From positions 3,299,001-3,363,000 of the forward strand of contig NZ_CP064356.1 of assembly GCF_018141545.1 (NCBI RefSeq): 64,000 nt of DNA, written 5' to 3'. The notes under the pieces were generated by a model. That model saw nothing but the letters and a program-made list of their open reading frames with translations, was not told the origin of the DNA and ran no database searches. Positions 1-64,000 of this stretch are shown piece after piece. This stretch comes from Miltoncostaea oceani (GTDB lineage Bacteria; Actinomycetota; Thermoleophilia; Miltoncostaeales; Miltoncostaeaceae). The position numbers and the translations under genes were made by a program. Every line of letters starts with the position of its first letter. Position 1 is the stretch's first letter.

Positions 1-77
1 ACGTCGGCGTAGAAGTCCACGTTCCGCTGGGCGTCCGCGGTGATCATCGTGATGTGGTGGAGGCCCTCGAGCTTCAT
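1..77 (-). CDS. VOC/glyoxalase-fold protein, N-terminal fragment
   Basis: Only the first 25 codons lie in the window; the gene continues past base 1. The peptide starts MKLEGLHHITMIT and goes on to ...NVDFYADV, the usual opening of vicinal-oxygen-chelate proteins: a metal-binding His in the first strand (LHHIT), then the NVDFY helix start. Members are metal-dependent dioxygenases, glyoxalases or resistance proteins, and the substrate cannot be told from this fragment. The ATG at 77 is preceded by a GAGGGG ribosome site. The promoter just upstream (109-148) carries two near-identical palindromes, so the gene is probably repressor-controlled. Confidence 0.8.
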   Translation of the reverse strand, partial: MKLEGLHHITMITADAQRNVDFYAD

Positions 78-108
78 GGCGTCGTCCCCTCGCGCGGTGC
101 ACAGATCG

Positions 109-148
109 TTGCGCGAGCAAATATATCCGGTGGTGCTTGCGCGCGCAA
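109..148 (-). promoter_or_regulatory. VOC gene promoter with twin palindromic operators
   Basis: Read on the minus strand, TTGCGC (148-143) and TATATT (125-120) form a -35/-10 pair with a 17-bp spacer. TTGCGCGCGCAA (137-148) overlaps the -35 box. The near-copy TTGCGCGAGCAA on the plus strand (109-120) sits just after the -10 box. The two 12-bp sites start 28 bp apart. This is the expected layout for a dimeric TetR- or MarR-type repressor that blocks RNA polymerase. No regulator gene adjoins it inside the window. The outer arms of the upstream palindrome extend to 132-153, so it could also form a hairpin downstream of the deacetylase gene. Confidence 0.6.
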
Positions 149-162
149 GCACCGCCGGCGGC

Positions 163-1173
163 TCAGAGCCCCCAGTGGTGGCCGATGACCGACGCCGCCC
201 GCGAGGTGGCGAAGTCGGGGGCTACCGACCGGGGCGGGCGGTCGTCGGCGAGGGCCCCCATCGTCGCGATCACCGACTCCGCCAGCGCCCCCAGGGCGTA
301 TCCGCCCTCCATCACGGCGCCGACGGGCGCCCCCACCCGCGTCCCGAGCGCCCGCACGTGACGGGCCATCTCGGCGAACGACGCGGCGTCGAGGAGGCAG
401 CCGCCGAGGGGGTCGTCGCGGTGGGCGTCGAAGCCGGCCGAGACCAGCACCAGCTGCGGCCGGAACTCCTCGGCGGCGGGCACGACGATCCACTCCAGGA
501 GGGACAGCCAGGCGTCCTCGTCGCTGCCCGCCGGCACCGGCAGGTTGATCGAGAACCCCGTCCCGGGACCCGACCCCACGTCGAGCAGCGGGCCCGTGCC
601 GGGGAACATCCCGCCCTGGTGGATGCTCGCGTAGAGCACGGCGTCGCTGCGGCGGAAGATGTCGTTGGTGCCGTTGCCGTGGTGGACGTCCCAGTCGATC
701 ACCAGCACCCGCGCGAGGCCGTGCGCGTCGAGGGCGTGGCGGGCGGCGACGGCGACGCTGTTGAGCAGGCAGAACCCCGACGTCGTGTCGTGGGCGGCGT
801 GGTGGCCGGGGGGCCGGACACCGCAGAACGCGACGGGCGCCTCCCCACCGAGCAGCGCGTCGACCATCGCGCACGCCCCGCCGGCGGCGCGCCGGGCCGC
901 CTCCCACGACCCCGGGCCGACGGGCGTCTCGGGGTCGAACGCGCCGCCGCCGCCGGCGCTCATCGCGCGGAGCGCCTGGACGTAGCGGGCGGAGTGGACC
1001 GCCGTCAGCTGCGCGTCGGTCGCGGGCGGCGCGGTGCGGCGGGCGTACCCGAGCCAGCCCCGCCGCGTGAGGGCGTCGGTGACGGCGGACATCCGCTCCG
1101 GTCGCTCCGGGTGCCCGCCACCCGTCACGTGACCGATGGCGGCAGGGTGGGAGAACCAGAGGGGCGGGCTCAC
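163..1173 (-). CDS. histone-deacetylase-family (AcuC-like) zinc deacetylase
   Basis: A 336-aa single-domain arginase/deacetylase-fold enzyme, predicted to hydrolyse acetyl groups from protein lysines or small acetylated amines. Visible motifs: HPERP near residue 21, PPGHH (121-125, catalytic His pair), DWDVHHGNGT (160-169, zinc Asp and His), SAGFDAH (245-251, second zinc Asp) and EGGY near 292. All catalytic and metal residues appear present. GTG is the start because it overlaps the stop of the upstream acetyltransferase/acyl-CoA synthetase gene as GTGA and keeps the conserved N-terminal WFSHP...HPERPER segment. The coupling to a GNAT-containing gene suggests a writer/eraser pair for reversible protein acetylation, like B. 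subtilis acuA-acuC. The partnership is inferred. Confidence 0.9.
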   Translation of the reverse strand: MSPPLWFSHPAAIGHVTGGGHPERPERMSAVTDALTRRGWLGYARRTAPPATDAQLTAVHSARYVQALRAMSAGGGGAFDPETPVGPGSWEAARRAAGGACAMVDALLGGEAPVAFCGVRPPGHHAAHDTTSGFCLLNSVAVAARHALDAHGLARVLVIDWDVHHGNGTNDIFRRSDAVLYASIHQGGMFPGTGPLLDVGSGPGTGFSINLPVPAGSDEDAWLSLLEWIVVPAAEEFRPQLVLVSAGFDAHRDDPLGGCLLDAASFAEMARHVRALGTRVGAPVGAVMEGGYALGALAESVIATMGALADDRPPRSVAPDFATSRAASVIGHHWGL

Positions 1174-3905
1174 GGCGGGGCGGCCCCCCACTCGGGCGGC
1201 GGGGCGGCGTGCAGCGACGGCCAGGGCGGGGCGGGGGGCGCCGGGGCGACGCGCACCCGGGCGTCGAGGATCACGACGCCCTCGGGCGACACGTTCACGG
1301 GGTTGCAGTCCAGCTCCACGATCTGCGGGTGGGCGTGCACCATCGCGGCGACCCGCAGCACCAGCTCCTCGAGGGCCCCGACGTCGCAGGGCGGGGCGCC
1401 CCGGTAGCCCTGCAGCAGCGGCAGCATCCGCAGGCCCGCGACCATGGTGCGGGCGCCGAGGTCGGTCAGCGGGGTGAGGCGGACGGCGATGTCGCGGTGG
1501 ATCTCCGCGCCCGTCCCGCCCATCCCGCACACGACGACGGGGCCGAACTGGGGGTCGGTCGTGCTGCCGACGAGCATCTCCACGCCGCCGCGCACCATCG
1601 GCTGCACGAGGAAGCCGGTGACGTCGTGGCCGAGGACGGCGAGCCGGTCCCGCATCTCCTGCGCGGCGGCGGTCACGGCGGCCACCCCGGCCAGGCCGAG
1701 GCGCACCGCCCCGACGTCGGTCTTGTGCACCAGCCCCGCGGCGATCGCCTTCAGGGCGACGGGCTCGCCGATCGCGGCGGCCGCCGCACCGGCCTCGGCG
1801 GGCGTGGCGGCGACGCGGGATGTGATGAGCGGCAGGCCGTAGCAGGCGAACAACGCCGCCAGGTCCGCCGCGGGCAGCCACTCCGCGCCCGCCACCACGG
1901 CCCCCGAGAGGAGGCTCGTCGCGTGCTCGGGGCGTGTGCCGGGGAACCCCGGGACGCGGCCGGGCGGGAGGCGGCGCCAGTCGGCGTACCCCACCACCCG
2001 CGCGAGGGCGGTCGCGGCGGCCTCCGGGTACTCGTAGACGGGCGGCGCACCCGGCGACGCGGTCTCGAGGGCCTCGGCCCGGTCGGCCGCGGACATCAGC
2101 ACGGAGATCACGGGGAGATCCGGCTGCAGACGGGCGGTGACGGCCTGCACCTCGGCGGCCACGGCGCCGCCCACGCTCCCGAGCCCCGGCTGGATGTAGA
2201 TCACGATGACGGCGTCGAGCCCCCCGTGGACGATCATCTCCTCGAGGACGGGCCCGAAGTCCTCCGGGCCGGCGGCGGCGAGCAGGTCGACGGGGTTCCC
2301 GAGGGACGCCTCCGCGGCGACGAGGGGACGCAGCCGCTCCCGCAGGTCCGGGGGCAGCTCGACCACGTCGAGGCCCTGCTCCTCGCAGGCGTCGGCGCAG
2401 AGGATGCCGGGGCCGCCGGCGTTCGTGAGGATCCCGACCCGCCGGCCCGCGGGCAGCGGCTGGCCCGACAGGAGCCGGGTCACGTCGAAGAGCTCCGCCA
2501 ACGTCGCGGTGCGGATCACCCCCGCCTGGCGGAAGAGGGCGTCGACGGTGACGTCGGAGGCCGCGACCAGCGCGCCGGTGTGGGAACCGGCCGCGCGCGC
2601 CCCGGCGCCGCCACGGGCCCCCTTGATCGCCACGATCGGGGTGGTGCGCGACAGGCGCCGCGCGACCCGGGCGAAGGCGCGCGGGTTGCCGAACGACTCG
2701 AGGTAGAGCAGGACGACCTCGGTGGCGGGGTCGTCCTCCCAGAAGCGCAGCAGGTCGTTGCCGGAGATGTCGGCCTTGTTCCCGACCGAGACGAACGACG
2801 AGATCCCGACGCCCATCTCGCGCGCCCGTTCGAGCAGGGCGATGCCGAGCCCGCCACTCTGGGAGAGCATCGCGACGTTGCCGGCCGGGGGCATCCCCGT
2901 CGCGAACGTCGCGTTGAGGCGGGCGCCCTCCGCGGTGTTGATGACCCCGAGGCAGTTGGGGCCGACGAGGCGCATCCCCGTCGCCCGGCAGATCTCGACG
3001 AGCTCGGCCTGGGCGGCGGAGCCGTCGGCGCCGACCTCCGCGAACCCGGCGCTCAGGACCACCAGGGAGCGCACCCCCCGCACCCCGCAGGCGCGCGCCA
3101 CGTCGAGGACGCTCCGGGCGGGCACCGCGACGACGGCCAGGTCGACGCCCTCCGGCAGGTCCTCCACGCCCGGCAGGCACGGCAGGCCCTGGACCTCCGT
3201 CGCCGACCGGTTCACCACGTGGAGCGCCCCCGCGTACCCGCCGGCCCGGAGGTGGCGGAGCACCTCGCCGCCGACGGAGCCGGGGCGGCGCGACGCCCCG
3301 ATCACCGCGACCGACTCCGGGGCGAGCACGCGGCGCACCATCGCCGCGGCGGCGGTCCGCTGGCGGTCCTCGAAGGCGGCGGCCGCGGTGGGCGACGGCG
3401 ACGACGGGAACCGCACGAAGTGGGTGCCGCGGTCGCTGCGCAACAGGACCGGGAAGCCGCTCGCGCGGAACATGTCGATCATCCGGCGGTTCTCGGACAT
3501 CACCTCCGCGTCGAGCAGCTCGACGCCGGCGGCGTGCGCGTGCTCGGCGAGGTGGGCGAGCAGCAGGGTCCCGAGTCCCCGTCCCTGGAAGTCGTCGGCC
3601 ACCGTGAAGGCGACCTCGGCCACCCGGCCGCCGGGCTCGCGGACGTACTGGGCGTGCCCGACGATGCGCTCGGGGACCCCGCTGAGCACGACGAGGGCGT
3701 GGTCGCCGGGGCCGCCGCCGAGCGCCATGTCGCGCGCGGCGCGCGCCGGGTCGACCCTGCCGAAGAACCGGTTGCGCAGCGCGCCGGGCGACAGCCGCTC
3801 CAGGAAGGCCGTCAGCGCCGCGAGGTCGTCGGGGCGCACCGGGCGGACGCGGGCGGTCGAGCCGTCGCGCAGCTCGACATCGACCACGTCCGCCACGGTC
3901 GCCAC
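1170..3905 (-). CDS. GNAT acetyltransferase fused to ADP-forming acyl-CoA synthetase (Pat-like)
   Basis: A 911-aa protein. Residues 1-165 are a GNAT domain with acetyl-CoA motif QGRGLG at 107-112. From about 195 comes a CoA-binding Rossmann domain (VIGASRRPGS), then the succinyl-CoA-synthetase-like domain with the GSHTGAL motif, whose His442 lies where the family carries its phosphohistidine, and a C-terminal ATP-grasp domain (about 670-890). E. coli Pat has the GNAT domain at the C-terminus; here it is N-terminal, as in the Streptomyces-type protein lysine acetyltransferases. Because the His is kept, the synthetase half may still be catalytic rather than only a sensor. The GTG at 3905 overlaps nothing but follows the upstream stop by 2 bases; GTG codons at 3896 and 3887 are alternatives. 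It is translationally coupled to the deacetylase downstream. Confidence 0.88.
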   Translation of the reverse strand: MATVADVVDVELRDGSTARVRPVRPDDLAALTAFLERLSPGALRNRFFGRVDPARAARDMALGGGPGDHALVVLSGVPERIVGHAQYVREPGGRVAEVAFTVADDFQGRGLGTLLLAHLAEHAHAAGVELLDAEVMSENRRMIDMFRASGFPVLLRSDRGTHFVRFPSSPSPTAAAAFEDRQRTAAAAMVRRVLAPESVAVIGASRRPGSVGGEVLRHLRAGGYAGALHVVNRSATEVQGLPCLPGVEDLPEGVDLAVVAVPARSVLDVARACGVRGVRSLVVLSAGFAEVGADGSAAQAELVEICRATGMRLVGPNCLGVINTAEGARLNATFATGMPPAGNVAMLSQSGGLGIALLERAREMGVGISSFVSVGNKADISGNDLLRFWEDDPATEVVLLYLESFGNPRAFARVARRLSRTTPIVAIKGARGGAGARAAGSHTGALVAASDVTVDALFRQAGVIRTATLAELFDVTRLLSGQPLPAGRRVGILTNAGGPGILCADACEEQGLDVVELPPDLRERLRPLVAAEASLGNPVDLLAAAGPEDFGPVLEEMIVHGGLDAVIVIYIQPGLGSVGGAVAAEVQAVTARLQPDLPVISVLMSAADRAEALETASPGAPPVYEYPEAAATALARVVGYADWRRLPPGRVPGFPGTRPEHATSLLSGAVVAGAEWLPAADLAALFACYGLPLITSRVAATPAEAGAAAAAIGEPVALKAIAAGLVHKTDVGAVRLGLAGVAAVTAAAQEMRDRLAVLGHDVTGFLVQPMVRGGVEMLVGSTTDPQFGPVVVCGMGGTGAEIHRDIAVRLTPLTDLGARTMVAGLRMLPLLQGYRGAPPCDVGALEELVLRVAAMVHAHPQIVELDCNPVNVSPEGVVILDARVRVAPAPPAPPWPSLHAAPPPEWGAAPP

Positions 3906-3907
3906 GG

Positions 3908-4528
3908 TCAGGCGGCCGGCGGCGCGGGGGGCGCCGCGGCGTCCGGGGCGGCGCGGGTGCGGAGCACGCCGCCGACGGTCAGCATCACGATGAGGCCGAT
4001 GCCGATGACGAGGAACACGATCCCCGTCGCGAGCGAGAAGAGCGAGATCTGCTCGCCGACGAAGGCCAGCTCCAGGCCGGTCGCGAGCGCCCGCTGGGTC
4101 ACCCACAGGTCGCGCGCCGGGTTCGTGACGGGCTGACCGGTCTTCGGGTCGGTCGCCGCCTCGGACTCGTTGAACACGTCGTTGCCCTCGGCGTCGAGGA
4201 AGCGGCCCATCTCGGCGAACGTCTTGCCGCCCGTCCCCTCGAGCGCGTGGACGCGCATCCAGTCGGCGAAGCACCGCGCCTCGGCGCCGGTCGTGATCTC
4301 CTCGTCGGCGACGTCGCACGTCGGGATGTCGACGCCCTCGATGTCGCCCTCGAAGGTCGCCGGGCTCATGTCGGGTGTGCCGACGATCTGCTCGCGGCTG
4401 ATCGTGTCGTGCACCTCGCTGCGGGCCGATGCCCCCTGCCAGATCCAGATCGCCCCGAGGACGATCAGCAGGGCCCCCGCGACGAGACCGCCGATCCAGA
4501 AGGCCTTGCGCATCCGGGCGTCGTCCAT
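3908..4528 (-). CDS. two-TM membrane protein of unknown function
   Basis: A 206-aa protein with a hydrophobic helix near residues 8-29, a roughly 120-residue extracytoplasmic region rich in Asp/Glu with two Cys (TCDVADEE and ARCFADW), and a second helix near 170-193. The C-terminal tail is Ala/Pro-rich. The two cysteines could form a disulfide. No enzyme motif is recognisable. ATG 4528 is preceded by a clear AGGAG. It ends 2 bases before the acetyltransferase/synthetase gene, so the two and the deacetylase probably form one operon, but nothing in the sequence ties this protein to acetylation. Confidence 0.8.
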   Translation of the reverse strand: MDDARMRKAFWIGGLVAGALLIVLGAIWIWQGASARSEVHDTISREQIVGTPDMSPATFEGDIEGVDIPTCDVADEEITTGAEARCFADWMRVHALEGTGGKTFAEMGRFLDAEGNDVFNESEAATDPKTGQPVTNPARDLWVTQRALATGLELAFVGEQISLFSLATGIVFLVIGIGLIVMLTVGGVLRTRAAPDAAAPPAPPAA

Positions 4529-4768
4529 GTGGTCCACTCCTCGCGATCCGATGGGCGTGGCGCTCGCGGCCGGCCCGCCCGGGTCCGGGGGCGGGCGGCG
4601 GCGAGGCACGCGTCGCCGGCGAGGCTACGGGCGGCGTGGGCCCGCGTCCGCCGCGTCACCCCGGACCGGTCCTGCGGGAAAACCCCCGGCCGTGACGGCC
4701 GGGCGGGACCCCTCAGGGTGCGAGCAGTAGCCCCCGCGTGACGGCGACGGTGGCGGCGGGCGCCGCCG

Positions 4769-5374
4769 TCATCGGTCCGGCGGGGTCGTCAGCGGGAAGC
4801 CGGCGATCGCGTCGGAGTCGGAGAACGAGTACGACATGGCGACGTCGCCGACGCAGTCGAGGTCGCGGCCGGCGAGCGCCGGGTCGGGCGCGACGGTCCA
4901 GGTGATGACGCGGCGGTCGGCGCTGATGGCGCCGGACGCCCCGACGAGCTGCGGGCCGCCGGCGACCTGGACCGTCGTGCGGACGAGGTCCGTGATGGCG
5001 CCGGGGGGGCCGTTGCTGTCGATGGTCGCCGCGACGCGGAGGTCGCCGGCGCGTCCCTCCCCCGCCGGGTCGGGCACGACGCACACCCCGCCGGGGCCGG
5101 TGGCGCCGGCGCCGAAGGTCAGGTCGGCGAACGTGCTGGCGCCGGGCGACGCCGTCGTGCCGAGCGGGGCCACCAGGGTGAGCGTCGCGATCAGGCTGCC
5201 GTCCTCGGGCTCGTAGGAGACCGTGACGCGGGACGCGTCGGCGAACTCCGTGCCCTCGAACGGCGGGCGGCTGTCCTGCGGGTCGTCCACCCCGCCCGTC
5301 CGCGGCACGGCCGTCGCGAGCCCGGCGACCAGCAGGAGCAGGGCGAGCGCGGACAGGGCGGCGGCGGTCCTCAT
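4769..5374 (-). CDS. secreted hypothetical protein
   Basis: A 201-aa protein with a classical signal peptide (MRTAAALSALALLLLVAGLATAV; no lipobox Cys), so it is likely exported and cleaved after residue about 22. The mature part is rich in beta-prone segments (DASRVTVSYEPEDGSLIATLTL, DRRVITWTVAPD) and has two Cys, suggesting a small beta-sandwich with a possible disulfide. I do not recognise the family. It stands alone, 240 bp from the upstream membrane-protein start, in a stretch (4529-4768) where I see no gene. Confidence 0.75.
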   Translation of the reverse strand: MRTAAALSALALLLLVAGLATAVPRTGGVDDPQDSRPPFEGTEFADASRVTVSYEPEDGSLIATLTLVAPLGTTASPGASTFADLTFGAGATGPGGVCVVPDPAGEGRAGDLRVAATIDSNGPPGAITDLVRTTVQVAGGPQLVGASGAISADRRVITWTVAPDPALAGRDLDCVGDVAMSYSFSDSDAIAGFPLTTPPDR

Positions 5375-5460
5375 GTCTCGACGGTACCGGCCCGCGTCCG
5401 TGGGCCACCCCCCGCGCGCGGGGTCCGCACCCCCCCGGTCGGGGGCGTCCCGCCTCCCGC

Positions 5461-6057
5461 CTAGCTGCCGAGGGCACCCGCCGCGCGCCGGCGGGCGCGG
5501 CGGCGCGGCAGCGGCGGCGCCGCATCGAGCGCCGCCCGCCAGCGTGCGCCGAGGGCGGGGTCGTGACCGGCGAGGTAGGCGCCCGTCCAGACGGCCGCGG
5601 CGTGGGCGACCCGCGGATCGTGCGACACCAGGCCCACGCTGCGGCGCTCGGAGAGGGGCTCGTCGGGATCCCCCTCGACGTCGCGGGCGATCAGGACCCC
5701 CGACCCCTCGGGGCCCGCGTACGCGAGGCAGAGCCAGTCGCGCCAGAACGGGTCGTCGCGTCCCACGTGCAGGATCACCGGGTCACCGGGTCCGCTCCGC
5801 GGGGGCCCGTCGGCGCCGACGGCGACGACGGTCATCGCCGCCCCGCGCGCGAAGTGACGCCACCGCGCCCGGTCGTGGTCGAAGAAGCGCATGCGCTGGA
5901 ACCCGCCGAACAGCAGCGGCGTGACGCCGCGCTGCACCCCGTAGCGGTCCTCCAGCTCGTGGCTCGCGGTGACGAGGGCGCGTCGCGTCTGCATCCGCGG
6001 CGCCCGGCCGGTGCTGGCGGCGATCAGGTCGAGCAGGGAGGGCGGCAGTGCGGGCAT
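5461..6057 (-). CDS. DICT-like sensory domain protein
   Basis: A 198-aa protein. The early segment TRRALVTASHELEDRYGV followed by PLLFGGFQRMRFF resembles the DICT domain, a sensory module usually attached to diguanylate cyclases or histidine kinases and sometimes found alone. The rest (VVAVGADGPPR...DPFWRDWLCLAYAGPEGSGVLIARD) fits the second half of that domain. No output domain is present, and the C-terminus is a short Arg/Ala-rich tail. I chose ATG 6057 because longer in-frame starts would run into the promoter of the divergent methyltransferase. Assignment rests on motif memory and is moderately sure. Confidence 0.65.
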   Translation of the reverse strand: MPALPPSLLDLIAASTGRAPRMQTRRALVTASHELEDRYGVQRGVTPLLFGGFQRMRFFDHDRARWRHFARGAAMTVVAVGADGPPRSGPGDPVILHVGRDDPFWRDWLCLAYAGPEGSGVLIARDVEGDPDEPLSERRSVGLVSHDPRVAHAAAVWTGAYLAGHDPALGARWRAALDAAPPLPRRRARRRAAGALGS

Positions 6058-6238
6058 CCGCCCGCTCCATCGGCCCCGCGGCGTGCGATCTGGAGTCGCC
6101 GGGGGCACGCGTCGCCCGGGGATGGGCACCGCCCCGGACGAAGATGGGCACCGGTCACCGATGGCGCGTCCGGCGGCCGCTCGTAGCGTCGGCGTACGCC
6201 GTGGCGCGGTGCCCGGCGACACACCGAGGAGAACTGAG

Positions 6239-7063
6239 ATGACCCCCACCCAGACCGCCCCCGCCCCCGACCTCGCCGCCGTCAAGACCCGCCAGCAGGC
6301 CGCCTGGTCGACCGGCGACTTCCACGTGGTCGCGGCGCGGATCGCCCTCACCGCCGAGCGCCTCTGCGACACGGCCGACCTGCACGCCGGATGGCGTGTC
6401 CTCGACGTCGCGACCGGCAGCGGCAACGCCGCGATCGCCGCCGCCCGCCTCGGGTGCACGTCGGTCGGCGTCGACTACGTCCCGTCGCTCGTCGCCCGGG
6501 GCCGCGAGCGGGCGGCGGCCGAGGGCCTCGACGTCGACCTGCGGGACGGCGACGCCGAGGACCTCCCCTTCCCCGACGCCGCGTTCGACGCGGTCACGTC
6601 GGTGTTCGGCTGCATGTTCGCCCCCGACCACGAGCGCGCCGCCGCCGAGCTGCTGCGCGTCTGCCGCCCCGGCGGCACCATCGCGCTCGCGAGCTGGACG
6701 CCGGAGGGCTTCATCGGCGACCTGTTCCGCGTCGTCGCCGCGCACGTGCCGCCGCCCGCCGGGCTGCGGCCGCCGATGCTGTGGGGCACCGAGGCCCACC
6801 TGCGCACCCTGTTCGGCGACGGCGTCACCTCCCTGCGGGTCGTCCCGCGGACGTTCACGTTCCGCTTCGCCTCCGCGGACGAGTTCGCCGACGTCTTCGT
6901 CCGCTGGTACGGCCCGACGGCCGCGGCGTACCGGGCGCTCGGCGACGGGGGCGAGGCCCTCCGCGCCGACCTGGCCGCGCTCGCCCGTGACGCGGACCGT
7001 CTCGGCGGCGGCGCCATCGCGGTCGACGCCGCCTACACCGAGGCGATCGCGACGCGGCGGTGA
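6239..7063 (+). CDS. class I SAM-dependent methyltransferase (UbiE-like)
   Basis: A 274-aa protein with the Rossmann-like methyltransferase core: motif I VLDVATGSGNAA near residue 54, an acidic second strand (VGVDY), DGDAEDLPFPDAAFDAVTS (motif II/III) and LLRVCRPGGTIAL (motif IV). This is the methyltransf_11 layout of small-molecule C/O-methyltransferases. The C-terminal 90 residues, likely the substrate lid, show no recognisable signature. ATG 6239 follows GAGGAGAACTGAG, an excellent ribosome site. It is divergent from the DICT-domain gene and convergent with the phospholipase-like gene, separated from the latter by a strong hairpin. Substrate unknown. Confidence 0.88.
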   Translation: MTPTQTAPAPDLAAVKTRQQAAWSTGDFHVVAARIALTAERLCDTADLHAGWRVLDVATGSGNAAIAAARLGCTSVGVDYVPSLVARGRERAAAEGLDVDLRDGDAEDLPFPDAAFDAVTSVFGCMFAPDHERAAAELLRVCRPGGTIALASWTPEGFIGDLFRVVAAHVPPPAGLRPPMLWGTEAHLRTLFGDGVTSLRVVPRTFTFRFASADEFADVFVRWYGPTAAAYRALGDGGEALRADLAALARDADRLGGGAIAVDAAYTEAIATRR

Positions 7064-7096
7064 CGTCGCGGCGGGGGCCCGTGAGGCCGGCCCCGG

Positions 7097-7128
7097 CGGC
7101 CCCGTGCGGAACGCTCCGCGCGGGGCCG
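7097..7128. terminator. bidirectional hairpin terminator
   Basis: CGGCCCCG-TGCGGA, loop ACGC, TCCGCG-CGGGGCCG form a 14-bp stem with one G-U pair, between two convergent genes. There is no long T-run, as is common in very GC-rich actinobacteria. Confidence 0.65.
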
Positions 7129-7142
7129 TCGTCGTCCCCGGG

Positions 7143-9284
7143 TCACCGCGCGGGCGACCGCACCCCGTTGATCGCGTCGACCGCCCCCATGAGGTCGCCG
7201 GACGCGTAGAAGTCCACGGCGACGACGTTCGGGATGTGGTCGCGCTGCCGCTCGCAGCGCCGTGCCCGGTCGAGCAGGAAGCCGCGGGCGTTGACCCGTG
7301 CCGCGGCGGACGGCGACGGCACGACCTGCTCGAGCCAGTGGTTCAGCTGGAAGAACGGCTTGCCGGTGCCGCCCCGGTTGGGGTCGCAGTTCATCTCCGC
7401 GGGCCGGGCGAACTCGTAGGGCGTCTCCTCCATCACCTCGAACGCCGGGACGAGCCAGGGGATGTCGGGGGACGTCTCGTTCTCGGTCATCACGAGGATC
7501 CGCTCGCCGGTGGCGATCATCTCCCCGAGGGTCGGCCACGGCTCACCCGGGGCGGGCGGGGTCAGCAGCAGGTCCCGCATCCCGGCACGCACGAACGCGC
7601 GGCGCGTGTCCTGCGGCGACACCTGGTCCTGGATCACGAGCAGCAGCACCTCGCCGGGGTTGCGCTCCAGGAACCCCCGGATCTCGCCGAGCGTCGTGTC
7701 GAAGGGCGTGGCGCCCGCCTCGCACGCGACGTGGCAGAGGTAGACCTCGGACTCCCCGTCGCCCTCCGCGAAGCCGAGCCGGCCCCGGAGGCGCTCGACG
7801 GCGGCGACGGTGTCCCGGCCGTACTCGGCCTCGAGCTCCGCGCGGTCGATGCCGCTGCGCCAGAAGTCCGTCACGACGCCGCGGTCGCCGGGGGACCCGT
7901 ACCAGGTGTCGATGAGCAGCGACCGCACGCCCGCGTCGAGCTGCGCGGGGATGCCGCCGGTCTGCTCCGCGAAGAACCACCCCGGCTCCTCGGCGGCGGA
8001 CATCGAGTTGTGCGTCGCCGGGAACGCGACCTCCGTGATGCGCCGTTCGCAGAGCTCGTCGTGGCCGTTGCACTCCGACACCGCCTGCGGGCCGTACGCC
8101 TCGGAGCCGCCGAGGGCGGCGACCGCCCCGCCGATCGCGACGGCGGCGACGAGCAGGGCGACCAGCCCGGCGGGCGCGAGGTCGCGGACGCGTTCGCCGA
8201 GGGGGACGGGCCGGTCGGACACCGGCGCCTCGCTCCGCCGCGGGCCGAGGGCCCCGAGCAGCAGCGACAGGCCCTGCATCCCGACGAGCACCGCGCCCCC
8301 GACGACGACGACGGCGAGCAGGGAACGCCACTCGAACACGAGCAGCAGGGCGACGGCGAGCAGCACGGCGCCGCGGACCGCCGACTCCCACCCCCGGCGG
8401 GGCGGGGCGGTCGCCCACCCCAGCAGGCGGCGCCCGCCGTCGGCGACGGCGGCGGGCTGCAGGCGCCCGAGCGCCGCGAGCCAGATCACGATGCCGGCGG
8501 CGACGAGCCACAACGCCCAGCGGCCGAGGTCGGCGAGGAACGCGTCCCAGATCGCGGCGACCACGTCGGCGTCGCCGGCGCGGGCCACCGTCACCGCCCG
8601 CGCCACCGGCAGGGCGACGGTCACCGCCAGCCCCGCGGCGACGAGGGTCCCGCCTGCCCAGCCCGCCGCCCGGCGGCGCTGGGGCGCCACCGCGAGGGCG
8701 CCGGCGACGAGCAGCACCACCAGCACCGGCAGCACCACCCCGAGGCGGCGCACCGTCGCGGCCTGGTCGACGAGGTCCACCGCGAACCGCTGCTCGCCGA
8801 GCTCCGCCGCCGCGTCCTCCGCCTCCGCGGGGAGCTGGGCGGCCAGCTCCGGTTGCAGGCGCCGCAGCGCCTCGACCGCCACCACCGAGGCGTCGGAGAG
8901 CCCGAGCACCAGGTCCGAGCCGCCGGTCGTCGCGACCACCCCGTAGAGCTCGGCGGCGGCGCGGGTCACGAGCGGACGGAACGACGAGCTCCCCACCACC
9001 CCGGCGACGACGCTCTCGATGAGCGGGCGGGCGACGATCACGTCGGGCTCGGCCCGCTCGATCACGTCGCGCGTGATCGACCGGGCGAGCGCGTCGCGCA
9101 CCGCGGGGGCCTGCACGCCGTCCGCGGCACGCTGCGCGAACGTGTCGGGGCTGAGCACCTGCACCCGCAGGTAGCCGGCCACCAGGCCGGCCGTCGCGAC
9201 GAGACCGGCGAGGACGAGCAGGACGACGGTGAGCGGTGTGCGGCGCGGCATGCGCCGCAATACTGCACGCGCAGACCCCGACAC
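7143..9284 (-). CDS. multi-TM protein with C-terminal PI-PLC-like (TIM-barrel phosphodiesterase) domain
   Basis: A 713-aa protein. An N-terminal TM helix (TVVLLVLAGLVATAGLVAGY) is followed by a soluble helical stretch, then about five further TM helices (residues roughly 185-390). The C-terminal 310 residues begin with RITEVAFPATHNSMS, which matches the first catalytic-His motif of phosphatidylinositol-specific phospholipase C X domains, and continue with LLIDTWYGSP, VYLCHVAC (second His) and LLLVIQDQ. So the active domain probably sits outside the membrane. The substrate may be a phospholipid or glycerophosphodiester. GTG 9284 has GGAGGGG 5 bases upstream; ATG 9251 is the alternative. The TM-plus-PLC fusion is unusual compared with soluble bacterial PI-PLCs. 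Confidence 0.8.
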   Translation of the reverse strand: MSGSARAVLRRMPRRTPLTVVLLVLAGLVATAGLVAGYLRVQVLSPDTFAQRAADGVQAPAVRDALARSITRDVIERAEPDVIVARPLIESVVAGVVGSSSFRPLVTRAAAELYGVVATTGGSDLVLGLSDASVVAVEALRRLQPELAAQLPAEAEDAAAELGEQRFAVDLVDQAATVRRLGVVLPVLVVLLVAGALAVAPQRRRAAGWAGGTLVAAGLAVTVALPVARAVTVARAGDADVVAAIWDAFLADLGRWALWLVAAGIVIWLAALGRLQPAAVADGGRRLLGWATAPPRRGWESAVRGAVLLAVALLLVFEWRSLLAVVVVGGAVLVGMQGLSLLLGALGPRRSEAPVSDRPVPLGERVRDLAPAGLVALLVAAVAIGGAVAALGGSEAYGPQAVSECNGHDELCERRITEVAFPATHNSMSAAEEPGWFFAEQTGGIPAQLDAGVRSLLIDTWYGSPGDRGVVTDFWRSGIDRAELEAEYGRDTVAAVERLRGRLGFAEGDGESEVYLCHVACEAGATPFDTTLGEIRGFLERNPGEVLLLVIQDQVSPQDTRRAFVRAGMRDLLLTPPAPGEPWPTLGEMIATGERILVMTENETSPDIPWLVPAFEVMEETPYEFARPAEMNCDPNRGGTGKPFFQLNHWLEQVVPSPSAAARVNARGFLLDRARRCERQRDHIPNVVAVDFYASGDLMGAVDAINGVRSPAR

Positions 9285-9341
9285 GGCATCCCCTCCGCCC
9301 CGCCGGGGATCGGGGACGCCCCGACCCGGGAACCAGGGACC

Positions 9342-10298
9342 ATGGATCCGCTCGCCGCCCTGTCCGACCCCGAGCGGGCGCTGCTGCGCCCGGCGCCCGT
9401 CCCAGCGCGGGTCGAGGTGATGGCGGCGGTCCGCACCGACCGCCGGTTCTCCGACCCGGCCTGGGTGTTCGAGCGCAAGCTCGACGGCATCCGCTGCATC
9501 GCCATCCGCGACGGGGACGGCGTGCGCCTCCTCTCGCGCAACCACCTGCCGCTGGAGCGGCGCTTCCCCGGGCTGGCGGGGCACGTCGGCGACGCCGGGC
9601 CGGAGGGCGACTTCGTGCTCGACGGCGAGGTCGTCGCGTTCGCGGGCGGCCGCACGAGCTTCGGCGCGCTGCAGGGCGGCGGCCGGGGGGTGGTGTTGTA
9701 CCTGTTCGACGTGCTCCACGTCGCGGGCCACGACGTCACCGCCCTCCCCCTGCGGGCGCGCAAGGGCGTGCTGCGCCGGGCGGTCCGCTTCGGGGGGCCC
9801 GTCCGGTTCACGCCGCACCGCAACCGCGACGGGGAGGAGCTCTACGCGCGGGCGTGCCGCGCGGGCTGGGAGGGCCTGATCGCCAAGCGCGCCGACGCGC
9901 CGTACACCCACGGGCGGTCGCCGGACTGGCTGAAGTTCAAATGCGACGCCCGCCAGGAGCTCGTCGTCGGCGGGTTCACGGCGCCCCGCGGCGGCCGCAC
10001 CGACCTGGGGGCGCTGCTCGTCGGCCACTACGACGACGGCGCGCTGCGGTACGCCGGGCGCGTCGGCACCGGGTTCACGCGCGCCACCCTCGGCGACCTC
10101 GCCGCGCGCCTCGGCCCCCTGCGCCGCGACGACCCCCCGTTCGCGGACGCGCCGCGCCTCCGGGACGCGACCTGGGTCGAGCCGCGGCTCGTGGCCGAGG
10201 TCGGCTTCACGGAGTGGACCCGCGACGGCCGCCTGCGCCACCCCCGCTTCCTCGGCCTGCGCGACGACAAGGACCCCCGGGAGGTGGTGCGCGAATGA
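9342..10298 (+). CDS. ATP-dependent DNA ligase (LigD ligase-domain type)
   Basis: A 318-aa ligase made of the adenylation and OB-fold domains. The active-site lysine is in FERKLDGIRC (motif I KxDG, near residue 46). Other motifs: LDGEVVAF (motif III), YLFDVLH, EGLIAKR (motif IV) and LKFKC (motif V). It joins nicked DNA using ATP. It lacks the nuclease and polymerase modules of full LigD; the polymerase is encoded by the next gene, which overlaps it as ATGA, so the two halves of the NHEJ enzyme are split but coupled. No Ku gene lies in the window. The first 40 residues include a PAPVPARVEVM segment typical of stand-alone forms. Confidence 0.92.
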   Translation: MDPLAALSDPERALLRPAPVPARVEVMAAVRTDRRFSDPAWVFERKLDGIRCIAIRDGDGVRLLSRNHLPLERRFPGLAGHVGDAGPEGDFVLDGEVVAFAGGRTSFGALQGGGRGVVLYLFDVLHVAGHDVTALPLRARKGVLRRAVRFGGPVRFTPHRNRDGEELYARACRAGWEGLIAKRADAPYTHGRSPDWLKFKCDARQELVVGGFTAPRGGRTDLGALLVGHYDDGALRYAGRVGTGFTRATLGDLAARLGPLRRDDPPFADAPRLRDATWVEPRLVAEVGFTEWTRDGRLRHPRFLGLRDDKDPREVVRE

Positions 10299-11209
10299 GC
10301 GACGTCAGCATCCGCGCCGGGCGCCGGCGCATCCGCATCAGCCACGCCGACCGGGTCGTGTTCCCCGACCCGGGCCTGACGAAGGAGGACCTGGCGCGGC
10401 ACTACGCGACCGTCGGCCCGGTGATGGTCCCCCACGTCCGCGACCGGCCGCTCGCGCTGCAGAGCTTCCCGAAGGGCGTCGGGGAGGGGGGGTTCTTCCT
10501 GAAGAACGTCCCCCGGCACTTCCCCGACTGGATCGCGACCGTCGAGGTGCCGCGCCGCGAGGGCGGCACGCTCCGCCAGGTGCTCGCGCAGGACACGGCG
10601 GCGCTCGTGTACCTCGCCGGCCAGAACGTCGTCACACCGCACGTCGGCACCAGCCGCGCCGACCGCCTCGACGTGCCCGACCGCCTCGTGTTCGACCTCG
10701 ACCCCACCACGACGCGGTTCGAGGAGGTCCGGGCGGCGGCCCTCGACCTGGGGGCGTTGCTGCGCGACATCGGGATGACGCCGTACGTGATGACGACGGG
10801 CTCGAGGGGGATGCACGTCGTCGCCCCGCTCCGCCGGTCGGCCGCCCACGACGAGGTGCACGCGTTCTCGCGGGAGGTGGCCGCGGCCCTCGTGGCGCGC
10901 AGCCCCGGCACCCTGACGGCCGAGTTCATGCGGGACAGGCGCGGCGACCGGATCTACGTCGACGTCGCCCGCAACCGCTACGCGCAGCACGCCGTCGCCC
11001 CGTACGCGGTGCGCCCCCTGCCGGGGGCGCCCGTCGCGACGCCGCTCACCTGGGACGAGGCGGCCGACCCGGCGATCGGCCCGCAGGCGTTCGACGTCCA
11101 CGCGGTCGCCGCGCGGCTCGAGCGGACGGGCGACCCGTGGGACGCCATGTCCCGCCATGCGCGCGCCATCGGCCCGGCGCGGCGTGCCCTGGCCGCGCTA
11201 GCGTCGTGA
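10295..11209 (+). CDS. ligD: LigD polymerase-domain protein (primase-type, NHEJ)
   Basis: A 304-aa archaeo-eukaryotic-primase-fold polymerase of the LigD PolDom family, which fills gaps and adds ribonucleotides at double-strand ends. Visible: ISHADRVVFPDPGLTKEDLARHY at the N-terminus, the QSFPKGV/FFLKNVP segments, catalytic Asp pair in VFDLDPT, TGSRGMHVV and the late VDVARN segment. The ATG overlaps the ligase stop by 4 bp. In most bacteria this domain is fused to ligase; here the order ligase-polymerase is split. The first residues (SIRAGRRRIRISH) match the usual family start, supporting this ATG. Confidence 0.92.
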   Translation: MSDVSIRAGRRRIRISHADRVVFPDPGLTKEDLARHYATVGPVMVPHVRDRPLALQSFPKGVGEGGFFLKNVPRHFPDWIATVEVPRREGGTLRQVLAQDTAALVYLAGQNVVTPHVGTSRADRLDVPDRLVFDLDPTTTRFEEVRAAALDLGALLRDIGMTPYVMTTGSRGMHVVAPLRRSAAHDEVHAFSREVAAALVARSPGTLTAEFMRDRRGDRIYVDVARNRYAQHAVAPYAVRPLPGAPVATPLTWDEAADPAIGPQAFDVHAVAARLERTGDPWDAMSRHARAIGPARRALAALAS

Positions 11210-11234
11210 CCGGGAGACCACGAGGGGGGACGCC

Positions 11235-12254
11235 ATGAGGGTCGTGATCGCGGGCGGTGGGATGGCGGGGCTGGTGCTGGCCCGGGGCATCGTCCAGCGG
11301 GGCGGCTCGGCGGCGATCATCGAGAGGGCCCCCGCGGACCGGCGGATCCCCGGTCCGATCATGCTGCCGTTCCAGGCGTACGACGCCCTGGAGGAGATCG
11401 GCGTGCTCGACCGGGTCCGGGCCGCCGGCATCGACGTGCCGCCGCTGCGCGGCGGGCGGCCGGTCGCGATCTCCGTCCCCCGCCAGACGGTCGTCGAGGA
11501 GCTGCGCGACGGCCTCGAGATCCTGTGGGAGCACGAGCTCGTCGACCTGCTGCGCGACGGCGACCGCGTCGTCGGGGCGCGGGTGCGCACCGCCGGGGGC
11601 GCGCACGACCTGCCCGCCGACCTCGTCGTCGGCGCGGACGGCACCGGGTCGCGCGTCCGCGAGCTGGCGGGCATCCCCGCGGACCTCCGGGTGGCCGACA
11701 CCGCGTTCGTCTCGTTCCGGAGCCCGGTCCCCGGCCCCGAGCCGTTCTCGATCGCGTTCCTCTCGGACGGGCGTCAGCTCACGCTGCTCAACTGGGCGGA
11801 CGGGAGCGCCGGCGGCTGGCAGATCGACCGCCCCGCGGGAGGTGCCGAGGAGGCGCTCGCGCCGGGCCTCGACGCGTTCCGGGAGGCGTTCGTGCGCCTG
11901 CTGCCCGCCGCGGAGGCGCCGCTCGCGGCGCTGACGTCGGTCGACCAGCTCGGGTACCGCGAGGTCACCGAGGTGCGGTGCGAGGAGTGGTGGCGGCCGG
12001 GGGTCGCACTGGTCGGCGAGGCACTGCACGCCATGAACCCCGAGGTGGGGATCGGGTCCGGCCTCGGCATGGGCGACGCCCAGGCCCTCGCGATCGCGAT
12101 CGCGGCGCACCCCGGCGACCCCGACGGCGCGTGCCGCGCCTACGAGCACTGGCGGCGCCCGGCGATCGCGCCGTACCTGGCGGTCGGCGGCACCGCCTCC
12201 AAGGTCTACGCCACGGGGCGGCGACCCGAGCACGAGCGCTGGCCCCCCGCCTGA
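11235..12254 (+). CDS. FAD-dependent monooxygenase (PHBH fold)
   Basis: A 339-aa flavoprotein of the aromatic hydroxylase/UbiH superfamily. FAD fingerprint VIAGGGMAGLVLARG at residues 4-18, the DG motif VVGADGTGSRVR near 132-143, and a GD-type motif LVGEALHAMNPEVGIGSGLG near 256-275, in which the usual GDAAH is altered to GEALH. It would use NAD(P)H and O2 to hydroxylate an unknown substrate. ATG 11235 has GAGGGGG upstream. It ends in a hairpin whose loop contains its stop codon. Alone on its strand here, so context gives no substrate clue. Confidence 0.85.
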   Translation: MRVVIAGGGMAGLVLARGIVQRGGSAAIIERAPADRRIPGPIMLPFQAYDALEEIGVLDRVRAAGIDVPPLRGGRPVAISVPRQTVVEELRDGLEILWEHELVDLLRDGDRVVGARVRTAGGAHDLPADLVVGADGTGSRVRELAGIPADLRVADTAFVSFRSPVPGPEPFSIAFLSDGRQLTLLNWADGSAGGWQIDRPAGGAEEALAPGLDAFREAFVRLLPAAEAPLAALTSVDQLGYREVTEVRCEEWWRPGVALVGEALHAMNPEVGIGSGLGMGDAQALAIAIAAHPGDPDGACRAYEHWRRPAIAPYLAVGGTASKVYATGRRPEHERWPPA

Positions 12255-12264
12255 GCGGGGGGCC
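12241..12264. terminator. convergent terminator overlapping stop codon
   Basis: GGCCCCCCGC, loop CTGA, GCGGGGGGCC: a perfect 10-bp GC stem. The monooxygenase TGA (12252-12254) lies in the loop. It separates two convergent genes. Confidence 0.65.
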
Positions 12265-12273
12265 GGCGGATCG

Positions 12274-13797
12274 CTACGCCCGCACCGTCAGCGCCATCGG
12301 GCGGTTGACCAGGCGGGAGCCGACCCGGTAGCGCAGCCGCAGCGTCTGACGTCCGGCGCGCTCGGGACGGAAGGCGAAGCGGACGGTCGAGCGGGCCGAG
12401 GCGACCCGGACGTTCGTCCAGCGTCCGGCGAGGCGGCGCTGCAGCGCGACGCGGCCGGTGGGGACCGCCGAGAAGCGGACGGTCACGCGGACCGCGTCGC
12501 CGACGCGGGCCGTGTCGGGGGACACGAGGCGCCGGATCGCCGTGCCACCCGGCTCGCCGCCGCGCGGCAGGCTCCGCGGGGTCGGGGTCTCCTCGGAGCC
12601 GGGGTCCGGCGCGGCGGAGGGGTCGGGGGCGACGTCGCCGTCGGGGTCGCCGATGGCGGGGGGCGTCGCGGGGGCGGGGCTGGCGCCGGCGGGCGGCACG
12701 ATGCGGATGATGCGGTCGTCGGCGGCGACGGGCGAGCCGCGGCCGTCGCGGTTGCTGGTCGTCACCCAGATCGAGCCGTCGGGCGCCTCGGTGACGGCGC
12801 GCAGGCGGCCGTAGGTGTTGAGCAGGAGGGGCTGGTCGCTGGTGACGCGTGCGCCGTCGAAGGTGAGGAGCCGCAGCACCTTGCCCCTGAGGCCGGCGAC
12901 GAGGGCCTTGCCGGTCCAGGTCGACCCGGGGAGGGTGACGAAGGAGATGCCGGACGGCGCGATGGTGGTCGACCAGACGTGGACGGGGGCGACGTACGCG
13001 CCGTGGTTGAGGCCGCGGACGTTCGGCCAGCCGTAGTTGCCGCCGGGGACGATCACGTCGAGCTCGTCGTCGCCGCTGGCGCCGTCGAAGCCGCTGGGGC
13101 CGTGCTCGGTCGAGAAGAAGCGGCCGGAGCCGGGCTGCCACGCGAATCCCTGGGGGTTGCGCACGCCGGTGGCGTAGAACGTCGGGGCGACCACGCCGCC
13201 GCGGAACTGGCCGGGGCCGACGCGCAGGATCTTGCCGTTGGGGCTCGTGGGCGACTGCGCCCGCCAGCCCTCCCCGGCGTCGCCGGCGCCGACGTACATG
13301 GCGCCGTCGGGGCCGAAGCGCACACGACCCGACGAGTGGATGGAGCCCATGGTGATGCCGTTGACGACGGTGCCGTCGCGGGTCATGCGGGTGCCGTCCC
13401 ACCGCCAGCGCTGCACCTGCATCTCGGTGCCGACCGTCGCCGTCATGTAGACGAAGGGGTAGGTGGCGAACTGCGGGTCGAGCGCGATGCCGAGGAGCCC
13501 GCCCTCGCCGTTCTGGCTGACCGTCTGGCTGGAGACGACGGTCGGGGAGATGACCCCGGTCGGCGAGACGAGGCGGACGGTGCCGGTGCGCTGGGTCACG
13601 AGGGCGCGGCCGTCCGGGAGGAAGGCGATGTCCCACGGGACGGTCATCCCCGAGCTGATCACGTTGACGGTGGGCGCGCCGTTCGCGCGCGCCAGCGCCG
13701 CGGCGCCGTGGTCGGGGGCCCAGAGCAGGGCCAGGAGGGCGGCCGACGTCGCGAGGAGCGCGCCGAGCGCGGGGCGGAGGTGGTGTGCGGGCAGCAT
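12274..13797 (-). CDS. secreted PQQ-dependent sugar dehydrogenase-like beta-propeller
   Basis: A 507-aa exported protein. A signal peptide (residues 1-38, ending near AAALARA) precedes a six-bladed GSDH/sorbosone-type propeller: VPWDIAFLPDGRALVTQRTG, GEGGLLGIALDP, SSGRVRFGPDGAMYVGAGDAG, VRNPQGFAWQP, EHGPSGFDG, NYGWPNV. These are hallmark blades for PQQ binding and aldose oxidation. After a Pro-rich linker (about 400-435) comes a C-terminal beta-sandwich-like domain of about 85 residues (ARVGDAVRVTVRFSAVPTG...). GAGGAAGG precedes ATG 13797. No PQQ biosynthesis genes are nearby, so the cofactor may be imported. Confidence 0.85.
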   Translation of the reverse strand: MLPAHHLRPALGALLATSAALLALLWAPDHGAAALARANGAPTVNVISSGMTVPWDIAFLPDGRALVTQRTGTVRLVSPTGVISPTVVSSQTVSQNGEGGLLGIALDPQFATYPFVYMTATVGTEMQVQRWRWDGTRMTRDGTVVNGITMGSIHSSGRVRFGPDGAMYVGAGDAGEGWRAQSPTSPNGKILRVGPGQFRGGVVAPTFYATGVRNPQGFAWQPGSGRFFSTEHGPSGFDGASGDDELDVIVPGGNYGWPNVRGLNHGAYVAPVHVWSTTIAPSGISFVTLPGSTWTGKALVAGLRGKVLRLLTFDGARVTSDQPLLLNTYGRLRAVTEAPDGSIWVTTSNRDGRGSPVAADDRIIRIVPPAGASPAPATPPAIGDPDGDVAPDPSAAPDPGSEETPTPRSLPRGGEPGGTAIRRLVSPDTARVGDAVRVTVRFSAVPTGRVALQRRLAGRWTNVRVASARSTVRFAFRPERAGRQTLRLRYRVGSRLVNRPMALTVRA

Positions 13798-13989
13798 GCG
13801 CCCTTCCTCGGCGGATCGGCGCCGGACCTGACCCTTGCGTCCCGCGACCTCGCGCCCGGCGGGCGCCGCGGGACGCCGTGTCACACGCGGTCACCGCATC
13901 GTCACCGGGATGCGGCCGACGCCGTGCCTAGGATCCCGGGCGTGGTCGCAGTACTCGGATCCGGGTGGCCTGCGGCCGACGATGAGGGC

Positions 13990-14772
13990 ATGGCCCTCCC
14001 CGCCGCGTGCCGGCCCGAGCTGCGGTCACACCGGTTCGCGCTCGGCGACGGCGCGGCCACGACGGTCCACGTCGCCGCCTACCCGCGGGCGCTCGTCGCC
14101 CCCGCCGTCGTGGTGCTCCCCGCCCCGGAGCCGCTCGCCGACTGGTGCCGCCGCGCGGGGATCCGCGACGCCCTCGTCGGCGGGTTCTTCGTGACGCCCG
14201 GCGGCCCGCCCCTCGGCGAGGTGTGGATGGGCGGGCGGCGGGCCCCCACCCGCCCCTTCGACGCGCCGTTCGCCGCCGGCCGGTCGTGCATCCACGTCCA
14301 CGAGGAGCGGGTGGTGATCGCGCCCCTCGCGGACCTCGCGGGCGAGCCGGCGGGCGACCTGCTGCAGGCCGGTCCGGCGCTCGTCGTCGGGGGGCGGGTC
14401 ATCCTGCACGAGGCGGAGGACCCGGAGGGGTTCGCGGCCGGGGTCTCCCAGTTCGACTCCGACATCACCGCGGGACGCCACCCCCGCGCCGCGATCGGCA
14501 TCGACGACGACCGCCTGCTCGCCGTCGCGACGGAGGGCCGGGCGCACGACGAGGCGGGCCTGACGCTCACGGAGCTCGCGACCCTGCTGGCCGGCCTCGG
14601 CGCCCGCGACGCGATCAACCTCGACGGCGGCGGCTCGACGTCGCTCGTCATCGACGGGAACCTCGTGAACCGGCCCCGCGAGATGGACGGCACCGAGGTC
14701 CACGGCGGCCGGCCCCTCGCGACGGCGCTCGCGTTCGTCCCCCGCCCTCAGGCGGAGGCGGCCGCCGCGTAG
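13990..14772 (+). CDS. phosphodiester glycosidase (NAGPA)-family protein
   Basis: A 260-aa protein with the NAGPA signature NLDGGGSTSLVIDG near residue 203-216, preceded by LLAVATEGRAH...LTLTELATLLAGLGARDAI, the standard arrangement in this family. Members hydrolyse phosphodiester-linked sugars or act on exopolysaccharide precursors; in bacteria the exact substrates are mostly unknown. No signal peptide is evident from ATG 13990; a GTG at 13942 would add 16 residues. Its last 25 bp overlap the end of the convergent glycosyltransferase gene, so the two polysaccharide-type genes are packed tail to tail. Confidence 0.78.
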   Translation: MALPAACRPELRSHRFALGDGAATTVHVAAYPRALVAPAVVVLPAPEPLADWCRRAGIRDALVGGFFVTPGGPPLGEVWMGGRRAPTRPFDAPFAAGRSCIHVHEERVVIAPLADLAGEPAGDLLQAGPALVVGGRVILHEAEDPEGFAAGVSQFDSDITAGRHPRAAIGIDDDRLLAVATEGRAHDEAGLTLTELATLLAGLGARDAINLDGGGSTSLVIDGNLVNRPREMDGTEVHGGRPLATALAFVPRPQAEAAAA

Positions 14773-16136
14773 ACGTCGGCGACGGTGCGGGCGACGCCCT
14801 CGATCGAGAAGCGCGCGCGGGCGCGGGGCGGGCCGTTCCCGCCCCGGAGCGCCCGCTCCGCCGGGTCGCGCGCCACCTCCACCAGGGCCTGCGCGAGGGC
14901 GCCCTCGTCGTCGGGCGGCACCAGCCAGCCGCAGCGCTCCGGCGACGCGGGGTCGTCCTCCACGAACGTCGGCGGCGCCCCCGCGTCGCAGGCGATGACC
15001 GGCACCCCCATCGCCATCGCCTCGACGTAGACCTGGCCGAAGCGCTCCGCGACGGACGGGACGGCCATCACGTCGGAGCAGGCGAGCACCTCCGCCAGCT
15101 CCGACTGCGCCCGCCACCCCGCCAGGAACACCTCGTGGCCCCACGGCGAGCGGGCCGCCGCGTCGGCGGGGTGCTCGCCCTCCCACTCCCCGGCCGCGCC
15201 GCCGGCGACGACGAGCGGGAGGGGGTGCCCGAGCTGCTCACGGGCCCGCGCGTGCGCCCGCACCAGCAGGGCGGCGCGCTTCACGGCGGTGAACCGGCCG
15301 ACGTAGAGCACCGTCACCGCGCGCGGGTCGAGCAGCGGCGCGATCTGCTCGGGGGTGTAGGCGACGCCGCCGGGGACGGGGTGCGCGGGCGACCAGCCGC
15401 GCGGCTCGTCGCACAACCACCGCCGCAGGAGGGCCGCCCGCTCGGCGGGGGCCGCGCGGCGCTCCGCGAACAGGCGCAGGTCCACGCCGTTCGGGACGAC
15501 CCGGACCCGCCCGGTGTCGAGCCCGAGCAGGCGCTCGGCGTCGGCGGCGGCGGGTGCCGACGATGCCAGCACCGCCGTGGAGGCGCCGGCCCAGCGGCGC
15601 ATGCGCGCCCGCCACTCCTCCGTGTGCGGCCACGACGCCCCGGCGTCGGCCTCGTCGAGCATCAGCAGCTCGGTGCCGTGGATGTGCGTCACGACCGGCA
15701 GCCCGGGCGACACGCGGGCCATCGCCTCGTGGATCGGCGTCAGGTGGTGCAGGTGCGCGACCTCGACGCCGTCGAGCACCCCGGGCGCGGCGAGGATGCG
15801 GCCCCACTCCGACGCCATGTGCTCCGCGACGTCGGCGCCGAGGGAGGCGGCGACCCGGTCGGGCGCCCCGGGGCGGTCCTCGAACGAGGGGTGCATCGGC
15901 GGGGACGCGCGCATCGGGTCGGGCGCGCGGACGGCGTCGTCGTAGGGGACGGCGACGAGGTCGGCGTCCGGGCCGAAGAACGAGCGCGCGTGCCCGGGGT
16001 CGCCGGGGCCGCCGAGGGACCCCGCCACGATCCGCGTGCCCCAGCCGGCGGCCGGCAGGGCGCGGGCGAGGTGGTGGACGACCTGCGCCGAGCCCCCGCG
16101 TGGGAAGAACACCAGGGCCTGGAGTGCTCGCCGCAT
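14748..16136 (-). CDS. GT4-family glycosyltransferase
   Basis: A 462-aa GT-B enzyme. N-terminal Rossmann half: FFPRGGSAQVVHHLARAL (GGS loop that replaces GG), HLHHLTPIHEAMA and VTHIHGTELL. C-terminal half: VLYVGRFTAVKRAALLVRA, a sugar-nucleotide binding region, then SDVMAVPSVAERFGQVYVEAMAMGVPVIA with the E-x7-E motif (ERFGQVYVE) of retaining GT4 enzymes. The insert between residues 60 and 110 (MRASPPMHPSFEDRPGAPDR) is typical of family members acting on trehalose or sucrose-like precursors, but donor and acceptor cannot be named. Its stop overlaps the glycosidase-like gene by 25 bp. Confidence 0.85.
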   Translation of the reverse strand: MRRALQALVFFPRGGSAQVVHHLARALPAAGWGTRIVAGSLGGPGDPGHARSFFGPDADLVAVPYDDAVRAPDPMRASPPMHPSFEDRPGAPDRVAASLGADVAEHMASEWGRILAAPGVLDGVEVAHLHHLTPIHEAMARVSPGLPVVTHIHGTELLMLDEADAGASWPHTEEWRARMRRWAGASTAVLASSAPAAADAERLLGLDTGRVRVVPNGVDLRLFAERRAAPAERAALLRRWLCDEPRGWSPAHPVPGGVAYTPEQIAPLLDPRAVTVLYVGRFTAVKRAALLVRAHARAREQLGHPLPLVVAGGAAGEWEGEHPADAAARSPWGHEVFLAGWRAQSELAEVLACSDVMAVPSVAERFGQVYVEAMAMGVPVIACDAGAPPTFVEDDPASPERCGWLVPPDDEGALAQALVEVARDPAERALRGGNGPPRARARFSIEGVARTVADVYAAAASA

Positions 16137-16230
16137 CGGCCGACCCTACGCGCACCGTCGCGGCGGCGCTCCGACGGGGGCGAGGTTCCTCTACGGGCCG
16201 GACCACGGGACGCCGCGGCGCGTATGACGT

Positions 16231-16356
16231 GTGAGACGGAACGACACGGAGGTCGGGGCGCTGCGACGCGACATGTGGATCATCCTGGCGATGGAGGCCG
16301 CGGTGCTCGGGGGTCTCGCGCTCCTGCGGCTCGGCCCGACGCTCGGGCTCGGCTGA
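16231..16356 (+). CDS. possible 41-aa single-TM peptide
   Basis: In the 230-bp gap between two minus-strand genes a GTG at 16231 opens 41 codons; an ATG at 16273 gives 27. The end, MWIILAMEAAVLGGLALLRL, is a credible TM helix, and GGAGG lies before the internal ATG but at a loose spacing (about 10 bases). There is no homologue I recognise. It could be chance in GC-rich DNA. Confidence 0.3.
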   Translation: MRRNDTEVGALRRDMWIILAMEAAVLGGLALLRLGPTLGLG

Positions 16357-16363
16357 CGCCCGC

Positions 16364-16789
16364 TCAGCCGGACGCCCGGCGGACCCACCGGCGCTGCCAG
16401 GGCGTCTCCACGGCCCGCCGGTGGTACCGGCGACGGACCCAGGCGACGGCCTCCCCCGGCGGCACGCCCGCCCGCACGGCGATCGCGGCGAGGGCGGTCC
16501 CGGTCCGGCCGACGCCGCCGCCGCACGCCACCTCCACGCGCTCGGACCCGGCCCGCCGGTGGGCCTCGGCGAGCGCCGCGAGGGCGTCGGCGGTCGACGC
16601 GGGCGTCCGGAAGTCCGGCCACCGCACCCAGCGGTGCTCCCACGGCATCGGGCCGGGGTCGCGGGCGAGCAGGTAGACGCCGAACCCCGGAGGCGGGCCG
16701 TCCGGCGGGCCGTGCCGGAGCCCCCGGCCACGGATCCGGCGCCCGTCGGGGAGCTCGACGACGCCCGGTCCGTCCTCCCAGGTGCTCAC
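16364..16789 (-). CDS. cysteine-based protein phosphatase (PTP/DSP-like)
   Basis: A 141-aa small protein with the CX5R phosphatase loop ACGGGVGRTGTA near residue 92-103: nucleophile Cys and Arg six residues later, followed by Thr-Gly. An Asp in the upstream WPDF segment (near residue 65) is a plausible general acid. This is a compact cyanobacterial/actinobacterial type of dual-specificity phosphatase. GTG 16789 is chosen because the STWEDGPGVVELPDGRRIRGRGL opening is conserved-looking; an ATG 69 bases upstream would add a Pro/Gly-rich low-complexity extension. Physiological substrate unknown. Confidence 0.8.
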   Translation of the reverse strand: MSTWEDGPGVVELPDGRRIRGRGLRHGPPDGPPPGFGVYLLARDPGPMPWEHRWVRWPDFRTPASTADALAALAEAHRRAGSERVEVACGGGVGRTGTALAAIAVRAGVPPGEAVAWVRRRYHRRAVETPWQRRWVRRASG

Positions 16790-16887
16790 GGGACCATCGT
16801 ACGAGCCGGCGGGGCCCGCAGGGTGGCCGTGCGGGCCCCGTGGTGCCAGTGTCGGCACGGCGGACCGGACGGCGACGGAGGTGCGGG

Positions 16888-17586
16888 ATGGGACGAGGGG
16901 CGGGAGTGACGATCGTGACCGGCGGGACCGGGGGTCTCGGCCGCGGCGTGGTGGAGGCGCTCGTCGACGCCGGCCACGACGTCGTCGTCACCTGGATCAT
17001 GGAGGCGGAGCGGGACCACTTCCCCGACCACCTGCGCGACCGCGTCCGCCTGGAGCGCTGCGACGTGCTCGCGCCCGACGACCTCGCGCGTCTCGTGGCG
17101 GGCGCCGGCGACGACGGCGTGTGGGCCTTCGTCCACCTCGTCGGCGGGTACCTCGACGGCGCGCCGCTCGGCGCGATGCCGCTCGACGACTGGGACCACC
17201 AGTTCGCCCTCAACGCCCGGTCGGCGGCCATCGCGTTGGGCGCGGTGCTGCCGGGCATGGCGGCCCGCGGGGCCGGGCGGGTCGTCGCGGTCGGCAGCCG
17301 CGCCGCCCGCCGGCCGTTCGCGGGGGCGAGCGCGTACGCCGCGTCGAAGGCCGCCGTCATCGCCCTCGTCGAGGCGGCGTCGGAGGAGGTCCGCCGCGTC
17401 GGCGTCAACGTCAACTGCGTCCTGCCGAGCGTGATCGACACGCCCGCCAACCGTGCCGCCGACCCCGGCGCCGACGCCGACCGGTGGGTCCGGCCACGGG
17501 AGATCGGCGAGGTCATCGCGTTCCTCTGCTCCACGGAGGCGTCGGCGGTCACGGGCGCCGCGATCCCCGTCTACGGCAGGGCGTAG
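16888..17586 (+). CDS. short-chain dehydrogenase/reductase (SDR)
   Basis: A 232-aa Rossmann oxidoreductase. Cofactor motif TGGTGGLGRGV (residues 11-21), NAG-equivalent HLVGGY near 90, catalytic Ser in VAVGSRAARR and YAASK (Tyr and Lys) near 150, then the NVNCVLPSVIDTPANR segment. The residue after the second strand is not a clear Asp, so NADP may be preferred. GGAGG sits 7 bases before ATG 16888. Followed by a lipoprotein gene after 124 bp. Substrate unknown. Confidence 0.88.
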   Translation: MGRGAGVTIVTGGTGGLGRGVVEALVDAGHDVVVTWIMEAERDHFPDHLRDRVRLERCDVLAPDDLARLVAGAGDDGVWAFVHLVGGYLDGAPLGAMPLDDWDHQFALNARSAAIALGAVLPGMAARGAGRVVAVGSRAARRPFAGASAYAASKAAVIALVEAASEEVRRVGVNVNCVLPSVIDTPANRAADPGADADRWVRPREIGEVIAFLCSTEASAVTGAAIPVYGRA

Positions 17587-17710
17587 CCCGGGCCACCCGA
17601 TCGGGGGGGCGCGCCGGCGGGAGGTCCCGACCGACGGGCGGCGCGGCGGGCGCGCCGCCCGGCGAGTCTTCCGTCCGCCTCCCGCCCACGACCCGAGGGA
17701 CGACCGCACC

Positions 17711-18877
17711 GTGACGACCTCCCCCACGCGGCGCCTCGCCGCCGCCCTCTGCGCCCTCGCGATCGGCGCCGTCGCCGCCGGCTGCGGCGGCGAGAGCTCG
17801 ACCGGCGGGACCACCACCGCCGGGACGACGGCGACGACCGGCACCACCGCGACCGCGCCGGCCCTCACCCTGGTCGAGCGTCTCCCCACCCCCTCCGAGT
17901 TCGGCGTCTTCCCCGCCGGCACCCCGGTCACCGCCGACCTCGGCGAGTTCGCCGACGCGCTCGGCGACGGCGACTCGCGGGAGGAGCGGACGTCGGCCCT
18001 CACCACCGCGGGCTTCCGTCGCGGCGCCCTGCTGCCCTACGAGGCGGGCGACGACGGCTACGCCCTCGCCTACGTCGCCGAGGTCGACGCCGACGCGGCG
18101 CCCGCACTCGCCGAGACGATCGTCGCGGCGGCGCTCGACAGCCGCGACCGGCCCGAGCTCTCGGTCGCCCCGTTCACGACGGGCACCGGGGCGCAGGGCG
18201 CCGAGATCTCCGGCACCCGCGACGGGACGGCCATCGCGGGCACGACCATCGTCTTCTCCGACGGCGGGTACGTGTACGGCGTCCAGGTCGCCCGCCAGGG
18301 CGGCCCCTCCGCCCGCGCCGACGCCGAGGCCGCCGTCGCCGCCTGGACGGCGCGCGTGACGGGCGCCCCGCCCGCCCCCGAGGACCCGCCGTCCACCACC
18401 GGGACGACGACCGGCACCACCGGGTCGTCGACCACCGGCGAGGCCCCCTTCCCCGACCCCGGCGAGGTGGCCCTGCTCGCGAAGGTCCCCCCGGCGACCG
18501 CCGACGACTGCAGCCGCACCTCGGAGACGGCGCGCGCGACGAAGGCCACGAGCAGCGTCCGGTGCGACACGCAGGACCACCGCGTCTACTACGAGCAGTT
18601 CGCCACGGTGGACGACATGCGGGAGGCCTACGACGCGTACCTCGAGCTCAACGACGTGTCCCGCAACGAGGGGACCACCTGCGACGCGGGCGCACCCGCC
18701 GAGGGGGTCTGGGACGGGCCGGACAACCGCGTCGCGTGCTTCATCGACAGCGCCGGCGCCTGGGTCGTCTGGAACTCCGTCGACCTGCGCCTCGTGGCCG
18801 TCGCGATCGACCCCGACAGCAACCTCGACCGCGTCTTCGCGTGGTGGGAGGGCCCCGAGTCGGGCCCGATCCTCTGA
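17711..18877 (+). CDS. secreted lipoprotein, two Thr-rich linkers
   Basis: A 388-aa lipoprotein: GTG start, Arg-containing n-region, hydrophobic core and lipobox VAAGC near residue 26, so Cys is lipidated. A linker rich in Thr/Gly repeats (TTAGTTATTGTTATA) joins it to domain 1 (about 55-215), and a second TTGTTTGTTGSSTTG linker leads to domain 2 (about 245-388) with four Cys that could form disulfides (DDCSRT, VRCDTQ, TTCDAG, VACFID). Neither domain is recognised. It may be a sensor or inhibitor at the cell surface. It ends in a strong terminator hairpin. Confidence 0.82.
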   Translation: MTTSPTRRLAAALCALAIGAVAAGCGGESSTGGTTTAGTTATTGTTATAPALTLVERLPTPSEFGVFPAGTPVTADLGEFADALGDGDSREERTSALTTAGFRRGALLPYEAGDDGYALAYVAEVDADAAPALAETIVAAALDSRDRPELSVAPFTTGTGAQGAEISGTRDGTAIAGTTIVFSDGGYVYGVQVARQGGPSARADAEAAVAAWTARVTGAPPAPEDPPSTTGTTTGTTGSSTTGEAPFPDPGEVALLAKVPPATADDCSRTSETARATKATSSVRCDTQDHRVYYEQFATVDDMREAYDAYLELNDVSRNEGTTCDAGAPAEGVWDGPDNRVACFIDSAGAWVVWNSVDLRLVAVAIDPDSNLDRVFAWWEGPESGPIL

Positions 18878-18888
18878 CCGCACGTCAG

Positions 18889-18918
18889 CCGTGGGGCCCG
18901 GGCGCCCGGGCCCCACGG
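18889..18918 (+). terminator. strong hairpin terminator
   Basis: CCGTGGGGCCCGGG followed by CG and CCCGGGCCCCACGG: a 14-bp perfect inverted repeat 11 bases after the lipoprotein stop. No T-run follows. Confidence 0.65.
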
Positions 18919-18953
18919 GGCGCGACCCCCGGTCGCGGTCCTACGATGGACCG

Positions 18954-20021
18954 ATGACCACCTCCGCCCGCCTCCGCCTCGGCGTCCTCGACCAGTCACC
19001 CGTCGCGGAGGGATCCGACGGGTCGCAGGCCCTGCGCAACACGATCGACCTGGCGTGCCACGCCGAGTCGCTCGGATACGGGCGGTACTGGGTCGCCGAG
19101 CACCACGGCGGGCCCATGCTCGCCGGGGCCAGCCCCGAGGCGCTGATCGGCCCGATCGCCGCGGCGACCCGCCGCATGCGGGTCGGCAGCGGCGGAGTGA
19201 TGCTGCCCCACTACAGCCCCCTGAAGGTCGCGGAGTCGTTCAGCGTCCTCGCCGGCCTCTTCCCCGGCCGCATCGACCTCGGCATCGGCCGCGCCGCCGG
19301 CACCGACCCCACCACGACGTTCGCGCTGCAGCGCGACCGGCGGGAGGCGTCACCCGACGACTTCCCCCAGCAGCTCGCCGAGCTGATGGCGTACCTCCGC
19401 GACGAGATGCCCTCCGACCACCCCTTCGCGCGCCTCGCGGCCCTCCCCGGCCTGCCGGCGGCGCCGGCGCTGTGGCTGCTGGGGTCCTCGCCGCAGAGCG
19501 CCTACTGGGCCGCCGAGGCCGGGCTCCCGTACGCGTTCGCCGACTTCATCAACCCCCTCGGGGCGACGATGGCCGCCGAGTACCGCGACCGGTTCGTCCC
19601 CTCGGCCGAGCTCGACGCGCCGCGGGTGATCGTGGGCGTCTCGGCGATCTGCGCCGACACCGACGAGGAGGCCGAGCACCTCGCCTCCAGCGTCACCATG
19701 GCGATGCGGATGCTCCGCCGGGGCCGGCTGATCTCCGTGCCGACCCCCGAACGGGCCCGGGAGTGGCTCGCCGAGGACGGGGCCCGCCGCACCCCCCGGC
19801 CCGGTGAGCCCCTGAGGCGGGGGTCCCGCCGGATGGTCGTCGGCGCGCCCGACACCGTCCGCGCCGGGCTCGAGGAGGTCGCCGCCGAGTACGGGGCGGA
19901 GGAGCTGCTCGTCGTCACCATCACCCACTCCCACGAGGCCCGCCGCCGCTCGTACGAGCTGATCGCCGCGGCAATGCCCGGCGCGACGGCGCCGGAGGCC
20001 GCCGCCGCGCACTCCGCGTAG
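18954..20021 (+). CDS. LLM-class flavin-dependent oxidoreductase
   Basis: A 355-aa bacterial luciferase-like TIM barrel. LGVLDQSPVAEG and the YWVAEHH segment (residues 42-48) are diagnostic of the MsnO8-type group that uses FMN; later motifs include VGSGGVMLPHYSPLKVAE and FPGRIDLGIGRAAG. Such enzymes oxidise small organic substrates using O2 or a reduced flavin. ATG 18954 is the first start after the terminator, with weak ribosome-binding sequence. No partner flavin reductase is adjacent. Confidence 0.88.
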   Translation: MTTSARLRLGVLDQSPVAEGSDGSQALRNTIDLACHAESLGYGRYWVAEHHGGPMLAGASPEALIGPIAAATRRMRVGSGGVMLPHYSPLKVAESFSVLAGLFPGRIDLGIGRAAGTDPTTTFALQRDRREASPDDFPQQLAELMAYLRDEMPSDHPFARLAALPGLPAAPALWLLGSSPQSAYWAAEAGLPYAFADFINPLGATMAAEYRDRFVPSAELDAPRVIVGVSAICADTDEEAEHLASSVTMAMRMLRRGRLISVPTPERAREWLAEDGARRTPRPGEPLRRGSRRMVVGAPDTVRAGLEEVAAEYGAEELLVVTITHSHEARRRSYELIAAAMPGATAPEAAAAHSA

Positions 20022-20108
20022 GGACACCCGCCGCGTGACGCGGCGGCACCCGGCGGCGGATGATCGGCGAGGGGTCGTGCGGACCCGGTCACGTGGCGGA
20101 GGTGCACG

Positions 20109-22070
20109 GTGGTGGGACGGTCGCTGGTCGTGTGTGCGGTGGCGGGCCTGGGCGTGGCGGCCGTGGTCGCCGGCGGCGCCGGGGGGCCGGCGGGCGGCGG
20201 GGCGCCACGCGCCGAGGACGCGTCCGCGCCGCGCCCGGCGCTGACGCGCTTCGCCACCTGCGACCGGTTCGTCGCGCACGTGCGGCGCCGGGCGCTCGCG
20301 TCGGTCGGGCCGTGGGGCCTGACGGGGAGCACCCCCGTGGCGGTGGCGGCGCCGGTCGCCGAGGGCGACCCGGTGCGCGCCGCGGCACCGGCCCCCGCCC
20401 TGGCGCCGGGGACGGACTTCTCGGACACCAACGTCCAGGAGGCGGGCGTCGACGAGCCCGACCTCGTCGAGACCGACGGCCGCACCGTCTTCGCGATCGC
20501 CGGGGGACGCCTCGAGGCCGTCGACGCCACCGGCGCCGCCCCGCGGGCCCTCCCCGGCCTCGACCTGCCCGGGATGTCGCCGAGCGGGCTGCTGCTCATG
20601 GGCGACCGCCTCCTCGTGATCGGCGACGCCGGGACACCCGGCCCGCCGCGGCCGGTGCTCGACACGGTGCGCATCGCCCCCGCCCCGCCGGTGCCGCCGG
20701 TGACGGTGGTCGTCGCGCTCGACGTCTCCGACCCGGCGGCCCCGCGCGTGCTGTCGCGCATGCGCGCCGAGGGCTCCCTCGTCAGCGCCCGCCGCACCGG
20801 GGGGACGGTGCGCCTGGTGGTCTCCTCGCACGCCCCCCACCTCGACCTCGTCACGCCGGCCGGCGCCGCCCGCGGAACGCGGGCCGCCCTGCGCGCCAAC
20901 CGGCGCGCCATCGCCGCCGCCCCGGCCGGCGCGTGGCTGCCACGCGTCACGGTGCGGGACGCCGCGACGGGCCGCACGGTGCGGCGCGCCGTCCCGTGCT
21001 CCGCCGTCAGCCGCCCGAGCCGCTTCGCGGGGCTCGGCACCGTCAGCGTGCTGACCGTCGGCGTCTCCGACACGCTCTCGCTGCTCGACACCGACGCGGT
21101 CCTCACCGACGGGGAGCTCGTCTACGCCTCTCCGACGGCGATGTACGTCGCGACCGCCCGGTGGTCGCCGCCGTCCGCCGCCGACGCACCCGTCGCGCCG
21201 CGGGGCGCGACCCTGATCCACAAGCTCGACACCTCCGACCCCACCCGCACGACGTACCGGGCGAGCGGCGTGGTGCCGGGGTACCTGCTGAACCAGTTCT
21301 CCCTGTCGGAGCACGCGGGCCACCTGCGGGTGGCGAGCACCGAGGAGCCGGACTGGTGGAGCCCACCGGAGGGCGCGGAGCCCAGCGAGAGCCGCATCAC
21401 CGTGCTCGCGCAGGACGGCGGGCGCCTCGTGCGGACCGGTGAGGTGCGGGGCCTCGGGCGCGGCGAGCGCATCCACGCCGTCCGCTTCCTCGGCGACCGC
21501 GGGTACGTCGTGACCTTCCGCCAGACCGACCCCCTCTACGTCCTCGACCTCGCCGACCCGGCCCGGCCCGTGCTGCGCGGGGAGCTGAAGATCCCCGGCT
21601 TCTCCTCGTACCTGCACCCCGTCGACGCGACCACCCTGATCGGCGTCGGGCAGGCCGCCGACGCGCGGGGCCGCACCCAGGGGACGCAGGTGTCGCTGTT
21701 CGACGTCACCGACCCCGCGCGACCGTCGCGCATCGCGCAGCGGACCCTCGACACCGACTGGTCCGAGGCCGAGTCCGACCACCACGCCTTCCTCTACTGG
21801 CCGGCGAACCGCCTGCTGGTGCTCCCCGCCCAGCGGTACGACGGGTCCGGCGGGGCGCCGTTCCTCGGGGCGGTCGGCCTCGACGTCTCCCGCACCACCG
21901 GGATCACGCCGATCGCCCGCATCACCCACCCGGGCGGCCCCGACGCCGCCTGGGCGCCCGTGCGGAGGTCGCTCGTCGTCGGCGGGGCCGTGCTGACGGT
22001 GTCGGAGACGGGGGTCCTCGCGAGCGACCTGACCACCCTCGCGCCGCGGGGCTGGGCGCCCTTCGACTGA
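20109..22070 (+). CDS. exported beta-propeller protein (Beta_propel family)
   Basis: A 653-aa protein. The N-terminal hydrophobic segment (LVVCAVAGLGVAAVVAGGAGG) acts as a signal peptide. The segment TDFSDTNVQEAGVDEPDLVETDG, near residue 100, is the hallmark of the Beta_propel family of secreted WD-like propellers. Later blades include LVVALDVSDPAAPRVLS, YVLDLADPARPVLRGELKIPGFSSYLHP and SLFDVTDPARPS. The family is of unknown function, possibly protein-protein interaction at the envelope. GGAGG precedes the GTG 20109 by 6 bases; the GTG codon just after is an alternative. Confidence 0.82.
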   Translation: MVGRSLVVCAVAGLGVAAVVAGGAGGPAGGGAPRAEDASAPRPALTRFATCDRFVAHVRRRALASVGPWGLTGSTPVAVAAPVAEGDPVRAAAPAPALAPGTDFSDTNVQEAGVDEPDLVETDGRTVFAIAGGRLEAVDATGAAPRALPGLDLPGMSPSGLLLMGDRLLVIGDAGTPGPPRPVLDTVRIAPAPPVPPVTVVVALDVSDPAAPRVLSRMRAEGSLVSARRTGGTVRLVVSSHAPHLDLVTPAGAARGTRAALRANRRAIAAAPAGAWLPRVTVRDAATGRTVRRAVPCSAVSRPSRFAGLGTVSVLTVGVSDTLSLLDTDAVLTDGELVYASPTAMYVATARWSPPSAADAPVAPRGATLIHKLDTSDPTRTTYRASGVVPGYLLNQFSLSEHAGHLRVASTEEPDWWSPPEGAEPSESRITVLAQDGGRLVRTGEVRGLGRGERIHAVRFLGDRGYVVTFRQTDPLYVLDLADPARPVLRGELKIPGFSSYLHPVDATTLIGVGQAADARGRTQGTQVSLFDVTDPARPSRIAQRTLDTDWSEAESDHHAFLYWPANRLLVLPAQRYDGSGGAPFLGAVGLDVSRTTGITPIARITHPGGPDAAWAPVRRSLVVGGAVLTVSETGVLASDLTTLAPRGWAPFD

Positions 22071-22146
22071 CCGCGCGTCGCCGCTCAAGACGGCCTCCCC
22101 GCCCGTCGATGCCGGTGGGGACTACGGGCGAGGGGGCCGGGGGCGG

Positions 22147-23358
22147 ATGCCGGGCATCGGCGGTGGAGGACGGGGACGGGGCGGGGCGGTCGCCGCGATG
22201 CGGCGGCGGCACGCGCAGTGGCTCGCGGGCCGCGGCGGGCGGCGCGCCAACGCCGGCGGGACCGACCTGGAGGGCGCCGACCTCACCGGCGCCGACCTGC
22301 GGCGCGCCGACCTCACCGGCGAGAACATGCGCGGCGCCCGGCTCACCCGGGCCCGGCTGTCGAACGCGGTCCTCTCGGGCGCGGACCTGAGCGGGGCCGA
22401 CCTCCGCGCCTGCAGCCTCGTCGGCGCCGACCTCGGCGGGGCCCGCCTGACCGGCGCCCGGCTGCAGGAGGCCAACCTCGCGGGCGCGAACCTGCGCCGC
22501 GCGGTGCTGCGCGACGCCGACCTGACGGGCGCGCACCTCGCGGACGCGGCGATGGAGGGCGCGGACCTGTCGGGCGCCAACCTGCTCGCCACCACCTGGG
22601 GCGACGGCGCCCCCGCACCCGAGCCGGTCGCGGCGCCCGCGCCGTTCAGCATGGCCGGGGCCGACCTGCGCAGCGCCGCCCTCGCGGGCTTCGACCTGCG
22701 CGGCGCCGACCTGACGGAGGCCGACCTGACGGGCGCCGACCTGCGGGGCGCGGACCTCCGCGGCGCCCGCCTCTTCCGCGCCCGCCTCGAGGGGGCGCTG
22801 CTCGACGGGAGCACCCTCGACGGCGCCGACCTCGGCGAGGCCGACCTGCGCGCCGCGCACTTCGCGGGCGGACCCGCGCGGGCCGCGGCGGAGACGGCCG
22901 CCACCGCCCCCGTCGCCGCGGTCGCGACCCCGACGGGCGGCATCCGTCCCGGCCTCGTCCTGGCGGCGGCCCTCGCGCTCGCGGCGAGCGTCGCGCTCAC
23001 CTTCGCCCTCCCCGCCCTCCTGGGCGGCGGGCACGAACCCCTCCCCTCCGCCGCCGCCTCCGCCCGACCGGCGGCGCCGGCCGTCGCGGCGCCGGCGGAG
23101 GTCGCGCTCGAGGCCGTCGGCCCGGAGGGGTCGTGGATCGAGGTGCGCGAGGGGACGACCCGCTCCGGGCGCCTCGTGTTCCGCGGGCTCCTCGGGCCGG
23201 GCTCCCTCCGCCCCGTCCCCCTCGGCACCGGTCTCTGGATGCGCGTCGGCAACCCCGACGGCCTGCGGGGGACCCTCGGCGACGAGGCCCTCGCCTTCCG
23301 GGGCGCGACGGGCGATTTCACCGTGGACGCGACCGGGATCGTGCGCCGGGCGGACTGA
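22147..23358 (+). CDS. pentapeptide-repeat protein with TM helix and RodZ-C-like domain
   Basis: A 403-aa protein with an unusual layout. Residues 39-148 and 169-238 are pentapeptide repeats (A[DN]LxG pattern, such as GADLTGADL), which fold as a right-handed quadrilateral beta-helix. A Pro/Ala linker follows, then one TM helix (268-291). The extracytoplasmic C-terminus (318-398) reads GSWIEVREG...GRLVFRGLLGPGS...LWMRVGNPDGL...ATGDFTVDATG, resembling the DUF4115 domain found at the C-terminus of RodZ. So a cytoplasmic beta-helix takes the place of RodZ's HTH. ATG 22147 follows a GAGGGGG stretch; ATG 22198 is a possible shorter start. Role unknown; an envelope or morphogenesis link is speculative. 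Confidence 0.8.
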   Translation: MPGIGGGGRGRGGAVAAMRRRHAQWLAGRGGRRANAGGTDLEGADLTGADLRRADLTGENMRGARLTRARLSNAVLSGADLSGADLRACSLVGADLGGARLTGARLQEANLAGANLRRAVLRDADLTGAHLADAAMEGADLSGANLLATTWGDGAPAPEPVAAPAPFSMAGADLRSAALAGFDLRGADLTEADLTGADLRGADLRGARLFRARLEGALLDGSTLDGADLGEADLRAAHFAGGPARAAAETAATAPVAAVATPTGGIRPGLVLAAALALAASVALTFALPALLGGGHEPLPSAAASARPAAPAVAAPAEVALEAVGPEGSWIEVREGTTRSGRLVFRGLLGPGSLRPVPLGTGLWMRVGNPDGLRGTLGDEALAFRGATGDFTVDATGIVRRAD

Positions 23359-23401
23359 CGCCCGACCGATCCCCGGGCGATCCCCCCACGGGACGTCCAT
23401 A

Positions 23402-24409
23402 ATGCCGCCCGTGCTCGACGTCTCCCTCGTGGCCTGGGCCGCGACGATCGCCCTCGTCCTGGGGCTGCTCGCCCTCGACCTGACCGCCACCTCCGGGGGC
23501 CGCGCGCACGTCGTCGGCTTCCGCGAGGCCGTCGCCTGGTCGGTCTTCTACATCGGCGTCGCCGTCGCCTTCGGCATCGTCTTCGGGATGCTCGCCGGCT
23601 GGGACTACGGCACCGAGTACTTCGCGGGCTACATCGTCGAGAAGAGCCTGTCGGTCGACAACCTCTTCGTCTTCGTGATCATCATGACCACGTTCGCGGT
23701 GCCCCCCGAGCACCAGCAGCGGGTGCTGACGTTCGGGATCATCATGGCGCTGGTCCTGCGGGCGATCTTCATCGCCCTCGGCGCGGCGCTGCTCGCGGCC
23801 TTCTCGTTCATGTTCCTGCTGTTCGGGCTGCTGCTGCTCTTCACCGCGGTCCAGCTGTTCCGGCACCGCGACCAGGACCCGACGATCGAGGACAACAAGA
23901 TCGTCGCGTTCGCGCGACGGCGGTTCTCGATCACGCCCGACTACGTCGGGGGGAAGATCGTGACGAAGGTCGGCGGCAAGCGGATGCTGACCCCGATGTT
24001 CCTGGTGCTGCTGACGATCGGCACCACCGACCTGCTGTTCGCCCTCGACTCGATCCCCGCCGTCTTCGGCGTCACCGAGGAGGCCTACATCGTCTTCACG
24101 GCGAACGCCTTCGCGCTGCTCGGGCTGCGGGCCCTCTACTTCCTGGTGTCGGGGCTGCTCGACCGGCTGGTCTACCTCTCGACGGGCCTCGCGCTGATCC
24201 TCGCGTTCATCGGCGGCAAGCTGGTGCTGCACTACGCGCACCTGCAGAACAACGACATCCCCGAGGTCTCGACGAACCTCTCGCTCGTCGTGATCGCGGT
24301 GATCCTGACGGTGACGACGGTCGCGAGCCTGGTGAAGTCGAAGCGCGACCCGACCGCCCGCGCCCACGCCGGGACGCTGCGCGAGCCGAAGAAGCCCCGG
24401 GAGGGCTGA
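23402..24409 (+). CDS. TerC family integral membrane protein
   Basis: A 335-aa protein with about eight TM helices. The TerC signature FAGYIVEKSLSVDNLFVFVIIM (residues 77-98) and TDLLFALDSIPAVFGVT (near 210) contain the conserved acidic residues thought to bind metal. TerC/Alx proteins export manganese or load it on secreted enzymes; some belong to tellurite-resistance loci, but no other ter gene is here. A basic tail (KSKRDPTARAHAG) ends the protein. The 43-bp upstream gap is too short for a yybP-ykoY manganese riboswitch. Convergent with the next gene through a shared-stop hairpin. Confidence 0.9.
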   Translation: MPPVLDVSLVAWAATIALVLGLLALDLTATSGGRAHVVGFREAVAWSVFYIGVAVAFGIVFGMLAGWDYGTEYFAGYIVEKSLSVDNLFVFVIIMTTFAVPPEHQQRVLTFGIIMALVLRAIFIALGAALLAAFSFMFLLFGLLLLFTAVQLFRHRDQDPTIEDNKIVAFARRRFSITPDYVGGKIVTKVGGKRMLTPMFLVLLTIGTTDLLFALDSIPAVFGVTEEAYIVFTANAFALLGLRALYFLVSGLLDRLVYLSTGLALILAFIGGKLVLHYAHLQNNDIPEVSTNLSLVVIAVILTVTTVASLVKSKRDPTARAHAGTLREPKKPREG

Positions 24410-24433
24410 CCCCGCCGCCGGGGCCCGGGGTCA
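24407..24433. terminator. convergent terminator built on both stop codons
   Basis: TGACCCCG (24407-24414) pairs with CGGGGTCA (24426-24433). The stem ends are the stop codons of TerC and of the convergent transducer gene; the interior CCGCCGGGGCC may pair further. Confidence 0.6.
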
Positions 24434-24802
24434 CTCCGCCCAGGCGATGGTGGTCATCAGCGCGTTCTCGGCCTGGCGCGAGTCGAGGCGGGTGTGCTGG
24501 ACGACGATCGGCCAGTCCGACTCGATGATGCTCGCGTAGTCCGTGTCGCGGGGGACCGGCTCGGGGTCGGTGAGGTCGTTGAAGCGCAGGTGCAGCGTGC
24601 GCCGCGCCGGCACCGTCACCCGGTAGGGCCCGGCGGGCTCCCGGTCCGTGAACAGCAGGTGGATCGTGACGTGCGCGTCGCGGTCGCCGGCGTTCAGCAG
24701 GCAGGCCGTCTCGTGGCTCGTCATCGCCGGGGCGGGACCGGTGCTCCCGCTGGGGATCCACCCCTCCGCGATCGCCCAGCGCGTGCGTCCCAGTCCGTCC
24801 AT
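24431..24802 (-). CDS. sensory-rhodopsin-transducer (ASRT) family protein
   Basis: A 123-aa protein closely following the Anabaena sensory rhodopsin transducer: GRTRWAIAEGWIP, SHETACLLNAGDRDAHV, TVPARRTLHLRFNDL and PIVVQHTRLDSRQAENALMTT are all family hallmarks. ASRT is a small soluble beta-sandwich tetramer that binds the rhodopsin's cytoplasmic side and may touch DNA. No rhodopsin gene is in the window, so this copy may serve another receptor or act alone. ATG 24802 follows GGAGGGACG. A 29-aa basic peptide gene ends 31 bp upstream on the same strand, suggesting co-transcription. Confidence 0.9.
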   Translation of the reverse strand: MDGLGRTRWAIAEGWIPSGSTGPAPAMTSHETACLLNAGDRDAHVTIHLLFTDREPAGPYRVTVPARRTLHLRFNDLTDPEPVPRDTDYASIIESDWPIVVQHTRLDSRQAENALMTTIAWAE

Positions 24803-24833
24803 CGTCGTCCCTCCCGTCCGCGTCGCCCGGCCG

Positions 24834-24923
24834 TCAGGCGCGGGGCGCCTGGTTGCGGTTGCGCATCCTCTTGATGATGAACGGGAGGGCGACGGGGAGC
24901 AGGCGGAACAGCATCTTCCTCAT
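24834..24923 (-). CDS. 29-aa basic small peptide
   Basis: The short reading frame encodes MRKMLFRLLPVALPFIIKRM followed by RNRNQAPRA. A hydrophobic stretch (LFRLLPVALPFII) is flanked by basic residues (net charge about +8), the look of a small membrane-associated peptide. A GAAAGG ribosome site precedes ATG 24923. The gene lies 31 bp upstream of the ASRT-family gene on the same strand. Too short for homology judgement; the start, spacing and charged-hydrophobic design support it. Confidence 0.6.
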   Translation of the reverse strand: MRKMLFRLLPVALPFIIKRMRNRNQAPRA

Positions 24924-25006
24924 GGGGGGCCTTTCTCGGGGGTCCGGTGCGACGCACTCAAGATCCCCCGAGACGGCCGGGCCCAACCCGGGTCGGGTCC
25001 CCCGGG

Positions 25007-26389
25007 TCAGCCCTCGATCGGGTGGTTCGCCCGCATCATCGACGTGGCGTCGTACCGGGCGCGCACCGCGAGCAGCCGGGCGTGCGCGTCCTCGTCGAAC
25101 GCGGTGGCCGACGCGGTGGGCCGCTCCGCGAAGTTGAGGTAGCTGCGGCCCCGGCCCCAGGGGGCCATCGCGGCGACGATCCGGTCGGCGTGGGCCTCGA
25201 CGGCGCGGCCCATCTCGGGGTCCATGGGGATCCCGACCGCGAACAGCGCGAACCGGGCGTCGAGGCGGTCGAGGGCGCCGGCGTCCTCCGCCGGGCGCGC
25301 CAGCGCGCCCCCGAGCTGCCGCAGCTCCAGGGCGAGCAGCGGGGAGCCGCTGCCGGGGCCGCCCTCGCGCACGAGGGTGGCGATCGCCTCGTCGGTGAGC
25401 GCGTCGAGCATCGATGCGTTGCTCAGGCCCGGGGTCGGGCCCTCGGGGTCCTGGTGCAGCCGCACGAGCCCCGACGCCGGCATCGGGCCGATGGTGTCGA
25501 TCTCCGGGCCGAGGGCCCGCAGCGGCGCGAGGAGGGCGTCGGCGTCGACCTCGTCGGGGAGCACCGCGACCTCGATGACCACGAGGCTCCGGCCACGCAG
25601 GGGCTCGGGGATCATCGGGATCGGGGGGAGCTGCAGGATGCGGGCCGCCGACGTGACGGCATCGGGGGCCGTCTCCGTCCACGCGTTCCAGGCGGTGAGG
25701 ACGCGGTGGGAGTCCTCCCACGGCCAGATCAGCCACCCGGCGACGACCTCCTCCAGCGGGAAGAGGCGCATCTCGATCGACGTGACGACGCCGAAGTTGC
25801 CGCCGCCGCCGCGGAGCGCCCAGAAGAGGTCCGGCTCGTTCTCGTGGTCGGTGCGCACCAGGCGGCCGTCGGGCAGCACGATCTCGATGGCGGTGACCGC
25901 GTTCGACGCGAGGCCGTGGCGGCGCGCGAGCCAGCCGACGCCCCCGCCGAGGGTGTAGCCGGCGACGCCGACGTCGGGCGAGGAGCCGTGCAGCGCGACG
26001 AGCCCGTGGGCGGCCGCCGGCGTCACGACGTGCTCCCAGAGGGCGCCGGACTGGACGACGGCGATCCGCCGCTCGGGGTCGATGCGGACGTCGGTCATCG
26101 CGCTCGTCCGCAGGAGGATCGTGTCGGAGAGGTCACGGAACGGGCCGGGGTTGTGGCCGGTGCCCTGCGGGGCGACGCGCATGCCGAGGGAGCGGGCGAA
26201 GGCGACGATCTCCGTCACGTCGCGCGCGTTGGTCGGCAGCGCGACCGCGGCGGGCCGCTGGTCGATCGCGACGTTCCAGGGCATGCGGGCGGCGTCGTAG
26301 CCCTCGTCGCCGGGGACGTACAGCTGGCCGTCGATGGCCGCCCGGAGGGCGTCGAGGCCGGCGGTGGTGGGGTCGAGGGTGGTGCTCAT
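25007..26389 (-). CDS. FAD-linked oxidase (BBE/6-hydroxynicotine oxidase type)
   Basis: A 460-aa PCMH-fold flavoprotein. FAD_binding_4 elements: VALPTNARDVTEIVAFAR, RVAPQGTGHNPGPF whose His is where many members attach FAD covalently, LHGSSPDVGVAGYTLGGGVGWLARRHGL and ALRGGGGNFGVVTSIEMRLFP. The C-terminal end YLNFAERP is the berberine-bridge-like domain. It should oxidise an alcohol, amine or sugar with O2. It sits downstream of the siderophore ABC operon by 100 bp on the same strand, but no functional link is apparent. Confidence 0.88.
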   Translation of the reverse strand: MSTTLDPTTAGLDALRAAIDGQLYVPGDEGYDAARMPWNVAIDQRPAAVALPTNARDVTEIVAFARSLGMRVAPQGTGHNPGPFRDLSDTILLRTSAMTDVRIDPERRIAVVQSGALWEHVVTPAAAHGLVALHGSSPDVGVAGYTLGGGVGWLARRHGLASNAVTAIEIVLPDGRLVRTDHENEPDLFWALRGGGGNFGVVTSIEMRLFPLEEVVAGWLIWPWEDSHRVLTAWNAWTETAPDAVTSAARILQLPPIPMIPEPLRGRSLVVIEVAVLPDEVDADALLAPLRALGPEIDTIGPMPASGLVRLHQDPEGPTPGLSNASMLDALTDEAIATLVREGGPGSGSPLLALELRQLGGALARPAEDAGALDRLDARFALFAVGIPMDPEMGRAVEAHADRIVAAMAPWGRGRSYLNFAERPTASATAFDEDAHARLLAVRARYDATSMMRANHPIEG

Positions 26390-26489
26390 CGGGGTTCTCC
26401 TCCGCGACGCGGGTCGTCTGCATGACTGCTGCGACGACTCTCGTCCGGCGGCGCCCCGGCGGCGTCGGGGATGTGCCCGGGGTGGGCCC

Positions 26490-27338
26490 CTAGTCCGCCC
26501 CTAGGGACCCCGGGGACGCCCCGTCGGCGGCGTCCGCGCCGTGGAAGCGGCCGACGGGGACCACCATCGGCGCGCCGCAGACGGGGTCGGGGACGACGCG
26601 CGCCTCCAGGCCGAACGCGGCCCGCACCGTCTCCGCGGTCAGCACGTCGGCGGGCGGCCCCCCGGCGATGAGGGCGCCGCCGGCCATCACCACCAGGTGG
26701 TCGGCGTAGCGGGCGGCCAGGTTCAGGTCGTGGAGGACCATCACGATGGTGGTGCCGCGGGTGCGGTTGAGGTCCATCAGCAGGTCGAGCACGTCGATCT
26801 GGTGGGCGACGTCGAGGAAGCTGGTCGGTTCGTCGAGCAGCAGGATCTCGGGGTCCTGGGCGAGCGCCATCGCGATCCACACCCGTTGCCGCTGGCCGCC
26901 CGAGAGCTCGTCGACCGCCCGGTCCACGAGGTCGATGGTGTCGGTCGCGGTGAGCGCCGCCGCGACGACGCGGTCGTCGTCGCTGTGGGCACGGCGCAGC
27001 CAGCCCTGGTGGGGGTGGCGTCCGCGGCGCACCAGCTCGCCCACCGTGATGCCGTCGGGGGCGTGCGGCTGCTGGGGCAGCAGGCCGAGCACGCGCGCGA
27101 CCTCGCGGGTCGGCAGGCCGTGGACGTCGCGCCCGTCGAGGGTCACCGTGCCCGCGTCGGGGCGCATGACGCGGGCGATGCCGCGCATCAACGTCGACTT
27201 GCCGGACGCGTTCGCGCCGACGACCGCGGTGATCCGGCCGTCGGGCACGGCGAGGTCGAGGCCGTCGACGACCCGCCGCCCGTCGTACCCGAGCACGAGG
27301 CCGCGGGCGACGAGCTCGTGGTGGCCGGCGCGGGTCAC
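26490..27338 (-). CDS. iron-siderophore ABC transporter ATPase (FecE/FepC type)
   Basis: A 282-aa ATPase. Walker A VVGANASGKST (the usual GPNGxGKST has changed to GANASGKST), Q-loop LLPQQPHAP, signature [17 protein letters not shown] and Walker B ILLLDEPTSFLDVAHQ, all typical of FepC/FhuC proteins. It energises import of an Fe(III)-siderophore through the two permeases. GTG overlaps the upstream permease stop as GTGA, the last of the four-gene operon (29417-26490 direction). The tail (DPVCGAPMVVPVGRF) is also family-like. Confidence 0.93.
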   Translation of the reverse strand: MTRAGHHELVARGLVLGYDGRRVVDGLDLAVPDGRITAVVGANASGKSTLMRGIARVMRPDAGTVTLDGRDVHGLPTREVARVLGLLPQQPHAPDGITVGELVRRGRHPHQGWLRRAHSDDDRVVAAALTATDTIDLVDRAVDELSGGQRQRVWIAMALAQDPEILLLDEPTSFLDVAHQIDVLDLLMDLNRTRGTTIVMVLHDLNLAARYADHLVVMAGGALIAGGPPADVLTAETVRAAFGLEARVVPDPVCGAPMVVPVGRFHGADAADGASPGSLGAD

Positions 27339-28387
27339 GCGGCCCCCCGCCCGGACGTGGCCAGCAGCCACAGCAGGTAGGGCGCGCCGATCGCGCCGGT
27401 GACGACGCCGACCGGCAGCTGCACGTCGCCGGGCAGCAGGTGCAGGGCGACGAGGTCGGAGGCAGCCACGACGACGGCGCCGGTGAGGGCCGCCGGCACG
27501 AGGGCGAGCCCGCCCGTGCGCGTCAGGCGCCGGGCGATCGGGGCCGCGACGAAGGCGACGAAGGCGATCGGGCCGGCGGCGGCGGTCCCGACCGCGGCGA
27601 GCCCGACGGCCGCCGCGAGCAGGGCCCGGCGGGCGGCCTCGGCGGGGACGCCGAGGCCGGTGGCGAGGTCGTCGCCGAGCTGCAGCGCCCGCAGCCTGGC
27701 GGCGCCGAGGCCCGCGACGGGCAGCAGCACCGCCATCGCGGCGGCGAGCAGCGCGATCTCGTGCCAGCGCGACGAGCCGACGCTCCCGACCATCCACACG
27801 AGGGCGGCCTGCGCCTCCCGCACGTCGCTGCGGGTGAGCATGTAGCCGAGGGCGCTGTTCGCCATGAACGCCGCCCCGATCCCGATCAGGACGAACCGGT
27901 TGCCCGTCACGCCGTCGCGCCAGGCCAGCAGGTAGATCGCCGCCGCGACGCCGACGGCGCCGAGGACGGCGGCGGCCGACACCCACAGGGCGCCGAGGCC
28001 GAGGACGAGCAGCGCGTAGACGGCCGCGGCCGACGCGCCCCAGCTGATGCCGAGGATGTCGGGGCTGGCGAGGGGGTTCCCGAGCACCGACTGGAAGAGG
28101 GCGCCGGCCACGCCGAACGCCGCGCCGACGAGCACCCCCGTCGCGAGGCGCGGCAGCCGCAGCTCGAGCACGACGAAGCGGCCGAGGCCGTCCCCGCGCC
28201 CGAGGAGGGCGGCGGCGACGTCCGCGGGGGGCACCGGGAAGCCGCCGACGGTGAGCGCGAGGGCGGCGAGGGCGAGCAGGACGGCGGCGAGCGCCGCGGT
28301 GACGGTCCGCTCCCGCCGCCGCGCGCGGTGGCGGCGCTCCCGCACCCGGGCGACGCCGTCGCGCTCCCGGACCGCGGCGGTGCTCAC
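27335..28387 (-). CDS. iron-siderophore ABC permease (FecCD family)
   Basis: A 350-aa permease with about nine TM helices. FecCD motifs: RLPRLATGVLVGAAFGVAGALFQSVLGNPLASPDILGISWGAS, then GDDLATGLGVP (ATPase-coupling loop) and AGPIAFVAFVAAPIARRL. It forms half of the heterodimeric channel with the product of the next upstream gene. Its N-terminus carries a basic stretch ([13 protein letters not shown]). GTG 28387 overlaps the upstream gene's stop (GTGA), so both permeases and the ATPase are translationally coupled. Confidence 0.92.
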   Translation of the reverse strand: MSTAAVRERDGVARVRERRHRARRRERTVTAALAAVLLALAALALTVGGFPVPPADVAAALLGRGDGLGRFVVLELRLPRLATGVLVGAAFGVAGALFQSVLGNPLASPDILGISWGASAAAVYALLVLGLGALWVSAAAVLGAVGVAAAIYLLAWRDGVTGNRFVLIGIGAAFMANSALGYMLTRSDVREAQAALVWMVGSVGSSRWHEIALLAAAMAVLLPVAGLGAARLRALQLGDDLATGLGVPAEAARRALLAAAVGLAAVGTAAAGPIAFVAFVAAPIARRLTRTGGLALVPAALTGAVVVAASDLVALHLLPGDVQLPVGVVTGAIGAPYLLWLLATSGRGAA

Positions 28388-29328
28388 AGCTCGGCCAGCC
28401 GGCGGCCGCGGACGAGGGCGATCAGCACGGGGGCCCCGGCGAACGCGACGACGAGGCCCGCCTCGATCTCCCCGGGCGGTGCGACGACGCGGCCGGCGAC
28501 GTCGGCGGCGATCAGCAGGATCGACCCGAGCAGCGCGGAGTAGGCGATGATCCAGCGGTGGTCGGGACCGGTGATGCGCCGGGCGACGTGGGGGACGACC
28601 AGGCCGATGAAGACGATCGGCCCGGCGAGGGCGACCGCCGACCCGCACAGGAGCACGATCGCGGTGCCCGCCGCCGCGCGGGCCCGGCCGAGGTGCTGGC
28701 CGAGGCCGCGGGCGACGTCGTCGCCCAGCGACACGGCGTTCAGCATGCGCCCCGTCCCGAGCGCGAGGAGGGCCCCCGCGACGAGGAACGGCAGGAGCGT
28801 GACGAGCACCCCGAGGTCGCGGCCGACGAGGGATCCGACGATCCAGAAGCGGTAGAGGTCGAGCGTGTCGATGTCGGTCAGCAGCAGGATCGTGGTGAGG
28901 GAGGTGCCGGCCGCGGTGACGGCGGCGCCGACGAGCGCCAGGGTCACGGGGGTGGGTCCGTCCCTGCCGAGCGACCCGATCCCGTGGACGAGGGCGGCGG
29001 CGAGGGCGGCGCCCGCGAAGGCGAACCACACGTAGCCGGAGGCGCCGGAGACGCCGAACCAGGTGATCGCCGCGACCACCGCGAGCGACGCCCCGGCGTT
29101 CACCCCGAGCAGCCCCGGGTCGGCGATGGGGTTGCGGGTGAGGCCCTGCATGACCGCACCCGCCACGCCGAGGGCGGCGCCGACGGCGAGGCCGATCAGG
29201 GTGCGCGGCAGGCGCTGGTCGCGCACGACGAGGCCGTCGTTGCCCCCCGCGCCGGGGTCGATGAGGGCCTGCAGCACCGTGACCGGGGACACCGACCGCG
29301 ATCCGACGGCGAGGCCGAGCAGCATCAC
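28384..29328 (-). CDS. iron-siderophore ABC permease (FecCD family), 5' end uncertain
   Basis: A FecCD permease of at least 314 aa: RLPRTLIGLAVGAALGVAGAVMQGLTRNPIADPGLLGVNAGAS, GDDVARGLGQH and GPIVFIGLVVPHVARRI. The only conventional starts are GTG 29328/ATG 29325, but they cut TM helix 1 in half; the same frame upstream still reads a plausible start region (SGRRGTLATGLLLTGLLLAA). No ATG, GTG or TTG lies there. A CTG that overlaps the binding-protein stop (CTGAGCACC, 29418) would fit if the 7-C run at 29399-29405 had one more base. Either a homopolymer error or a non-ATG start is likely. Confidence 0.8.
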   Translation of the reverse strand: MMLLGLAVGSRSVSPVTVLQALIDPGAGGNDGLVVRDQRLPRTLIGLAVGAALGVAGAVMQGLTRNPIADPGLLGVNAGASLAVVAAITWFGVSGASGYVWFAFAGAALAAALVHGIGSLGRDGPTPVTLALVGAAVTAAGTSLTTILLLTDIDTLDLYRFWIVGSLVGRDLGVLVTLLPFLVAGALLALGTGRMLNAVSLGDDVARGLGQHLGRARAAAGTAIVLLCGSAVALAGPIVFIGLVVPHVARRITGPDHRWIIAYSALLGSILLIAADVAGRVVAPPGEIEAGLVVAFAGAPVLIALVRGRRLAEL

Positions 29329-29416
29329 GGCCGCCAGCAGCAGCCCCGTGAGCAGCAGTCCCGTCGCGAGGGTGCCGCGGCGGCCGGAGGGGCGGGCGCC
29401 CCCCCGGCCGGGGTGC

Positions 29417-30436
29417 TCAGGAGGCGTCGGCCCGCTCCGCCGCCTCCGCCAGGATGTCCACGTACTCGTCGAGGCCCCACGTCAGGGACAGGGCCGTCGG
29501 CGGGGACACCGACGCGATGAAGTCCTTGCCGACGACCTCCGCGACGGTGCCCTCCGCGACCTGGGGCAGCAGCTTCGCCCGGGCCGACGCGAGGAACGCC
29601 GTCGACAGCTCCTCCGTGTCCGCGAAGCTGACGAGGATGTCGCTCTCCAGCTCGTCGAGCCGCTCCGTGCTGAGCGTGTAGTAGAAGGTCTCGTCGCCGT
29701 CGGCGAGCGCCTCCACCGACGGGGCGCTCACCAGCCCGAGCGACAGCGTCGCCTCCACCCGGGGGTCGGCGGGCGTGTAGACGTAGAACGTCCCGGCGGT
29801 GTCCCAGACCATCGCGACGGACTTGCCGGCGAGCACCGGGTGCTCGGCGGCCTGCGCGGCGAGCTCGGCGTCGATCTCCTCCAGCAGGGCCTCCGCCCGG
29901 TCGTCACGGCCGAGGGCGGTGCCGACGATGCGGATCGTGTCCGTCCACGGGGTCGCCCACGCCTCGCCGGGGTAGGCGACGGTCGGCGCGATCGCGGACA
30001 GCAGCTCGTACTGCTCCTCCGTGATGCCGGAGTAGGGGGCGAGGATCACGTCGGGCTCCGCCGCGGCGATCTCCTCGTACGGGGGCTCCTCCGACTCGGG
30101 CAGCACCGTCGGGATCGCGGTGCCGTCGGCCTCGAGCGCCTCGCGGATCCAGGGGAGCACGCCGTCGGCGTCGCCGCCGTAGCTCTGCGAGGGGATCGCG
30201 ACGGGCACCACGCCGAGGGCGATGGCGGCGTCGGCGCTGCCCCAGCCCCAGGTCACGACGCGGGTGGGCTCCGCGTCGATCGTCGTCTCGCCGAACGCGT
30301 GGGGGATCGTCACCGGGAAGGTCCCCGTGGCCGCCGTCGCGGCGCCGTCACCCGCCGACGTGTCGTCGTCGCCGCAGCCCGCGACGACCGCCAGCGCGCA
30401 CGCGACCGCCAGCACCGTCAACCATGCACGCGCCAT
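29417..30436 (-). CDS. iron-siderophore ABC substrate-binding lipoprotein
   Basis: A 339-aa lipoprotein: signal peptide and lipobox VVAGC (Cys near 21), then a FecB/FepB-type binding protein (VTIPHAFGETTIDAEPTRVVTWGWGSADAAIALGVVPVAI; EPDVILAPYSGIT; LSLTWGLDEYVDILAEA). It captures Fe(III)-siderophore outside the membrane and delivers it to the two permeases downstream. ATG 30436 has GAGGGG 5 bases upstream; a GTG two codons earlier is possible. The 129-bp upstream region has a repeated GTTCGGTG box. No siderophore biosynthesis genes are nearby, so a xenosiderophore may be used. Confidence 0.92.
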   Translation of the reverse strand: MARAWLTVLAVACALAVVAGCGDDDTSAGDGAATAATGTFPVTIPHAFGETTIDAEPTRVVTWGWGSADAAIALGVVPVAIPSQSYGGDADGVLPWIREALEADGTAIPTVLPESEEPPYEEIAAAEPDVILAPYSGITEEQYELLSAIAPTVAYPGEAWATPWTDTIRIVGTALGRDDRAEALLEEIDAELAAQAAEHPVLAGKSVAMVWDTAGTFYVYTPADPRVEATLSLGLVSAPSVEALADGDETFYYTLSTERLDELESDILVSFADTEELSTAFLASARAKLLPQVAEGTVAEVVGKDFIASVSPPTALSLTWGLDEYVDILAEAAERADAS

Positions 30437-30474
30437 CTCCACCCCTCATCCGTGTGACTGACCGTATCCAGCAA

Positions 30475-30505
30475 GTTCGGTGCGCCACACTACAGACGTT
30501 CGGTG
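30475..30505. repeat. direct repeat upstream of siderophore operon
   Basis: GTTCGGTG occurs at 30475-30482 and 30498-30505, 23 bp apart (two helical turns), each followed by a GCC/GC-rich CAC stretch, in the otherwise AT-richer leader of the iron operon. It may be an operator for an iron- or siderophore-sensing regulator. No canonical DtxR/IdeR box is visible. Confidence 0.35.
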
Positions 30506-30565
30506 GCACGGCAAGGGGCGCCGGGGGGCGTGGACGGGAACGGGTGGCGGCGGTCGTCCTGCCGG

Positions 30566-33295
30566 TCAGGCGAACGACTCGGTGCCCAGCGCCACGAGGT
30601 CGGACCGCGAGCCGACCCCCAGCTTCTGGAACACCTTGCCGAGGTGGTACTCGACGGTCTTCGGGCTCAGGAAGAGCTGCGACGCGACCTCCTTGTTGGA
30701 GGCGCCCTCGGACACGAAGCGCGCGATGCGGCGCTCCTGCGGGGTGAGCGCGGCGGCGGCGCCGGGGTCCCGGGTGCGCAGCGACTCCCCGGTCGCCCGC
30801 AGCTCGTCCTGGGCGCGGGCCGCCCAGACGGCCGCCCCGAGGGTCTCGAAGGCGCCGAGCGCCGACCGCAGGTGGACGCGCGCGTCGCTGCGGCGCCCCG
30901 CCCGGCGCAGGGCCTCGCCGAGGGCGAGCTCGGTGCGGGCTCGGGTGCCGGCGGACGGCCCCCCGCCCTCCATCTCCAGCGCCCGCGTGAACAGCGCGAC
31001 GGCCTCGTCGCCCTCGGCCAGCAGCCCGCGGCACCGGAGGGCCATCGGCTTCGCCCACGCCGTCCCGGTGGCCGCCGACCAGCGCTCCAGCCGCGCGACG
31101 GCGTCGTGGGCGGCCTCCGGGCGCCCGGCGCGCCCCGCGGCGTGGGCCAGCGGCGGCACGGTGGCGTAGGCGGCGAGGGGGCTGCGCCAGGCCCGCGCGG
31201 GGTCGCCCGTCATCGGGGTGAGGCGGGCGAGCGCGGCGGCGTACTCCCCCTGCCCCAGCTCGAGCTCGGCGAGGGCGAAGGTCGCCGTCTCCCAGACCGG
31301 CAGCAGGCCACGGCGCGACGCCAGGGCGAGCGCGAGGCCCGCCTCGGCGTGGCAGGCCTCGGCGTCGCCGCGGAGCGCCGCGACGATGGCGAGCACCGCG
31401 TGCGCCTGGCCGACGCTGTTCTCGAGGCCCGCCTCCTCCGTCAGCCGGAGGGCCTCCTCGCCGTCCGCCCACGCGTCGTTGACGCGGCCGAGCCACGCGA
31501 GCAGCGCCCCGCGGCGGGTGAGCGCCACGGCGAGCGTCGCGAAGGCGCCGCGGGCGCGGGCGAGCTCGATCGCGCGCGAGTGGCGGGCGAGGGTGCGGTC
31601 GTGGTCGCCGAGCCAGGTGTCGGCGTTCGAGGCCCACACGAGGCGCCGCGGGTCGTCGGAGTCGTCGCCCGCCGCGGCGGCCGCCCGGAGCGGGCCGACG
31701 GCGTCCTCGATGCGGCCGGAGACGGCGCAGCGGACGCCCGCGAGCCAGGCGCGCCCCTCCCGGCTGACGTCGAGGGGCAGCGCGTGCGCCCGCTCGTCGG
31801 CGGCGACGACGCCCTCCAGGTCCCCGGCCATCGCGGCGGCCTCCCCGGCGCGCAGCAGCATGTCGGCGGCCGCGACGGGGTCGGTCGCGCGCGACGCCGC
31901 CTCGAGCAGCATCGGGTTCGCGTCGGCGGGGCGCTCCCGCACCACCGCGATCGCGGCGCGCACCGACAGGATCCGGGTGCGCAGCGCGTCGTCGTCGGCG
32001 CGCGCCTCCGCCTGGTCGGCGAGCGCCTGCGCGAGCGGTGCCCGCCCCGCCTGCCACGCGGCCTCGGCGGCCGCCACGAGCCGCCGCAGCCGCGACGCCT
32101 CGTCGGTGCTGAGCTGGGCCGCCCGCTCCAGGGCCGCCGCGGCGGCGGCGTGGCCGCTGCGGGCGCCGGCGCGCTCAGCGGTGCGCTCCAGCTCGGAGGC
32201 GATGCCCTCGTCCGCCACCAGGCTCGCGGCGGCGCGGTGCCAGGCCCGCCGGTCGGCGTCGTCGTCGGCGGCGAGCACCTCGGCGAGGGCGGCGTGGGCG
32301 GACTGGCGCAACGCGAACGACAGGCCGCGGTGGAGGGCGGAGCGGGCCATCGGGTGGCGCAGCTCGACGCGGTTGCCCGACACGCGCAGCAGCCCCGAGC
32401 GCTCCGCCGCCTCGAGGTCGGCGGCGCCGGCGCCGAGGCGCGCCGCGGCGGCCGCGACGACGCCGAGGTCGCCGGTGTCCTCCGCGGCGGCGACGGCGAG
32501 GACCGCCCGCGCGCCCTCGTCGAGGTCGCGCGCACGGTCGACGAAGGCGCGCTCCAGGCGGCCCGTCAGCGGCAGGTGCTCCGGCAGCGGGGCCCGCCCG
32601 GCGAGCTGCTCGGCGTCGAGGAGGAGCGGCAGCTCGACGAGGGCGAGGGGGTTGCCGCCCGTGAGGCTGACGAGCCGCTCGGCGACGTGGGGGGCGAGCG
32701 CCGGGCCGACGCGCTCCTCCAGCAGCGCGCGGGCGGCGGCGCGGTCGAGGCCGCGGAGGCGCAGCTCCGGCACGCCGGCCCCCTCGAAGCGACGCACCTC
32801 GCCCTCGCGGGCGGCGAGGAGCATCGCGATCGGCTCCGCGCCGAGGCGGCGGGCGATGAAGCCGAGGGCCTCCGCCGACGGCCGGTCGAGCCACTGGGCG
32901 TCGTCGACGACCACCAGCACGGGGCGCTCCTCGGCCATCGCGTCGAGCAGCCCGAGCGCGCCGAGCGAGATCAGGAACCGGTCGTCGACGCGGTCGAGGG
33001 ACATGCCGAACGCGCCGCGCAGGGCGGCGGCGTGGGGCTCCGGCAGCCGGTCGAGGCGGTCGAGCCCGCCGGCGAGCACCTGGTGGAGGCTCGCGAACGG
33101 CAGCTCGGCCTCCGACTCGACCCCCACCGCCCGCAGCACCGTCATGCCCCCGGCGCGCGCCTCGGCCTCGGCGAGCAGCGCCGACTTGCCGATGCCGCCC
33201 TCGCCGCGGACGACGAGCGCGGCGCCGCGGTTCGCGCGCGCGCCGTCCAGCAGGTCCGCGACGGCGACCAGGTCGGCGTCGCGCCCGAGGATCAG
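30566..33295 (-). CDS. large AAA ATPase-LuxR transcription regulator (LAL/MalT-like)
   Basis: About 909 aa. N-terminal NTPase: Walker A GEGGIGKSALL (31-41) and Walker B VLVVVDDAQW (126-135), then a NACHT/AAA-like module, a long TPR-like all-alpha region (about 350-840) and a C-terminal LuxR HTH (LTPQERRIARFVSEGASNKEVASQLFLSPKTVEYHLGKVFQKLG). These large activators bind ligands through the TPR part and ATP through the NTPase. The Walker A needs an N-terminal extension past the first ATG (33145): in frame, the only start reaching LILGRDADL is CTG 33295, 4 nt after the upstream phosphatase stop and 7 nt after GGGG. A start at 33145 would lose Walker A. Confidence 0.85.
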   Translation of the reverse strand: MILGRDADLVAVADLLDGARANRGAALVVRGEGGIGKSALLAEAEARAGGMTVLRAVGVESEAELPFASLHQVLAGGLDRLDRLPEPHAAALRGAFGMSLDRVDDRFLISLGALGLLDAMAEERPVLVVVDDAQWLDRPSAEALGFIARRLGAEPIAMLLAAREGEVRRFEGAGVPELRLRGLDRAAARALLEERVGPALAPHVAERLVSLTGGNPLALVELPLLLDAEQLAGRAPLPEHLPLTGRLERAFVDRARDLDEGARAVLAVAAAEDTGDLGVVAAAAARLGAGAADLEAAERSGLLRVSGNRVELRHPMARSALHRGLSFALRQSAHAALAEVLAADDDADRRAWHRAAASLVADEGIASELERTAERAGARSGHAAAAAALERAAQLSTDEASRLRRLVAAAEAAWQAGRAPLAQALADQAEARADDDALRTRILSVRAAIAVVRERPADANPMLLEAASRATDPVAAADMLLRAGEAAAMAGDLEGVVAADERAHALPLDVSREGRAWLAGVRCAVSGRIEDAVGPLRAAAAAGDDSDDPRRLVWASNADTWLGDHDRTLARHSRAIELARARGAFATLAVALTRRGALLAWLGRVNDAWADGEEALRLTEEAGLENSVGQAHAVLAIVAALRGDAEACHAEAGLALALASRRGLLPVWETATFALAELELGQGEYAAALARLTPMTGDPARAWRSPLAAYATVPPLAHAAGRAGRPEAAHDAVARLERWSAATGTAWAKPMALRCRGLLAEGDEAVALFTRALEMEGGGPSAGTRARTELALGEALRRAGRRSDARVHLRSALGAFETLGAAVWAARAQDELRATGESLRTRDPGAAAALTPQERRIARFVSEGASNKEVASQLFLSPKTVEYHLGKVFQKLGVGSRSDLVALGTESFA

Positions 33296-33299
33296 GGCC

Positions 33300-34079
33300 T
33301 CACCCCAGTTCCCCGAGCAGGTCGGCCACCGACTCCACCACCCGCGACGGCAGGTACGGGAACCGGCCGATCTGCTCGCGCGACGTGAGGCCGGTGAGGA
33401 CGAGGATCGTCTCGAGCCCCGCCTCGATGCCCGCCACGACGTCGGTGTCCATGCGGTCGCCCACCATCGCCGTCGTCTCCGAGTGGGCGTCGATCGCGTT
33501 GAGGGCGGAGCGCATCATCAGCGGGTTCGGCTTGCCCACGTAGTAGGGCTCGACGCCCGTCGCCCGCGAGATCAGCGCCGCCACCGCGCCCGTCGCCGGG
33601 AGCAGCCCGTCGAGGGTCGGCCCCGTCGGGTCGGGGTTCGTCGCGATGAACCGCGCCCCCGCGTCGATCAGCCGGATCGCGCGGGTGATGCGCTCGAAGC
33701 TGTAGCTGCGCGTCTCGCCGAGGACGACGTAGTCCGGCGACCGCTCGGTCAGCGTGTAGCCGGCGTCGTGGAGGGCCGTCGTGAGGCCCGCCTCGCCGAC
33801 GACGAATGCCGAGCCGCCGGGGCGCTGGTCGTCGAGGAAGTGCGCCGTCGCGAGCGCCGAGGTCCAGATGTTCGACTCGGGCACCTCGATCCCGCTGCCG
33901 CGCAGGCGCGCCGCGAGGTCGCGGGGCGTGTAGATCGAGTTGTTGGTGAGCACGAGGAACGGCGTCCCGCGCTCGCGCAGGGCCGCGACGAACGTGTCCG
34001 CGCCGGGGACGGCGGTCTCCTCGCGCACGAGGACGCCGTCCATGTCCATCAGCCAGGAGTCGATGCGGCGCCGTCCCAC
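33300..34079 (-). CDS. HAD-IIA hydrolase (NagD/phosphoglycolate-type)
   Basis: A 259-aa HAD-superfamily phosphatase. Motif [13 protein letters not shown] (DxD nucleophile near residue 12), motif [21 protein letters not shown], motif [15 protein letters not shown] and motif [19 protein letters not shown], with a C2-type cap of the IIA class (NagD, pNPPase, phosphoglycolate phosphatase). Likely dephosphorylates a small sugar phosphate or nucleotide metabolite. ATG 34079 gives the complete family length. It lies immediately upstream of, and coupled to, the LuxR ATPase gene; no clear reason for the pairing. Confidence 0.9.
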
Positions 34080-34126
34080 GCACGGAGGGTAGTCCGTGCG
34101 GAGCCCCCCGTGCGAGGGCGTCCCGC

Positions 34127-34369
34127 TCAGGCGGGGGCGCCCGCCTCCTGCGTGTTCCAGCGCATGCGGAGCGTGAAGTCGGCGTGGCTGCGGTTCCGGC
34201 GGAGGTCCACCGTCACGTCGAGCGGGTCGACGACCGCCGTCGGCGACTGCGACTCGTCGTAGCCGAGCTGGACCTGGCCCGCGGCGATCTCGTCCGCCAG
34301 GGCGTGGAGCTGCCGTGCCACCAGGGCGCGGGTCGCCCTCTCACTCGTGTCGAAGACGTGCTTGACCAT
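34127..34369 (-). CDS. amphi-Trp-like small protein 1
   Basis: An 80-aa protein: [64 protein letters not shown]. An N-terminal amphipathic helix with an Ala/Leu face, an alternating beta region and a closing RMRW match the amphi-Trp domain family, which is of unknown function. About 50% identical to the next upstream gene product. ATG 34369 with GGGAGG. A hairpin separates the pair, so they are probably separate transcripts. Confidence 0.65.
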
Positions 34370-34416
34370 GCCGGTCCTCCCATCGCGTGTCGCGTGTGCT
34401 CCCTTCCCCTCGGCCG

Positions 34417-34448
34417 CGGGGCCCGCGGGCATGAGCCCGCGGGCCCCG
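34417..34448 (-). terminator. strong hairpin between amphi-Trp paralogues
   Basis: CGGGGCCCGCGGGC, loop ATGA, GCCCGCGGGCCCCG: a 14-bp perfect stem just after the stop of the upstream paralogue on the minus strand. Confidence 0.65.
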
Positions 34449-34482
34449 GGGTCGCCGGGAGGTCGCGCCGCGACCGGCGTGG

Positions 34483-34707
34483 TCAGGCCGGCGTCCACCG
34501 CAGCCGGATGGCGAGCTCGGCGCGGTGCCGGTCCTGCGTCAGGTCGAGCGTGACGTCGACCGGGTCGACGATCACCGTCGGGGCGTGCGCCTCGTCGTAG
34601 GCGAGGTCGATGTTCCCGGAGGCGAACTGGTCGGCGAGGTCGCGGAGCTGACGCGCGACCAGCTCGTGGGTGGCCCTCTCCCTCATGTCGAAGACGTGGC
34701 GATGCAT
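34483..34707 (-). CDS. amphi-Trp-like small protein 2
   Basis: A 74-aa paralogue of the next gene: MRERATHELVARQLRDLADQFASGNIDLAYDEAHAPTVIVDPVDVTLDLTQDRHRAELAIRLRW. Shared pattern: helix ERATxxLVARQLxxLAD, VDPxDVTxDL beta strand and LRxRW ending. Each paralogue has its own terminator/ribosome site, suggesting separate regulation. Family assignment as above, moderately sure. Confidence 0.65.
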   Translation of the reverse strand: MHRHVFDMRERATHELVARQLRDLADQFASGNIDLAYDEAHAPTVIVDPVDVTLDLTQDRHRAELAIRLRWTPA

Positions 34708-34800
34708 GGTGTCCCCCGATGTCCTGTGTCCGTACGTCCAGCGTAGTCCCACGGGGGCCCGCCCACCGGGCCGCGGCGCGGGTCCCGCTAGCCTCGGGCG

Positions 34801-35628
34801 ATGCGCCTCGGCGTCCACCTGCCGCAGTTCCGGGAGCCGGTCCCCGGCGACGTGCTGTCGGCGGCGGCCCGCGACGCCGAGGAGGCGGGCGCCGACGACC
34901 TCTGGGTCTCGGACCACGTGCTGCTCCCGGTCGGGAGCACCCGCCCGCCCGCCGACTTCCACGACCCCCTGACGGTGCTGACCTGGGCGGCGGCGGCCAC
35001 CACCCGGGCGGGCCTCGGCACCAGCGTCCTCGTCGTCCCGTACCGGCACCCGGTGCTGCTCGCGAAGTCGCTGGCGAGCCTTGACGCGCTCTCGGGTGGC
35101 CGGGTGATCGCGGGCCTCGCGTCCGGGTGGATGGAGTCGGAGTTCGCCGCCCTCGGCGTCCCGTTCGCGGGCCGCGGCCGGCGCACCGACCGGGCGATCG
35201 CGGTGTGCCGGGCGCTCTGGGCGGGCGCGACGTCGTACACGTGGGAGGGCGTGCGGGTCGACGGCAACGCGCTGCGGCCGCCGCCGGCGCGGCCCGGCGG
35301 CCCGCCCGTCTGGATCGGGGGCGACTCCGACGCCGGCGTGCGGCGCGCGGCGCGGACCGGCGACGCCTGGCACACGACGGTCTCCGACCCGGAGCGACTC
35401 GCGGGGCGGCTCGCGGTGCTCGACGCGGAGCTGGCCGCCGCCGGGCGCACCCGCGACGACGTCGCGGTGTCGGTGCGGGTGCGCGCGGACGTCGCCCGCG
35501 TCGCCGGGCTCGCGCCGCGCCTCGCGGCCCTCGGGGTCCGCCACCTGCTCGTCGACCCGCCCGCCGGCACCGACCCGCGGCGGCTCGGCGACGAGGTCGC
35601 CGCGCTCCGCCGCGTCGTGCCCCGCTAA
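34801..35628 (+). CDS. LLM-class F420-type oxidoreductase
   Basis: A 275-aa luciferase-like TIM barrel: MRLGVHLPQFREP at the N-terminus, AGADDLWVSDHVLLPVG, TRAGLGTSVLVVPYRHPVLLAKSLASLDALSGGRVIAGLASGWMESEF and PVWIGGDSDAGVRRAARTGDAWH. This pattern is close to the F420-dependent LLM group (TIGR03619-like). Such enzymes use reduced deazaflavin or FMN to oxidise/reduce small molecules. It is preceded by an 80-bp gap and stands just upstream of the cytochrome oxidase cluster, with no obvious link. Confidence 0.88.
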   Translation: MRLGVHLPQFREPVPGDVLSAAARDAEEAGADDLWVSDHVLLPVGSTRPPADFHDPLTVLTWAAAATTRAGLGTSVLVVPYRHPVLLAKSLASLDALSGGRVIAGLASGWMESEFAALGVPFAGRGRRTDRAIAVCRALWAGATSYTWEGVRVDGNALRPPPARPGGPPVWIGGDSDAGVRRAARTGDAWHTTVSDPERLAGRLAVLDAELAAAGRTRDDVAVSVRVRADVARVAGLAPRLAALGVRHLLVDPPAGTDPRRLGDEVAALRRVVPR

Positions 35629-35771
35629 CGACCGCCGGGGGCCCGCGAACCCCGGACGGCACGGCACCGTCGTGCGGGTTTCCCGCAGACCGCCGTGGGC
35701 GAATGCTGAACCTGACCGCCGCAGGCCGGAAAGCCCTTGCCCCCGGGCCCTCGGGGCCGTAGACCGGTGGC

Positions 35772-36311
35772 GTGAACCCGACCGCGTACGCCATCGCCGT
35801 CGCCTACGGAGCCGTCAGCCTGGTGGCCGTCGTGGGCCTCCTCCTCATCTGGCGCTCCACCCACTCGGAGCGGCCGCGGAGGACGGACACCACCGACACC
35901 GCCCGCCTCGCCCACGGCGAGAAGGCCTGGTTCGCGATCGCCGTCGCCGCCCTCGGGGTGCTGCTGCTCGCGACGCTGCCGTTCATCCCGTACGGCGACA
36001 ACGCCGCCGGGGCCGGCCAGCAGACCGTCGCCGTCGACGGCGCCCAGTTCGCGTGGACGATCACCCCGCGGCAGGTGCAGGCCGGGGTGCCGGTCCGGTT
36101 CACCGTCACGGCCGCCGACGTCAACCACGGGTTCGCCGTCTACAACGACGACAACGTGATGCTGTTCCAGATCCAGGCGGTCCCGGACCACAGCAGCAAC
36201 ATCGTCTACACGTTCGAGGAGCCCGGCCGCTACCAGGTGGTGTGCCTGGAGTTCTGCGGCGTGAAGCACCACGAGATGCTCACCACGATCACCGTGGGGC
36301 CGCCCGCATGA
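35772..36311 (+). CDS. coxB: cytochrome c oxidase subunit II (CuA)
   Basis: A 179-aa protein: two TM helices (5-27, 52-72) and a periplasmic cupredoxin domain. CuA ligands are present: His119 (VNHGF), Cys158, Glu160, Cys162, His166 and Met169 (CLEFCGVKHHEM). It accepts electrons from cytochrome c and passes them to subunit I. It is short for an A-type subunit II and fits a ba3-like enzyme. GTG 35772 is used; its stop overlaps the subunit I start as ATGA, showing coupled synthesis. Confidence 0.93.
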   Translation: MNPTAYAIAVAYGAVSLVAVVGLLLIWRSTHSERPRRTDTTDTARLAHGEKAWFAIAVAALGVLLLATLPFIPYGDNAAGAGQQTVAVDGAQFAWTITPRQVQAGVPVRFTVTAADVNHGFAVYNDDNVMLFQIQAVPDHSSNIVYTFEEPGRYQVVCLEFCGVKHHEMLTTITVGPPA

Positions 36312-38275
36312 GCACCACCGCCGGCTACGTCGAGCCGCGACCGGTCGCCGACGCGGCCGACCGCGCGGTCGCCCGGTCGCTGACCCTCCGCTACGTCATC
36401 GCATCGACCGCGATCTTCCTGGTGAGCGGCCTGCTCGGCGCCGTGATGCGCCAGAGCCAGGCCGACATCTACCGCCTCGACGACAACGCCTTCTACGCCG
36501 TGATGACGGCGCACGGCCTCGGCGCGTTCGTCGGCTGGGCCGCCTTCGCGGTGATGGGCCTCGCATGGTGGGTGCTGAGCGAGGTCGGGTTCCCGATGGG
36601 GGCCCTCGGCGCCCGCCTCGCGCGCCTCGCGTTCTGGCTGATGGTCGTCGGCGTCGGCGGCGTGGTCGTGACGACCCTCGTGTTCGGCTTCGCCGGCTCG
36701 TGGGTGTTCCTCTACCCCCTGCCGTTCAACTCGGCGGGGCAGTGGGGCGATGGGGTGACCGCCGCGTTCTCCGCCTCGGTGCTGGTCGTCGGCCTCTCGA
36801 TCATCGTCTGGTGCGTCGCGATCCTGGTCGTCGTCGCCGGTCCCGGGCTGCGCGGCCCCGGCGGGTCGCGGACGAACCGCGTGCTGACGGCCATGGGCTT
36901 CGGGATCCTCTGGCCGAAGAAGTTCCCCAGCGAGCGGCCGGTGCCCTACCCGGTCATCCCGCTGACGGTGATCGCCATCGACATGATCATCGCGACGCTC
37001 CCGCTCGCGGTGCTGCTGGTCGCGATGATCGTGCAGTCGTTCGCGCCCGGCGTGACCGTCGACCCGCTCCTCGCGAAGAACGTCCTCTGGTGGTTCGGCC
37101 ACCCGGTCGTCTACCTGCTGCTCTTCCCGGCGGTCGCGATCTACTACCTGCTGGTGCCGCGCTTCGCGAAGCGGCCGCTGGTGGCGGGCAACATCATCGC
37201 CGTCGGGTGGACGATCGCCGTCATCGCCAACGTGACGGTCTGGGCGCACCACATGTACCTGGACTACCCCAACGGGCTCCAGGCGGCGATCAACACGACG
37301 ATGGAGCCGATCACCTTCGCGCTGACGATCGTGTCCGCGCTGTCGCTCTACAGCCTGCTGTTCACGATCTACCGCTCCCGCTGGACGTGGAACGCCGCGA
37401 CGACGGCCCTGTTCCTCGGCCTGGTGAGCTGGCTGCTGTCGGGGCTGTCGGGCGTCGTGAACGCGACGATCGCGTTCAACACCTTCGTCCACAACACGCT
37501 GTGGGTGGTCGGGCACTTCCACCACATGGCGCTGATGAACATCGGCATCGTGATCTTCGGGGCGGTCTACGCGTTCCTGCCGGGGCTGCTCGGACGCCCG
37601 CTCTACAGCGACCGCCTCGGCCTCTGGCACGTCTGGCTGACGTTCTCCGCCGGCACCGCGGTGAGCGTGGTCTGGCTGGTGCAGGGCCTCGACGGCGCGC
37701 CCCGCCGCTTCGCGGTGCTCCCGAGCCAGTACGACTCGACGAACCTCGCCGCGATCCCCCTGGTGGCGCTGCTCGGCCTGGCGCAGCTCCTCTTCGTCTG
37801 GAACCTCTACAAGACCCTGCGCGGGCACACGACCGCCGCGACGATGCGGGAGTCGCTCGCCGGCGTCCCCCGTCCCCGCCTCACGAGCCCCGCGCTGCAG
37901 GGCTTCGCGATGGTGGTGACGCTCCTGGTGATCGCGGGGCTCGGCTTCGGCGGGTGGGCCGTCGGCCGCGCCGCCGAGGACGACGTTCCCGACTACTACG
38001 TCCCCGTCGCCACCGAGCTCCCCGCGAACGCGACGCCGACGGAGGTGGGCGAGCAGGTCTTCACGTCGGCGGGGTGCGCGTCGTGCCACACCCTGTCCGC
38101 GGCGGGGGCGACGGGGGTCGTCGGGCCGAACCTGGACACCGTCGCCCCCGACGACGCCCGCGTCATCGACGTGGTCACGAACGGGCTGAACGCGATGCCC
38201 GCCTTCGAGGACCAGCTGAGCGAGGCCGAGATCGCGGCGGTCGCGACGTACGTGAGCGGGGCGACCGGGCCCTGA
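36308..38275 (+). CDS. coxA: haem-copper oxidase subunit I fused to cytochrome c
   Basis: A 655-aa protein with 12 or more TM helices. Low-spin haem His in TAHGLGAFVGW, CuB ligands in WFGHPVVYL (His-Tyr pair) and WAHHMYLD, and haem a3/b3 His region VVGHFHHMALM are all visible. HPVVY lacks the Glu of A-type oxidases, so this is a B-type (ba3-like) enzyme. Unusually, a C-terminal cytochrome c domain follows: haem c motif CASCH (590-594) and Met in NAMPAF (near 628). So electrons may enter through an attached cytochrome c. No subunit III gene is adjacent; the next gene is ctaG. Confidence 0.92.
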   Translation: MSTTAGYVEPRPVADAADRAVARSLTLRYVIASTAIFLVSGLLGAVMRQSQADIYRLDDNAFYAVMTAHGLGAFVGWAAFAVMGLAWWVLSEVGFPMGALGARLARLAFWLMVVGVGGVVVTTLVFGFAGSWVFLYPLPFNSAGQWGDGVTAAFSASVLVVGLSIIVWCVAILVVVAGPGLRGPGGSRTNRVLTAMGFGILWPKKFPSERPVPYPVIPLTVIAIDMIIATLPLAVLLVAMIVQSFAPGVTVDPLLAKNVLWWFGHPVVYLLLFPAVAIYYLLVPRFAKRPLVAGNIIAVGWTIAVIANVTVWAHHMYLDYPNGLQAAINTTMEPITFALTIVSALSLYSLLFTIYRSRWTWNAATTALFLGLVSWLLSGLSGVVNATIAFNTFVHNTLWVVGHFHHMALMNIGIVIFGAVYAFLPGLLGRPLYSDRLGLWHVWLTFSAGTAVSVVWLVQGLDGAPRRFAVLPSQYDSTNLAAIPLVALLGLAQLLFVWNLYKTLRGHTTAATMRESLAGVPRPRLTSPALQGFAMVVTLLVIAGLGFGGWAVGRAAEDDVPDYYVPVATELPANATPTEVGEQVFTSAGCASCHTLSAAGATGVVGPNLDTVAPDDARVIDVVTNGLNAMPAFEDQLSEAEIAAVATYVSGATGP

Positions 38276-39168
38276 CGGGCCTCCTCCCCCTCCACGCCGG
38301 GGACGCCGGGCACGCCGCCGACCACGCCGGCGACCTGGCGGGGAGGTGGAGCGCGGACCCGGTCGTGCTGGTCGCGGCCATCGTGGCCCTCGCGCTGTAC
38401 GCCGCGGGGTGGCGGAGGCTGCGCCGCCGGGGCCGCCCCGACCTGGCGGGCGCCGGGCGGGCCGCGCTGTTCGCCGCGGGCGTCGTCGTGGTCGTCCTCG
38501 CCCTGGTCTCACCCCTCGACCCGGTCGGCGAGGAGTACCTGCTGTCGGGTCACATGCTCCAGCACCTGCTGCTCGGCGACGTCGGGCCCGTGCTGATCGT
38601 GCTGGGCCTCGCGGGGCCGCTGGCGCTGTTCGTGGTGCCCCGCCCGGTGCTGCGCACCGTCGGCCGGCGGCGGCCCCTGCGCGCCGCGGCGCGGTGGATC
38701 ACGCGCCCCGCCGTGGCGGTGACGGTCTGGATCGTGGTGATGGCCGGCTGGCACCTGCCCGTCGCGTTCGAGTACGCCCTGGCGCACCGCTGGGCCCACG
38801 ACCTCGAGCACGCGACGATGCTGCTCGCCGGGCTGCTCGTGTGGCTGACGATCCTCGGGGCCGTGCCCCGGCACCGCCTCGGCGCGGGCCGTCGCGCGGC
38901 GATCGCGGTCGGCCTGCTGGCGGCGGGGATGGTCGTGTCGCAGACCATCTTCCTGTCGGACCCCCTCTACGACGTCTACATCGACCAGCCCGAGCGCCTC
39001 TTCGGCCTGTCGCCGACCGCCGACCAGGTGCGCGCCGCGATGCTGATGACGACCGAGCAGATCCTGACCCTCGGCACGGCCGCCGGGCTCCTGGTGTGGC
39101 AGCACGTGGACCGGGCGGCGGACGTGGCCCGCGCGGAGCTGGCGGCGGCGCGCGGCCGGGAGGCTTGA
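38272..39168 (+). CDS. ctaG: cytochrome c oxidase assembly protein CtaG (caa3-type)
   Basis: About 298 aa, with seven TM helices, matching caa3_CtaG: SGHMLQHLLLGDVGPVLIVLGLAGPL, VIVMAGWHLPVAFEYAL-type region, HDLEHATMLLAGLLVWLTI and MTTEQILTLGTAAGLLVW. It inserts copper in the oxidase. The frame opens to a CTG at 38272 that overlaps the subunit I stop as CTGA. In frame there is no ATG/GTG/TTG until GTG 38365, which would remove the His/Asp-rich segment GLLPLHAGDAGHAADHAGDL. CTG initiation or a hidden indel is likely. Confidence 0.85.
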   Translation: MTGLLPLHAGDAGHAADHAGDLAGRWSADPVVLVAAIVALALYAAGWRRLRRRGRPDLAGAGRAALFAAGVVVVVLALVSPLDPVGEEYLLSGHMLQHLLLGDVGPVLIVLGLAGPLALFVVPRPVLRTVGRRRPLRAAARWITRPAVAVTVWIVVMAGWHLPVAFEYALAHRWAHDLEHATMLLAGLLVWLTILGAVPRHRLGAGRRAAIAVGLLAAGMVVSQTIFLSDPLYDVYIDQPERLFGLSPTADQVRAAMLMTTEQILTLGTAAGLLVWQHVDRAADVARAELAAARGREA

Positions 39169-39212
39169 CGCGGCTAACGCCGTTAGCTTAGGGTCTGGCT
39201 AACACCGTTAGC
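39165..39212 (+). promoter_or_regulatory. TetR-controlled promoter with two palindromes
   Basis: TTGACG (39165-39170), an 18-bp spacer and TAGGGT (39189-39194) form a promoter. GCTAACGCCGTTAGC (39173-39187) fills the spacer and GCTAACACCGTTAGC (39198-39212) overlaps the start-site region, 25 bp apart. This is the expected target of the TetR encoded second in this operon, giving autorepression. Confidence 0.8.
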
Positions 39213-39233
39213 CGACGACCACCGGAGGTCCCG

Positions 39234-39632
39234 ATGTCCGCCCGCGCGCTCCACCCGCCCGCCCCCCTCCGGCGCCACCGCCGCGCCGCGTACGGCGTCG
39301 CGGCCGCCGGCCTCGCCTCCGCCGCCGTCGCCGCCTGGCTCATGAGCGGCACCGGCGGCTGGCAGCTCGCCGCCTTCGCGATGGGCCCCGACGTCGCCCT
39401 GCTCGCCGGGTTCGGCCGCGACCTCGAGCCGGGGCGGCTGCACCCCCGTGCCGTCCCCCTCTACAACGCGCTGCACCGCTTCGCCGGGCCCGTCGCGCTC
39501 ACCGCGCTCGCGGTGACCGGCGTCGTCCCCGCCGGGTTCCTCGCCGGTGGTCTCGTGTGGGGCGCCCACATCGCGATGGACCGGTCCCTCGGCTACGGGC
39601 TGCGGACGCGTGACGGCCGGCAGCGCGTCTGA
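39234..39632 (+). CDS. DUF4260-family membrane protein
   Basis: A 132-aa protein with about three or four hydrophobic helices: AAYGVAAAGLASAAVAAWLM, GPDVALLAGFG, VPLYNALHRFAGPVALTAL and GGLVWGAHIAMDRSLGYGL. The YNxxHxF and HIAMDRSLGYGL signatures are typical of DUF4260. Function unknown. First gene of the operon, right after the TetR-type operator; overlaps the TetR gene by 23 bp, so it is very likely the repressor's main target. Confidence 0.8.
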   Translation: MSARALHPPAPLRRHRRAAYGVAAAGLASAAVAAWLMSGTGGWQLAAFAMGPDVALLAGFGRDLEPGRLHPRAVPLYNALHRFAGPVALTALAVTGVVPAGFLAGGLVWGAHIAMDRSLGYGLRTRDGRQRV

Positions 39633-40161
39633 GCTCGGGCCGCGCGGGCGCGAGATCGTGGCGTCCGCGCGGGCCCTGCTCGACGCCGAGGGGGCCGGGG
39701 CGCTGTCGATGCGGCGCATCGCCGACACCCTGGGCATCCGGGCCCCCTCCCTCTACAAGCACGTCCCGGGCAAGGCGGCGCTCGAGGCGGCGGTGATCTC
39801 GGACGGCTTCGCCGAGATGGCCGGCGTCTTCGCCGACGCGGTCGCGACGGCGCCCCCGGGAGGGGAGCTGCACGCGCTCGGCCGGGCGTACCGCGCGTTC
39901 GCGCAGGACCACACGCACCTCTACCGGCTGATGACGTCCGGCGCGCTCGACCGCGAGCGCCTCGCGCCGGGGGTGGAGCAACGGGCCGGCGCGCCGCTGG
40001 TGGCCGCCGTGGGCGGCGACCCCGACCGTGCCCGCGCGGCCTGGGCGTTCGCCCACGGCATGGCCATACTCGAGGCCGACGGCCGCTTCCCGCCCGGCGC
40101 CGACCTGGACGCCGCCTGGCGGTGCGGCATCGCCGCCTTCCGCCGACCGGGGGACCCGTGA
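39610..40161 (+). CDS. TetR-family repressor
   Basis: A 183-aa regulator. The N-terminal HTH reads REIVASARALLDAEGAGALSMRRIADTLGIRAPSLYKHVPGKAAL, a textbook TetR helix set, followed by an all-alpha ligand-binding domain (FAQDHTHLYRLMTSG ... AWAFAHGMAILEA, like the TetR_C_33 group). GTG 39610 overlaps the DUF4260 stop by 23 bp. It should bind the GCTAAC-type palindromes upstream of the operon and be released by an unknown inducer; the MMPL exporter two genes on could pump that compound. Confidence 0.88.
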   Translation: MTAGSASELGPRGREIVASARALLDAEGAGALSMRRIADTLGIRAPSLYKHVPGKAALEAAVISDGFAEMAGVFADAVATAPPGGELHALGRAYRAFAQDHTHLYRLMTSGALDRERLAPGVEQRAGAPLVAAVGGDPDRARAAWAFAHGMAILEADGRFPPGADLDAAWRCGIAAFRRPGDP

Positions 40162-40550
40162 GCGCACGCGCCGCCGACACGCGCATCGACGAGATCCGGG
40201 ACGCCCTCAGCCCGCTAGGGCCGGTCGAGGCCCGCCCCATGTTCGGCGGCCACGGCCTCACCGTGGACGGGGCGATGGTCGCGATCGCCACCGACGGGAC
40301 GGTCTACCTGAAGACCGACGACGGGAACCGCGCGGCGTTCGAGGAGGCCGGGCTGGAGCCGTTCACGTACGCGTCGGCGCGGGGGCGGGTCACGACGTCG
40401 TTCCGGCGGGCGCCGGAGCCGCTCGGCGACTGGGACGTCCTCGGGCCCCTCGCGACGGGGTCGCTCGACGCCGCCCGGCGGGCGCTCGCCCGTCGCCGCA
40501 CCCGCCGCCCGCGCCGGCACGCGGGATTGGGGGACGCGGACCGGGGGTAA
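40158..40550 (+). CDS. TfoX N-terminal domain protein
   Basis: A 130-aa protein: IRDALSPLGPVEARPMFGGHGLTVDGAMVAIATDGTVYLKTD, the signature of the TfoX N-terminal domain (MFGGxG, VYLK). In proteobacteria TfoX activates competence genes; in actinobacteria stand-alone copies are of unknown function. An Arg-rich tail (ALARRRTRRPRRHAG) follows. GTG overlaps the TetR stop as GTGA. It is third in the TetR operon. Confidence 0.82.
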   Translation: MSARAADTRIDEIRDALSPLGPVEARPMFGGHGLTVDGAMVAIATDGTVYLKTDDGNRAAFEEAGLEPFTYASARGRVTTSFRRAPEPLGDWDVLGPLATGSLDAARRALARRRTRRPRRHAGLGDADRG

Positions 40551-40585
40551 TGGCTCGGACGCCGAACCGGACACGGCGGAGGGTC

Positions 40586-42799
40586 ATGGGGGACGAGGAC
40601 ACGCGGGGCGGGATCGCGGGCGGGTTGAGCCGCGCCATCGTGGTGCTGCGCCACCTCGTCGTGCTGGGGTGGATCGCCGCCGTGGTCGCCGCGGTCGTGT
40701 ACCTGCCGGCCCTCGGCGGCTCCGGCGAGCTCGACCTCCCGCTCCCCGACGACGCGGCGCCGCTGACCGCCGAGGCCCGCAGCGCGGAGATCTTCGGCGC
40801 GCCGCTCACCTCGCGGACCCAGGTGCTCGTCACCCGCCCCGGCGGGCTGTCGGCCCCCGAGCAGGCGGAGCTCGCGCGGTTCGCGCTGAGCGTCAGCCGC
40901 GGCGAGGTGCCGGGCCTGGAGGAGATCGGCGCCGCGGTGCCGCTGACGAGCGCGGGCGGTGTCGCCCCGGGGGCGCAGGAGGGGGCGCCGGCGTCGATCC
41001 TCACGTACCTGCTGTTCCGCGAGCAGCGCTCCATCCCGCGGCAGATCGCCCTCGGGGAGGCCTACATCGCCCAGGCGCCCGTGCCGGAGGACGCCACGAC
41101 GGCGCTGACCGGCTCGACCGCCGCCCGCGACCAGCAGCTCGGGACGATCAACGACCGCCTGCCCTGGGTCGTCGCGATCACGCTCGCCCTGATCGTCGTG
41201 GTCGTCGGCCTCGTGTTCGGCTCGGTGGTCGCCCCCCTCCTGGTGCTGGGGGTCGTGGGCGTCGCCTACGTCATCGACCTGCGGCTCATCGCGTGGGTCG
41301 GCGAGCACACCGGCATCGCCGCGAGCCAGGACATCGAGCCGGTGGTGTCGGCGCTGCTGATCGGCATCGTCACCGACTACGCGATCTTCTACCTGTTCCG
41401 CACCCGCGCCCGGTTGCGCGATGGCGACACCACGCGGGCGGCGGCCGCGGGCGCGAGCGCCCACATGATGGCCATCGTCGCCACGGCGGGTCTGACGACG
41501 GCGCTCGGCACCGCGACGCTGCTGGTCGGCGACGTCGACTTCTTCCGGGCGTTCGCGCCCGCCCTCGTCATCACGGCGCTGACGGGCGTCGTCGTGTCGG
41601 TGACGCTCGTGCCGGCGTTGCTGGCGCTGCTCGGGCGCGCCGCCTACTGGCCCCGCGGGGTCGGCGCCACGGCGTCGGGGACCGGTCCGCGGCGCGCCCA
41701 CCGGGCGCCCCTGGCGACCCGCCTGCTGACCACGCGCGCCGTCGCCGCGCTGACCGCGGTGGTCGTGATCGGCGGCCTCGTGTTCGCCGCCGCGCAGATC
41801 CGCCACCTGGAGATGGGCCTCGGCCTCACCAGCGGGCTCGCCCCCGGCGCCGGCGTGACGGAGGCCGGCTTCGCGCCCGGCGTCACCGCCCCCACCGAGG
41901 TCCTCGTGGAGGGACCGGGGGCGGTCGACCCGGCGGTGCAGGGGCGCCTGCGCGACGCGCTCCGCGCGCAGCCCGGGGTGGCGGACGTGGTGGGACCTGC
42001 CGACCCGGTCCCGTCGCTCGCGCCCGACCTGGTGGTGTCGCAGGAGGCCCAAGCCTCGCGCTTCGCGGTCGTGTTCGACGCGCCGCCCACCGAGAGCGCC
42101 GCCATCGACGACCTCGAGCGGATGGAGGAGGCGTTGCCGACGCTGCTCGCCGGCGCGGGCGCCCCGCAGGCGACGGCGGCGCTCGCGGGGGACACGGCGA
42201 TCGCCGCCGCCTCCGTCGACGCGATGACCACCGAGCTGCTGCGCGTCGGCGGGGCGGCGTTGCTCGTCAACCTGATCCTGCTCGCCGTGTTCCTGCGCGC
42301 CCTGGTCGCCCCGCTCTACCTGCTCGTCGCGAACGCCCTGACGGTGGCCGCGACGCTCGGCATCGCCACCTGGTTCTTCCAGGACGTCCTCGACCAGGGG
42401 CAGCTCGTGTACTACGTCCCCTTCGCGACGGCGGTGCTGCTGCTCGCCCTCGGGTCGGACTACAACATCTTCCTGGTCGGGGGCATCTGGCGGGCCGCGC
42501 AGACGCGGGGGATCGTGGAGGGCATCCGCACGGCGATGCCGCAGGCGTCGCTCACGATCACCGTGGCGGGGCTCGTGCTGGCCGGCAGCTTCGGCCTGCT
42601 GGCGCTGGTGCCGGTGGACGCCCTCCACCAGTTCGCGTTCGTGATGGCCCTCGGCGTCGCGCTCGACGCGTTCGTGGTGCGGGCGTTCCTCGTGCCCGCG
42701 CTGATCGCCCTGTTCGGCCGGACGGGGTTCTGGCCGGGGGCCCGCCGGGCCCTGCCTCCCCCCGGCGAGGAACCGGCCCCGGACGGCGCCACCGCCTGA
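40586..42799 (+). CDS. MMPL/RND-type exporter
   Basis: A 737-aa membrane protein with the 1+5 / 1+5 TM arrangement of MMPL transporters and two large extracytoplasmic loops. First half: [29 protein letters not shown] with the D-Y pair that serves proton relay; second: [26 protein letters not shown] and [20 protein letters not shown]. It probably exports lipids or hydrophobic compounds. An ATG at 40550 overlaps the TfoX stop (TAATG); ATG 40586 has GGAGGG close by, so the start is uncertain by 12 residues. Last gene of the TetR operon. Confidence 0.85.
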
Positions 42800-42823
42800 A
42801 CCTTCACACGACCGTGATAAGGT
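42800..42823. promoter_or_regulatory. candidate MerR operator before merR-ahcY
   Basis: ACCTTCAC (42800-42807) and GTGATAAGGT (42814-42823) form an inverted repeat around a 6-bp centre, of the ACCT...AGGT kind used by MerR regulators, 9 bases before the regulator's ATG. It suggests autoregulation. An AT-rich TGATAA centre-right half could be part of a -10. Confidence 0.45.
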
Positions 42824-42832
42824 CGCGGACGG

Positions 42833-43210
42833 ATGGCGCAGGAGACCCTCACGATCAACGAGGCCGCGGAGACGACCGGGTGGTCGCCCCGCATGCTGCG
42901 CTACATCGAGAGCATCGGGCTCGTGGTGCCGGAGCGGTCCCCCTCGGGGTACCGCCTCTACGGCGCCCCCCAGCTGCAGCGTCTGCGCACGCTGCGGGAG
43001 CTGCTCGACGACCACGGCGTGGCCCTCGGCGAGGTGGGTTTCGCCCGCCGGCTGCGCGAGGAGCGCGACCTCGCCTCGGCGGTGGACGGCTGGCTCGACG
43101 CCCGCCCGGTCCTTCCCGAGGCCGACATCACCCCGGCCGACTGGCTCCGGCACGAGCAGGACAAGCACATGCGCCTGCTGCGCCTCGCCGCCGCCCCATC
43201 GACGAAATGA
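42833..43210 (+). CDS. MerR-family regulator
   Basis: A 125-aa protein: [63 protein letters not shown], the standard MerR winged-HTH and wing, then a short C-terminal region without Cys metal sites or a large ligand domain, so it may sense through dimer contacts or a partner. Ten bases before ahcY with no terminator, so it is likely the regulator of SAH recycling. ATG 42833 follows GGTCGCGGACGG. Confidence 0.88.
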
Positions 43211-43220
43211 CGGAGACCGC

Positions 43221-44678
<1,458 letters not shown>

Positions 44679-44692
44679 TCCTCACGGGTACC

Positions 44693-44722
44693 GGGGCGGG
44701 CGTTTGAAGGGGCGCCCGCCCC
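44693..44722 (+). terminator. ahcY terminator
   Basis: GGGGCGGGCG, a 10-nt loop, CGCCCGCCCC, then GTGTTTCG, 14 bases after the ahcY stop. A classic actinobacterial hairpin. Confidence 0.75.
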
Positions 44723-44760
44723 GTGTTTCGCGTCAAGTACATGGGGCCGACCATTATTTA

Positions 44761-44789
44761 TTGACAAGGGTCTGTTCCAGCACTAACAT
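44761..44789 (+). promoter_or_regulatory. near-consensus sigma70-type promoter in AT-rich insertion
   Basis: TTGACA (44761-44766), 17-bp spacer, TAACAT (44784-44789), inside an AT-rich stretch (ATTATTTATTGACA) unlike the rest of the window. It should drive the following hypothetical gene with a 5' leader of about 28 nt. Confidence 0.7.
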
Positions 44790-44823
44790 GGGGTCGCTAC
44801 CATCTACTTTGGAGGGGCGGTCG

Positions 44824-45420
44824 ATGTCCAGCGCCCACGGACTTCTCATCCGATTGGACCACCACATCCGGGCGATCGCGGAGATCCGCGAAGCCCTCGT
44901 CACCGAACTGGAGGGGGAGTCACCAACCCAGGGAGCGTGGCGACGCGTCCCGGTCTTCGACCAGAGCGACTTCCGCTACCCGTGGCCCGACGCGACGGAG
45001 GACGTGATCCCCGCGTTCCACGTATGGCAGGCCCCGTCCGACCTCGGGGGAGGGCTTTTCGGTGTCGGCGTCAATCTCGACCCGACCTCGGTCTTCGGTG
45101 GTCCCCGGAGGTACGCCGGCGTTTTCGTCCTCGGCGCCGAGGGGGGTTCCGCTCGGCACGTGGTCAACTTCAACGAGGACGACCAAGGCGGTTGGGCGGC
45201 GCTCATCAGGGGGGCGGGCGCCAGTGGCCGCGGCTACTTCCGCGTGGGCGATTCGCTGCCGGACGGCTACGAGGCCCTCGAGATCGCGCGCCACTCTGAC
45301 CGACTCGCGAAGGGGTGGGACCGAGCGTGCGTGGTTGCCGGTCCGGATGACGAGATCACGATGCTGACGCACGCGGCGCTGCAGGCCCGCGACCGGGACA
45401 TACGACCGATGGGATCGTGA
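44824..45420 (+). CDS. orphan hypothetical protein, likely acquired
   Basis: A 198-aa protein: N-terminal helical part (HGLLIRLDHHIRAIAEIREALVTELEGE), then a beta-rich globular domain (FRYPWPDATEDVIPAFHVWQAPSDLGGGLFGVGVNLDPTSVFG). No signal peptide, TM helix or recognised motif. GGAGGGG lies 9 bases before ATG 44824. It has its own near-consensus promoter, softer base composition and more T-containing codons than neighbours, and its 3' end abuts a truncated alpha/beta-hydrolase stump, suggesting insertion. Function unknown; a role in defence or immunity would be a guess. Confidence 0.75.
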   Translation: MSSAHGLLIRLDHHIRAIAEIREALVTELEGESPTQGAWRRVPVFDQSDFRYPWPDATEDVIPAFHVWQAPSDLGGGLFGVGVNLDPTSVFGGPRRYAGVFVLGAEGGSARHVVNFNEDDQGGWAALIRGAGASGRGYFRVGDSLPDGYEALEIARHSDRLAKGWDRACVVAGPDDEITMLTHAALQARDRDIRPMGS

Positions 45421-45447
45421 CGCGGTCCTGAGTCCCCGCGCGGAAGC

Positions 45448-45573
45448 TGGGAGGTGCCGGGGAGCCCGCACATCGGCGGGCTGGAGACCCAGCCCGCCGA
45501 GTACGAACGTCGCGTCGCCGGCTTCTTCGACGACGCGCTGGACGTGGGGAGCCCTAGACGCCCCAGCGCTTGA
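45448..45573 (+). pseudogene. C-terminal remnant of an alpha/beta hydrolase
   Basis: Reading from 45448 gives WEVPGSPHIGGLETQPAEYERRVAGFFDDAL, the typical last 30 residues of alpha/beta hydrolases: the catalytic-His loop in ...PHIGGL and then QPxEYERRVxxFF. There is no upstream nucleophile part; the frame is closed by the neighbouring gene's end about 25 bp before. It overlaps the convergent PRC-barrel gene by 20 bp. Likely left after the insertion of the AT-richer gene. Confidence 0.65.
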
Positions 45574-46081
45574 CGGCGACGCGGTTCGGGTCGTCGCCGC
45601 GGTTGATCGCGTCGGCCACCTCGGCCTCGGCGATCTCCGGGGTCGGCGCCGGCGTCGTCTGCCGGGCGCGCACGGCGTCCCAGTAGCCCGTGCGGCCGTA
45701 GTGGCCGTAGGTGCGGTCCTCGTGCTCGCGGGTGAAGTCCTCGTCGCGCTCGAACGAGGGGCCCTCCCTGAGCTGGTCCTTGTCGTACGGCAGGACGAGG
45801 TACTCCTCGCCGTCCACCGACTCCATGCGGACGTCGTCGACGGGGATCATGTGGCGCTTCGTGCCGAACCAGCCGGTCTTCACGGCCAGGTAGCGCACGT
45901 ACGAGCCCTGGTCGTCGACGTAGGCGTCGTCGACCGTGCCAACCTTGTCGCCGCTGCTGTCGCGGACCTCCATGCCCCCCAGGTTCTCCAGGGGCGGGAT
46001 GGACGTCGTGGTCGGATAGTCCTCGGGGCCGAGGAGGCCGCCGGTGTCGTGATCGCGGCGGTCGTCGCGTCGTGTCGTCAT
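45554..46081 (-). CDS. PRC-barrel domain protein
   Basis: A 175-aa protein. Residues about 25-105 are a PRC barrel: LGGMEVRDSSGDKVGTVDDAYVDDQGSYVRYLAVKTGWFG...HMIPVDDVR, found in RNA-processing, photosynthetic and stress proteins. The C-terminus (EHEDRTYGHYGRTGYWDAVR) resembles general-stress YsnF-type tails seen in actinobacteria. Start ATG 46081 with AAGGAGA. Divergent from the next gene. Probably a stress or envelope-associated protein. Confidence 0.85.
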   Translation of the reverse strand: MTTRRDDRRDHDTGGLLGPEDYPTTTSIPPLENLGGMEVRDSSGDKVGTVDDAYVDDQGSYVRYLAVKTGWFGTKRHMIPVDDVRMESVDGEEYLVLPYDKDQLREGPSFERDEDFTREHEDRTYGHYGRTGYWDAVRARQTTPAPTPEIAEAEVADAINRGDDPNRVAVKRWGV

Positions 46082-46205
46082 GTCGCTCTCCTTGAGTGTC
46101 CGTGGGCCCGTGGATCGGGCACCTCTCAAATCGCGAGCTGAGATGGGATTCCCCCACCGCCCCGAAGCCGACCCACCCCCGGGTCCCGGGGGACCTGCCA
46201 CGTTT

Positions 46206-46236
46206 GGATCCGCACGAACCGGGTTCGGACGGATCC
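46206..46236. repeat. 31-bp inverted repeat before LLM/GH13 operon
   Basis: GGATCCGCACGAACC and GGGTTCGGACGGATCC are near-perfect inverted arms (46206-46220, 46221-46236). It lies 20 bp upstream of ATG 46257. It could be a regulator site or a 5'-leader hairpin. The GGTTCG resembles a tRNA T-loop only by chance. Confidence 0.5.
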
Positions 46237-46256
46237 CACCCGGGGATGGATGCGCC

Positions 46257-47216
46257 ATGACGCGCATCGGCTGGCACGCATCCCACGAGCAGATCCCGCC
46301 CGGTCGCCTCCTCGAGGCGGCCCGCCGGGCCCAGGACGCCGGCTTCACCGTCGGGATGTCCTCGGACCACTTCTCCCCGTGGAGCGCCCGCCAGGGCCAC
46401 TCGGGGTTCGCGTGGTCGTGGCTGGGGGCGGCCCTCGCCACCACCGACCTCCCGTTCCGCGTGGTCACCGCACCCGGGCAGCGGTACCACCCGGCGATCC
46501 TCGCCCAGGCCATGGCGACCCTCTGCGAGATGTTCCCGGAGCGGCTCTGGGTCTGCCTCGGGTCGGGGGAGGCGTCGAACGAGCACATCACCGGCGACCG
46601 GTGGCCGCCGAAGCCCGAGCGCAACGCGCGCCTTCGGGAGTGCGTGGACGTCATCCGCGCGCTGCTCGCCGGCGAGGAGGTCACCCACCACGGCCTCGTG
46701 ACGGTCGACCGGGCGCGGCTCTGGAGCCGCCCCGCGACGCCGCCGCCACTCATCGGCGCCGCCGTCAGCGAGGAGACCGCCCGCTGGGCCGGCGGCTGGG
46801 CGGACGGCCTCGTGACGGTCCACCGGCCCCCCGCGACGTTGCGGCGCGTCCTCGACGCGTTCCGCGAGGGCGGCGGGGAGGGGAGGCCCACGGTGCTGCA
46901 GGTGCACGTCTCGTGGGCGCCGACCGAGGACGAGGCCATGGACATCGCGTGGGACCAGTGGCGCAGCAACGCCTTCGCCCCGCCGATCCCGTGGGACCTC
47001 GAGACCGTCGCGCACTTCGACGAGGCCTCCCGGTTCGTGCGGCCCGAGGACGTGCGGGAGTGCGTGCTCGTCTCCAGCGACCTCGGCCGGCACGCGGCGT
47101 GGCTGCAGGAGCTCGCCGCGCTCGGGTTCGACGAGATCAACATCCACCACGTCGGCCAGGAGCAGGACGCGTTCATCGACGCGTTCGGCCGCGACGTGCT
47201 GCCGGCGCTCGCATGA
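46257..47216 (+). CDS. LLM flavin oxidoreductase (TIGR03885-like, non-F420)
   Basis: A 319-aa luciferase-like protein. RIGWHASHEQIPPGRLLEAARRAQDAGFT, CSDHF-like MSSDHFSPWSARQGHSGFAWSWLGAALATT, GSGEASNEHITGDRWPPKPERNARLRECVDVIRALLAGEEVTH and IGAAVSEETARWAGGWADGLVTV closely fit the 'non-F420 flavinoid oxidoreductase' group. Its ATGA overlap with the downstream GH13 gene means they are translated together, a link to trehalose/glucan metabolism is inferred. Substrate unknown. Confidence 0.88.
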   Translation: MTRIGWHASHEQIPPGRLLEAARRAQDAGFTVGMSSDHFSPWSARQGHSGFAWSWLGAALATTDLPFRVVTAPGQRYHPAILAQAMATLCEMFPERLWVCLGSGEASNEHITGDRWPPKPERNARLRECVDVIRALLAGEEVTHHGLVTVDRARLWSRPATPPPLIGAAVSEETARWAGGWADGLVTVHRPPATLRRVLDAFREGGGEGRPTVLQVHVSWAPTEDEAMDIAWDQWRSNAFAPPIPWDLETVAHFDEASRFVRPEDVRECVLVSSDLGRHAAWLQELAALGFDEINIHHVGQEQDAFIDAFGRDVLPALA

Positions 47217-49006
47217 GCCGCACCGTCTCCGGCGACCTGTGGTGGCGCGACGCGATCGTCTACTGCCTCGACGTCCAGACGTTCCTCGACACCGACGGCG
47301 ACGGCCACGGCGACCTCCGCGGCGTCAGCGAGCGCATGGACTACCTCGCCGGGATGGGCGTCACCTGCCTGTGGCTGATGCCGTTCTTCCCGTCCGCCGA
47401 CCGCGACGACGGCTACGACATCCTCGACTTCTACGCCGTCGACCCGCGCCTCGGCACCCTCGGCGACTTCACGGAGATGGTCCGCACCGCGGGCGACCGC
47501 GGCATCCGCGTCGTCGCCGACCTCGTCGTGAACCACACCTCCATCGACCACCCGTGGTTCCGGAGCGCCCGCTCCTCACCCGACTCGCCGTACCGGGACT
47601 GGTACGTCTGGAGCGACGAGAAGCCGCAGGAGCGCCCCGGCGACCTCGTGTTCCCCGACGCCGAGGACTCGAACTGGGCCTACGACGAGGCGGCGGGCGC
47701 CTGGTACCTGCACCGCTTCTACACCGAGCAGCCCGACCTCAACGTCGCGAACCCGCAGGTGCGCGAGGAGATCTCGCGGATCGCGGGCTTCTGGCTGCAG
47801 CAGGGCCTCGCCGGCTTCCGCGTCGACGCCGTCCCCTTCCTCATCGAGCCGTACGGACTCCCGGAGGGGGCGGTCGAGGACCCCCACGACCTGCTCGCCG
47901 ACCTGCGCGCCTACATCGGCCGGCGCCGCGGCGACGCGGTGCTGCTCGGCGAGGTGAACCTGCCCCCGCCCGACCAGGCGGTGTTCTTCGGCGCGGGCCG
48001 CCGGGAGCTGGACATGATGTTCGACTTCCGGGCGATGCAGACGATGTACCTGTCGCTCGCACGCGGCGACGCCGGTCCCCTCGCCGCCGCCCTCGACGCC
48101 CGCATCGACCCGCCCGACGAGTGCGGGTGGGCGGTCTTCGCGCGCAACCACGACGAGCTGACCCTCGACCAGCTCACCGACGACGAGCGCGGCGAGGTGT
48201 TCGCCGCGTTCGGCCCCGACCCCGACCTGCAGCTCTTCGACCGCGGCCTGCGGATGCGCGTGCCGCGGATGATGGGCGGCGACGAGCGGCGGGTCCGCAT
48301 GACCTACTCGCTGGTGTTCTCGCTGCCCGGCGCCCCCGTCGTCTTCTACGGCGAGGAGATCGGGATGGGCGAGAACCGCGACATCCCCGGCCGCCTCGCG
48401 GTGCGCTCCCCGATGCAGTGGTCCGACGGCCCGAACGCCGGGTTCTCGACGGCCGCCCCCGGCGACCTGTGCCGCCCGGTCACGGACGCCCCCGGCTTCG
48501 ACGCGGCGGCGGTCAACGTGGCGGCGCAGCGCCGCGACGAGGGGTCGCTGCTGAACTGGTTCGAGCGGCTCATCCGCCGGCGGCGGGAGTCGCCCGAGGT
48601 CGGCCACGGCGAGCACCGGCGGATCGACGCCGGCGACCCCGCCGTGCTCGCCCACGTGTGCGCGTGGGAGGGGCGGTCGCTGGCGTTCGTCCACAACCTG
48701 GCGGGGCGGCCGGCGCGGGCCGACCTCGGGGACCTCGCCCGCGGCGGGGTGGACGGCCTCGACGACCTCTTCGGCCGCCGCGACGCCGTCACCGAGGGCG
48801 ACGACGGGCTCGTCATCGACCTCGAGCCCTACGGCCACCGCTGGTTCGCGGTGCGCCACGGCGCGGCGCCGTCCGCGGAGCTGGCGGGGTCGAGCCGCGA
48901 CGCGCTCTACGCCCGGGCGCGGGACCTGGAGATCCCCGGCCGGTCGGACATGACCCGCGACGAGCTCGCCGTCGCGATCACCCGCCGCACCGGGGCGGAG
49001 GGCTAG
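47213..49006 (+). CDS. GH13 alpha-amylase/trehalose-synthase-like, with C-terminal Rho-N-like motif
   Basis: A 597-aa enzyme: GH13 (beta/alpha)8 with conserved VVNHT, nucleophile Asp in FRVDAVPF, acid/base Glu in LLGEVNLP and NHDE; closest to trehalose synthase/amylase types (WWRDAIVYCLDV, RDDGYDILDFYAVDP). The last 35 residues (ALYARARDLEIPGRSDMTRDELAVAI) strongly resemble the Rho N-terminal/SAP-like three-helix motif, rare on a carbohydrate enzyme. ATG overlaps the upstream LLM stop. Its stop overlaps the convergent glucosidase stop by a few bp. Reaction could be maltose-trehalose isomerisation or glucan hydrolysis. Confidence 0.88.
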   Translation: MSRTVSGDLWWRDAIVYCLDVQTFLDTDGDGHGDLRGVSERMDYLAGMGVTCLWLMPFFPSADRDDGYDILDFYAVDPRLGTLGDFTEMVRTAGDRGIRVVADLVVNHTSIDHPWFRSARSSPDSPYRDWYVWSDEKPQERPGDLVFPDAEDSNWAYDEAAGAWYLHRFYTEQPDLNVANPQVREEISRIAGFWLQQGLAGFRVDAVPFLIEPYGLPEGAVEDPHDLLADLRAYIGRRRGDAVLLGEVNLPPPDQAVFFGAGRRELDMMFDFRAMQTMYLSLARGDAGPLAAALDARIDPPDECGWAVFARNHDELTLDQLTDDERGEVFAAFGPDPDLQLFDRGLRMRVPRMMGGDERRVRMTYSLVFSLPGAPVVFYGEEIGMGENRDIPGRLAVRSPMQWSDGPNAGFSTAAPGDLCRPVTDAPGFDAAAVNVAAQRRDEGSLLNWFERLIRRRRESPEVGHGEHRRIDAGDPAVLAHVCAWEGRSLAFVHNLAGRPARADLGDLARGGVDGLDDLFGRRDAVTEGDDGLVIDLEPYGHRWFAVRHGAAPSAELAGSSRDALYARARDLEIPGRSDMTRDELAVAITRRTGAEG

Positions 49007-50559
49007 CCGAGGCGGACGATGACGCCCTCGTCGGGGGCGATGCCGAGGGCGCGCACGTCGACGTCGTCCTCGACGCGGTCGGGGTCGGTGGAGAGCTCGA
49101 GCCGCGGGACGCCGGCGCCCGGCAGGTCGAGGTCGAGGCGCACCGCCTCGCGGGACATGTTGATCGCGATGAGCAGCCGCTCCCCCGGCGCCTCGCGCAC
49201 CCACGCCAGCACCCCCGGTCCCGCGTCGAGGAGGGCCTGGGCGCCGTCGGGCGACAACGCCGGGGCCGAGCGCCGCAGGGCGATCAGCCGCCGCCACAAC
49301 GACAGGTCGGACCGTGGATCGACCCGTTGCGCGGCGACGGCGAGGCGCTCGGCGTCCCCGACGATCGGCAGCCACGGCTCGCCGGTGGTGAACCCGGCGC
49401 CGGGCCCCGCCACCGACGGGCGCTCCCACGGGATCGGCGCCCGCTCGGGGTCCCGGCCGTCGAGGTCCACGATCCGGTCCGCGGGGACGTGCGCGTCGGG
49501 CAGGCCGAGCTCCTGCCCCTGGAACAGGAACGCGGTCCCGCGCAGGCCGAGCAGCAGCAACGCCGCCGCGCGGGCCCGCGCCGGCCCGTGTCCCCCGTCG
49601 TCCCACCGGGTCGCGACGCGCGGGTGGTCGTGGTTCTCGAGGCACCACGTCGGCCACGCGGCGCCCGTCGCCAGGCGCGTGAACTCGTCGATGACGTCGT
49701 GGAAGCGGGCGGCGTCCCAGGGGCAGCGCAGGAACACGAAGTCGTGCGCCAGGTGCAGCTCGTCGCCCGAGGTGAGGAACGTGACGAGGCGGCGCTGGTC
49801 GAGGACGTAGACCTCGCCCACCGCCATGCGGTCGTCGTACCCGTCGAGCAGGGCGCGGACGCGGCGCATGATCGCGTGCCCCGCCGGCCAGTCCTGGTCG
49901 CGCGGCCACTCCCCGGCGCCGGCGGGTGCGTCGGGTTCCTTGCCGAGGTCCTGGACGACGTCGATGCGGAACCCGTCGACGCCGCGGTCGAGCCAGAACC
50001 GCAGGGTGTCGAGCATCGCGTCGGCGACGGCGGGGTTCGCCCAGTTCAGGTCGGGTTGCTCCACCGCGAACGAGTGCAGGTACCACTGCCCCGTCGCCGG
50101 GTCGTGGGTCCACGCCGGGCCGCCGAACGTCGACTCCCAGTCGTTCGGCGGCAGGCCGCCGGGGCGCCCGTCGCGCCACACGTACCAGTCGCGGTGCGGG
50201 TCGTCCCGGGAGGACCGCGACGCGACGAACCACGGGTGGGCGTCGGAGGAGTGGTTCGGGACCCAGTCGATGATCACCCGGATGCCGAGGGCGTGGGCCT
50301 CCCCGACGAGGGTGTCGAAGGTCGCCATGTCCCCGAAGACGGGGTCGACGCCCGTGTAGTCGGCGACGTCGTAGCCGAAGTCCACCATCGGCGACGGGTA
50401 GAACGGCGACAGCCAGAGGGCGTCGACGCCGAGCCGCGCGAGGTGGCCGAGGCGGCGGACGACCCCGTCGAGGTCGCCGACGCCGTCGCCGTCGGCGTCG
50501 GCGAAGCTGCGCGGGTACACCTGGTACACGACCGCGCTCTTCCACCAAGGTGTCGTCAT
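49003..50559 (-). CDS. GH13 alpha-glucosidase/oligo-1,6-glucosidase
   Basis: A 518-aa GH13 enzyme: WWKSAVVYQVYPRSFADADGDGVGDLDGV, region I DWVPNHSSD, nucleophile GFRIDVVQDL, acid Glu in AVGEVYV, and LENHDHPR. The pattern is that of exo-acting alpha-glucosidases (QVYPRSF). It releases glucose from alpha-glucans or sucrose-like substrates. No signal peptide, so intracellular. The upstream GTG 50568 is an alternative; ATG 50559 precedes TTPWWKS. Convergent with the trehalose-synthase-like gene. Confidence 0.9.
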   Translation of the reverse strand: MTTPWWKSAVVYQVYPRSFADADGDGVGDLDGVVRRLGHLARLGVDALWLSPFYPSPMVDFGYDVADYTGVDPVFGDMATFDTLVGEAHALGIRVIIDWVPNHSSDAHPWFVASRSSRDDPHRDWYVWRDGRPGGLPPNDWESTFGGPAWTHDPATGQWYLHSFAVEQPDLNWANPAVADAMLDTLRFWLDRGVDGFRIDVVQDLGKEPDAPAGAGEWPRDQDWPAGHAIMRRVRALLDGYDDRMAVGEVYVLDQRRLVTFLTSGDELHLAHDFVFLRCPWDAARFHDVIDEFTRLATGAAWPTWCLENHDHPRVATRWDDGGHGPARARAAALLLLGLRGTAFLFQGQELGLPDAHVPADRIVDLDGRDPERAPIPWERPSVAGPGAGFTTGEPWLPIVGDAERLAVAAQRVDPRSDLSLWRRLIALRRSAPALSPDGAQALLDAGPGVLAWVREAPGERLLIAINMSREAVRLDLDLPGAGVPRLELSTDPDRVEDDVDVRALGIAPDEGVIVRLG

Positions 50560-50605
50560 CGCGGCCACAGGTACCCCGCGGGGCGGGGGGCGACGCGCCG
50601 GCGGG

Positions 50606-51013
50606 TCAGGTGCCCGGCGGGCAGGCGAGGTCGGGCTTCTCGCCCGACAGGAACGACCAGTCGCCGAGCTCGGTGAGCGTGGCGCAGATGACGGGGACGG
50701 CGGCGGCGGCGCTGCCCGCCTGGGCGGAGCGGCGTGCCGCGACGAGGGCGGCGGCCCGCGCCTCGCGGGCGCTCTGGGCCTGCGCGGCGGCGCCGGCGGC
50801 GGCCTCCGCGCGGACCGCCCGGACGTCGGACCCCGTGGCGAGCCCCACCGCGCCCGGCCACGCGAGGATCAGCAGGTTCAGGGCGAGCGACACCGCGAGG
50901 AGCACCCCGCCGCCGATCATCCACCAGCGCCGGTGGCGCTCGCGCGCCTCCGCCCGCAGCTCGGCCTCGATCTGCATCCGCAGGGCGTCCGTGGTACCGC
51001 CCGGAGCGACCAT
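50606..51013 (-). CDS. single-TM hypothetical protein with coiled-coil Ala-rich segment
   Basis: A 135-aa protein: a cytoplasmic N-terminus, one TM helix near 30-55 (WWMIGGGVLLAVSLALNLLILAW), then a highly Ala/Arg-rich helix (AVRAEAAAGAAAQAQSAREARAAALVAARRSAQ) and a short C-terminal domain with two Cys. The start is ATG 51013, with GAGGG 5 bases upstream; ATG 51025 would add MRDA. No function recognised. It is divergent from the betaine-type ABC operon. Confidence 0.7.
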   Translation of the reverse strand: MVAPGGTTDALRMQIEAELRAEARERHRRWWMIGGGVLLAVSLALNLLILAWPGAVGLATGSDVRAVRAEAAAGAAAQAQSAREARAAALVAARRSAQAGSAAAAVPVICATLTELGDWSFLSGEKPDLACPPGT

Positions 51014-51154
51014 CGCGTCCCTCATGGCGTCCCTGTTCGCCGTCCCGCGCCGGATCCCTGGCGTGGGATCGGGCCGCGCGGGTAGGGTCTCCAGGCTGGC
51101 CCCCGGGCCGCAGGACCGGCTTTCCCGAGCACCCGACCCGCGGAGGATCCACCG

Positions 51155-52318
51155 GTGGCGCCCATGAGCACCCCGGAGAACGGCGCGACGGCGACCCCGA
51201 GACCGGCGATCCGGCTGGAGGGGATCACGAAGCGGTTCCCGGGATCCGCACGCCCCGCCGTCGACCACCTCGACCTCGAGATCCCCCGCGGATCGATCGT
51301 CGCGTTGATCGGCCCGTCGGGGTGCGGCAAGACGACGACGCTGCGGATGATCAACCGCCTGATCGAGCCGACGTCGGGCCGGATCGAGATCGAGGGCGAG
51401 GACGTGACGGGCACGCCCGTCACGCGCCTGCGGCGCGGGATCGGCTACGTCATCCAGCAGGTCGGGTTGTTCCCGCACCGCACGATCGCCCAGAACATCG
51501 CGACCGTCCCCCACTCCCTCGGGTGGGACAAGGAGCGCATCCGCGCCCGCATCGACGAGCTCGTGACGCTCGTCGGGCTCGACCCCGAGATGCTGTCGCG
51601 GTACCCCGACGAGCTGTCGGGCGGCCAGCAGCAGCGCGTCGGCGTCGCCCGCGCCCTCGCCGCCGACCCGCCGGTGCTGTTGATGGACGAGCCCTTCGGC
51701 GCCGTCGACCCGATCGTGCGGGGACGGCTGCAGGACGAGCTGCTCGGCCTGCAGGCCCGTGTGCAGAAGACGATCGTGATCGTCACCCACGACATCGACG
51801 AGGCCATCAAGCTCGCCGACCGGATCGCCCTCCTGAACGTCGGCGGCATCATCGAGCAGTACGCCCCGCCCGACGAGATCCTCGCGGCGCCGGCGTCGGA
51901 GTTCGTCGAGCGCTTCGTGGGCGACGACCGCAGCTCGAAGCGCCTGACGCTCGCGCACGTCGCCGACCTGCCCTTCAACAAGGGTCCCGTGATCGACGTC
52001 GACGCGTCCGCCGACGACGCCCGCGAGGCCATGGCGACGCACCGCACCGACTGGATCGGCCTCGTCGACGACGGGACGTTCCTCGGGTGGGTCGACGGCC
52101 GCGGCCTCGACGGCGGGGGCGGCGTGCGGGACCTGCCGCGGGAGCGGCCCGCGGCGCAGGTGACGCCGGACAGCACGCTGCGCGAGGCGATGGAGATCAT
52201 CATGACCTCCAGCACCTCGGTGGCGGTGATCGACGACGACGGTGGCTTCGGCGGCGTGGTGACCCTGGAGGGCATCCGCGCCTGCCTGGCGGAGGGAGTC
52301 CCGGAGCAGGTCGCGTGA
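51155..52318 (+). CDS. betaine/choline ABC transporter ATPase (ProV/OpuCA type)
   Basis: A 387-aa protein: Walker A LIGPSGCGKTTTLR, signature LSGGQQQRVGVARAL, Walker B VLLMDEPFGAVDP, and two CBS-type segments at the C-terminus (about 270-380; e.g., STSVAVIDDDGGFGGVVT). ProV/OpuCA ATPases import glycine betaine, carnitine or choline for osmoprotection; the CBS part senses ionic strength. GTG 51155 is preceded by GGAGG. It begins a four-gene operon with 4-bp overlaps throughout. Confidence 0.93.
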   Translation: MAPMSTPENGATATPRPAIRLEGITKRFPGSARPAVDHLDLEIPRGSIVALIGPSGCGKTTTLRMINRLIEPTSGRIEIEGEDVTGTPVTRLRRGIGYVIQQVGLFPHRTIAQNIATVPHSLGWDKERIRARIDELVTLVGLDPEMLSRYPDELSGGQQQRVGVARALAADPPVLLMDEPFGAVDPIVRGRLQDELLGLQARVQKTIVIVTHDIDEAIKLADRIALLNVGGIIEQYAPPDEILAAPASEFVERFVGDDRSSKRLTLAHVADLPFNKGPVIDVDASADDAREAMATHRTDWIGLVDDGTFLGWVDGRGLDGGGGVRDLPRERPAAQVTPDSTLREAMEIIMTSSTSVAVIDDDGGFGGVVTLEGIRACLAEGVPEQVA

Positions 52319-52995
52319 TCCTCCCGCTGCAGGCGGGCTCGAGCGAGCCCCTCGTCCGCTGGAACTACATCCGCGACCAGTGGGACGACATCCAGGCGGC
52401 GCTGATCGACCACATCCAGCTCACCGTCATCTCGGTGCTGCTCGGCCTGGTCCTGTCCGCCGGCCTCGCCGCCCTCGCGTTGCGCTACCGCTGGACCGCC
52501 GGTCCGATCACGACCATCTCGGCCGTGATCTACACCATCCCGAGCGTCGCGCTGTTCGGGATCCTGGTGCCCTACACCGGCCTGTCGAAGACGCCCGCCG
52601 TCATCGCCCTCACCGGCTACACGTTCCTGATCCTCATCACGGCCATCATGTCCGGGTTCCGGTCGGTGCCGCGCCCGGTGCGCGAGGCCGCCGACGGCAT
52701 GGGCCTCTCGCCGCGCACGCGCGTGCTGACGGTCGAGCTGCCCCTGGCGCTGCCGTACATCATCACCGGGATCCGGGTGGCGACCGTGACGACCGTCGGC
52801 CTGGTCACGATCGCGTCGATCATCGGTCAGGGCGGGCTGGGCGACCTGATCCTCGACGGGCTGCGCCGCACCTACTGGACCCCGATGATCGTCGGCGCGG
52901 TCCTGTCGGTGGTGCTGGCGCTGGTGCTCGACCTCGGCATCTGGCTGCTCGGCCGGGCGGTGACGCCGTGGACCCGGCGGGGGCGGGCGGCGTGA
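52315..52995 (+). CDS. betaine/choline ABC permease 1 (OpuCB-like)
   Basis: A 226-aa permease with about five TM helices: LTVISVLLGLVLSAGLAALAL, YTIPSVALFGILVPYTGL, EAADGMGLSPRTRVLTVELPLALPYIITGIRVATV and TIASIIGQGGLGDLI; the EAADGMG...LP coupling loop contacts the ATPase. GTG overlaps proV stop as GTGA. Confidence 0.92.
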   Translation: MILPLQAGSSEPLVRWNYIRDQWDDIQAALIDHIQLTVISVLLGLVLSAGLAALALRYRWTAGPITTISAVIYTIPSVALFGILVPYTGLSKTPAVIALTGYTFLILITAIMSGFRSVPRPVREAADGMGLSPRTRVLTVELPLALPYIITGIRVATVTTVGLVTIASIIGQGGLGDLILDGLRRTYWTPMIVGAVLSVVLALVLDLGIWLLGRAVTPWTRRGRAA

Positions 52996-53747
52996 ACCTC
53001 ATCGCCCCCCTCCAGGGGGTCTCCGTGCCGCGGAACATCGGGCTCTGGGAGTGGTTCTCCAACGGGGAGACCTGGACCGGCGAGGGCGGCATCCTGAGCT
53101 CGGTGGTGGAGACGCTGACCCTCTGCGCCGTCGTGCTCGCCGTGTCGATCGCCATCGCCGTGCCGCTCGCCGCGGTGCTCGCCCACCACCGCCGCGCCGA
53201 GCTCGGGGCCACCTGGATCCTCAACATCGGCCGCGCGATCCCGACGTTCGCGATCGCCGGCCTCCTCGTCCCGATCTCCCTGACGCAGGGCTACGGGTTC
53301 GAGCCGTGGCCGATCGGGATCGCGCTGACGATGCTCGCGCTGCCCCCGATCTTCCTCACCACGTACACGGCGGTGCGGCAGACCGACCCCGGTGCGGTGG
53401 ACGCCGCGCGTGCGATGGGATTCACAGAACGCGACGTACTGGTCCGCGTAGAGTTGGCGCTCGGCGTGGGGCTGATCCTGGGTGGCATCCGCGTGGCCGC
53501 CGTCCAGGTGGTCGCCACGGAGCCGATCCGGGCGTTCCTCGGAGGTGAGGGCCTCGGCCGGTACGTGCGGGACGGGCTGGGACAGAACAACGACAGTCTC
53601 CTCATCGGAGGGGCGATCCTCGTGGCGGGGCTGGCGACGCTCACCGGTCTGGCGTTCGGAGCGCTCGAGCGCGTCGCCCTCCCGCGGGGGTTCCGCCGGC
53701 TGAGGCAGGTGCAGGTGCAGAACACTCGAACGGGGGTAGCTCGATGA
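52992..53747 (+). CDS. betaine/choline ABC permease 2 (OpuCD-like)
   Basis: A 251-aa permease: TLTLCAVVLAVSIAIAVPLAAVLAHHRRAE, NIGRAIPTFAIAGLLVPIS, DAARAMGFTERDVLVRVELALGVGLILGGIRVAAVQVVATEPIRAFLGGEGLGRYV; together with the previous permease it forms the channel. GTG overlaps as GTGA. Confidence 0.92.
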   Translation: MNLIAPLQGVSVPRNIGLWEWFSNGETWTGEGGILSSVVETLTLCAVVLAVSIAIAVPLAAVLAHHRRAELGATWILNIGRAIPTFAIAGLLVPISLTQGYGFEPWPIGIALTMLALPPIFLTTYTAVRQTDPGAVDAARAMGFTERDVLVRVELALGVGLILGGIRVAAVQVVATEPIRAFLGGEGLGRYVRDGLGQNNDSLLIGGAILVAGLATLTGLAFGALERVALPRGFRRLRQVQVQNTRTGVAR

Positions 53748-54661
53748 GACGAAGGACCGTGCTCGCGATGATCGCCATGGTGGCGGCCGTCGCGATGTTC
53801 GCGGCCGCCTGTGGGGACGACGACGACGGCGGCGACGCCGCGTCGACGACGCCCGACGGGCCCACGATCACGCTCCGTGGACAGGACTTCAGCGAGTCGG
53901 TGACGATCGCCGAGGTGTACGGCCAGTACCTGGAGGCCAAGGGCTACGACGTGGAGATCCTCACGCCGGCCGGCTTCCGCACCGAGGCCATCGACGGCCT
54001 GCGCAACGGCGACCTGAACCTGATCATCGACTACATCGGCGGCTCCCAGACGGAGCTGGCGCCGGACGAGGACACCTCGGCCGACCCGGCGGAGGTCGCC
54101 GCGGTCATCACGCCGCTGTTCGCCGACATCGGCGCGACGGTGCTCGACTACTCGCCCGCCGTCGACGGCGACGCGTTCGTGGTGCGCGGTGACACCGAGG
54201 GCACGACCATCTCGGACGTCGCCGACGCCGGCCTGAAGTTCGGCGCCTCGTCGCAGTGCTTCGAGCGCCCGCAGTGCTTCATCGGCCTCACCGACCCGGA
54301 CGTCTACGGCATCGAGTTCTCCGGCCGCACCACGCTGGAGTTCGGCCCGCTGCTCGGCGAGGCGCTGAAGGCCAAGGAGGTGGACGCGGTCATCTGGAAC
54401 ACGACCGCCCCGCAGATCGGGACCGAGGGCTTCAAGGTCCTCGAGGACGACAAGGGCCTCTTCCCGGCCCAGAACATCGCCCCGATCATCTCGACCGAGG
54501 TGCTCGACGCCTACGGCGAGCAGCTCTCGACCGACCTGAACGACCTGAGCGCGCAGATCACGACGGACGACCTGCTCGCCTGGAACACCGAGACGGACAT
54601 CAACAAGGTGGAGTCCGACGAGGTGGCGAGCGACTGGCTGACGGAGAAGGGCCTCAAGTAG
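53744..54661 (+). CDS. betaine/choline ABC substrate-binding lipoprotein (OpuCC-like)
   Basis: A 305-aa lipoprotein: lipobox FAAAC (Cys 23), then an OpuAC-type binding protein (ITLRGQDFSESVTIAEVYGQYLEAKGYDVEILTPAGFRTEAIDGLRNGDLNLIIDYIGG). Two Cys (SSQCFERPQCF) might form a disulfide. ATGA overlap with the permease. A GNRA-loop hairpin terminator follows. Confidence 0.93.
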   Translation: MRRRTVLAMIAMVAAVAMFAAACGDDDDGGDAASTTPDGPTITLRGQDFSESVTIAEVYGQYLEAKGYDVEILTPAGFRTEAIDGLRNGDLNLIIDYIGGSQTELAPDEDTSADPAEVAAVITPLFADIGATVLDYSPAVDGDAFVVRGDTEGTTISDVADAGLKFGASSQCFERPQCFIGLTDPDVYGIEFSGRTTLEFGPLLGEALKAKEVDAVIWNTTAPQIGTEGFKVLEDDKGLFPAQNIAPIISTEVLDAYGEQLSTDLNDLSAQITTDDLLAWNTETDINKVESDEVASDWLTEKGLK

Positions 54662-54677
54662 AGCGCCCGCGGCGGCG

Positions 54678-54703
54678 CCCGGGTCCCCGCGAGGGGGCCC
54701 GGG
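54678..54703 (+). terminator. GCGA-tetraloop terminator after betaine operon
   Basis: CCCGGGTCCCC, loop GCGA (GNRA), GGGGGCCCGGG: an 11-bp stem with one G-U pair, 16 bases after the stop. Confidence 0.7.
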
Positions 54704-54743
54704 CCCGGCGCCCGGTCCCGTCCGCTCCGCCCGGCCGGGACGG

Positions 54744-54980
54744 TCAGCTCCTGCGGCGGCGCCTCTGCACGAGGCGGTCGGCCAGCGCCCCGAGCAGCGC
54801 CGACCCGATGATCACGTAGATCAGCCGGGACTCGCGCTCGAAGAGGATCCAGTCGACCTCGACCCGTCCGCGGTTGAAGAGGGCGAACAGCAGGACCACG
54901 AGCCCGATGACGGCGGCGGCCACGAGGCGGCCGACGTCGCGCTGCCCGGGCTCGCGCGACGCGGGTGTCCGATCGGCCAT
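54744..54980 (-). CDS. LapA-domain protein (DUF1049)
   Basis: A 78-aa protein with two TM helices: VAAAVIGLVVLLFALFNRGRVEVDWILF and LIYVIIGSALLGALADRLV, the LapA/DUF1049 signature (N/R-x-x-V-x-V/D-W). Ends in an Arg-rich tail. Function generally linked to LPS assembly in Gram-negatives, unknown in actinobacteria. Confidence 0.85.
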   Translation of the reverse strand: MADRTPASREPGQRDVGRLVAAAVIGLVVLLFALFNRGRVEVDWILFERESRLIYVIIGSALLGALADRLVQRRRRRS

Positions 54981-55066
54981 GGTGCCCCCTCGACGGTCGG
55001 TGACGGATCGCCCCGATGATAGGAGCGCGACCGGCGGGTTCCCGGCGTCGCCCGTCCGCGGGGTCC

Positions 55067-56326
55067 TTACGCCGGGGTCGGGACGCCCTCGGCGCGGGCG
55101 GCGACGGCGCCGCCGGCGACGGGGACCCGGGCGGCCCGCCGCCCGAGCCGCAGCGACATCACGAGAGCGAGGCCCATGAGGGCGAGCATCGGGAGCAGGG
55201 CGCTCGGGATGCCGTCGCCCCACCCGGTGTCGAGCAGGCGCCCGGCGATGAGCTGGGTGGCGACGGCCATGGTGAAGCCGCCGGTGTTGGCGAGGCCGGT
55301 GGCGCTGCCGCCGACGGCGGCGGGGTTGCCCTCGCGCGCCAGGTCGAACGCGAGCATCGACGCCGCCCCGCTGACCCCCGTCGCGACGAGCGTCGCCAGG
55401 ATCAGCGCCGCCGGTGGGCCACCCGCCGGCCACAGCAGCGTCGCCGTCCACAGGGCGAGCGTCCCGCCGGCGACGGCGGTGAGCAGGGGACGCCGCAGGC
55501 CGCGCGCGCGGCCGACGGCCCACCCGAGGGCGGGGGCGCTCAGGCCGAACGACGCGACGCAGACCGCGAGCCAGATCCGCGCCGTCCCCGGCGCGACGTC
55601 CTGGCTGGTGACGAGGTACGGGTAGCCCCACAGCGCCGTGATGGCGACGAACGGCCCCATCAGGCCGAAGTGGGTCCAGAACGCGAGGCGCGTCGCCGGT
55701 CGCGCCCAGGCGGCGCGGAGGGTCGCGAGGACGGCGTCGTGCGCCGGCGGGGTCGCGGCGGCGGCGCCCGGCCGGTCGCGGACCCACCGCAGGCACGCGA
55801 GCGCGAAGAGGGCGGTGAGGACGCCGGTGCCGGCGAACGTGGCCGTCCACCCGGCTCCCTCGAGCGACAGCCCGAGGGGGACGGTGGTGCCGATCTGCCC
55901 GATCGCGCCGGCCATGCCGGTGAGGCTCGCGAGCAGGGCGTACCGGTGGGCGGGGAACCAGCTCTGCGCGATCCGCAGGACCGAGAGGAACATGAACGCG
56001 TCACCGACGCCGACGAGCGCCCGGCCGCCGAGCGCGAGGGGGGCGGACGTCGCGAGCCCGAAGGCGATCTCCCCGGCGCCCATCAGGACGAGGCCGATCG
56101 CCAGGGCGCGACGCGGGCCGATCCGGTCGGCGGCGAGGCCGGCGGGGATCGTCATCGCCAGGTACAGGCCGAGCTGCAGCGCCGAGAGGGTCGCGATGGT
56201 GCCGGGTCCGAGGTCGAACCGCTCCTGCGCGTCGAGGGACGCCACGCCGAGGCTCATCCGGTGGAAGAGCGCCACCAGGTAGAAGCCCGCCGCCAGCCCC
56301 CAGACCGTCCATGCGCTGCGCGCCAT
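55067..56326 (-). CDS. MFS transporter
   Basis: A 419-aa 12-TM permease: AGFYLVALFHRMSLGVASLDAQE, LGLYLAMTIPAGLAADRIGPRRAL (MFS motif between helices 2 and 3), RALVGVGDAFMFLSVLRIAQSWFPAHRYALLASLTGMAGAIGQI. It resembles sugar/organic-acid or anion-type MFS carriers. ATG 56326 with GAGGGGGCGGGG. Divergent from the GntR gene, 102 bp apart, so the regulator probably controls it. Confidence 0.88.
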   Translation of the reverse strand: MARSAWTVWGLAAGFYLVALFHRMSLGVASLDAQERFDLGPGTIATLSALQLGLYLAMTIPAGLAADRIGPRRALAIGLVLMGAGEIAFGLATSAPLALGGRALVGVGDAFMFLSVLRIAQSWFPAHRYALLASLTGMAGAIGQIGTTVPLGLSLEGAGWTATFAGTGVLTALFALACLRWVRDRPGAAAATPPAHDAVLATLRAAWARPATRLAFWTHFGLMGPFVAITALWGYPYLVTSQDVAPGTARIWLAVCVASFGLSAPALGWAVGRARGLRRPLLTAVAGGTLALWTATLLWPAGGPPAALILATLVATGVSGAASMLAFDLAREGNPAAVGGSATGLANTGGFTMAVATQLIAGRLLDTGWGDGIPSALLPMLALMGLALVMSLRLGRRAARVPVAGGAVAARAEGVPTPA

Positions 56327-56428
56327 CCCCGCCCCCTCACGCGTACCTCTTAGATGCATGTTGTGTTTCTAGCAGTCGGCAAGGAGGATCGCCAGCGTGA
56401 GCGGCGGGCCATGCGGTATGGATACGAC
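56327..56428. promoter_or_regulatory. divergent MFS/GntR regulatory region
   Basis: This AT-rich interval (CTTAGATGCATGTTGTGTTT) includes TAGA (56351-56354) and TCTA (56368-56371) arms that may form a GntR operator, and an AGGAGG at 56382-56387 too far from the GntR start to serve it. Confidence 0.45.
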
Positions 56429-57094
56429 ATGGCGACCGATGCCCCGCGTCCCGCGAAGGACCGCGTCTACGACTTCGTGAAGGAGCGGATCCTCGACGGC
56501 GCCTACCCCGGCGGCGAGCTGCTGTCCGAGGGCGAGGTGGCGGAGGCCCTGGCGGTGTCGCGCACCCCGGTCCGCGAGGCGTTCCTGCTGCTTGAGGCCG
56601 AGGGCCTGATGCGCCTCTATCCGAAGCGCGGCGCCCTGATCGTGCCCGTCTCCCCCGACGAGGTGCGGGAGGTGATGGAGACGCGCCAGATGGTGGAGGC
56701 CCACGCCGCCGAGCGGATGGCGGGGCTCGGCGACGACGCGGCGCCCCTCCGCGTCCGCCTGGCCGAGCTGCTCGACCACCAGGAGGCGCTGCTCGACGCC
56801 GGCGACCTGGCCGGCTTCGTCGAGGCCGACCGCGACTTCCACCACGCCATCGTCGCCGCGTCCGGCAACACGATCCTCACCCGCCTGCACGACTCGCTGC
56901 GCGATCGGCAGCGGCGCATGGTGGGGGCGACGGTGCGCCGCGACCCGGAGGTGACGCGCCGCTTCCTCTCGGAGCACCGCGGCATCGCCGACGCGATCTC
57001 CGCCGGCGACGGCGCCGCGGCCCGCGCCCGCGTGACGGCCCACCTGGAGTCGTCGCGCCGTGGCATCGAGGGGGCGGCGTTCACGGGCTCGTGA
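56429..57094 (+). CDS. GntR-family regulator (FadR subfamily)
   Basis: A 221-aa regulator: winged HTH DRVYDFVKERILDGAYPGGELLSEGEVAEALAVSRTPVREAFLLLEAEGLMRLYPKRGALI and a C-terminal FCD domain (DFHHAIVAASGNTILTRLHDSL with His residues that bind metal or an organic acid; ...SEHRGIADAISAGDGAAARARVTAHLESS). It should control the divergent MFS gene in response to a carboxylate. Starts at 56411 or 56354 are alternatives. Confidence 0.88.
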   Translation: MATDAPRPAKDRVYDFVKERILDGAYPGGELLSEGEVAEALAVSRTPVREAFLLLEAEGLMRLYPKRGALIVPVSPDEVREVMETRQMVEAHAAERMAGLGDDAAPLRVRLAELLDHQEALLDAGDLAGFVEADRDFHHAIVAASGNTILTRLHDSLRDRQRRMVGATVRRDPEVTRRFLSEHRGIADAISAGDGAAARARVTAHLESSRRGIEGAAFTGS

Positions 57095-57148
57095 CAGGGC
57101 GGCGGACCCCCTGGCCGGAGGGCCCCTCCCGCCCCTAGAGTCGCGCGG

Positions 57149-59254
57149 ATGCTCCGCCGCCTCGCCACGTTCTCGTCCGAGCGCATCGGCAAGTTCGTCG
57201 TCCTCGGCGTGTGGATCGCGATCCTGTTCGCCCTCGCGCCGTCGGCGTCGCAGTTCGAGTCGGCCCAGAAGAACGAGGCGTCGAGCTTCCTGCCGGGCGA
57301 CGCCGAGTCGACGCAGGTGCTCGACGCGCTCGAGGAGTTCGGCTCGGCGGACGTGGCAGACGCGGTGATCGTCTTCGCGCGCGACGGCGGACTGACGGAC
57401 GCCGACCGGGCCGCCATCGAGGACGTGCGCGGGAGCCTCGCCGCCGACCCGCCGGTCGCGACGGGTCCTCCGGCGCCGACGGTCTTCTCCGACGACGGGG
57501 CCGCCGCGATCCTGATCGCCCCCATCACCGTCGCCGACGGCGAGTCGGATGTGCTGCTCGACGCCGTCGGCGACATCCGCGAGCGCACCTCGGACGTGCC
57601 GGAGGGCCTCGAGACGGCCGTGACCGGCGGCGCCGGGTTCTCGGCCGACGCGATCGAGGTGTTCGAGGGCATCAACTCGACCCTCCTGTTCGCCACCGCC
57701 GGCCTGGTCTTCATCCTGCTGGTGCTGATCTACCGCAGCCCGATCTTCTGGATCCTGCCGCTGCTGGCGGTGGCGTTCGCCGAGCTGACGGTCCGCGGCA
57801 TCGGCTACGTGCTGGCGAGCAACGGCGTGGTCGTGAACGGCCAGACCGCCGGCATCCTGCTGGTGCTGGTGTTCGGCGCGGGCACCGACTACGCGCTGCT
57901 GCTGGTCGCGCGGTACCGGGAGGAGCTCCGCCGCCACGAGGACAAGCACGAGGCGATGCAGCTGGCGCTGCGGCGCGCGGGGCCCGCGATCCTCGCCTCG
58001 GGCGTGACCAACATCTGCGCCCTGCTGGTGCTCGCCCTCGCCGAGGTCAACGGCACCGCCGGGCTCGGCCCCGTCGGCGCGATGGGCGTCGCGGTGGCGA
58101 TGGTCGCGATGCTGACGGTGCTGCCCGCGCTGCTGGTGATCGCGGGTCGGCGGGCGTTCTGGCCCTTCATCCCGCGGTTCACGGAGGGCGAGCCGGACGT
58201 GCCGGAGGAGCGCGGCGTGTGGCGCCGCCTGGGCGATCGCATCGCGCTCCGTCCGCGACCGATCTGGATCGGCACGCTCGCGGGCCTGCTGGTGCTCTCC
58301 CTCGGCATCTTCGCCTTCGACAGCGGGCTGACCCAGGAGGACGACTTCCGCAGCGACGTCGAGTCGGTCCAGGGGCAGGAGCTCCTCGCCCAGTCGTTCC
58401 CGGCGGGGGCGTCGGCGCCCACCGACGTGATCGTCCCGGACGCCACGCGGGCCCCGGCCGTGACCGAGGCGCTCGCGGCGCTCCCCGAGGTCGACTCGGT
58501 CCGTCCGGTGGAGGAGGGGCCGCCCGGCGCGCGGCTGGCGGTGACGCTCGGACCCGACCCCTACTCGACCGAGGCCCTCGACCTCGTGCCGGACCTGCGC
58601 GCCACGGCGAAGGCCGCGGGCGGCGAGGAGACGCTCGTCGGCGGCCCGACGGCCACCAAGTACGACCTCGACCAGGCCGCGATCCGCGACCTCAAGGTGC
58701 TCCCGCCGATCGTCCTGCTGGTCATCCTGGTGATCATCGGGTTGCTGCTGCGCGCGGTCGTGGCGCCGCTGCTGCTGGTGGGGACGGTGATCGTGTCGTT
58801 CCTCGCAGCCCTCGGGGCGAGCGTGCTCGTGTTCGAGTACGTCTTCGGCTTCCCCGGAGAGGACCCGTCACTGCCGCTGTTCGGGTTCATCTTCCTGGTG
58901 GCGCTCGGCGTGGACTACAACATCTTCCTGATGGCCCGGGTGCGCGAGGAGACCGAGCGGTACGGCACCCGGGAGGGCATGATCCGCGGCCTCGCCGTGA
59001 CGGGCGCGGTGATCACGTCGGCGGGCATCGTCCTGGCCGGCACGTTCTCGGTGCTGGCGGTGCTGCCCCTGGTGACGCTCACCGAGATCGGCTTCCTCGT
59101 CGCGTTCGGCGTCCTGCTCGACACGTTCATCGTCCGGTCGATCCTGCTGCCGGCGACGGTGATGGGGCTCGACCGGCGCATCTGGTGGCCGTCGAAGCTG
59201 TCGACGGCCGACCCCACCGCCCCGCCACCGCCCGAGGTCAGTCCTCCAGCGTGA
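57149..59254 (+). CDS. MMPL/RND exporter
   Basis: A 701-aa MMPL transporter: RLATFSSERIGKFVVLGVWIAILFALAPSASQF, LVFGAGTDYALLLVARYREELRRHEDKHEAM (D-Y relay), LVALGVDYNIFLMARVREE, VAFGVLLDTFIVRSILLPA. Exports hydrophobic or lipid compounds. ATG 57149 is 55 bp after the GntR gene. Its last 17 bp overlap the convergent GST gene. Confidence 0.9.
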   Translation: MLRRLATFSSERIGKFVVLGVWIAILFALAPSASQFESAQKNEASSFLPGDAESTQVLDALEEFGSADVADAVIVFARDGGLTDADRAAIEDVRGSLAADPPVATGPPAPTVFSDDGAAAILIAPITVADGESDVLLDAVGDIRERTSDVPEGLETAVTGGAGFSADAIEVFEGINSTLLFATAGLVFILLVLIYRSPIFWILPLLAVAFAELTVRGIGYVLASNGVVVNGQTAGILLVLVFGAGTDYALLLVARYREELRRHEDKHEAMQLALRRAGPAILASGVTNICALLVLALAEVNGTAGLGPVGAMGVAVAMVAMLTVLPALLVIAGRRAFWPFIPRFTEGEPDVPEERGVWRRLGDRIALRPRPIWIGTLAGLLVLSLGIFAFDSGLTQEDDFRSDVESVQGQELLAQSFPAGASAPTDVIVPDATRAPAVTEALAALPEVDSVRPVEEGPPGARLAVTLGPDPYSTEALDLVPDLRATAKAAGGEETLVGGPTATKYDLDQAAIRDLKVLPPIVLLVILVIIGLLLRAVVAPLLLVGTVIVSFLAALGASVLVFEYVFGFPGEDPSLPLFGFIFLVALGVDYNIFLMARVREETERYGTREGMIRGLAVTGAVITSAGIVLAGTFSVLAVLPLVTLTEIGFLVAFGVLLDTFIVRSILLPATVMGLDRRIWWPSKLSTADPTAPPPPEVSPPA

Positions 59255-59846
59255 CGTGCCCCGGCTGGGCGGCGACGCGCCCCAGCCACGCGCGGACGGC
59301 GGGGTAGGGCGCGAGGTCGATGCCGGCCTGGCCGGCGACGTGGGTGTAGGCGTAGAGGGAGATGTCGGCGACGCTGAAGCGGTCGCCGACGAGGTAGTCG
59401 CGGCCGGTGAGGTGCGCCTCCATCGCGTGGAGCGCGCGGCGGCCGCCCTCCTGCCGGGCGGCGAGGGCGTCGGGGTCGTGGGGCGGCGCCCCCGGGATGT
59501 GGAGCCAGAACCGGGCGACGGCGATGTTCGGCTCGTGGTCGTACTGCTCGAAGAACATCCACTGCAGCGCCTGCGCCCGCGCGAAGGGGTCGGCGGGGAT
59601 CAGGTCGGGGTCGTGCAGCTCGGCGAGGTGCCAGACGATGGCGTTCGACTCGGCCAGGTGGCGGCCGTCGTCGAGGCGGAGCGTCGGCACCCGCAGCGCG
59701 GGGTTGGCGTCGCGGCCGAGGGTGCGTTCGCGGTCGCCGCGGTCGGTGACGCTCATCGTGACCCGCTCGTACGCGATCCCGCACCGGGCGAGGACGAGCC
59801 GGACCTTCCAGCAGTTCCCCGACGCCGGGTTGTCGTACAGCAGCAC
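59238..59846 (-). CDS. glutathione S-transferase-like protein
   Basis: A 202-aa two-domain GST: thioredoxin half MLLYDNPASGNCWKVRLVLARCGIAYE, RVPTLRLDDGRHLAESNAIVWHLAE (ESNAI glutathione contact), and an all-alpha half with LVGDRFSVADISLYAYTHVA (N-capping box). Glutathione is not the usual thiol in actinobacteria, so the real substrate may differ. GTG 59846 gives the full family length. Confidence 0.88.
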   Translation of the reverse strand: MLLYDNPASGNCWKVRLVLARCGIAYERVTMSVTDRGDRERTLGRDANPALRVPTLRLDDGRHLAESNAIVWHLAELHDPDLIPADPFARAQALQWMFFEQYDHEPNIAVARFWLHIPGAPPHDPDALAARQEGGRRALHAMEAHLTGRDYLVGDRFSVADISLYAYTHVAGQAGIDLAPYPAVRAWLGRVAAQPGHVTLED

Positions 59847-59848
59847 GG

Positions 59849-60286
59849 CTAGAAGAGGCGGATCACCGACCGGGAGAGGCGGAAGCCGTGTCCCGCGCGG
59901 TTGACGCAGGTGAGGCCGGTGCGGCGGGACGCGCAGACGATGGCGCCGTTGCCGAGCCGGATCTTCTGGCCGTACTGCAGGATCCGGATCCGCTCACCCG
60001 GCGATGGCAGCGCGGTGTCGCTCGCGCAGAGGCCCCGGCCCTTCCCCGCGGTCGGGGTGATGACGTAGGCGGTGCCCCAGTCGAACCGGCACGACCGTGG
60101 CTTCGGCGGCGGGGTGGCGGAGGTCTCGCGGATGTCGCAGCGCATCTCGGTGCGGTCGCCGATGCAGCCGATGTTGCGGCTCGGCGTGGCGAACCGGGTG
60201 AGGGCGACGGCGCTCGCGCTCCAGACCATGAGGCCGGCGGTGGCGAGGACCAGGGCGAGGACCAGTCGTCGGTTCATGCGCGCCAT
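59849..60286 (-). CDS. secreted small hypothetical protein (disulfide-rich)
   Basis: A 145-aa protein with signal peptide (LVLALVLATAGLMVWSASAVA) and six Cys in the mature part (IGCIGD, RCDIRE, RSCRFD, LCASD, VCASRR, LTCVNR) that can form three disulfides. FATPSRNIGCIGD and VCASRRTGLTCVNRAGHGFRLSRS recall a family of exported mycobacterial/actinobacterial proteins. Function unknown. ATG 60286 or 60277. Confidence 0.75.
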   Translation of the reverse strand: MARMNRRLVLALVLATAGLMVWSASAVALTRFATPSRNIGCIGDRTEMRCDIRETSATPPPKPRSCRFDWGTAYVITPTAGKGRGLCASDTALPSPGERIRILQYGQKIRLGNGAIVCASRRTGLTCVNRAGHGFRLSRSVIRLF

Positions 60287-60331
60287 TCTGCCACCGGGGC
60301 GACCCGCACGGCACCCTCGTAGACTCGCCCG

Positions 60332-61339
60332 ATGCCCACGCACACGCACCCCACACGACGGCTCGGCGCGAACGGCCCCGAGATCACCACGATCGGCTTC
60401 GGCGCCTGGGCGATCGGTGGTGGTGACTGGGCATTCGGTTGGGGGTCGCAGGACGACCGCGACTCCGTCGCCGCGATCCACCGGGCGTTGGAGGGCGGCG
60501 TGAACTGGATCGACACCGCCGCCGTCTACGGGCTCGGGCACTCCGAGGAGGTCGTCCGGAAGGCCCTCGAGGGCGTCGGCGAGCGGCCCCTGGTGTTCAC
60601 GAAGTGCGGGATGGTGTGGCAGGACCAGGCCGACGGCGTCCCCCGCCCGAACCTGAGACCCGACGAGATCCGCCGCGAGTGCGACGACTCCCTCCGCCGC
60701 CTCGGCGTCGACCAGATCGACCTGTACCAGTTCCACTGGCCCGACAACAACACGGGCACGCCGGTCGAGGAGAGCTGGGGCGTCATGGCCGACCTCGTCC
60801 AGGCGGGCAAGGTGCGGTGGGCGGGTGTCTCCAACTTCGACGTCGCCCTGCTGGAGAGGTGCGAGCCGATCCTCCACGTCGATTCGCTGCAGCCGATGTT
60901 CAACCCGGTGGAGCGGCGCGCGGCGGAGCTGCTGCCGTGGTGCCGGGAGCACGGAACCGGCGTGATCGCGTACAGCCCGATGATGTCCGGGCTGCTGACG
61001 GAGCGGTTCAGCCACGAGCGGATGGCGAACCTCGACGAGGACGACTGGCGCCACGGCATGCCGGACGTGTTCGCCGAGCCGGCCCTCAGCGCCAACCTGG
61101 CCCTGCGCGACGCGCTCCGGCCGATCGGCGAGCGCCACGGCGTCAGCACGGGTGAGGTCGCGATCGCGTGGGTGCTCGCCCACGACGGCGTGACCGGCGC
61201 GATCGTGGGTGGGCGCAGCGCGGAGCAGGTGGAGGGGTGGCTGGGCGCGAGCGGCGTCACGCTCTCCGACGCCGACCTCGACGAGATCGACGCGGCGATC
61301 GCGGCGACGGGCGCGGGCCGGGGGCCGAGCCGCCCGTGA
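60332..61339 (+). CDS. aldo/keto reductase
   Basis: A 335-aa AKR: catalytic Asp and Tyr in WIDTAAVYGLGHSE, Lys in VFTKCG, His in YQFHWPD; NADPH-binding IVGGRSAEQV near the C-terminus. Reduces aldehydes/ketones. Its TGA overlaps the GTG of the following ABC exporter (GTGA), so both may belong to one detoxification operon. Confidence 0.9.
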   Translation: MPTHTHPTRRLGANGPEITTIGFGAWAIGGGDWAFGWGSQDDRDSVAAIHRALEGGVNWIDTAAVYGLGHSEEVVRKALEGVGERPLVFTKCGMVWQDQADGVPRPNLRPDEIRRECDDSLRRLGVDQIDLYQFHWPDNNTGTPVEESWGVMADLVQAGKVRWAGVSNFDVALLERCEPILHVDSLQPMFNPVERRAAELLPWCREHGTGVIAYSPMMSGLLTERFSHERMANLDEDDWRHGMPDVFAEPALSANLALRDALRPIGERHGVSTGEVAIAWVLAHDGVTGAIVGGRSAEQVEGWLGASGVTLSDADLDEIDAAIAATGAGRGPSRP

Positions 61340-62220
61340 GCTCCGAGGTGTCCGCGCGTCCCGTTCCCCCGCCGGGCGGGCACCCCCTGAAGCGCCTGTG
61401 GCAGTACGCGGACGGCCACCGTGGCCGGGTCGTCTGGGCGACGTTCCTGACGATCCTCAACAAGGTCTTCGACGTCTTCCCGGAGATCCTGATCGGCGTC
61501 GCGATCGACGTGATCGTGAACGAGAACGACTCGTTCGTCGCCGACGTGACGGGGGTGGAGGGGCGCTGGGAGCAGCTCCTGATCCTCGCCCTGCTGAACG
61601 CGGCGGTGTGGATCGGCGAGTCGGCCTCCGAGTGGGGGTACCAGATCGCGTGGCGGAACCTGGCGCAGACGGTGGAGCACGAGGCGCGGATGGACACGTA
61701 CGCGCACGTGCAGCGGCTGGAGCTCGGGTACTTCGAGGACCAGAGCACCGGCGGCCTGATGTCGGTCCTGAACGACGACGTGAACCAGCTGGAGCGGTTC
61801 CTCGACGTCGGCGCCACCGCGATCATCCAGGTGGTCGTGAACATCGTCCTGGTGGGGGCGATCTTCCTCGTCGCCAGCCCGACGCTGTTCCTGGTGGCGT
61901 TCGCGCCGATCCCGATCATCGTGTTCGGGTCCTTCCTGTACCAGCGGCTGCTGGAGCCGAAGTACCGGGAGGTGCGCACCAGGGTCGGCCACCTGAACGG
62001 CACGCTGTCGAACAACATCGGCGGCATCGCGACGATCAAGGCGTTCACGGCGGAGGATCGGGAGATCGCCCGGGTCGCCGGCGAGTCCGACGGCTACCGC
62101 CTGGCGAACGCCGACGCCATCCGCCTCTCCAGTGCCTTCGTCCCCCCTGATCCGGATGGCGATCCTCGCGGGCTTCACCCTGACCCTGCTCGTGGGCGGC
62201 AACGCCGTCCTCGAGGGTGA
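61336..62220 (+). CDS. ABC exporter, membrane-domain half (frameshifted)
   Basis: N-terminal half of a multidrug/lipid ABC exporter: [23 protein letters not shown], six-TM domain ([54 protein letters not shown], the EYFE-like coupling helix). The frame reads on normally to [13 protein letters not shown] and then meaninglessly to 62220. GTG 61336 overlaps the aldo/keto reductase stop. See the next entry. Confidence 0.85.
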
Positions 62221-63154
62221 CCTCGCCGTCGGCTTCTTCTCGGTCCTGGTCTTCATGACGCAGCGCCTGTTGTGGCCGCTCACCCGCCTGGGCGAGACCT
62301 TCGACCTCTACCAGCGGGCGATGGCCAGCACCCGCAGGATCCTCGACCTCCTGGCCGTGAAGCCGCAGATCGTGGAGGGCTCGGGCCTCCTCCCGAGGCC
62401 CGTCACCGGCGCCGTCCGCTTCGATGACGTCCGCTTCTCGTACAACGCCGGCCCCGAGGTGCTGCGCGGCCTGGACATCGACGTCCCCGCCGGCGAGACC
62501 CACGCCGTCGTCGGCCTGACCGGTGCGGGCAAGAGCACGATCGTGAAGCTCCTGCTGCGGCTCTACGAGCCGAGCAGCGGCCACGTCACGGTGGACGGGG
62601 TGGACGTCCGCGAGCTCACCTTCGGCGATCTGCGGGGCGCGATCGGCCTGGTGAGCCAGGACGTCTTCCTCTTCGACGGTACCGTCCGGGAGAACATCGC
62701 CTACGGCGACCCGGACGCCCCGGACGAGGCGATCGAGGAGGCCGCACGCCTGGCGGAGGCCCACGACTTCATCACGGCGCTACCGGAGGGCTACGACACC
62801 CTCGTCGGCGAACGCGGCCAGAAGCTCAGCGGAGGCCAGCGGCAACGGCTGAGCATCGCGAGGGCCATCGTGAGGAACCCGGCGATCCTCGTCCTGGACG
62901 AGGCGACGAGCTCAGTGGACAACGAGACGGAAGCGGCGATCCAGCGCAGCCTGGAGACGGTGTCGAGGAACCGGACCACCCTCGTCATCGCCCACCGCCT
63001 GAGCACGATCCGCCACGCCGACCGGATCCATGTCCTCGAAGCCGGTCAGGTCAAGGAAGCCGGGACCCACGACGAGCTGATCGGGGTCGGCGGCCTCTAC
63101 GCGGCCCTGTGGAGGGTGCAGACGGGTGAGGGAGCCGGCATCAGCTCGTCGTGA
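62132..63154 (+). CDS. ABC exporter, last TMs and ATPase half (frameshifted)
   Basis: Continuation in the next frame: [29 protein letters not shown], then NBD with Walker [19 protein letters not shown], signature [15 protein letters not shown], Walker [13 protein letters not shown] and H-loop VIAHRLST. The two halves together make one complete 600-aa exporter. A good conventional start within this half (ATG 62153) lacks a ribosome site, so independent translation is unlikely. Confidence 0.85.
62142..62147 (+). other. 6-C run causing frameshift in ABC exporter
   Basis: GTC CCC CCT GAT in the first frame becomes GTC CCC CTG ATC CGG if one C is removed, restoring [16 protein letters not shown]. 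The split occurs exactly in a 6-C homopolymer, so either an assembly/sequencing indel or a real inactivating frameshift. Confidence 0.85.
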
Positions 63155-63193
63155 GCGAGCACTGACAGGGGCGCCGTCAGCGATAGCCTTGCG

Positions 63194-64000
63194 ATGATGA
63201 AGCCAGCGACCCACACCGTGAACGAGCTATTCGAACGCGATGTCCGGTACGTCGTCCCACTGTTTCAGCGGCCGTACGTATGGGACCGTGAGGATCAGTG
63301 GGAGCCTTTGTGGGAGGACATCTGCGTCCTCCTCGACCACCAGGCCGAGGCGGCGACCAGCCCCGTGCCATCGCACTTCCTCGGAGCGATCGTCCTTGAG
63401 CAGGACGACGTGTTCGTGCCGGGCGCGATCCCGGTCTTCACCGTCATCGACGGCCAGCAGCGCCTTACCACGCTTCAGCTCCTCCTTGCCGCCGCAGCAG
63501 CGGCTCTGCGCGAGGCTGGCGCCGAAGACGACGCGGAGCTGCTCGACGACTTGGTTCGCAACAACCCGAAGAAGGCCAAGGGGGACGAGCTCTTCAAGGT
63601 CTGGCCGACGAATGCCAACCGCGCAGCCTTCGCCGCGGTCATGGCGCCGAACGGGCCGGCCCCGGATCGGGAGGACGATCCCGATAACCGCATCGATGAG
63701 GCCTACGCGTACTTCCGGGAGCGCATCGCCGAATGGTTGAGTGCACAGGGCGATCTCGATGAGGGGGGCTCGTCCGGCGCGCGAGCCCTGCTCCTTCGGA
63801 TCACTTTGGTGGATCTCCTGCGGCTCGTATCGATAACCCTCGAAGCGGGCGACAACGCCCAGGTGATCTTCGAGACCTTAAACGCCCGGGGCACTCCTCT
63901 TCTAGCCCTCGACCTGGTGAAGAACGCGGTCTTCCACGCGGCGGCCCGCCACGGCGAGGAGGTCGAGACCCTCTACGAGCAGCGCTGGCGACCCGAACTC
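63194..64000 (+). CDS. DUF262 (GmrSD-type) domain protein, 5' part
   Basis: The first 269 codons lie in the window and the gene continues past 64000. VNELFERDVRYVVPLFQRPYVWDREDQWEPLWEDI (PxxQRxYVW), HFLGAIVLEQ, VFTVIDGQQRLTTLQLLLAA (DGQQR, the nucleotide-binding/ParB-like motif) and IFETLNARGTPLLALDLVKN match DUF262, the N-terminal module of GmrS/GmrD type IV restriction enzymes and many defence proteins. Base use is less GC-rich than neighbours and it contains TTA (63878), CTA and ATA codons, typical of an acquired gene. Two ATG codons (63194, 63197) start it. Confidence 0.88.
   Translation, partial: MMKPATHTVNELFERDVRYVVPLFQRPYVWDREDQWEPLWEDICVLLDHQAEAATSPVPSHFLGAIVLEQDDVFVPGAIPVFTVIDGQQRLTTLQLLLAAAAAALREAGAEDDAELLDDLVRNNPKKAKGDELFKVWPTNANRAAFAAVMAPNGPAPDREDDPDNRIDEAYAYFRERIAEWLSAQGDLDEGGSSGARALLLRITLVDLLRLVSITLEAGDNAQVIFETLNARGTPLLALDLVKNAVFHAAARHGEEVETLYEQRWRPEL

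Follow-up and report, generated by a model that had tools for sequence, protein, structure and literature searches.

The question raised by this locus is whether a gene that appears to join a pentapeptide-repeat helix to the outer domain of RodZ is genuine and, if so, what its product might do. The gene is a 403-aa open reading frame (22147-23358, plus strand) in the window, the whole stretch of 64,000 nucleotides of Miltoncostaea oceani DNA that was analysed computationally. A preliminary description had proposed the order pentapeptide helix, transmembrane (TM) segment and RodZ-C-like domain, and Pfam, hydropathy and AlphaFold2 all confirmed it. The fusion gene is real and intact, is architecturally new within the scope searched and is made from two well-known modules. 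With a probability of about one half, we read its product as a lineage-specific intact chimaera that acts as a bitopic envelope scaffold or localiser. The features of the gene are as follows, with the evidence for each in brackets.

22147..23358, plus strand: whole gene, 403 aa, pentapeptide beta-helix, TM helix and RodZ_C (ORF, Pfam, codon composition).
22147..22260, plus strand: basic N-terminal cap, residues 1-38, net charge +8, helix at 11-28 (alignment, model, charge).
22261..22590, plus strand: pentapeptide block 1, 22 repeats, residues 39-148 (Pfam, repeat count, model).
22591..22644, plus strand: insert between the blocks, residues 149-166, beginning TTWGDG (alignment, model).
22645..22869, plus strand: pentapeptide block 2, 15 repeats, residues 167-241 (repeat count, model).
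22870..22950, plus strand: cytoplasmic juxtamembrane linker, residues 242-268 (model, hydropathy).
22951..23016, plus strand: single TM helix, residues 269-290, with the model helix at 269-286 (model, hydropathy).
23017..23097, plus strand: disordered Ala/Pro outer linker, residues 291-317 (model, pLDDT <50 at 286-309).
23098..23355, plus strand: RodZ_C (PF13464, DUF4115), nine strands, residues 318-403 (Pfam, alignment, model).

The gene starts at ATG 22147 or ATG 22198. GC content at codon positions 1, 2 and 3 was 0.83, 0.64 and 0.97, and the third-position values (GC3) were 0.99 in the repeat part, 0.96 in the linker and 0.98 in the C-terminal part. GC3 of 0.96-0.99 across all parts indicates that a single frame is coding from end to end. 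A frameshift or assembly artefact was ruled out, as the two halves share a single frame and a uniform codon composition and the contig is 3.68 Mb long. A scan for promoters and terminators found none near the start or end of the gene.

The protein scored 165 bits against Pfam Pentapeptide (E 1.6e-49). We counted 37 repeats (22 + 15), close to the earlier estimate of about 36 in two blocks, and each block was in clean five-residue register; shuffling the protein sequence 500 times gave repeat runs of at most 5. The tandem A(D/N)LxX repeats and the predicted beta-helix that mark the pentapeptide-repeat superfamily were both present. Similarity to DUF4115 had been expected at residues 318-398, and the RodZ_C profile (PF13464) matched at 25.4 bits in the whole protein and at 29.5 bits in the C-terminal 87 aa against a Pfam cut-off of 23.9 bits, the expected boundaries being correct to within a few residues (318-401 in the model). 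Only one hydrophobic segment was detected, at residues 268-292, where the best 19-residue window reached 2.47 at residue 270; outside residues 262-300 the best such window was 0.98. No curated family with this build was found in Pfam or NCBIfam, in agreement with the preliminary description, which had known of no named one.

The predicted structure bore out the proposed layout. With an alignment of proteins collected in the present analysis as input, AlphaFold2 gave a confident beta-helix for both repeat blocks (pLDDT about 90, one strand per five residues), one TM helix at 269-286 and a nine-strand outer domain at 318-401 (pLDDT about 95); the outer domain modelled alone reached 95.8. In Foldseek the repeat part matched designed solenoids, NP275-NP276 and HetL. 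Fold relatives of RodZ_C were absent from the PDB at E <0.001, and the sequence search with RodZ_C gave one weak match only (E 0.006), so that kinship of fold offered no lead. From the basic N-side of the protein (+8 over residues 1-38, the outer side not being basic), the failure to see a signal peptide and the single hydrophobic segment, we infer that the topology is probably N-in.

The fusion was found in none of the other genomes of the family (1/42, the present genome only). It was also absent from about 400 genomes of the class and about 400 genomes of the phylum, in both cases among the best matches listed, where a weak and distant case may be overlooked, from 84,980 species scanned twice and from plasmids. 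The second of these scans returned known RodZ_C loci of Thermoleophilia MAGs and one short, weak Streptomyces match. In the literature, the one paper that mentions both 'pentapeptide repeat' and 'RodZ' draws no link between them. As no fusion orthologue was found, the joined gene may be of recent origin or serve no purpose.

The neighbouring genes encode a luciferase-like oxidoreductase, a beta-propeller protein and a TerC/Alx protein, and none is a shape gene. The propeller gene ends at 22070, upstream of the fusion gene on the same strand, and the TerC/Alx gene (23402-24409, plus strand; NCBIfam, 366.6 bits) follows downstream after a 43-bp gap. In the sister genome G003 the TerC, luciferase-like and beta-propeller genes lie within about 5 kb with no pentapeptide or RodZ_C gene. 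There TerC precedes the luciferase-like and propeller genes, whereas in the fusion genome it is downstream of the fusion gene, which indicates that the neighbourhood has been rearranged.

The repeat half was 45-50% identical to pentapeptide proteins of related genomes, all without RodZ_C, in an alignment that included the HxxWL cap and T-x-W-G/S insert. The cap motif HAQWLAGRGGRRAN (within fusion residues 1-38) was common to pentapeptide relatives without RodZ_C, and the T-x-W-G/S motif of the insert was also kept in pentapeptide relatives. The best relatives, from four genomes (G017, G001, G002 and G013), were open reading frames about 430-550 codons long, which have both the HxxWL cap and the insert and in which no RodZ_C-like tail was seen on reading. 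The same genome encodes a 461-aa pentapeptide homologue (G000:C1 near 947 kb) with no RodZ_C by Pfam. All five relatives continue into further repeat blocks. At the locus of the own-genome homologue (L024:2236-3947, minus strand) the HERWLAG cap motif and the repeats are in different frames; the sequence there suggests a possible frameshift or a different start.

Compared with 12 family members, to which it is only 29-42% identical, the RodZ_C of the fusion has lost none of the positions that are invariant or nearly so, which indicates that the domain has been under constraint. In the RodZ_C tree its branch, of 1.26 changes per column, did not join the clade that holds the canonical RodZ of the same genome; its neighbours were an ABC-ATPase fusion and a lineage of accessory HTH-RodZ proteins, a grouping that is unsupported (32/0). 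Descent of the tail from the own RodZ was not rejected (AU p 0.106); the best tree places the tail elsewhere. The accessory HTH-RodZ_C gene adjoins an M42-peptidase-like gene in four genomes (G004, G009, G015 and G018; loci L117, L119, L135 and L136), and a rhomboid-like gene flanks its other side in three of the four, both names having been given by reading of translations. Both the genome of the fusion and G003 have the rhomboid-M42 pair, with no accessory gene found there in either. The accessory RodZ lineage is a plausible donor of the fusion tail and serves as a lead.

RodZ_C without an HTH is rare, and we saw it twice, on different cores and in one genome each. The second case came from a Thermoleophilia MAG (G008:C25, JANQPH010000055.1; L032:532-2067, plus strand), in which one ORF encodes a DrrA-type ABC ATPase (ABC_tran, 97 bits), a TM and RodZ_C (35.1 bits), with an ABC-2 permease gene next to it. 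Of the RodZ_C ORFs read at about 45 loci, all others had an HTH by eye. The ABC ATPase fusion indicates that RodZ_C is separable from its HTH, and the results suggest that the RodZ_C tail is a transferable module. A wider proposal, tentative and in our judgement rather unlikely, is that RodZ_C with its TM would be an envelope-localising tail which moved from the accessory RodZ lineage onto unrelated cytoplasmic cores (the beta-helix; the ABC ATPase elsewhere in the family) and would direct them to sites of cell-wall synthesis without MreB.

On the favoured reading, with an envelope scaffold or localiser as the most likely role, a soluble pentapeptide-repeat protein would have had its last repeat blocks replaced by a RodZ-type TM-linker-RodZ_C tail. 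The resulting protein would have a rigid beta-helix in the cytoplasm and, beyond a single TM helix and a flexible linker, the RodZ_C beta-domain on the outside. RodZ_C, and perhaps also the TM, would hold the protein at envelope sites through contacts with membrane proteins, those of wall synthesis or others, and the beta-helix would offer a long docking face to a putative cytoplasmic partner, which would not be MreB by the usual HTH contact. A localising role of the TM and outer part is supported by E. coli RodZ, truncated forms of which localise to the division site even when most of the cytoplasmic part is gone (PMC6946637). Against a scaffold at the envelope, the outer domain of E. coli RodZ is largely dispensable for rod shape (PMC6946637), and the neighbouring genes give no pointer to envelope growth. 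To see in the product a new envelope protein, as was suggested before, is reasonable, on the basis of a single genome.

Chief among the rival readings is a young, non-functional chimaera, that is, a recombination accident in which a recent in-frame fusion has no selected role as a whole and is bound to decay. The two halves would then still fold because each had been selected before the fusion. The occurrence in one genome with no orthologue agrees with this, as does G003, which keeps the three neighbouring genes side by side without the fusion, but the reading frame and codon composition are intact over all parts and the invariant RodZ_C positions have been kept despite the long branch. We regard an accident as possible, though on the unlikely side.

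RodZ_C occurs twice in the genome, in the fusion and in a canonical RodZ. The latter has the order HTH_25 (81.9 bits), TM and RodZ_C, and its gene lies 1.3 Mb from the fusion gene between ftsK and cinA-recA (names by reading of translations); MreB is also encoded (508.8 bits). The presence of both canonical rodZ and MreB indicates that the fusion is an addition, not a replacement. The fusion protein shares with RodZ the single TM between cytoplasmic and outer domains and the RodZ_C outer domain, but a Pfam scan at E up to 10 found no HTH in it, and we do not class it as RodZ since the HTH defines that protein. Its gene is outside the ftsK-rodZ-cinA-recA locus, where canonical rodZ occupies the place. 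The HTH of E. coli RodZ contacts MreB (PMC6946637), and MreB coupling of the fusion protein is doubtful because this MreB-binding domain is missing. It could nevertheless be a variant RodZ of the MreB elongation complex, in which the beta-helix would take over from the HTH in contacting MreB or reading curvature. Such a role fits the presence of MreB in the genome and the layout of the protein, which runs as in RodZ from a cytoplasmic domain through the TM and a disordered linker to a nine-strand RodZ_C. We consider this role improbable given the missing HTH, the canonical rodZ in its standard locus, neighbours unrelated to shape and the HTH kept by all other RodZ_C proteins read in the class, bar the one ABC fusion. 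The preliminary description stood as regards architecture, DUF4115 and the lack of a curated family; functional kinship to RodZ or MreB gained no support.

A role of MfpA/Qnr type, as a DNA mimic or topoisomerase guard that RodZ_C would tether to the membrane at the envelope, is very improbable. It was rejected because the scores are far below the NCBIfam cut-offs (MfpA, 79.3 of 360 bits; Qnr, 50.1 of 240 bits). The beta-helix matches QnrB1 and MfpA in sequence and fold, but designed consensus solenoids and HetL-type proteins match it better, so that the resemblance is generic. The helix also carries a net charge of only about -8, and 20 of its residues are basic. The scores for Alr5209 (116.5 of 125 bits) and HetL (113.4 of 260 bits) were also below the NCBIfam equivalog cut-offs.

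The role of the RodZ outer domain is poorly understood, and the present results suggest that this domain is reusable on unrelated proteins. Natural RodZ_C fusions without the HTH are RodZ halves separated in evolution, and they provide ready-made constructs for finding the binding targets of RodZ_C. Each such fusion is known from one genome. The significance of the Miltoncostaea oceani fusion is moderate, since it occurs in a single genome and its role is a predicted one.

Four known systems may be compared with the fusion. RodZ (HTH_25, TM and RodZ_C/DUF4115; E. coli RodZ, B. subtilis YmfM) resembles it in the TM, the disordered outer linker and the nine-strand RodZ_C, in equal order and orientation; the B. 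subtilis outer domain has nine strands by NMR, as cited in PMC6946637, and so has the modelled RodZ_C of the fusion. Unlike RodZ, the fusion has a pentapeptide beta-helix and no HTH in the cytoplasm, lies outside the ftsK-cinA-recA locus and coexists with a canonical RodZ. MfpA, Qnr, HetL and Alr5209 form the same right-handed quadrilateral beta-helix of pentapeptides, but they are free proteins without RodZ_C, below whose curated cut-offs the fusion scores. The soluble HxxWL-cap pentapeptide proteins (G017:C87, G001:C295, G002:C104, G013:C99 and the homologue at G000:C1:947 kb) have repeat blocks as in the fusion, the four from other genomes also the cap and the insert, and they have further repeat blocks instead of the TM and RodZ_C. 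In the DrrA-type ABC ATPase fusion of G008, too, RodZ_C and a TM of its own form the tail of a cytoplasmic domain other than the RodZ HTH; there this domain is an ABC ATPase, with an ABC-2 permease gene behind it.

Follow-up and report, generated by a model that had tools for sequence, protein, structure and literature searches.

We take the closest counterparts of the gene described here to be the horizontally acquired ORFan-like accessory genes, a general class with which it shares its small size, its atypical composition, its patchy occurrence and the lack of any known domain, as well as the integrase genes that lie near its homologues in some relatives. It departs from that class in having a near-consensus promoter of its own, and in that no element is left around it. 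The remnant that follows it is best compared with S15-like alpha/beta hydrolases with a long N-terminal part, with which it has the last ~35 residues in common, including EYERRV..FFD and an HxGG motif that presumably holds the catalytic His. In contrast to those hydrolases, the fragment is without ~400 residues and the natural stop, and cannot be an active enzyme.

Both lie between the 3' ends of two convergent genes, ahcY and a PRC-barrel protein gene, in the window, by which we mean the whole 64-kb stretch of DNA that was analysed. The features of the locus are as follows.

43221–44678, + strand: ahcY, S-adenosylhomocysteine hydrolase, left flank (Pfam AdoHcyase, E 8.7e-153)
44692–44723, + strand: hairpin after ahcY, probably its terminator (perfect 11-bp inverted repeat)
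44761–44789, + strand: TTGACA-17-TAACAT, the small gene's sigma-70-like promoter (10/12 consensus matches)
44811–44815, + strand: Shine-Dalgarno GGAGG, 8 nt before the small gene's ATG, as read from the sequence
44824–45420, + strand: 198-aa accessory gene of an unnamed family so far confined to the class (five homologues, GC3 0.838)
45421–45573, + strand: open remnant in the small gene's frame, directly 3' of its stop and reaching into the 3' end of the opposite-strand PRC gene
45436–45540, + strand: C-terminal fragment of an S15-like alpha/beta hydrolase, with HxGG and an EYERRVxxFFD tail, natural stop missing
45473–45500, + strand: 12-bp perfect hairpin inside the hydrolase fragment, a possible terminator
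45554–46081, − strand: PRC-barrel protein gene, right flank (Pfam PRC, E 3.3e-12)

Overall, we think it quite probable that the 864-bp segment between the two flanking genes combines a gained accessory gene, presumably donated by a member of the class with a lower G+C content, with a pseudogene fragment.

The small gene and its protein family

The open frame at 44824–45420 is a real gene. Many long spurious frames arise in GC-rich DNA, and a chance frame is what one would otherwise suspect here, but we give that reading practically no credence: five homologous ORFs share residues with the small ORF, which refutes it, the frame has the best codon score of the six, and a promoter-like site and a Shine-Dalgarno sequence are in place before it. 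The promoter-like site is the sole one in the window, on either strand, that agrees with the consensus at 10 or more of its 12 positions, and in the 4.5-kb region one such site was found against 0.1 expected, an expectation calculated at the looser threshold of 9/12. The gene would be driven by this promoter of its own, and its product is probably a soluble cytoplasmic protein.

A first-pass annotation of this DNA had pointed to the near-consensus promoter, to a softer base composition and to an unrecognised 198-aa protein, and all three observations hold. The G+C content is 0.525 in the 99-bp leader and 0.688 in the ORF, against 0.751 in the window. Plain G+C is a weak argument for foreignness, since ahcY itself, at 0.677, is about level with the small ORF. 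The GC3 of the small gene, 0.838, lies below that of all 57 called genes of the window (0.919–0.994), a comparison with typical genes that is biased against atypical ones, because the gene caller was trained on native-like genes and left the small ORF uncalled. The protein itself has no match in Pfam, NCBIfam, PHROG, PADLOC or PDB.

The same annotation had called the gene an orphan, which is right for the order, where none of the 41 other genomes carries it, and wrong for the class, in which five homologues with 28–38% identity were found in other families (phmmer E 7.2e-21 to 2.6e-10, with the set of five as the database). Four came from a class sample of 399 genomes that included the window's own (4/398 others; E 5.4e-17, 3.0e-9, 1.3e-6 and 9.8e-6 per genome), and the fifth, in G795, from searching the 146 genomes of a single family with a profile. 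Two families are represented among their hosts, one by three genera and the other by a single genus. The five scored 39.7–73.6 bits in BLAST, against a maximum of 25.8 for 200 shuffles of the small protein. The sequences form one family with a conserved core at about residues 52–195, in which 25 columns are invariant in five sequences, while the N-terminus differs among homologues. A further seven weak matches in a phylum sample of 396 (E 2.8e-4 to 7.5e-3) were set aside, as the five-sequence profile does not recognise their loci.

Within their own genomes, the homologues are unremarkable in composition: their GC3 of 0.781–0.935 fits neighbour medians of 0.855–0.948, and the closest of them, in G595, has a GC3 of 0.886 among neighbours at 0.857. 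A Phage_integrase gene lies close to the homologue in G595 and in G531; in the stretches read around the other three, an integrase gene is absent. Three of the five (in G718, G531 and G795) are adjoined by a divergent, unnamed gene of ~104 aa (L085 1888–2211, L086 3470–3784, L093 6346–6660), for which two scanned copies of the three gave no Pfam match at E 0.001. This gene is a possible functional partner; it was not seen beside the window copy.

Nothing in the collections searched points to a role in defence, phages or plasmids. None of the PADLOC anti-phage models was matched by the small protein or four of its homologues, and homologues were absent from the plasmids and viral contigs searched. 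Among phages, the window protein as query returned no homologue; with a homologue as query, the endolysin of Bacillus phage Silence appeared at E 0.01, a match that falls in a gene annotated as an amidase and that we judge to be chance. A search of genome contigs for relatives returned none for the small protein and none for the PRC protein, and open-library listings showed nothing specific in the literature, which is not proof of absence from print. Single-sequence AlphaFold2 models were unusable (pLDDT 40.5 for the full protein, 38.6 for the core). Our guess is that the protein is candidate accessory cargo, perhaps stress-related, with an N-terminal helix and a beta-rich core.

The interval between ahcY and the PRC gene in relatives

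ahcY is present in all three other congeners, at 87–90% identity. In one of them, G001, the PRC gene (68% identical) directly follows it, and the interval amounts to 46 bp without homology, or ~60 bp from stop to stop, compared with 864 bp in the window; neither the small gene nor a hydrolase is found in it. Past ahcY, G001 has a similar G+C-rich, terminator-like hairpin; that of the window (44692–44723) folds at −35.9 kcal/mol with a z of −3.81. In the other two congeners, G002 and G003, different genes follow ahcY and the PRC homologues are on other contigs. Because these two are without the ahcY–PRC adjacency, only G001 informs on the interval itself, and a loss in G001 retains a small probability.

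The first-pass annotation had proposed that this interval be compared in close relatives and that an intact hydrolase be looked for there. The comparison bears out one half of its proposal, in that G001 shows the two flanking genes adjacent and without an insert, and goes against the other half, in that no hydrolase is present in its interval. Nor did relatives turn out to share orphan and stump with no intact hydrolase, for G001 carries neither.

The region around the locus is fluid: comparison with a 38-kb stretch of G001 gave a collinear match for 17 of the 37 window genes counted from 25007 onwards (the small gene and 36 called ones), and the others may lie elsewhere in G001. A MerR-type regulator recognised by Pfam is located at 42833–43210 of the window, between a transporter-like gene and ahcY; a MerR-type gene stands beside ahcY in G002 and G003 as well, and is missing there in G001. 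Directly after ahcY in G002 (L025 1597–2306, − strand) are what look by eye like a PIN-type toxin and antitoxin, and none are seen in G003. The strongest 40-nt hairpin of the window's + strand (34407–34460, −43.9 kcal/mol) separates two short genes, at 34127–34369 and 34483–34707, both of which match one G001 gene.

One observation speaks for the opposite history, in which the genus had the small gene and the fragment from the start and G001 lost both by deletion, with relaxed codon selection behind the low GC3: G001 is without other window genes, the MerR-type gene for example, that is present in G002 and G003. We consider this very unlikely. The small gene is missing from all 41 further genomes in the order, ahcY is followed by different genes in G002 and G003, and the GC3 of the small gene matches that of the lineages in which its homologues occur. 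The direction of change would be a gain in the window's lineage rather than a loss in G001.

The hydrolase fragment and isolated tails elsewhere

The hydrolase stump reported by the first-pass annotation is real. The fragment, PRGSWEVPGSPHIGGLETQPAEYERRVAGFFDDAL, can be aligned to the final ~35 residues of intact ORFs that are about 450–540 aa long; its best match is in genome G427 (E 3.2e-13, 65% identity), and an intact relative, P0004, matches Pfam PF02129 Peptidase_S15 at E 6.8e-13. In the class sample, 25 of the 399 genomes, the window's own included, matched the stump at E ≤ 1e-4. Of the 28 listed matches outside the window's own genome, 20 were inspected (18 loci, L065–L082, together with L029 and G001) and the other 8 were left out. 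Since 17 of the 18 loci align with the intact relative over most of its length, the exception being L078 in G475 with the tail only, the window copy is a remnant.

No complete hydrolase catalytic domain was found in the window. When hydrolase relatives were used as tblastn queries, only the tail at 45436–45549 matched as hydrolase, with no hydrolase-like sequence directly upstream of 45436; a second match, at 33297–34064, is due to the part of the G001 query frame that lies outside the hydrolase. In the window's own genome, the intact P0004 (447 residues) matches only over residues 407–444, and the same query gave no match in G001, G002 or G003. Two other stump matches in the window's genome (E 0.007 and 0.28) were rejected, as their host ORFs, judged by eye, are unlike this hydrolase. 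At the other end, the similarity to most relatives stops at 45540 and the likeness to the PRC flank of G001 starts at 45543, which means that the natural stop is also missing. The fragment is a pseudogene piece truncated at both ends.

These observations bear on the mechanism favoured by the first-pass annotation, namely that the ahcY–PRC interval originally contained a complete hydrolase gene, whose 5' part gave way to the new gene. Such a replacement would account for a fragment that starts within 15 bp of the small gene's stop, on the same strand and in the same frame, and the tail in G475 likewise starts a few bases past the stop of an unrelated gene on the same strand. Against it, the G001 interval has no hydrolase, no intact member was found in the window's genome or in the three congeners, and the natural end of the fragment is lost on the PRC side as well. 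With the one informative relative lacking a hydrolase and the fragment lacking both ends, the replacement model is unsupported, and we regard it as unlikely.

The hairpin within the fragment possibly serves as a terminator, in which case the small gene's transcript may end there. Its best 40-nt fold is strong, at −30.1 kcal/mol, but 27 out of 1000 120-nt pieces drawn at random from the window fold at least as well, and the fragment as a whole has a folding z of −1.73.

Three genomes, the window's own, G001 and G475, each have an isolated hydrolase tail, at loci unrelated to one another and without an intact gene on the spot. The one in G001 (C1:3032507–3032668, L042 ~10507–10668) is an intergenic C-terminal tail ~10 kb upstream of ahcY; the counterparts of the two genes that border it are separated by only 48 bp in the window (34079–34127). 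The one in G475 (L094 6391–6606, − strand) lies a few bases after an unrelated sensor-type gene on the same strand, so that there, as in the window, an unrelated gene on the same strand ends no more than ~15 bp before the tail begins. In these two places the tail could be taken for a left-over attachment site or a retained hairpin terminator, and the 3' end of the hydrolase gene might be imagined as a recurrent point of recombination or integration. We think this a long shot; the query was the tail itself, which favours tails, and the recurrence is thus only suggestive.

Origin of the segment and its meaning

The claim of the first-pass annotation that the segment was inserted, or imported, is supported by the short interval in G001, by the foreign GC3 and by the integrase genes near two of the five homologues. 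A gain is the simplest account of this GC3, of the patchy distribution, of a closest homologue whose neighbours have a GC3 of ~0.86 and of the proximity of two homologues to integrases. The pathway can be outlined as follows. The segment at 44679–45542 would have been gained in the window's lineage, and G001 does not have it, apart from the like hairpin after ahcY. The small gene was most likely acquired horizontally, the donor being presumably a lineage of this class with a lower G+C content. As for a mobile integrative element, no tRNA and no convincing flanking repeats mark the ends of 44679–45542, and no recombinase-like ORF lies inside it. The hydrolase fragment need not have come with the gene, as it was found at none of the five homologue loci.

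The small protein represents a newly added and rare family, known to date from six genomes, all in one class, and missing from the libraries that were searched. Its locus offers a clear case of a gene, probably a recent gain, that has a promoter of its own and stands between conserved neighbours, and the mechanism would be the ordinary one of gene gain and gene decay.
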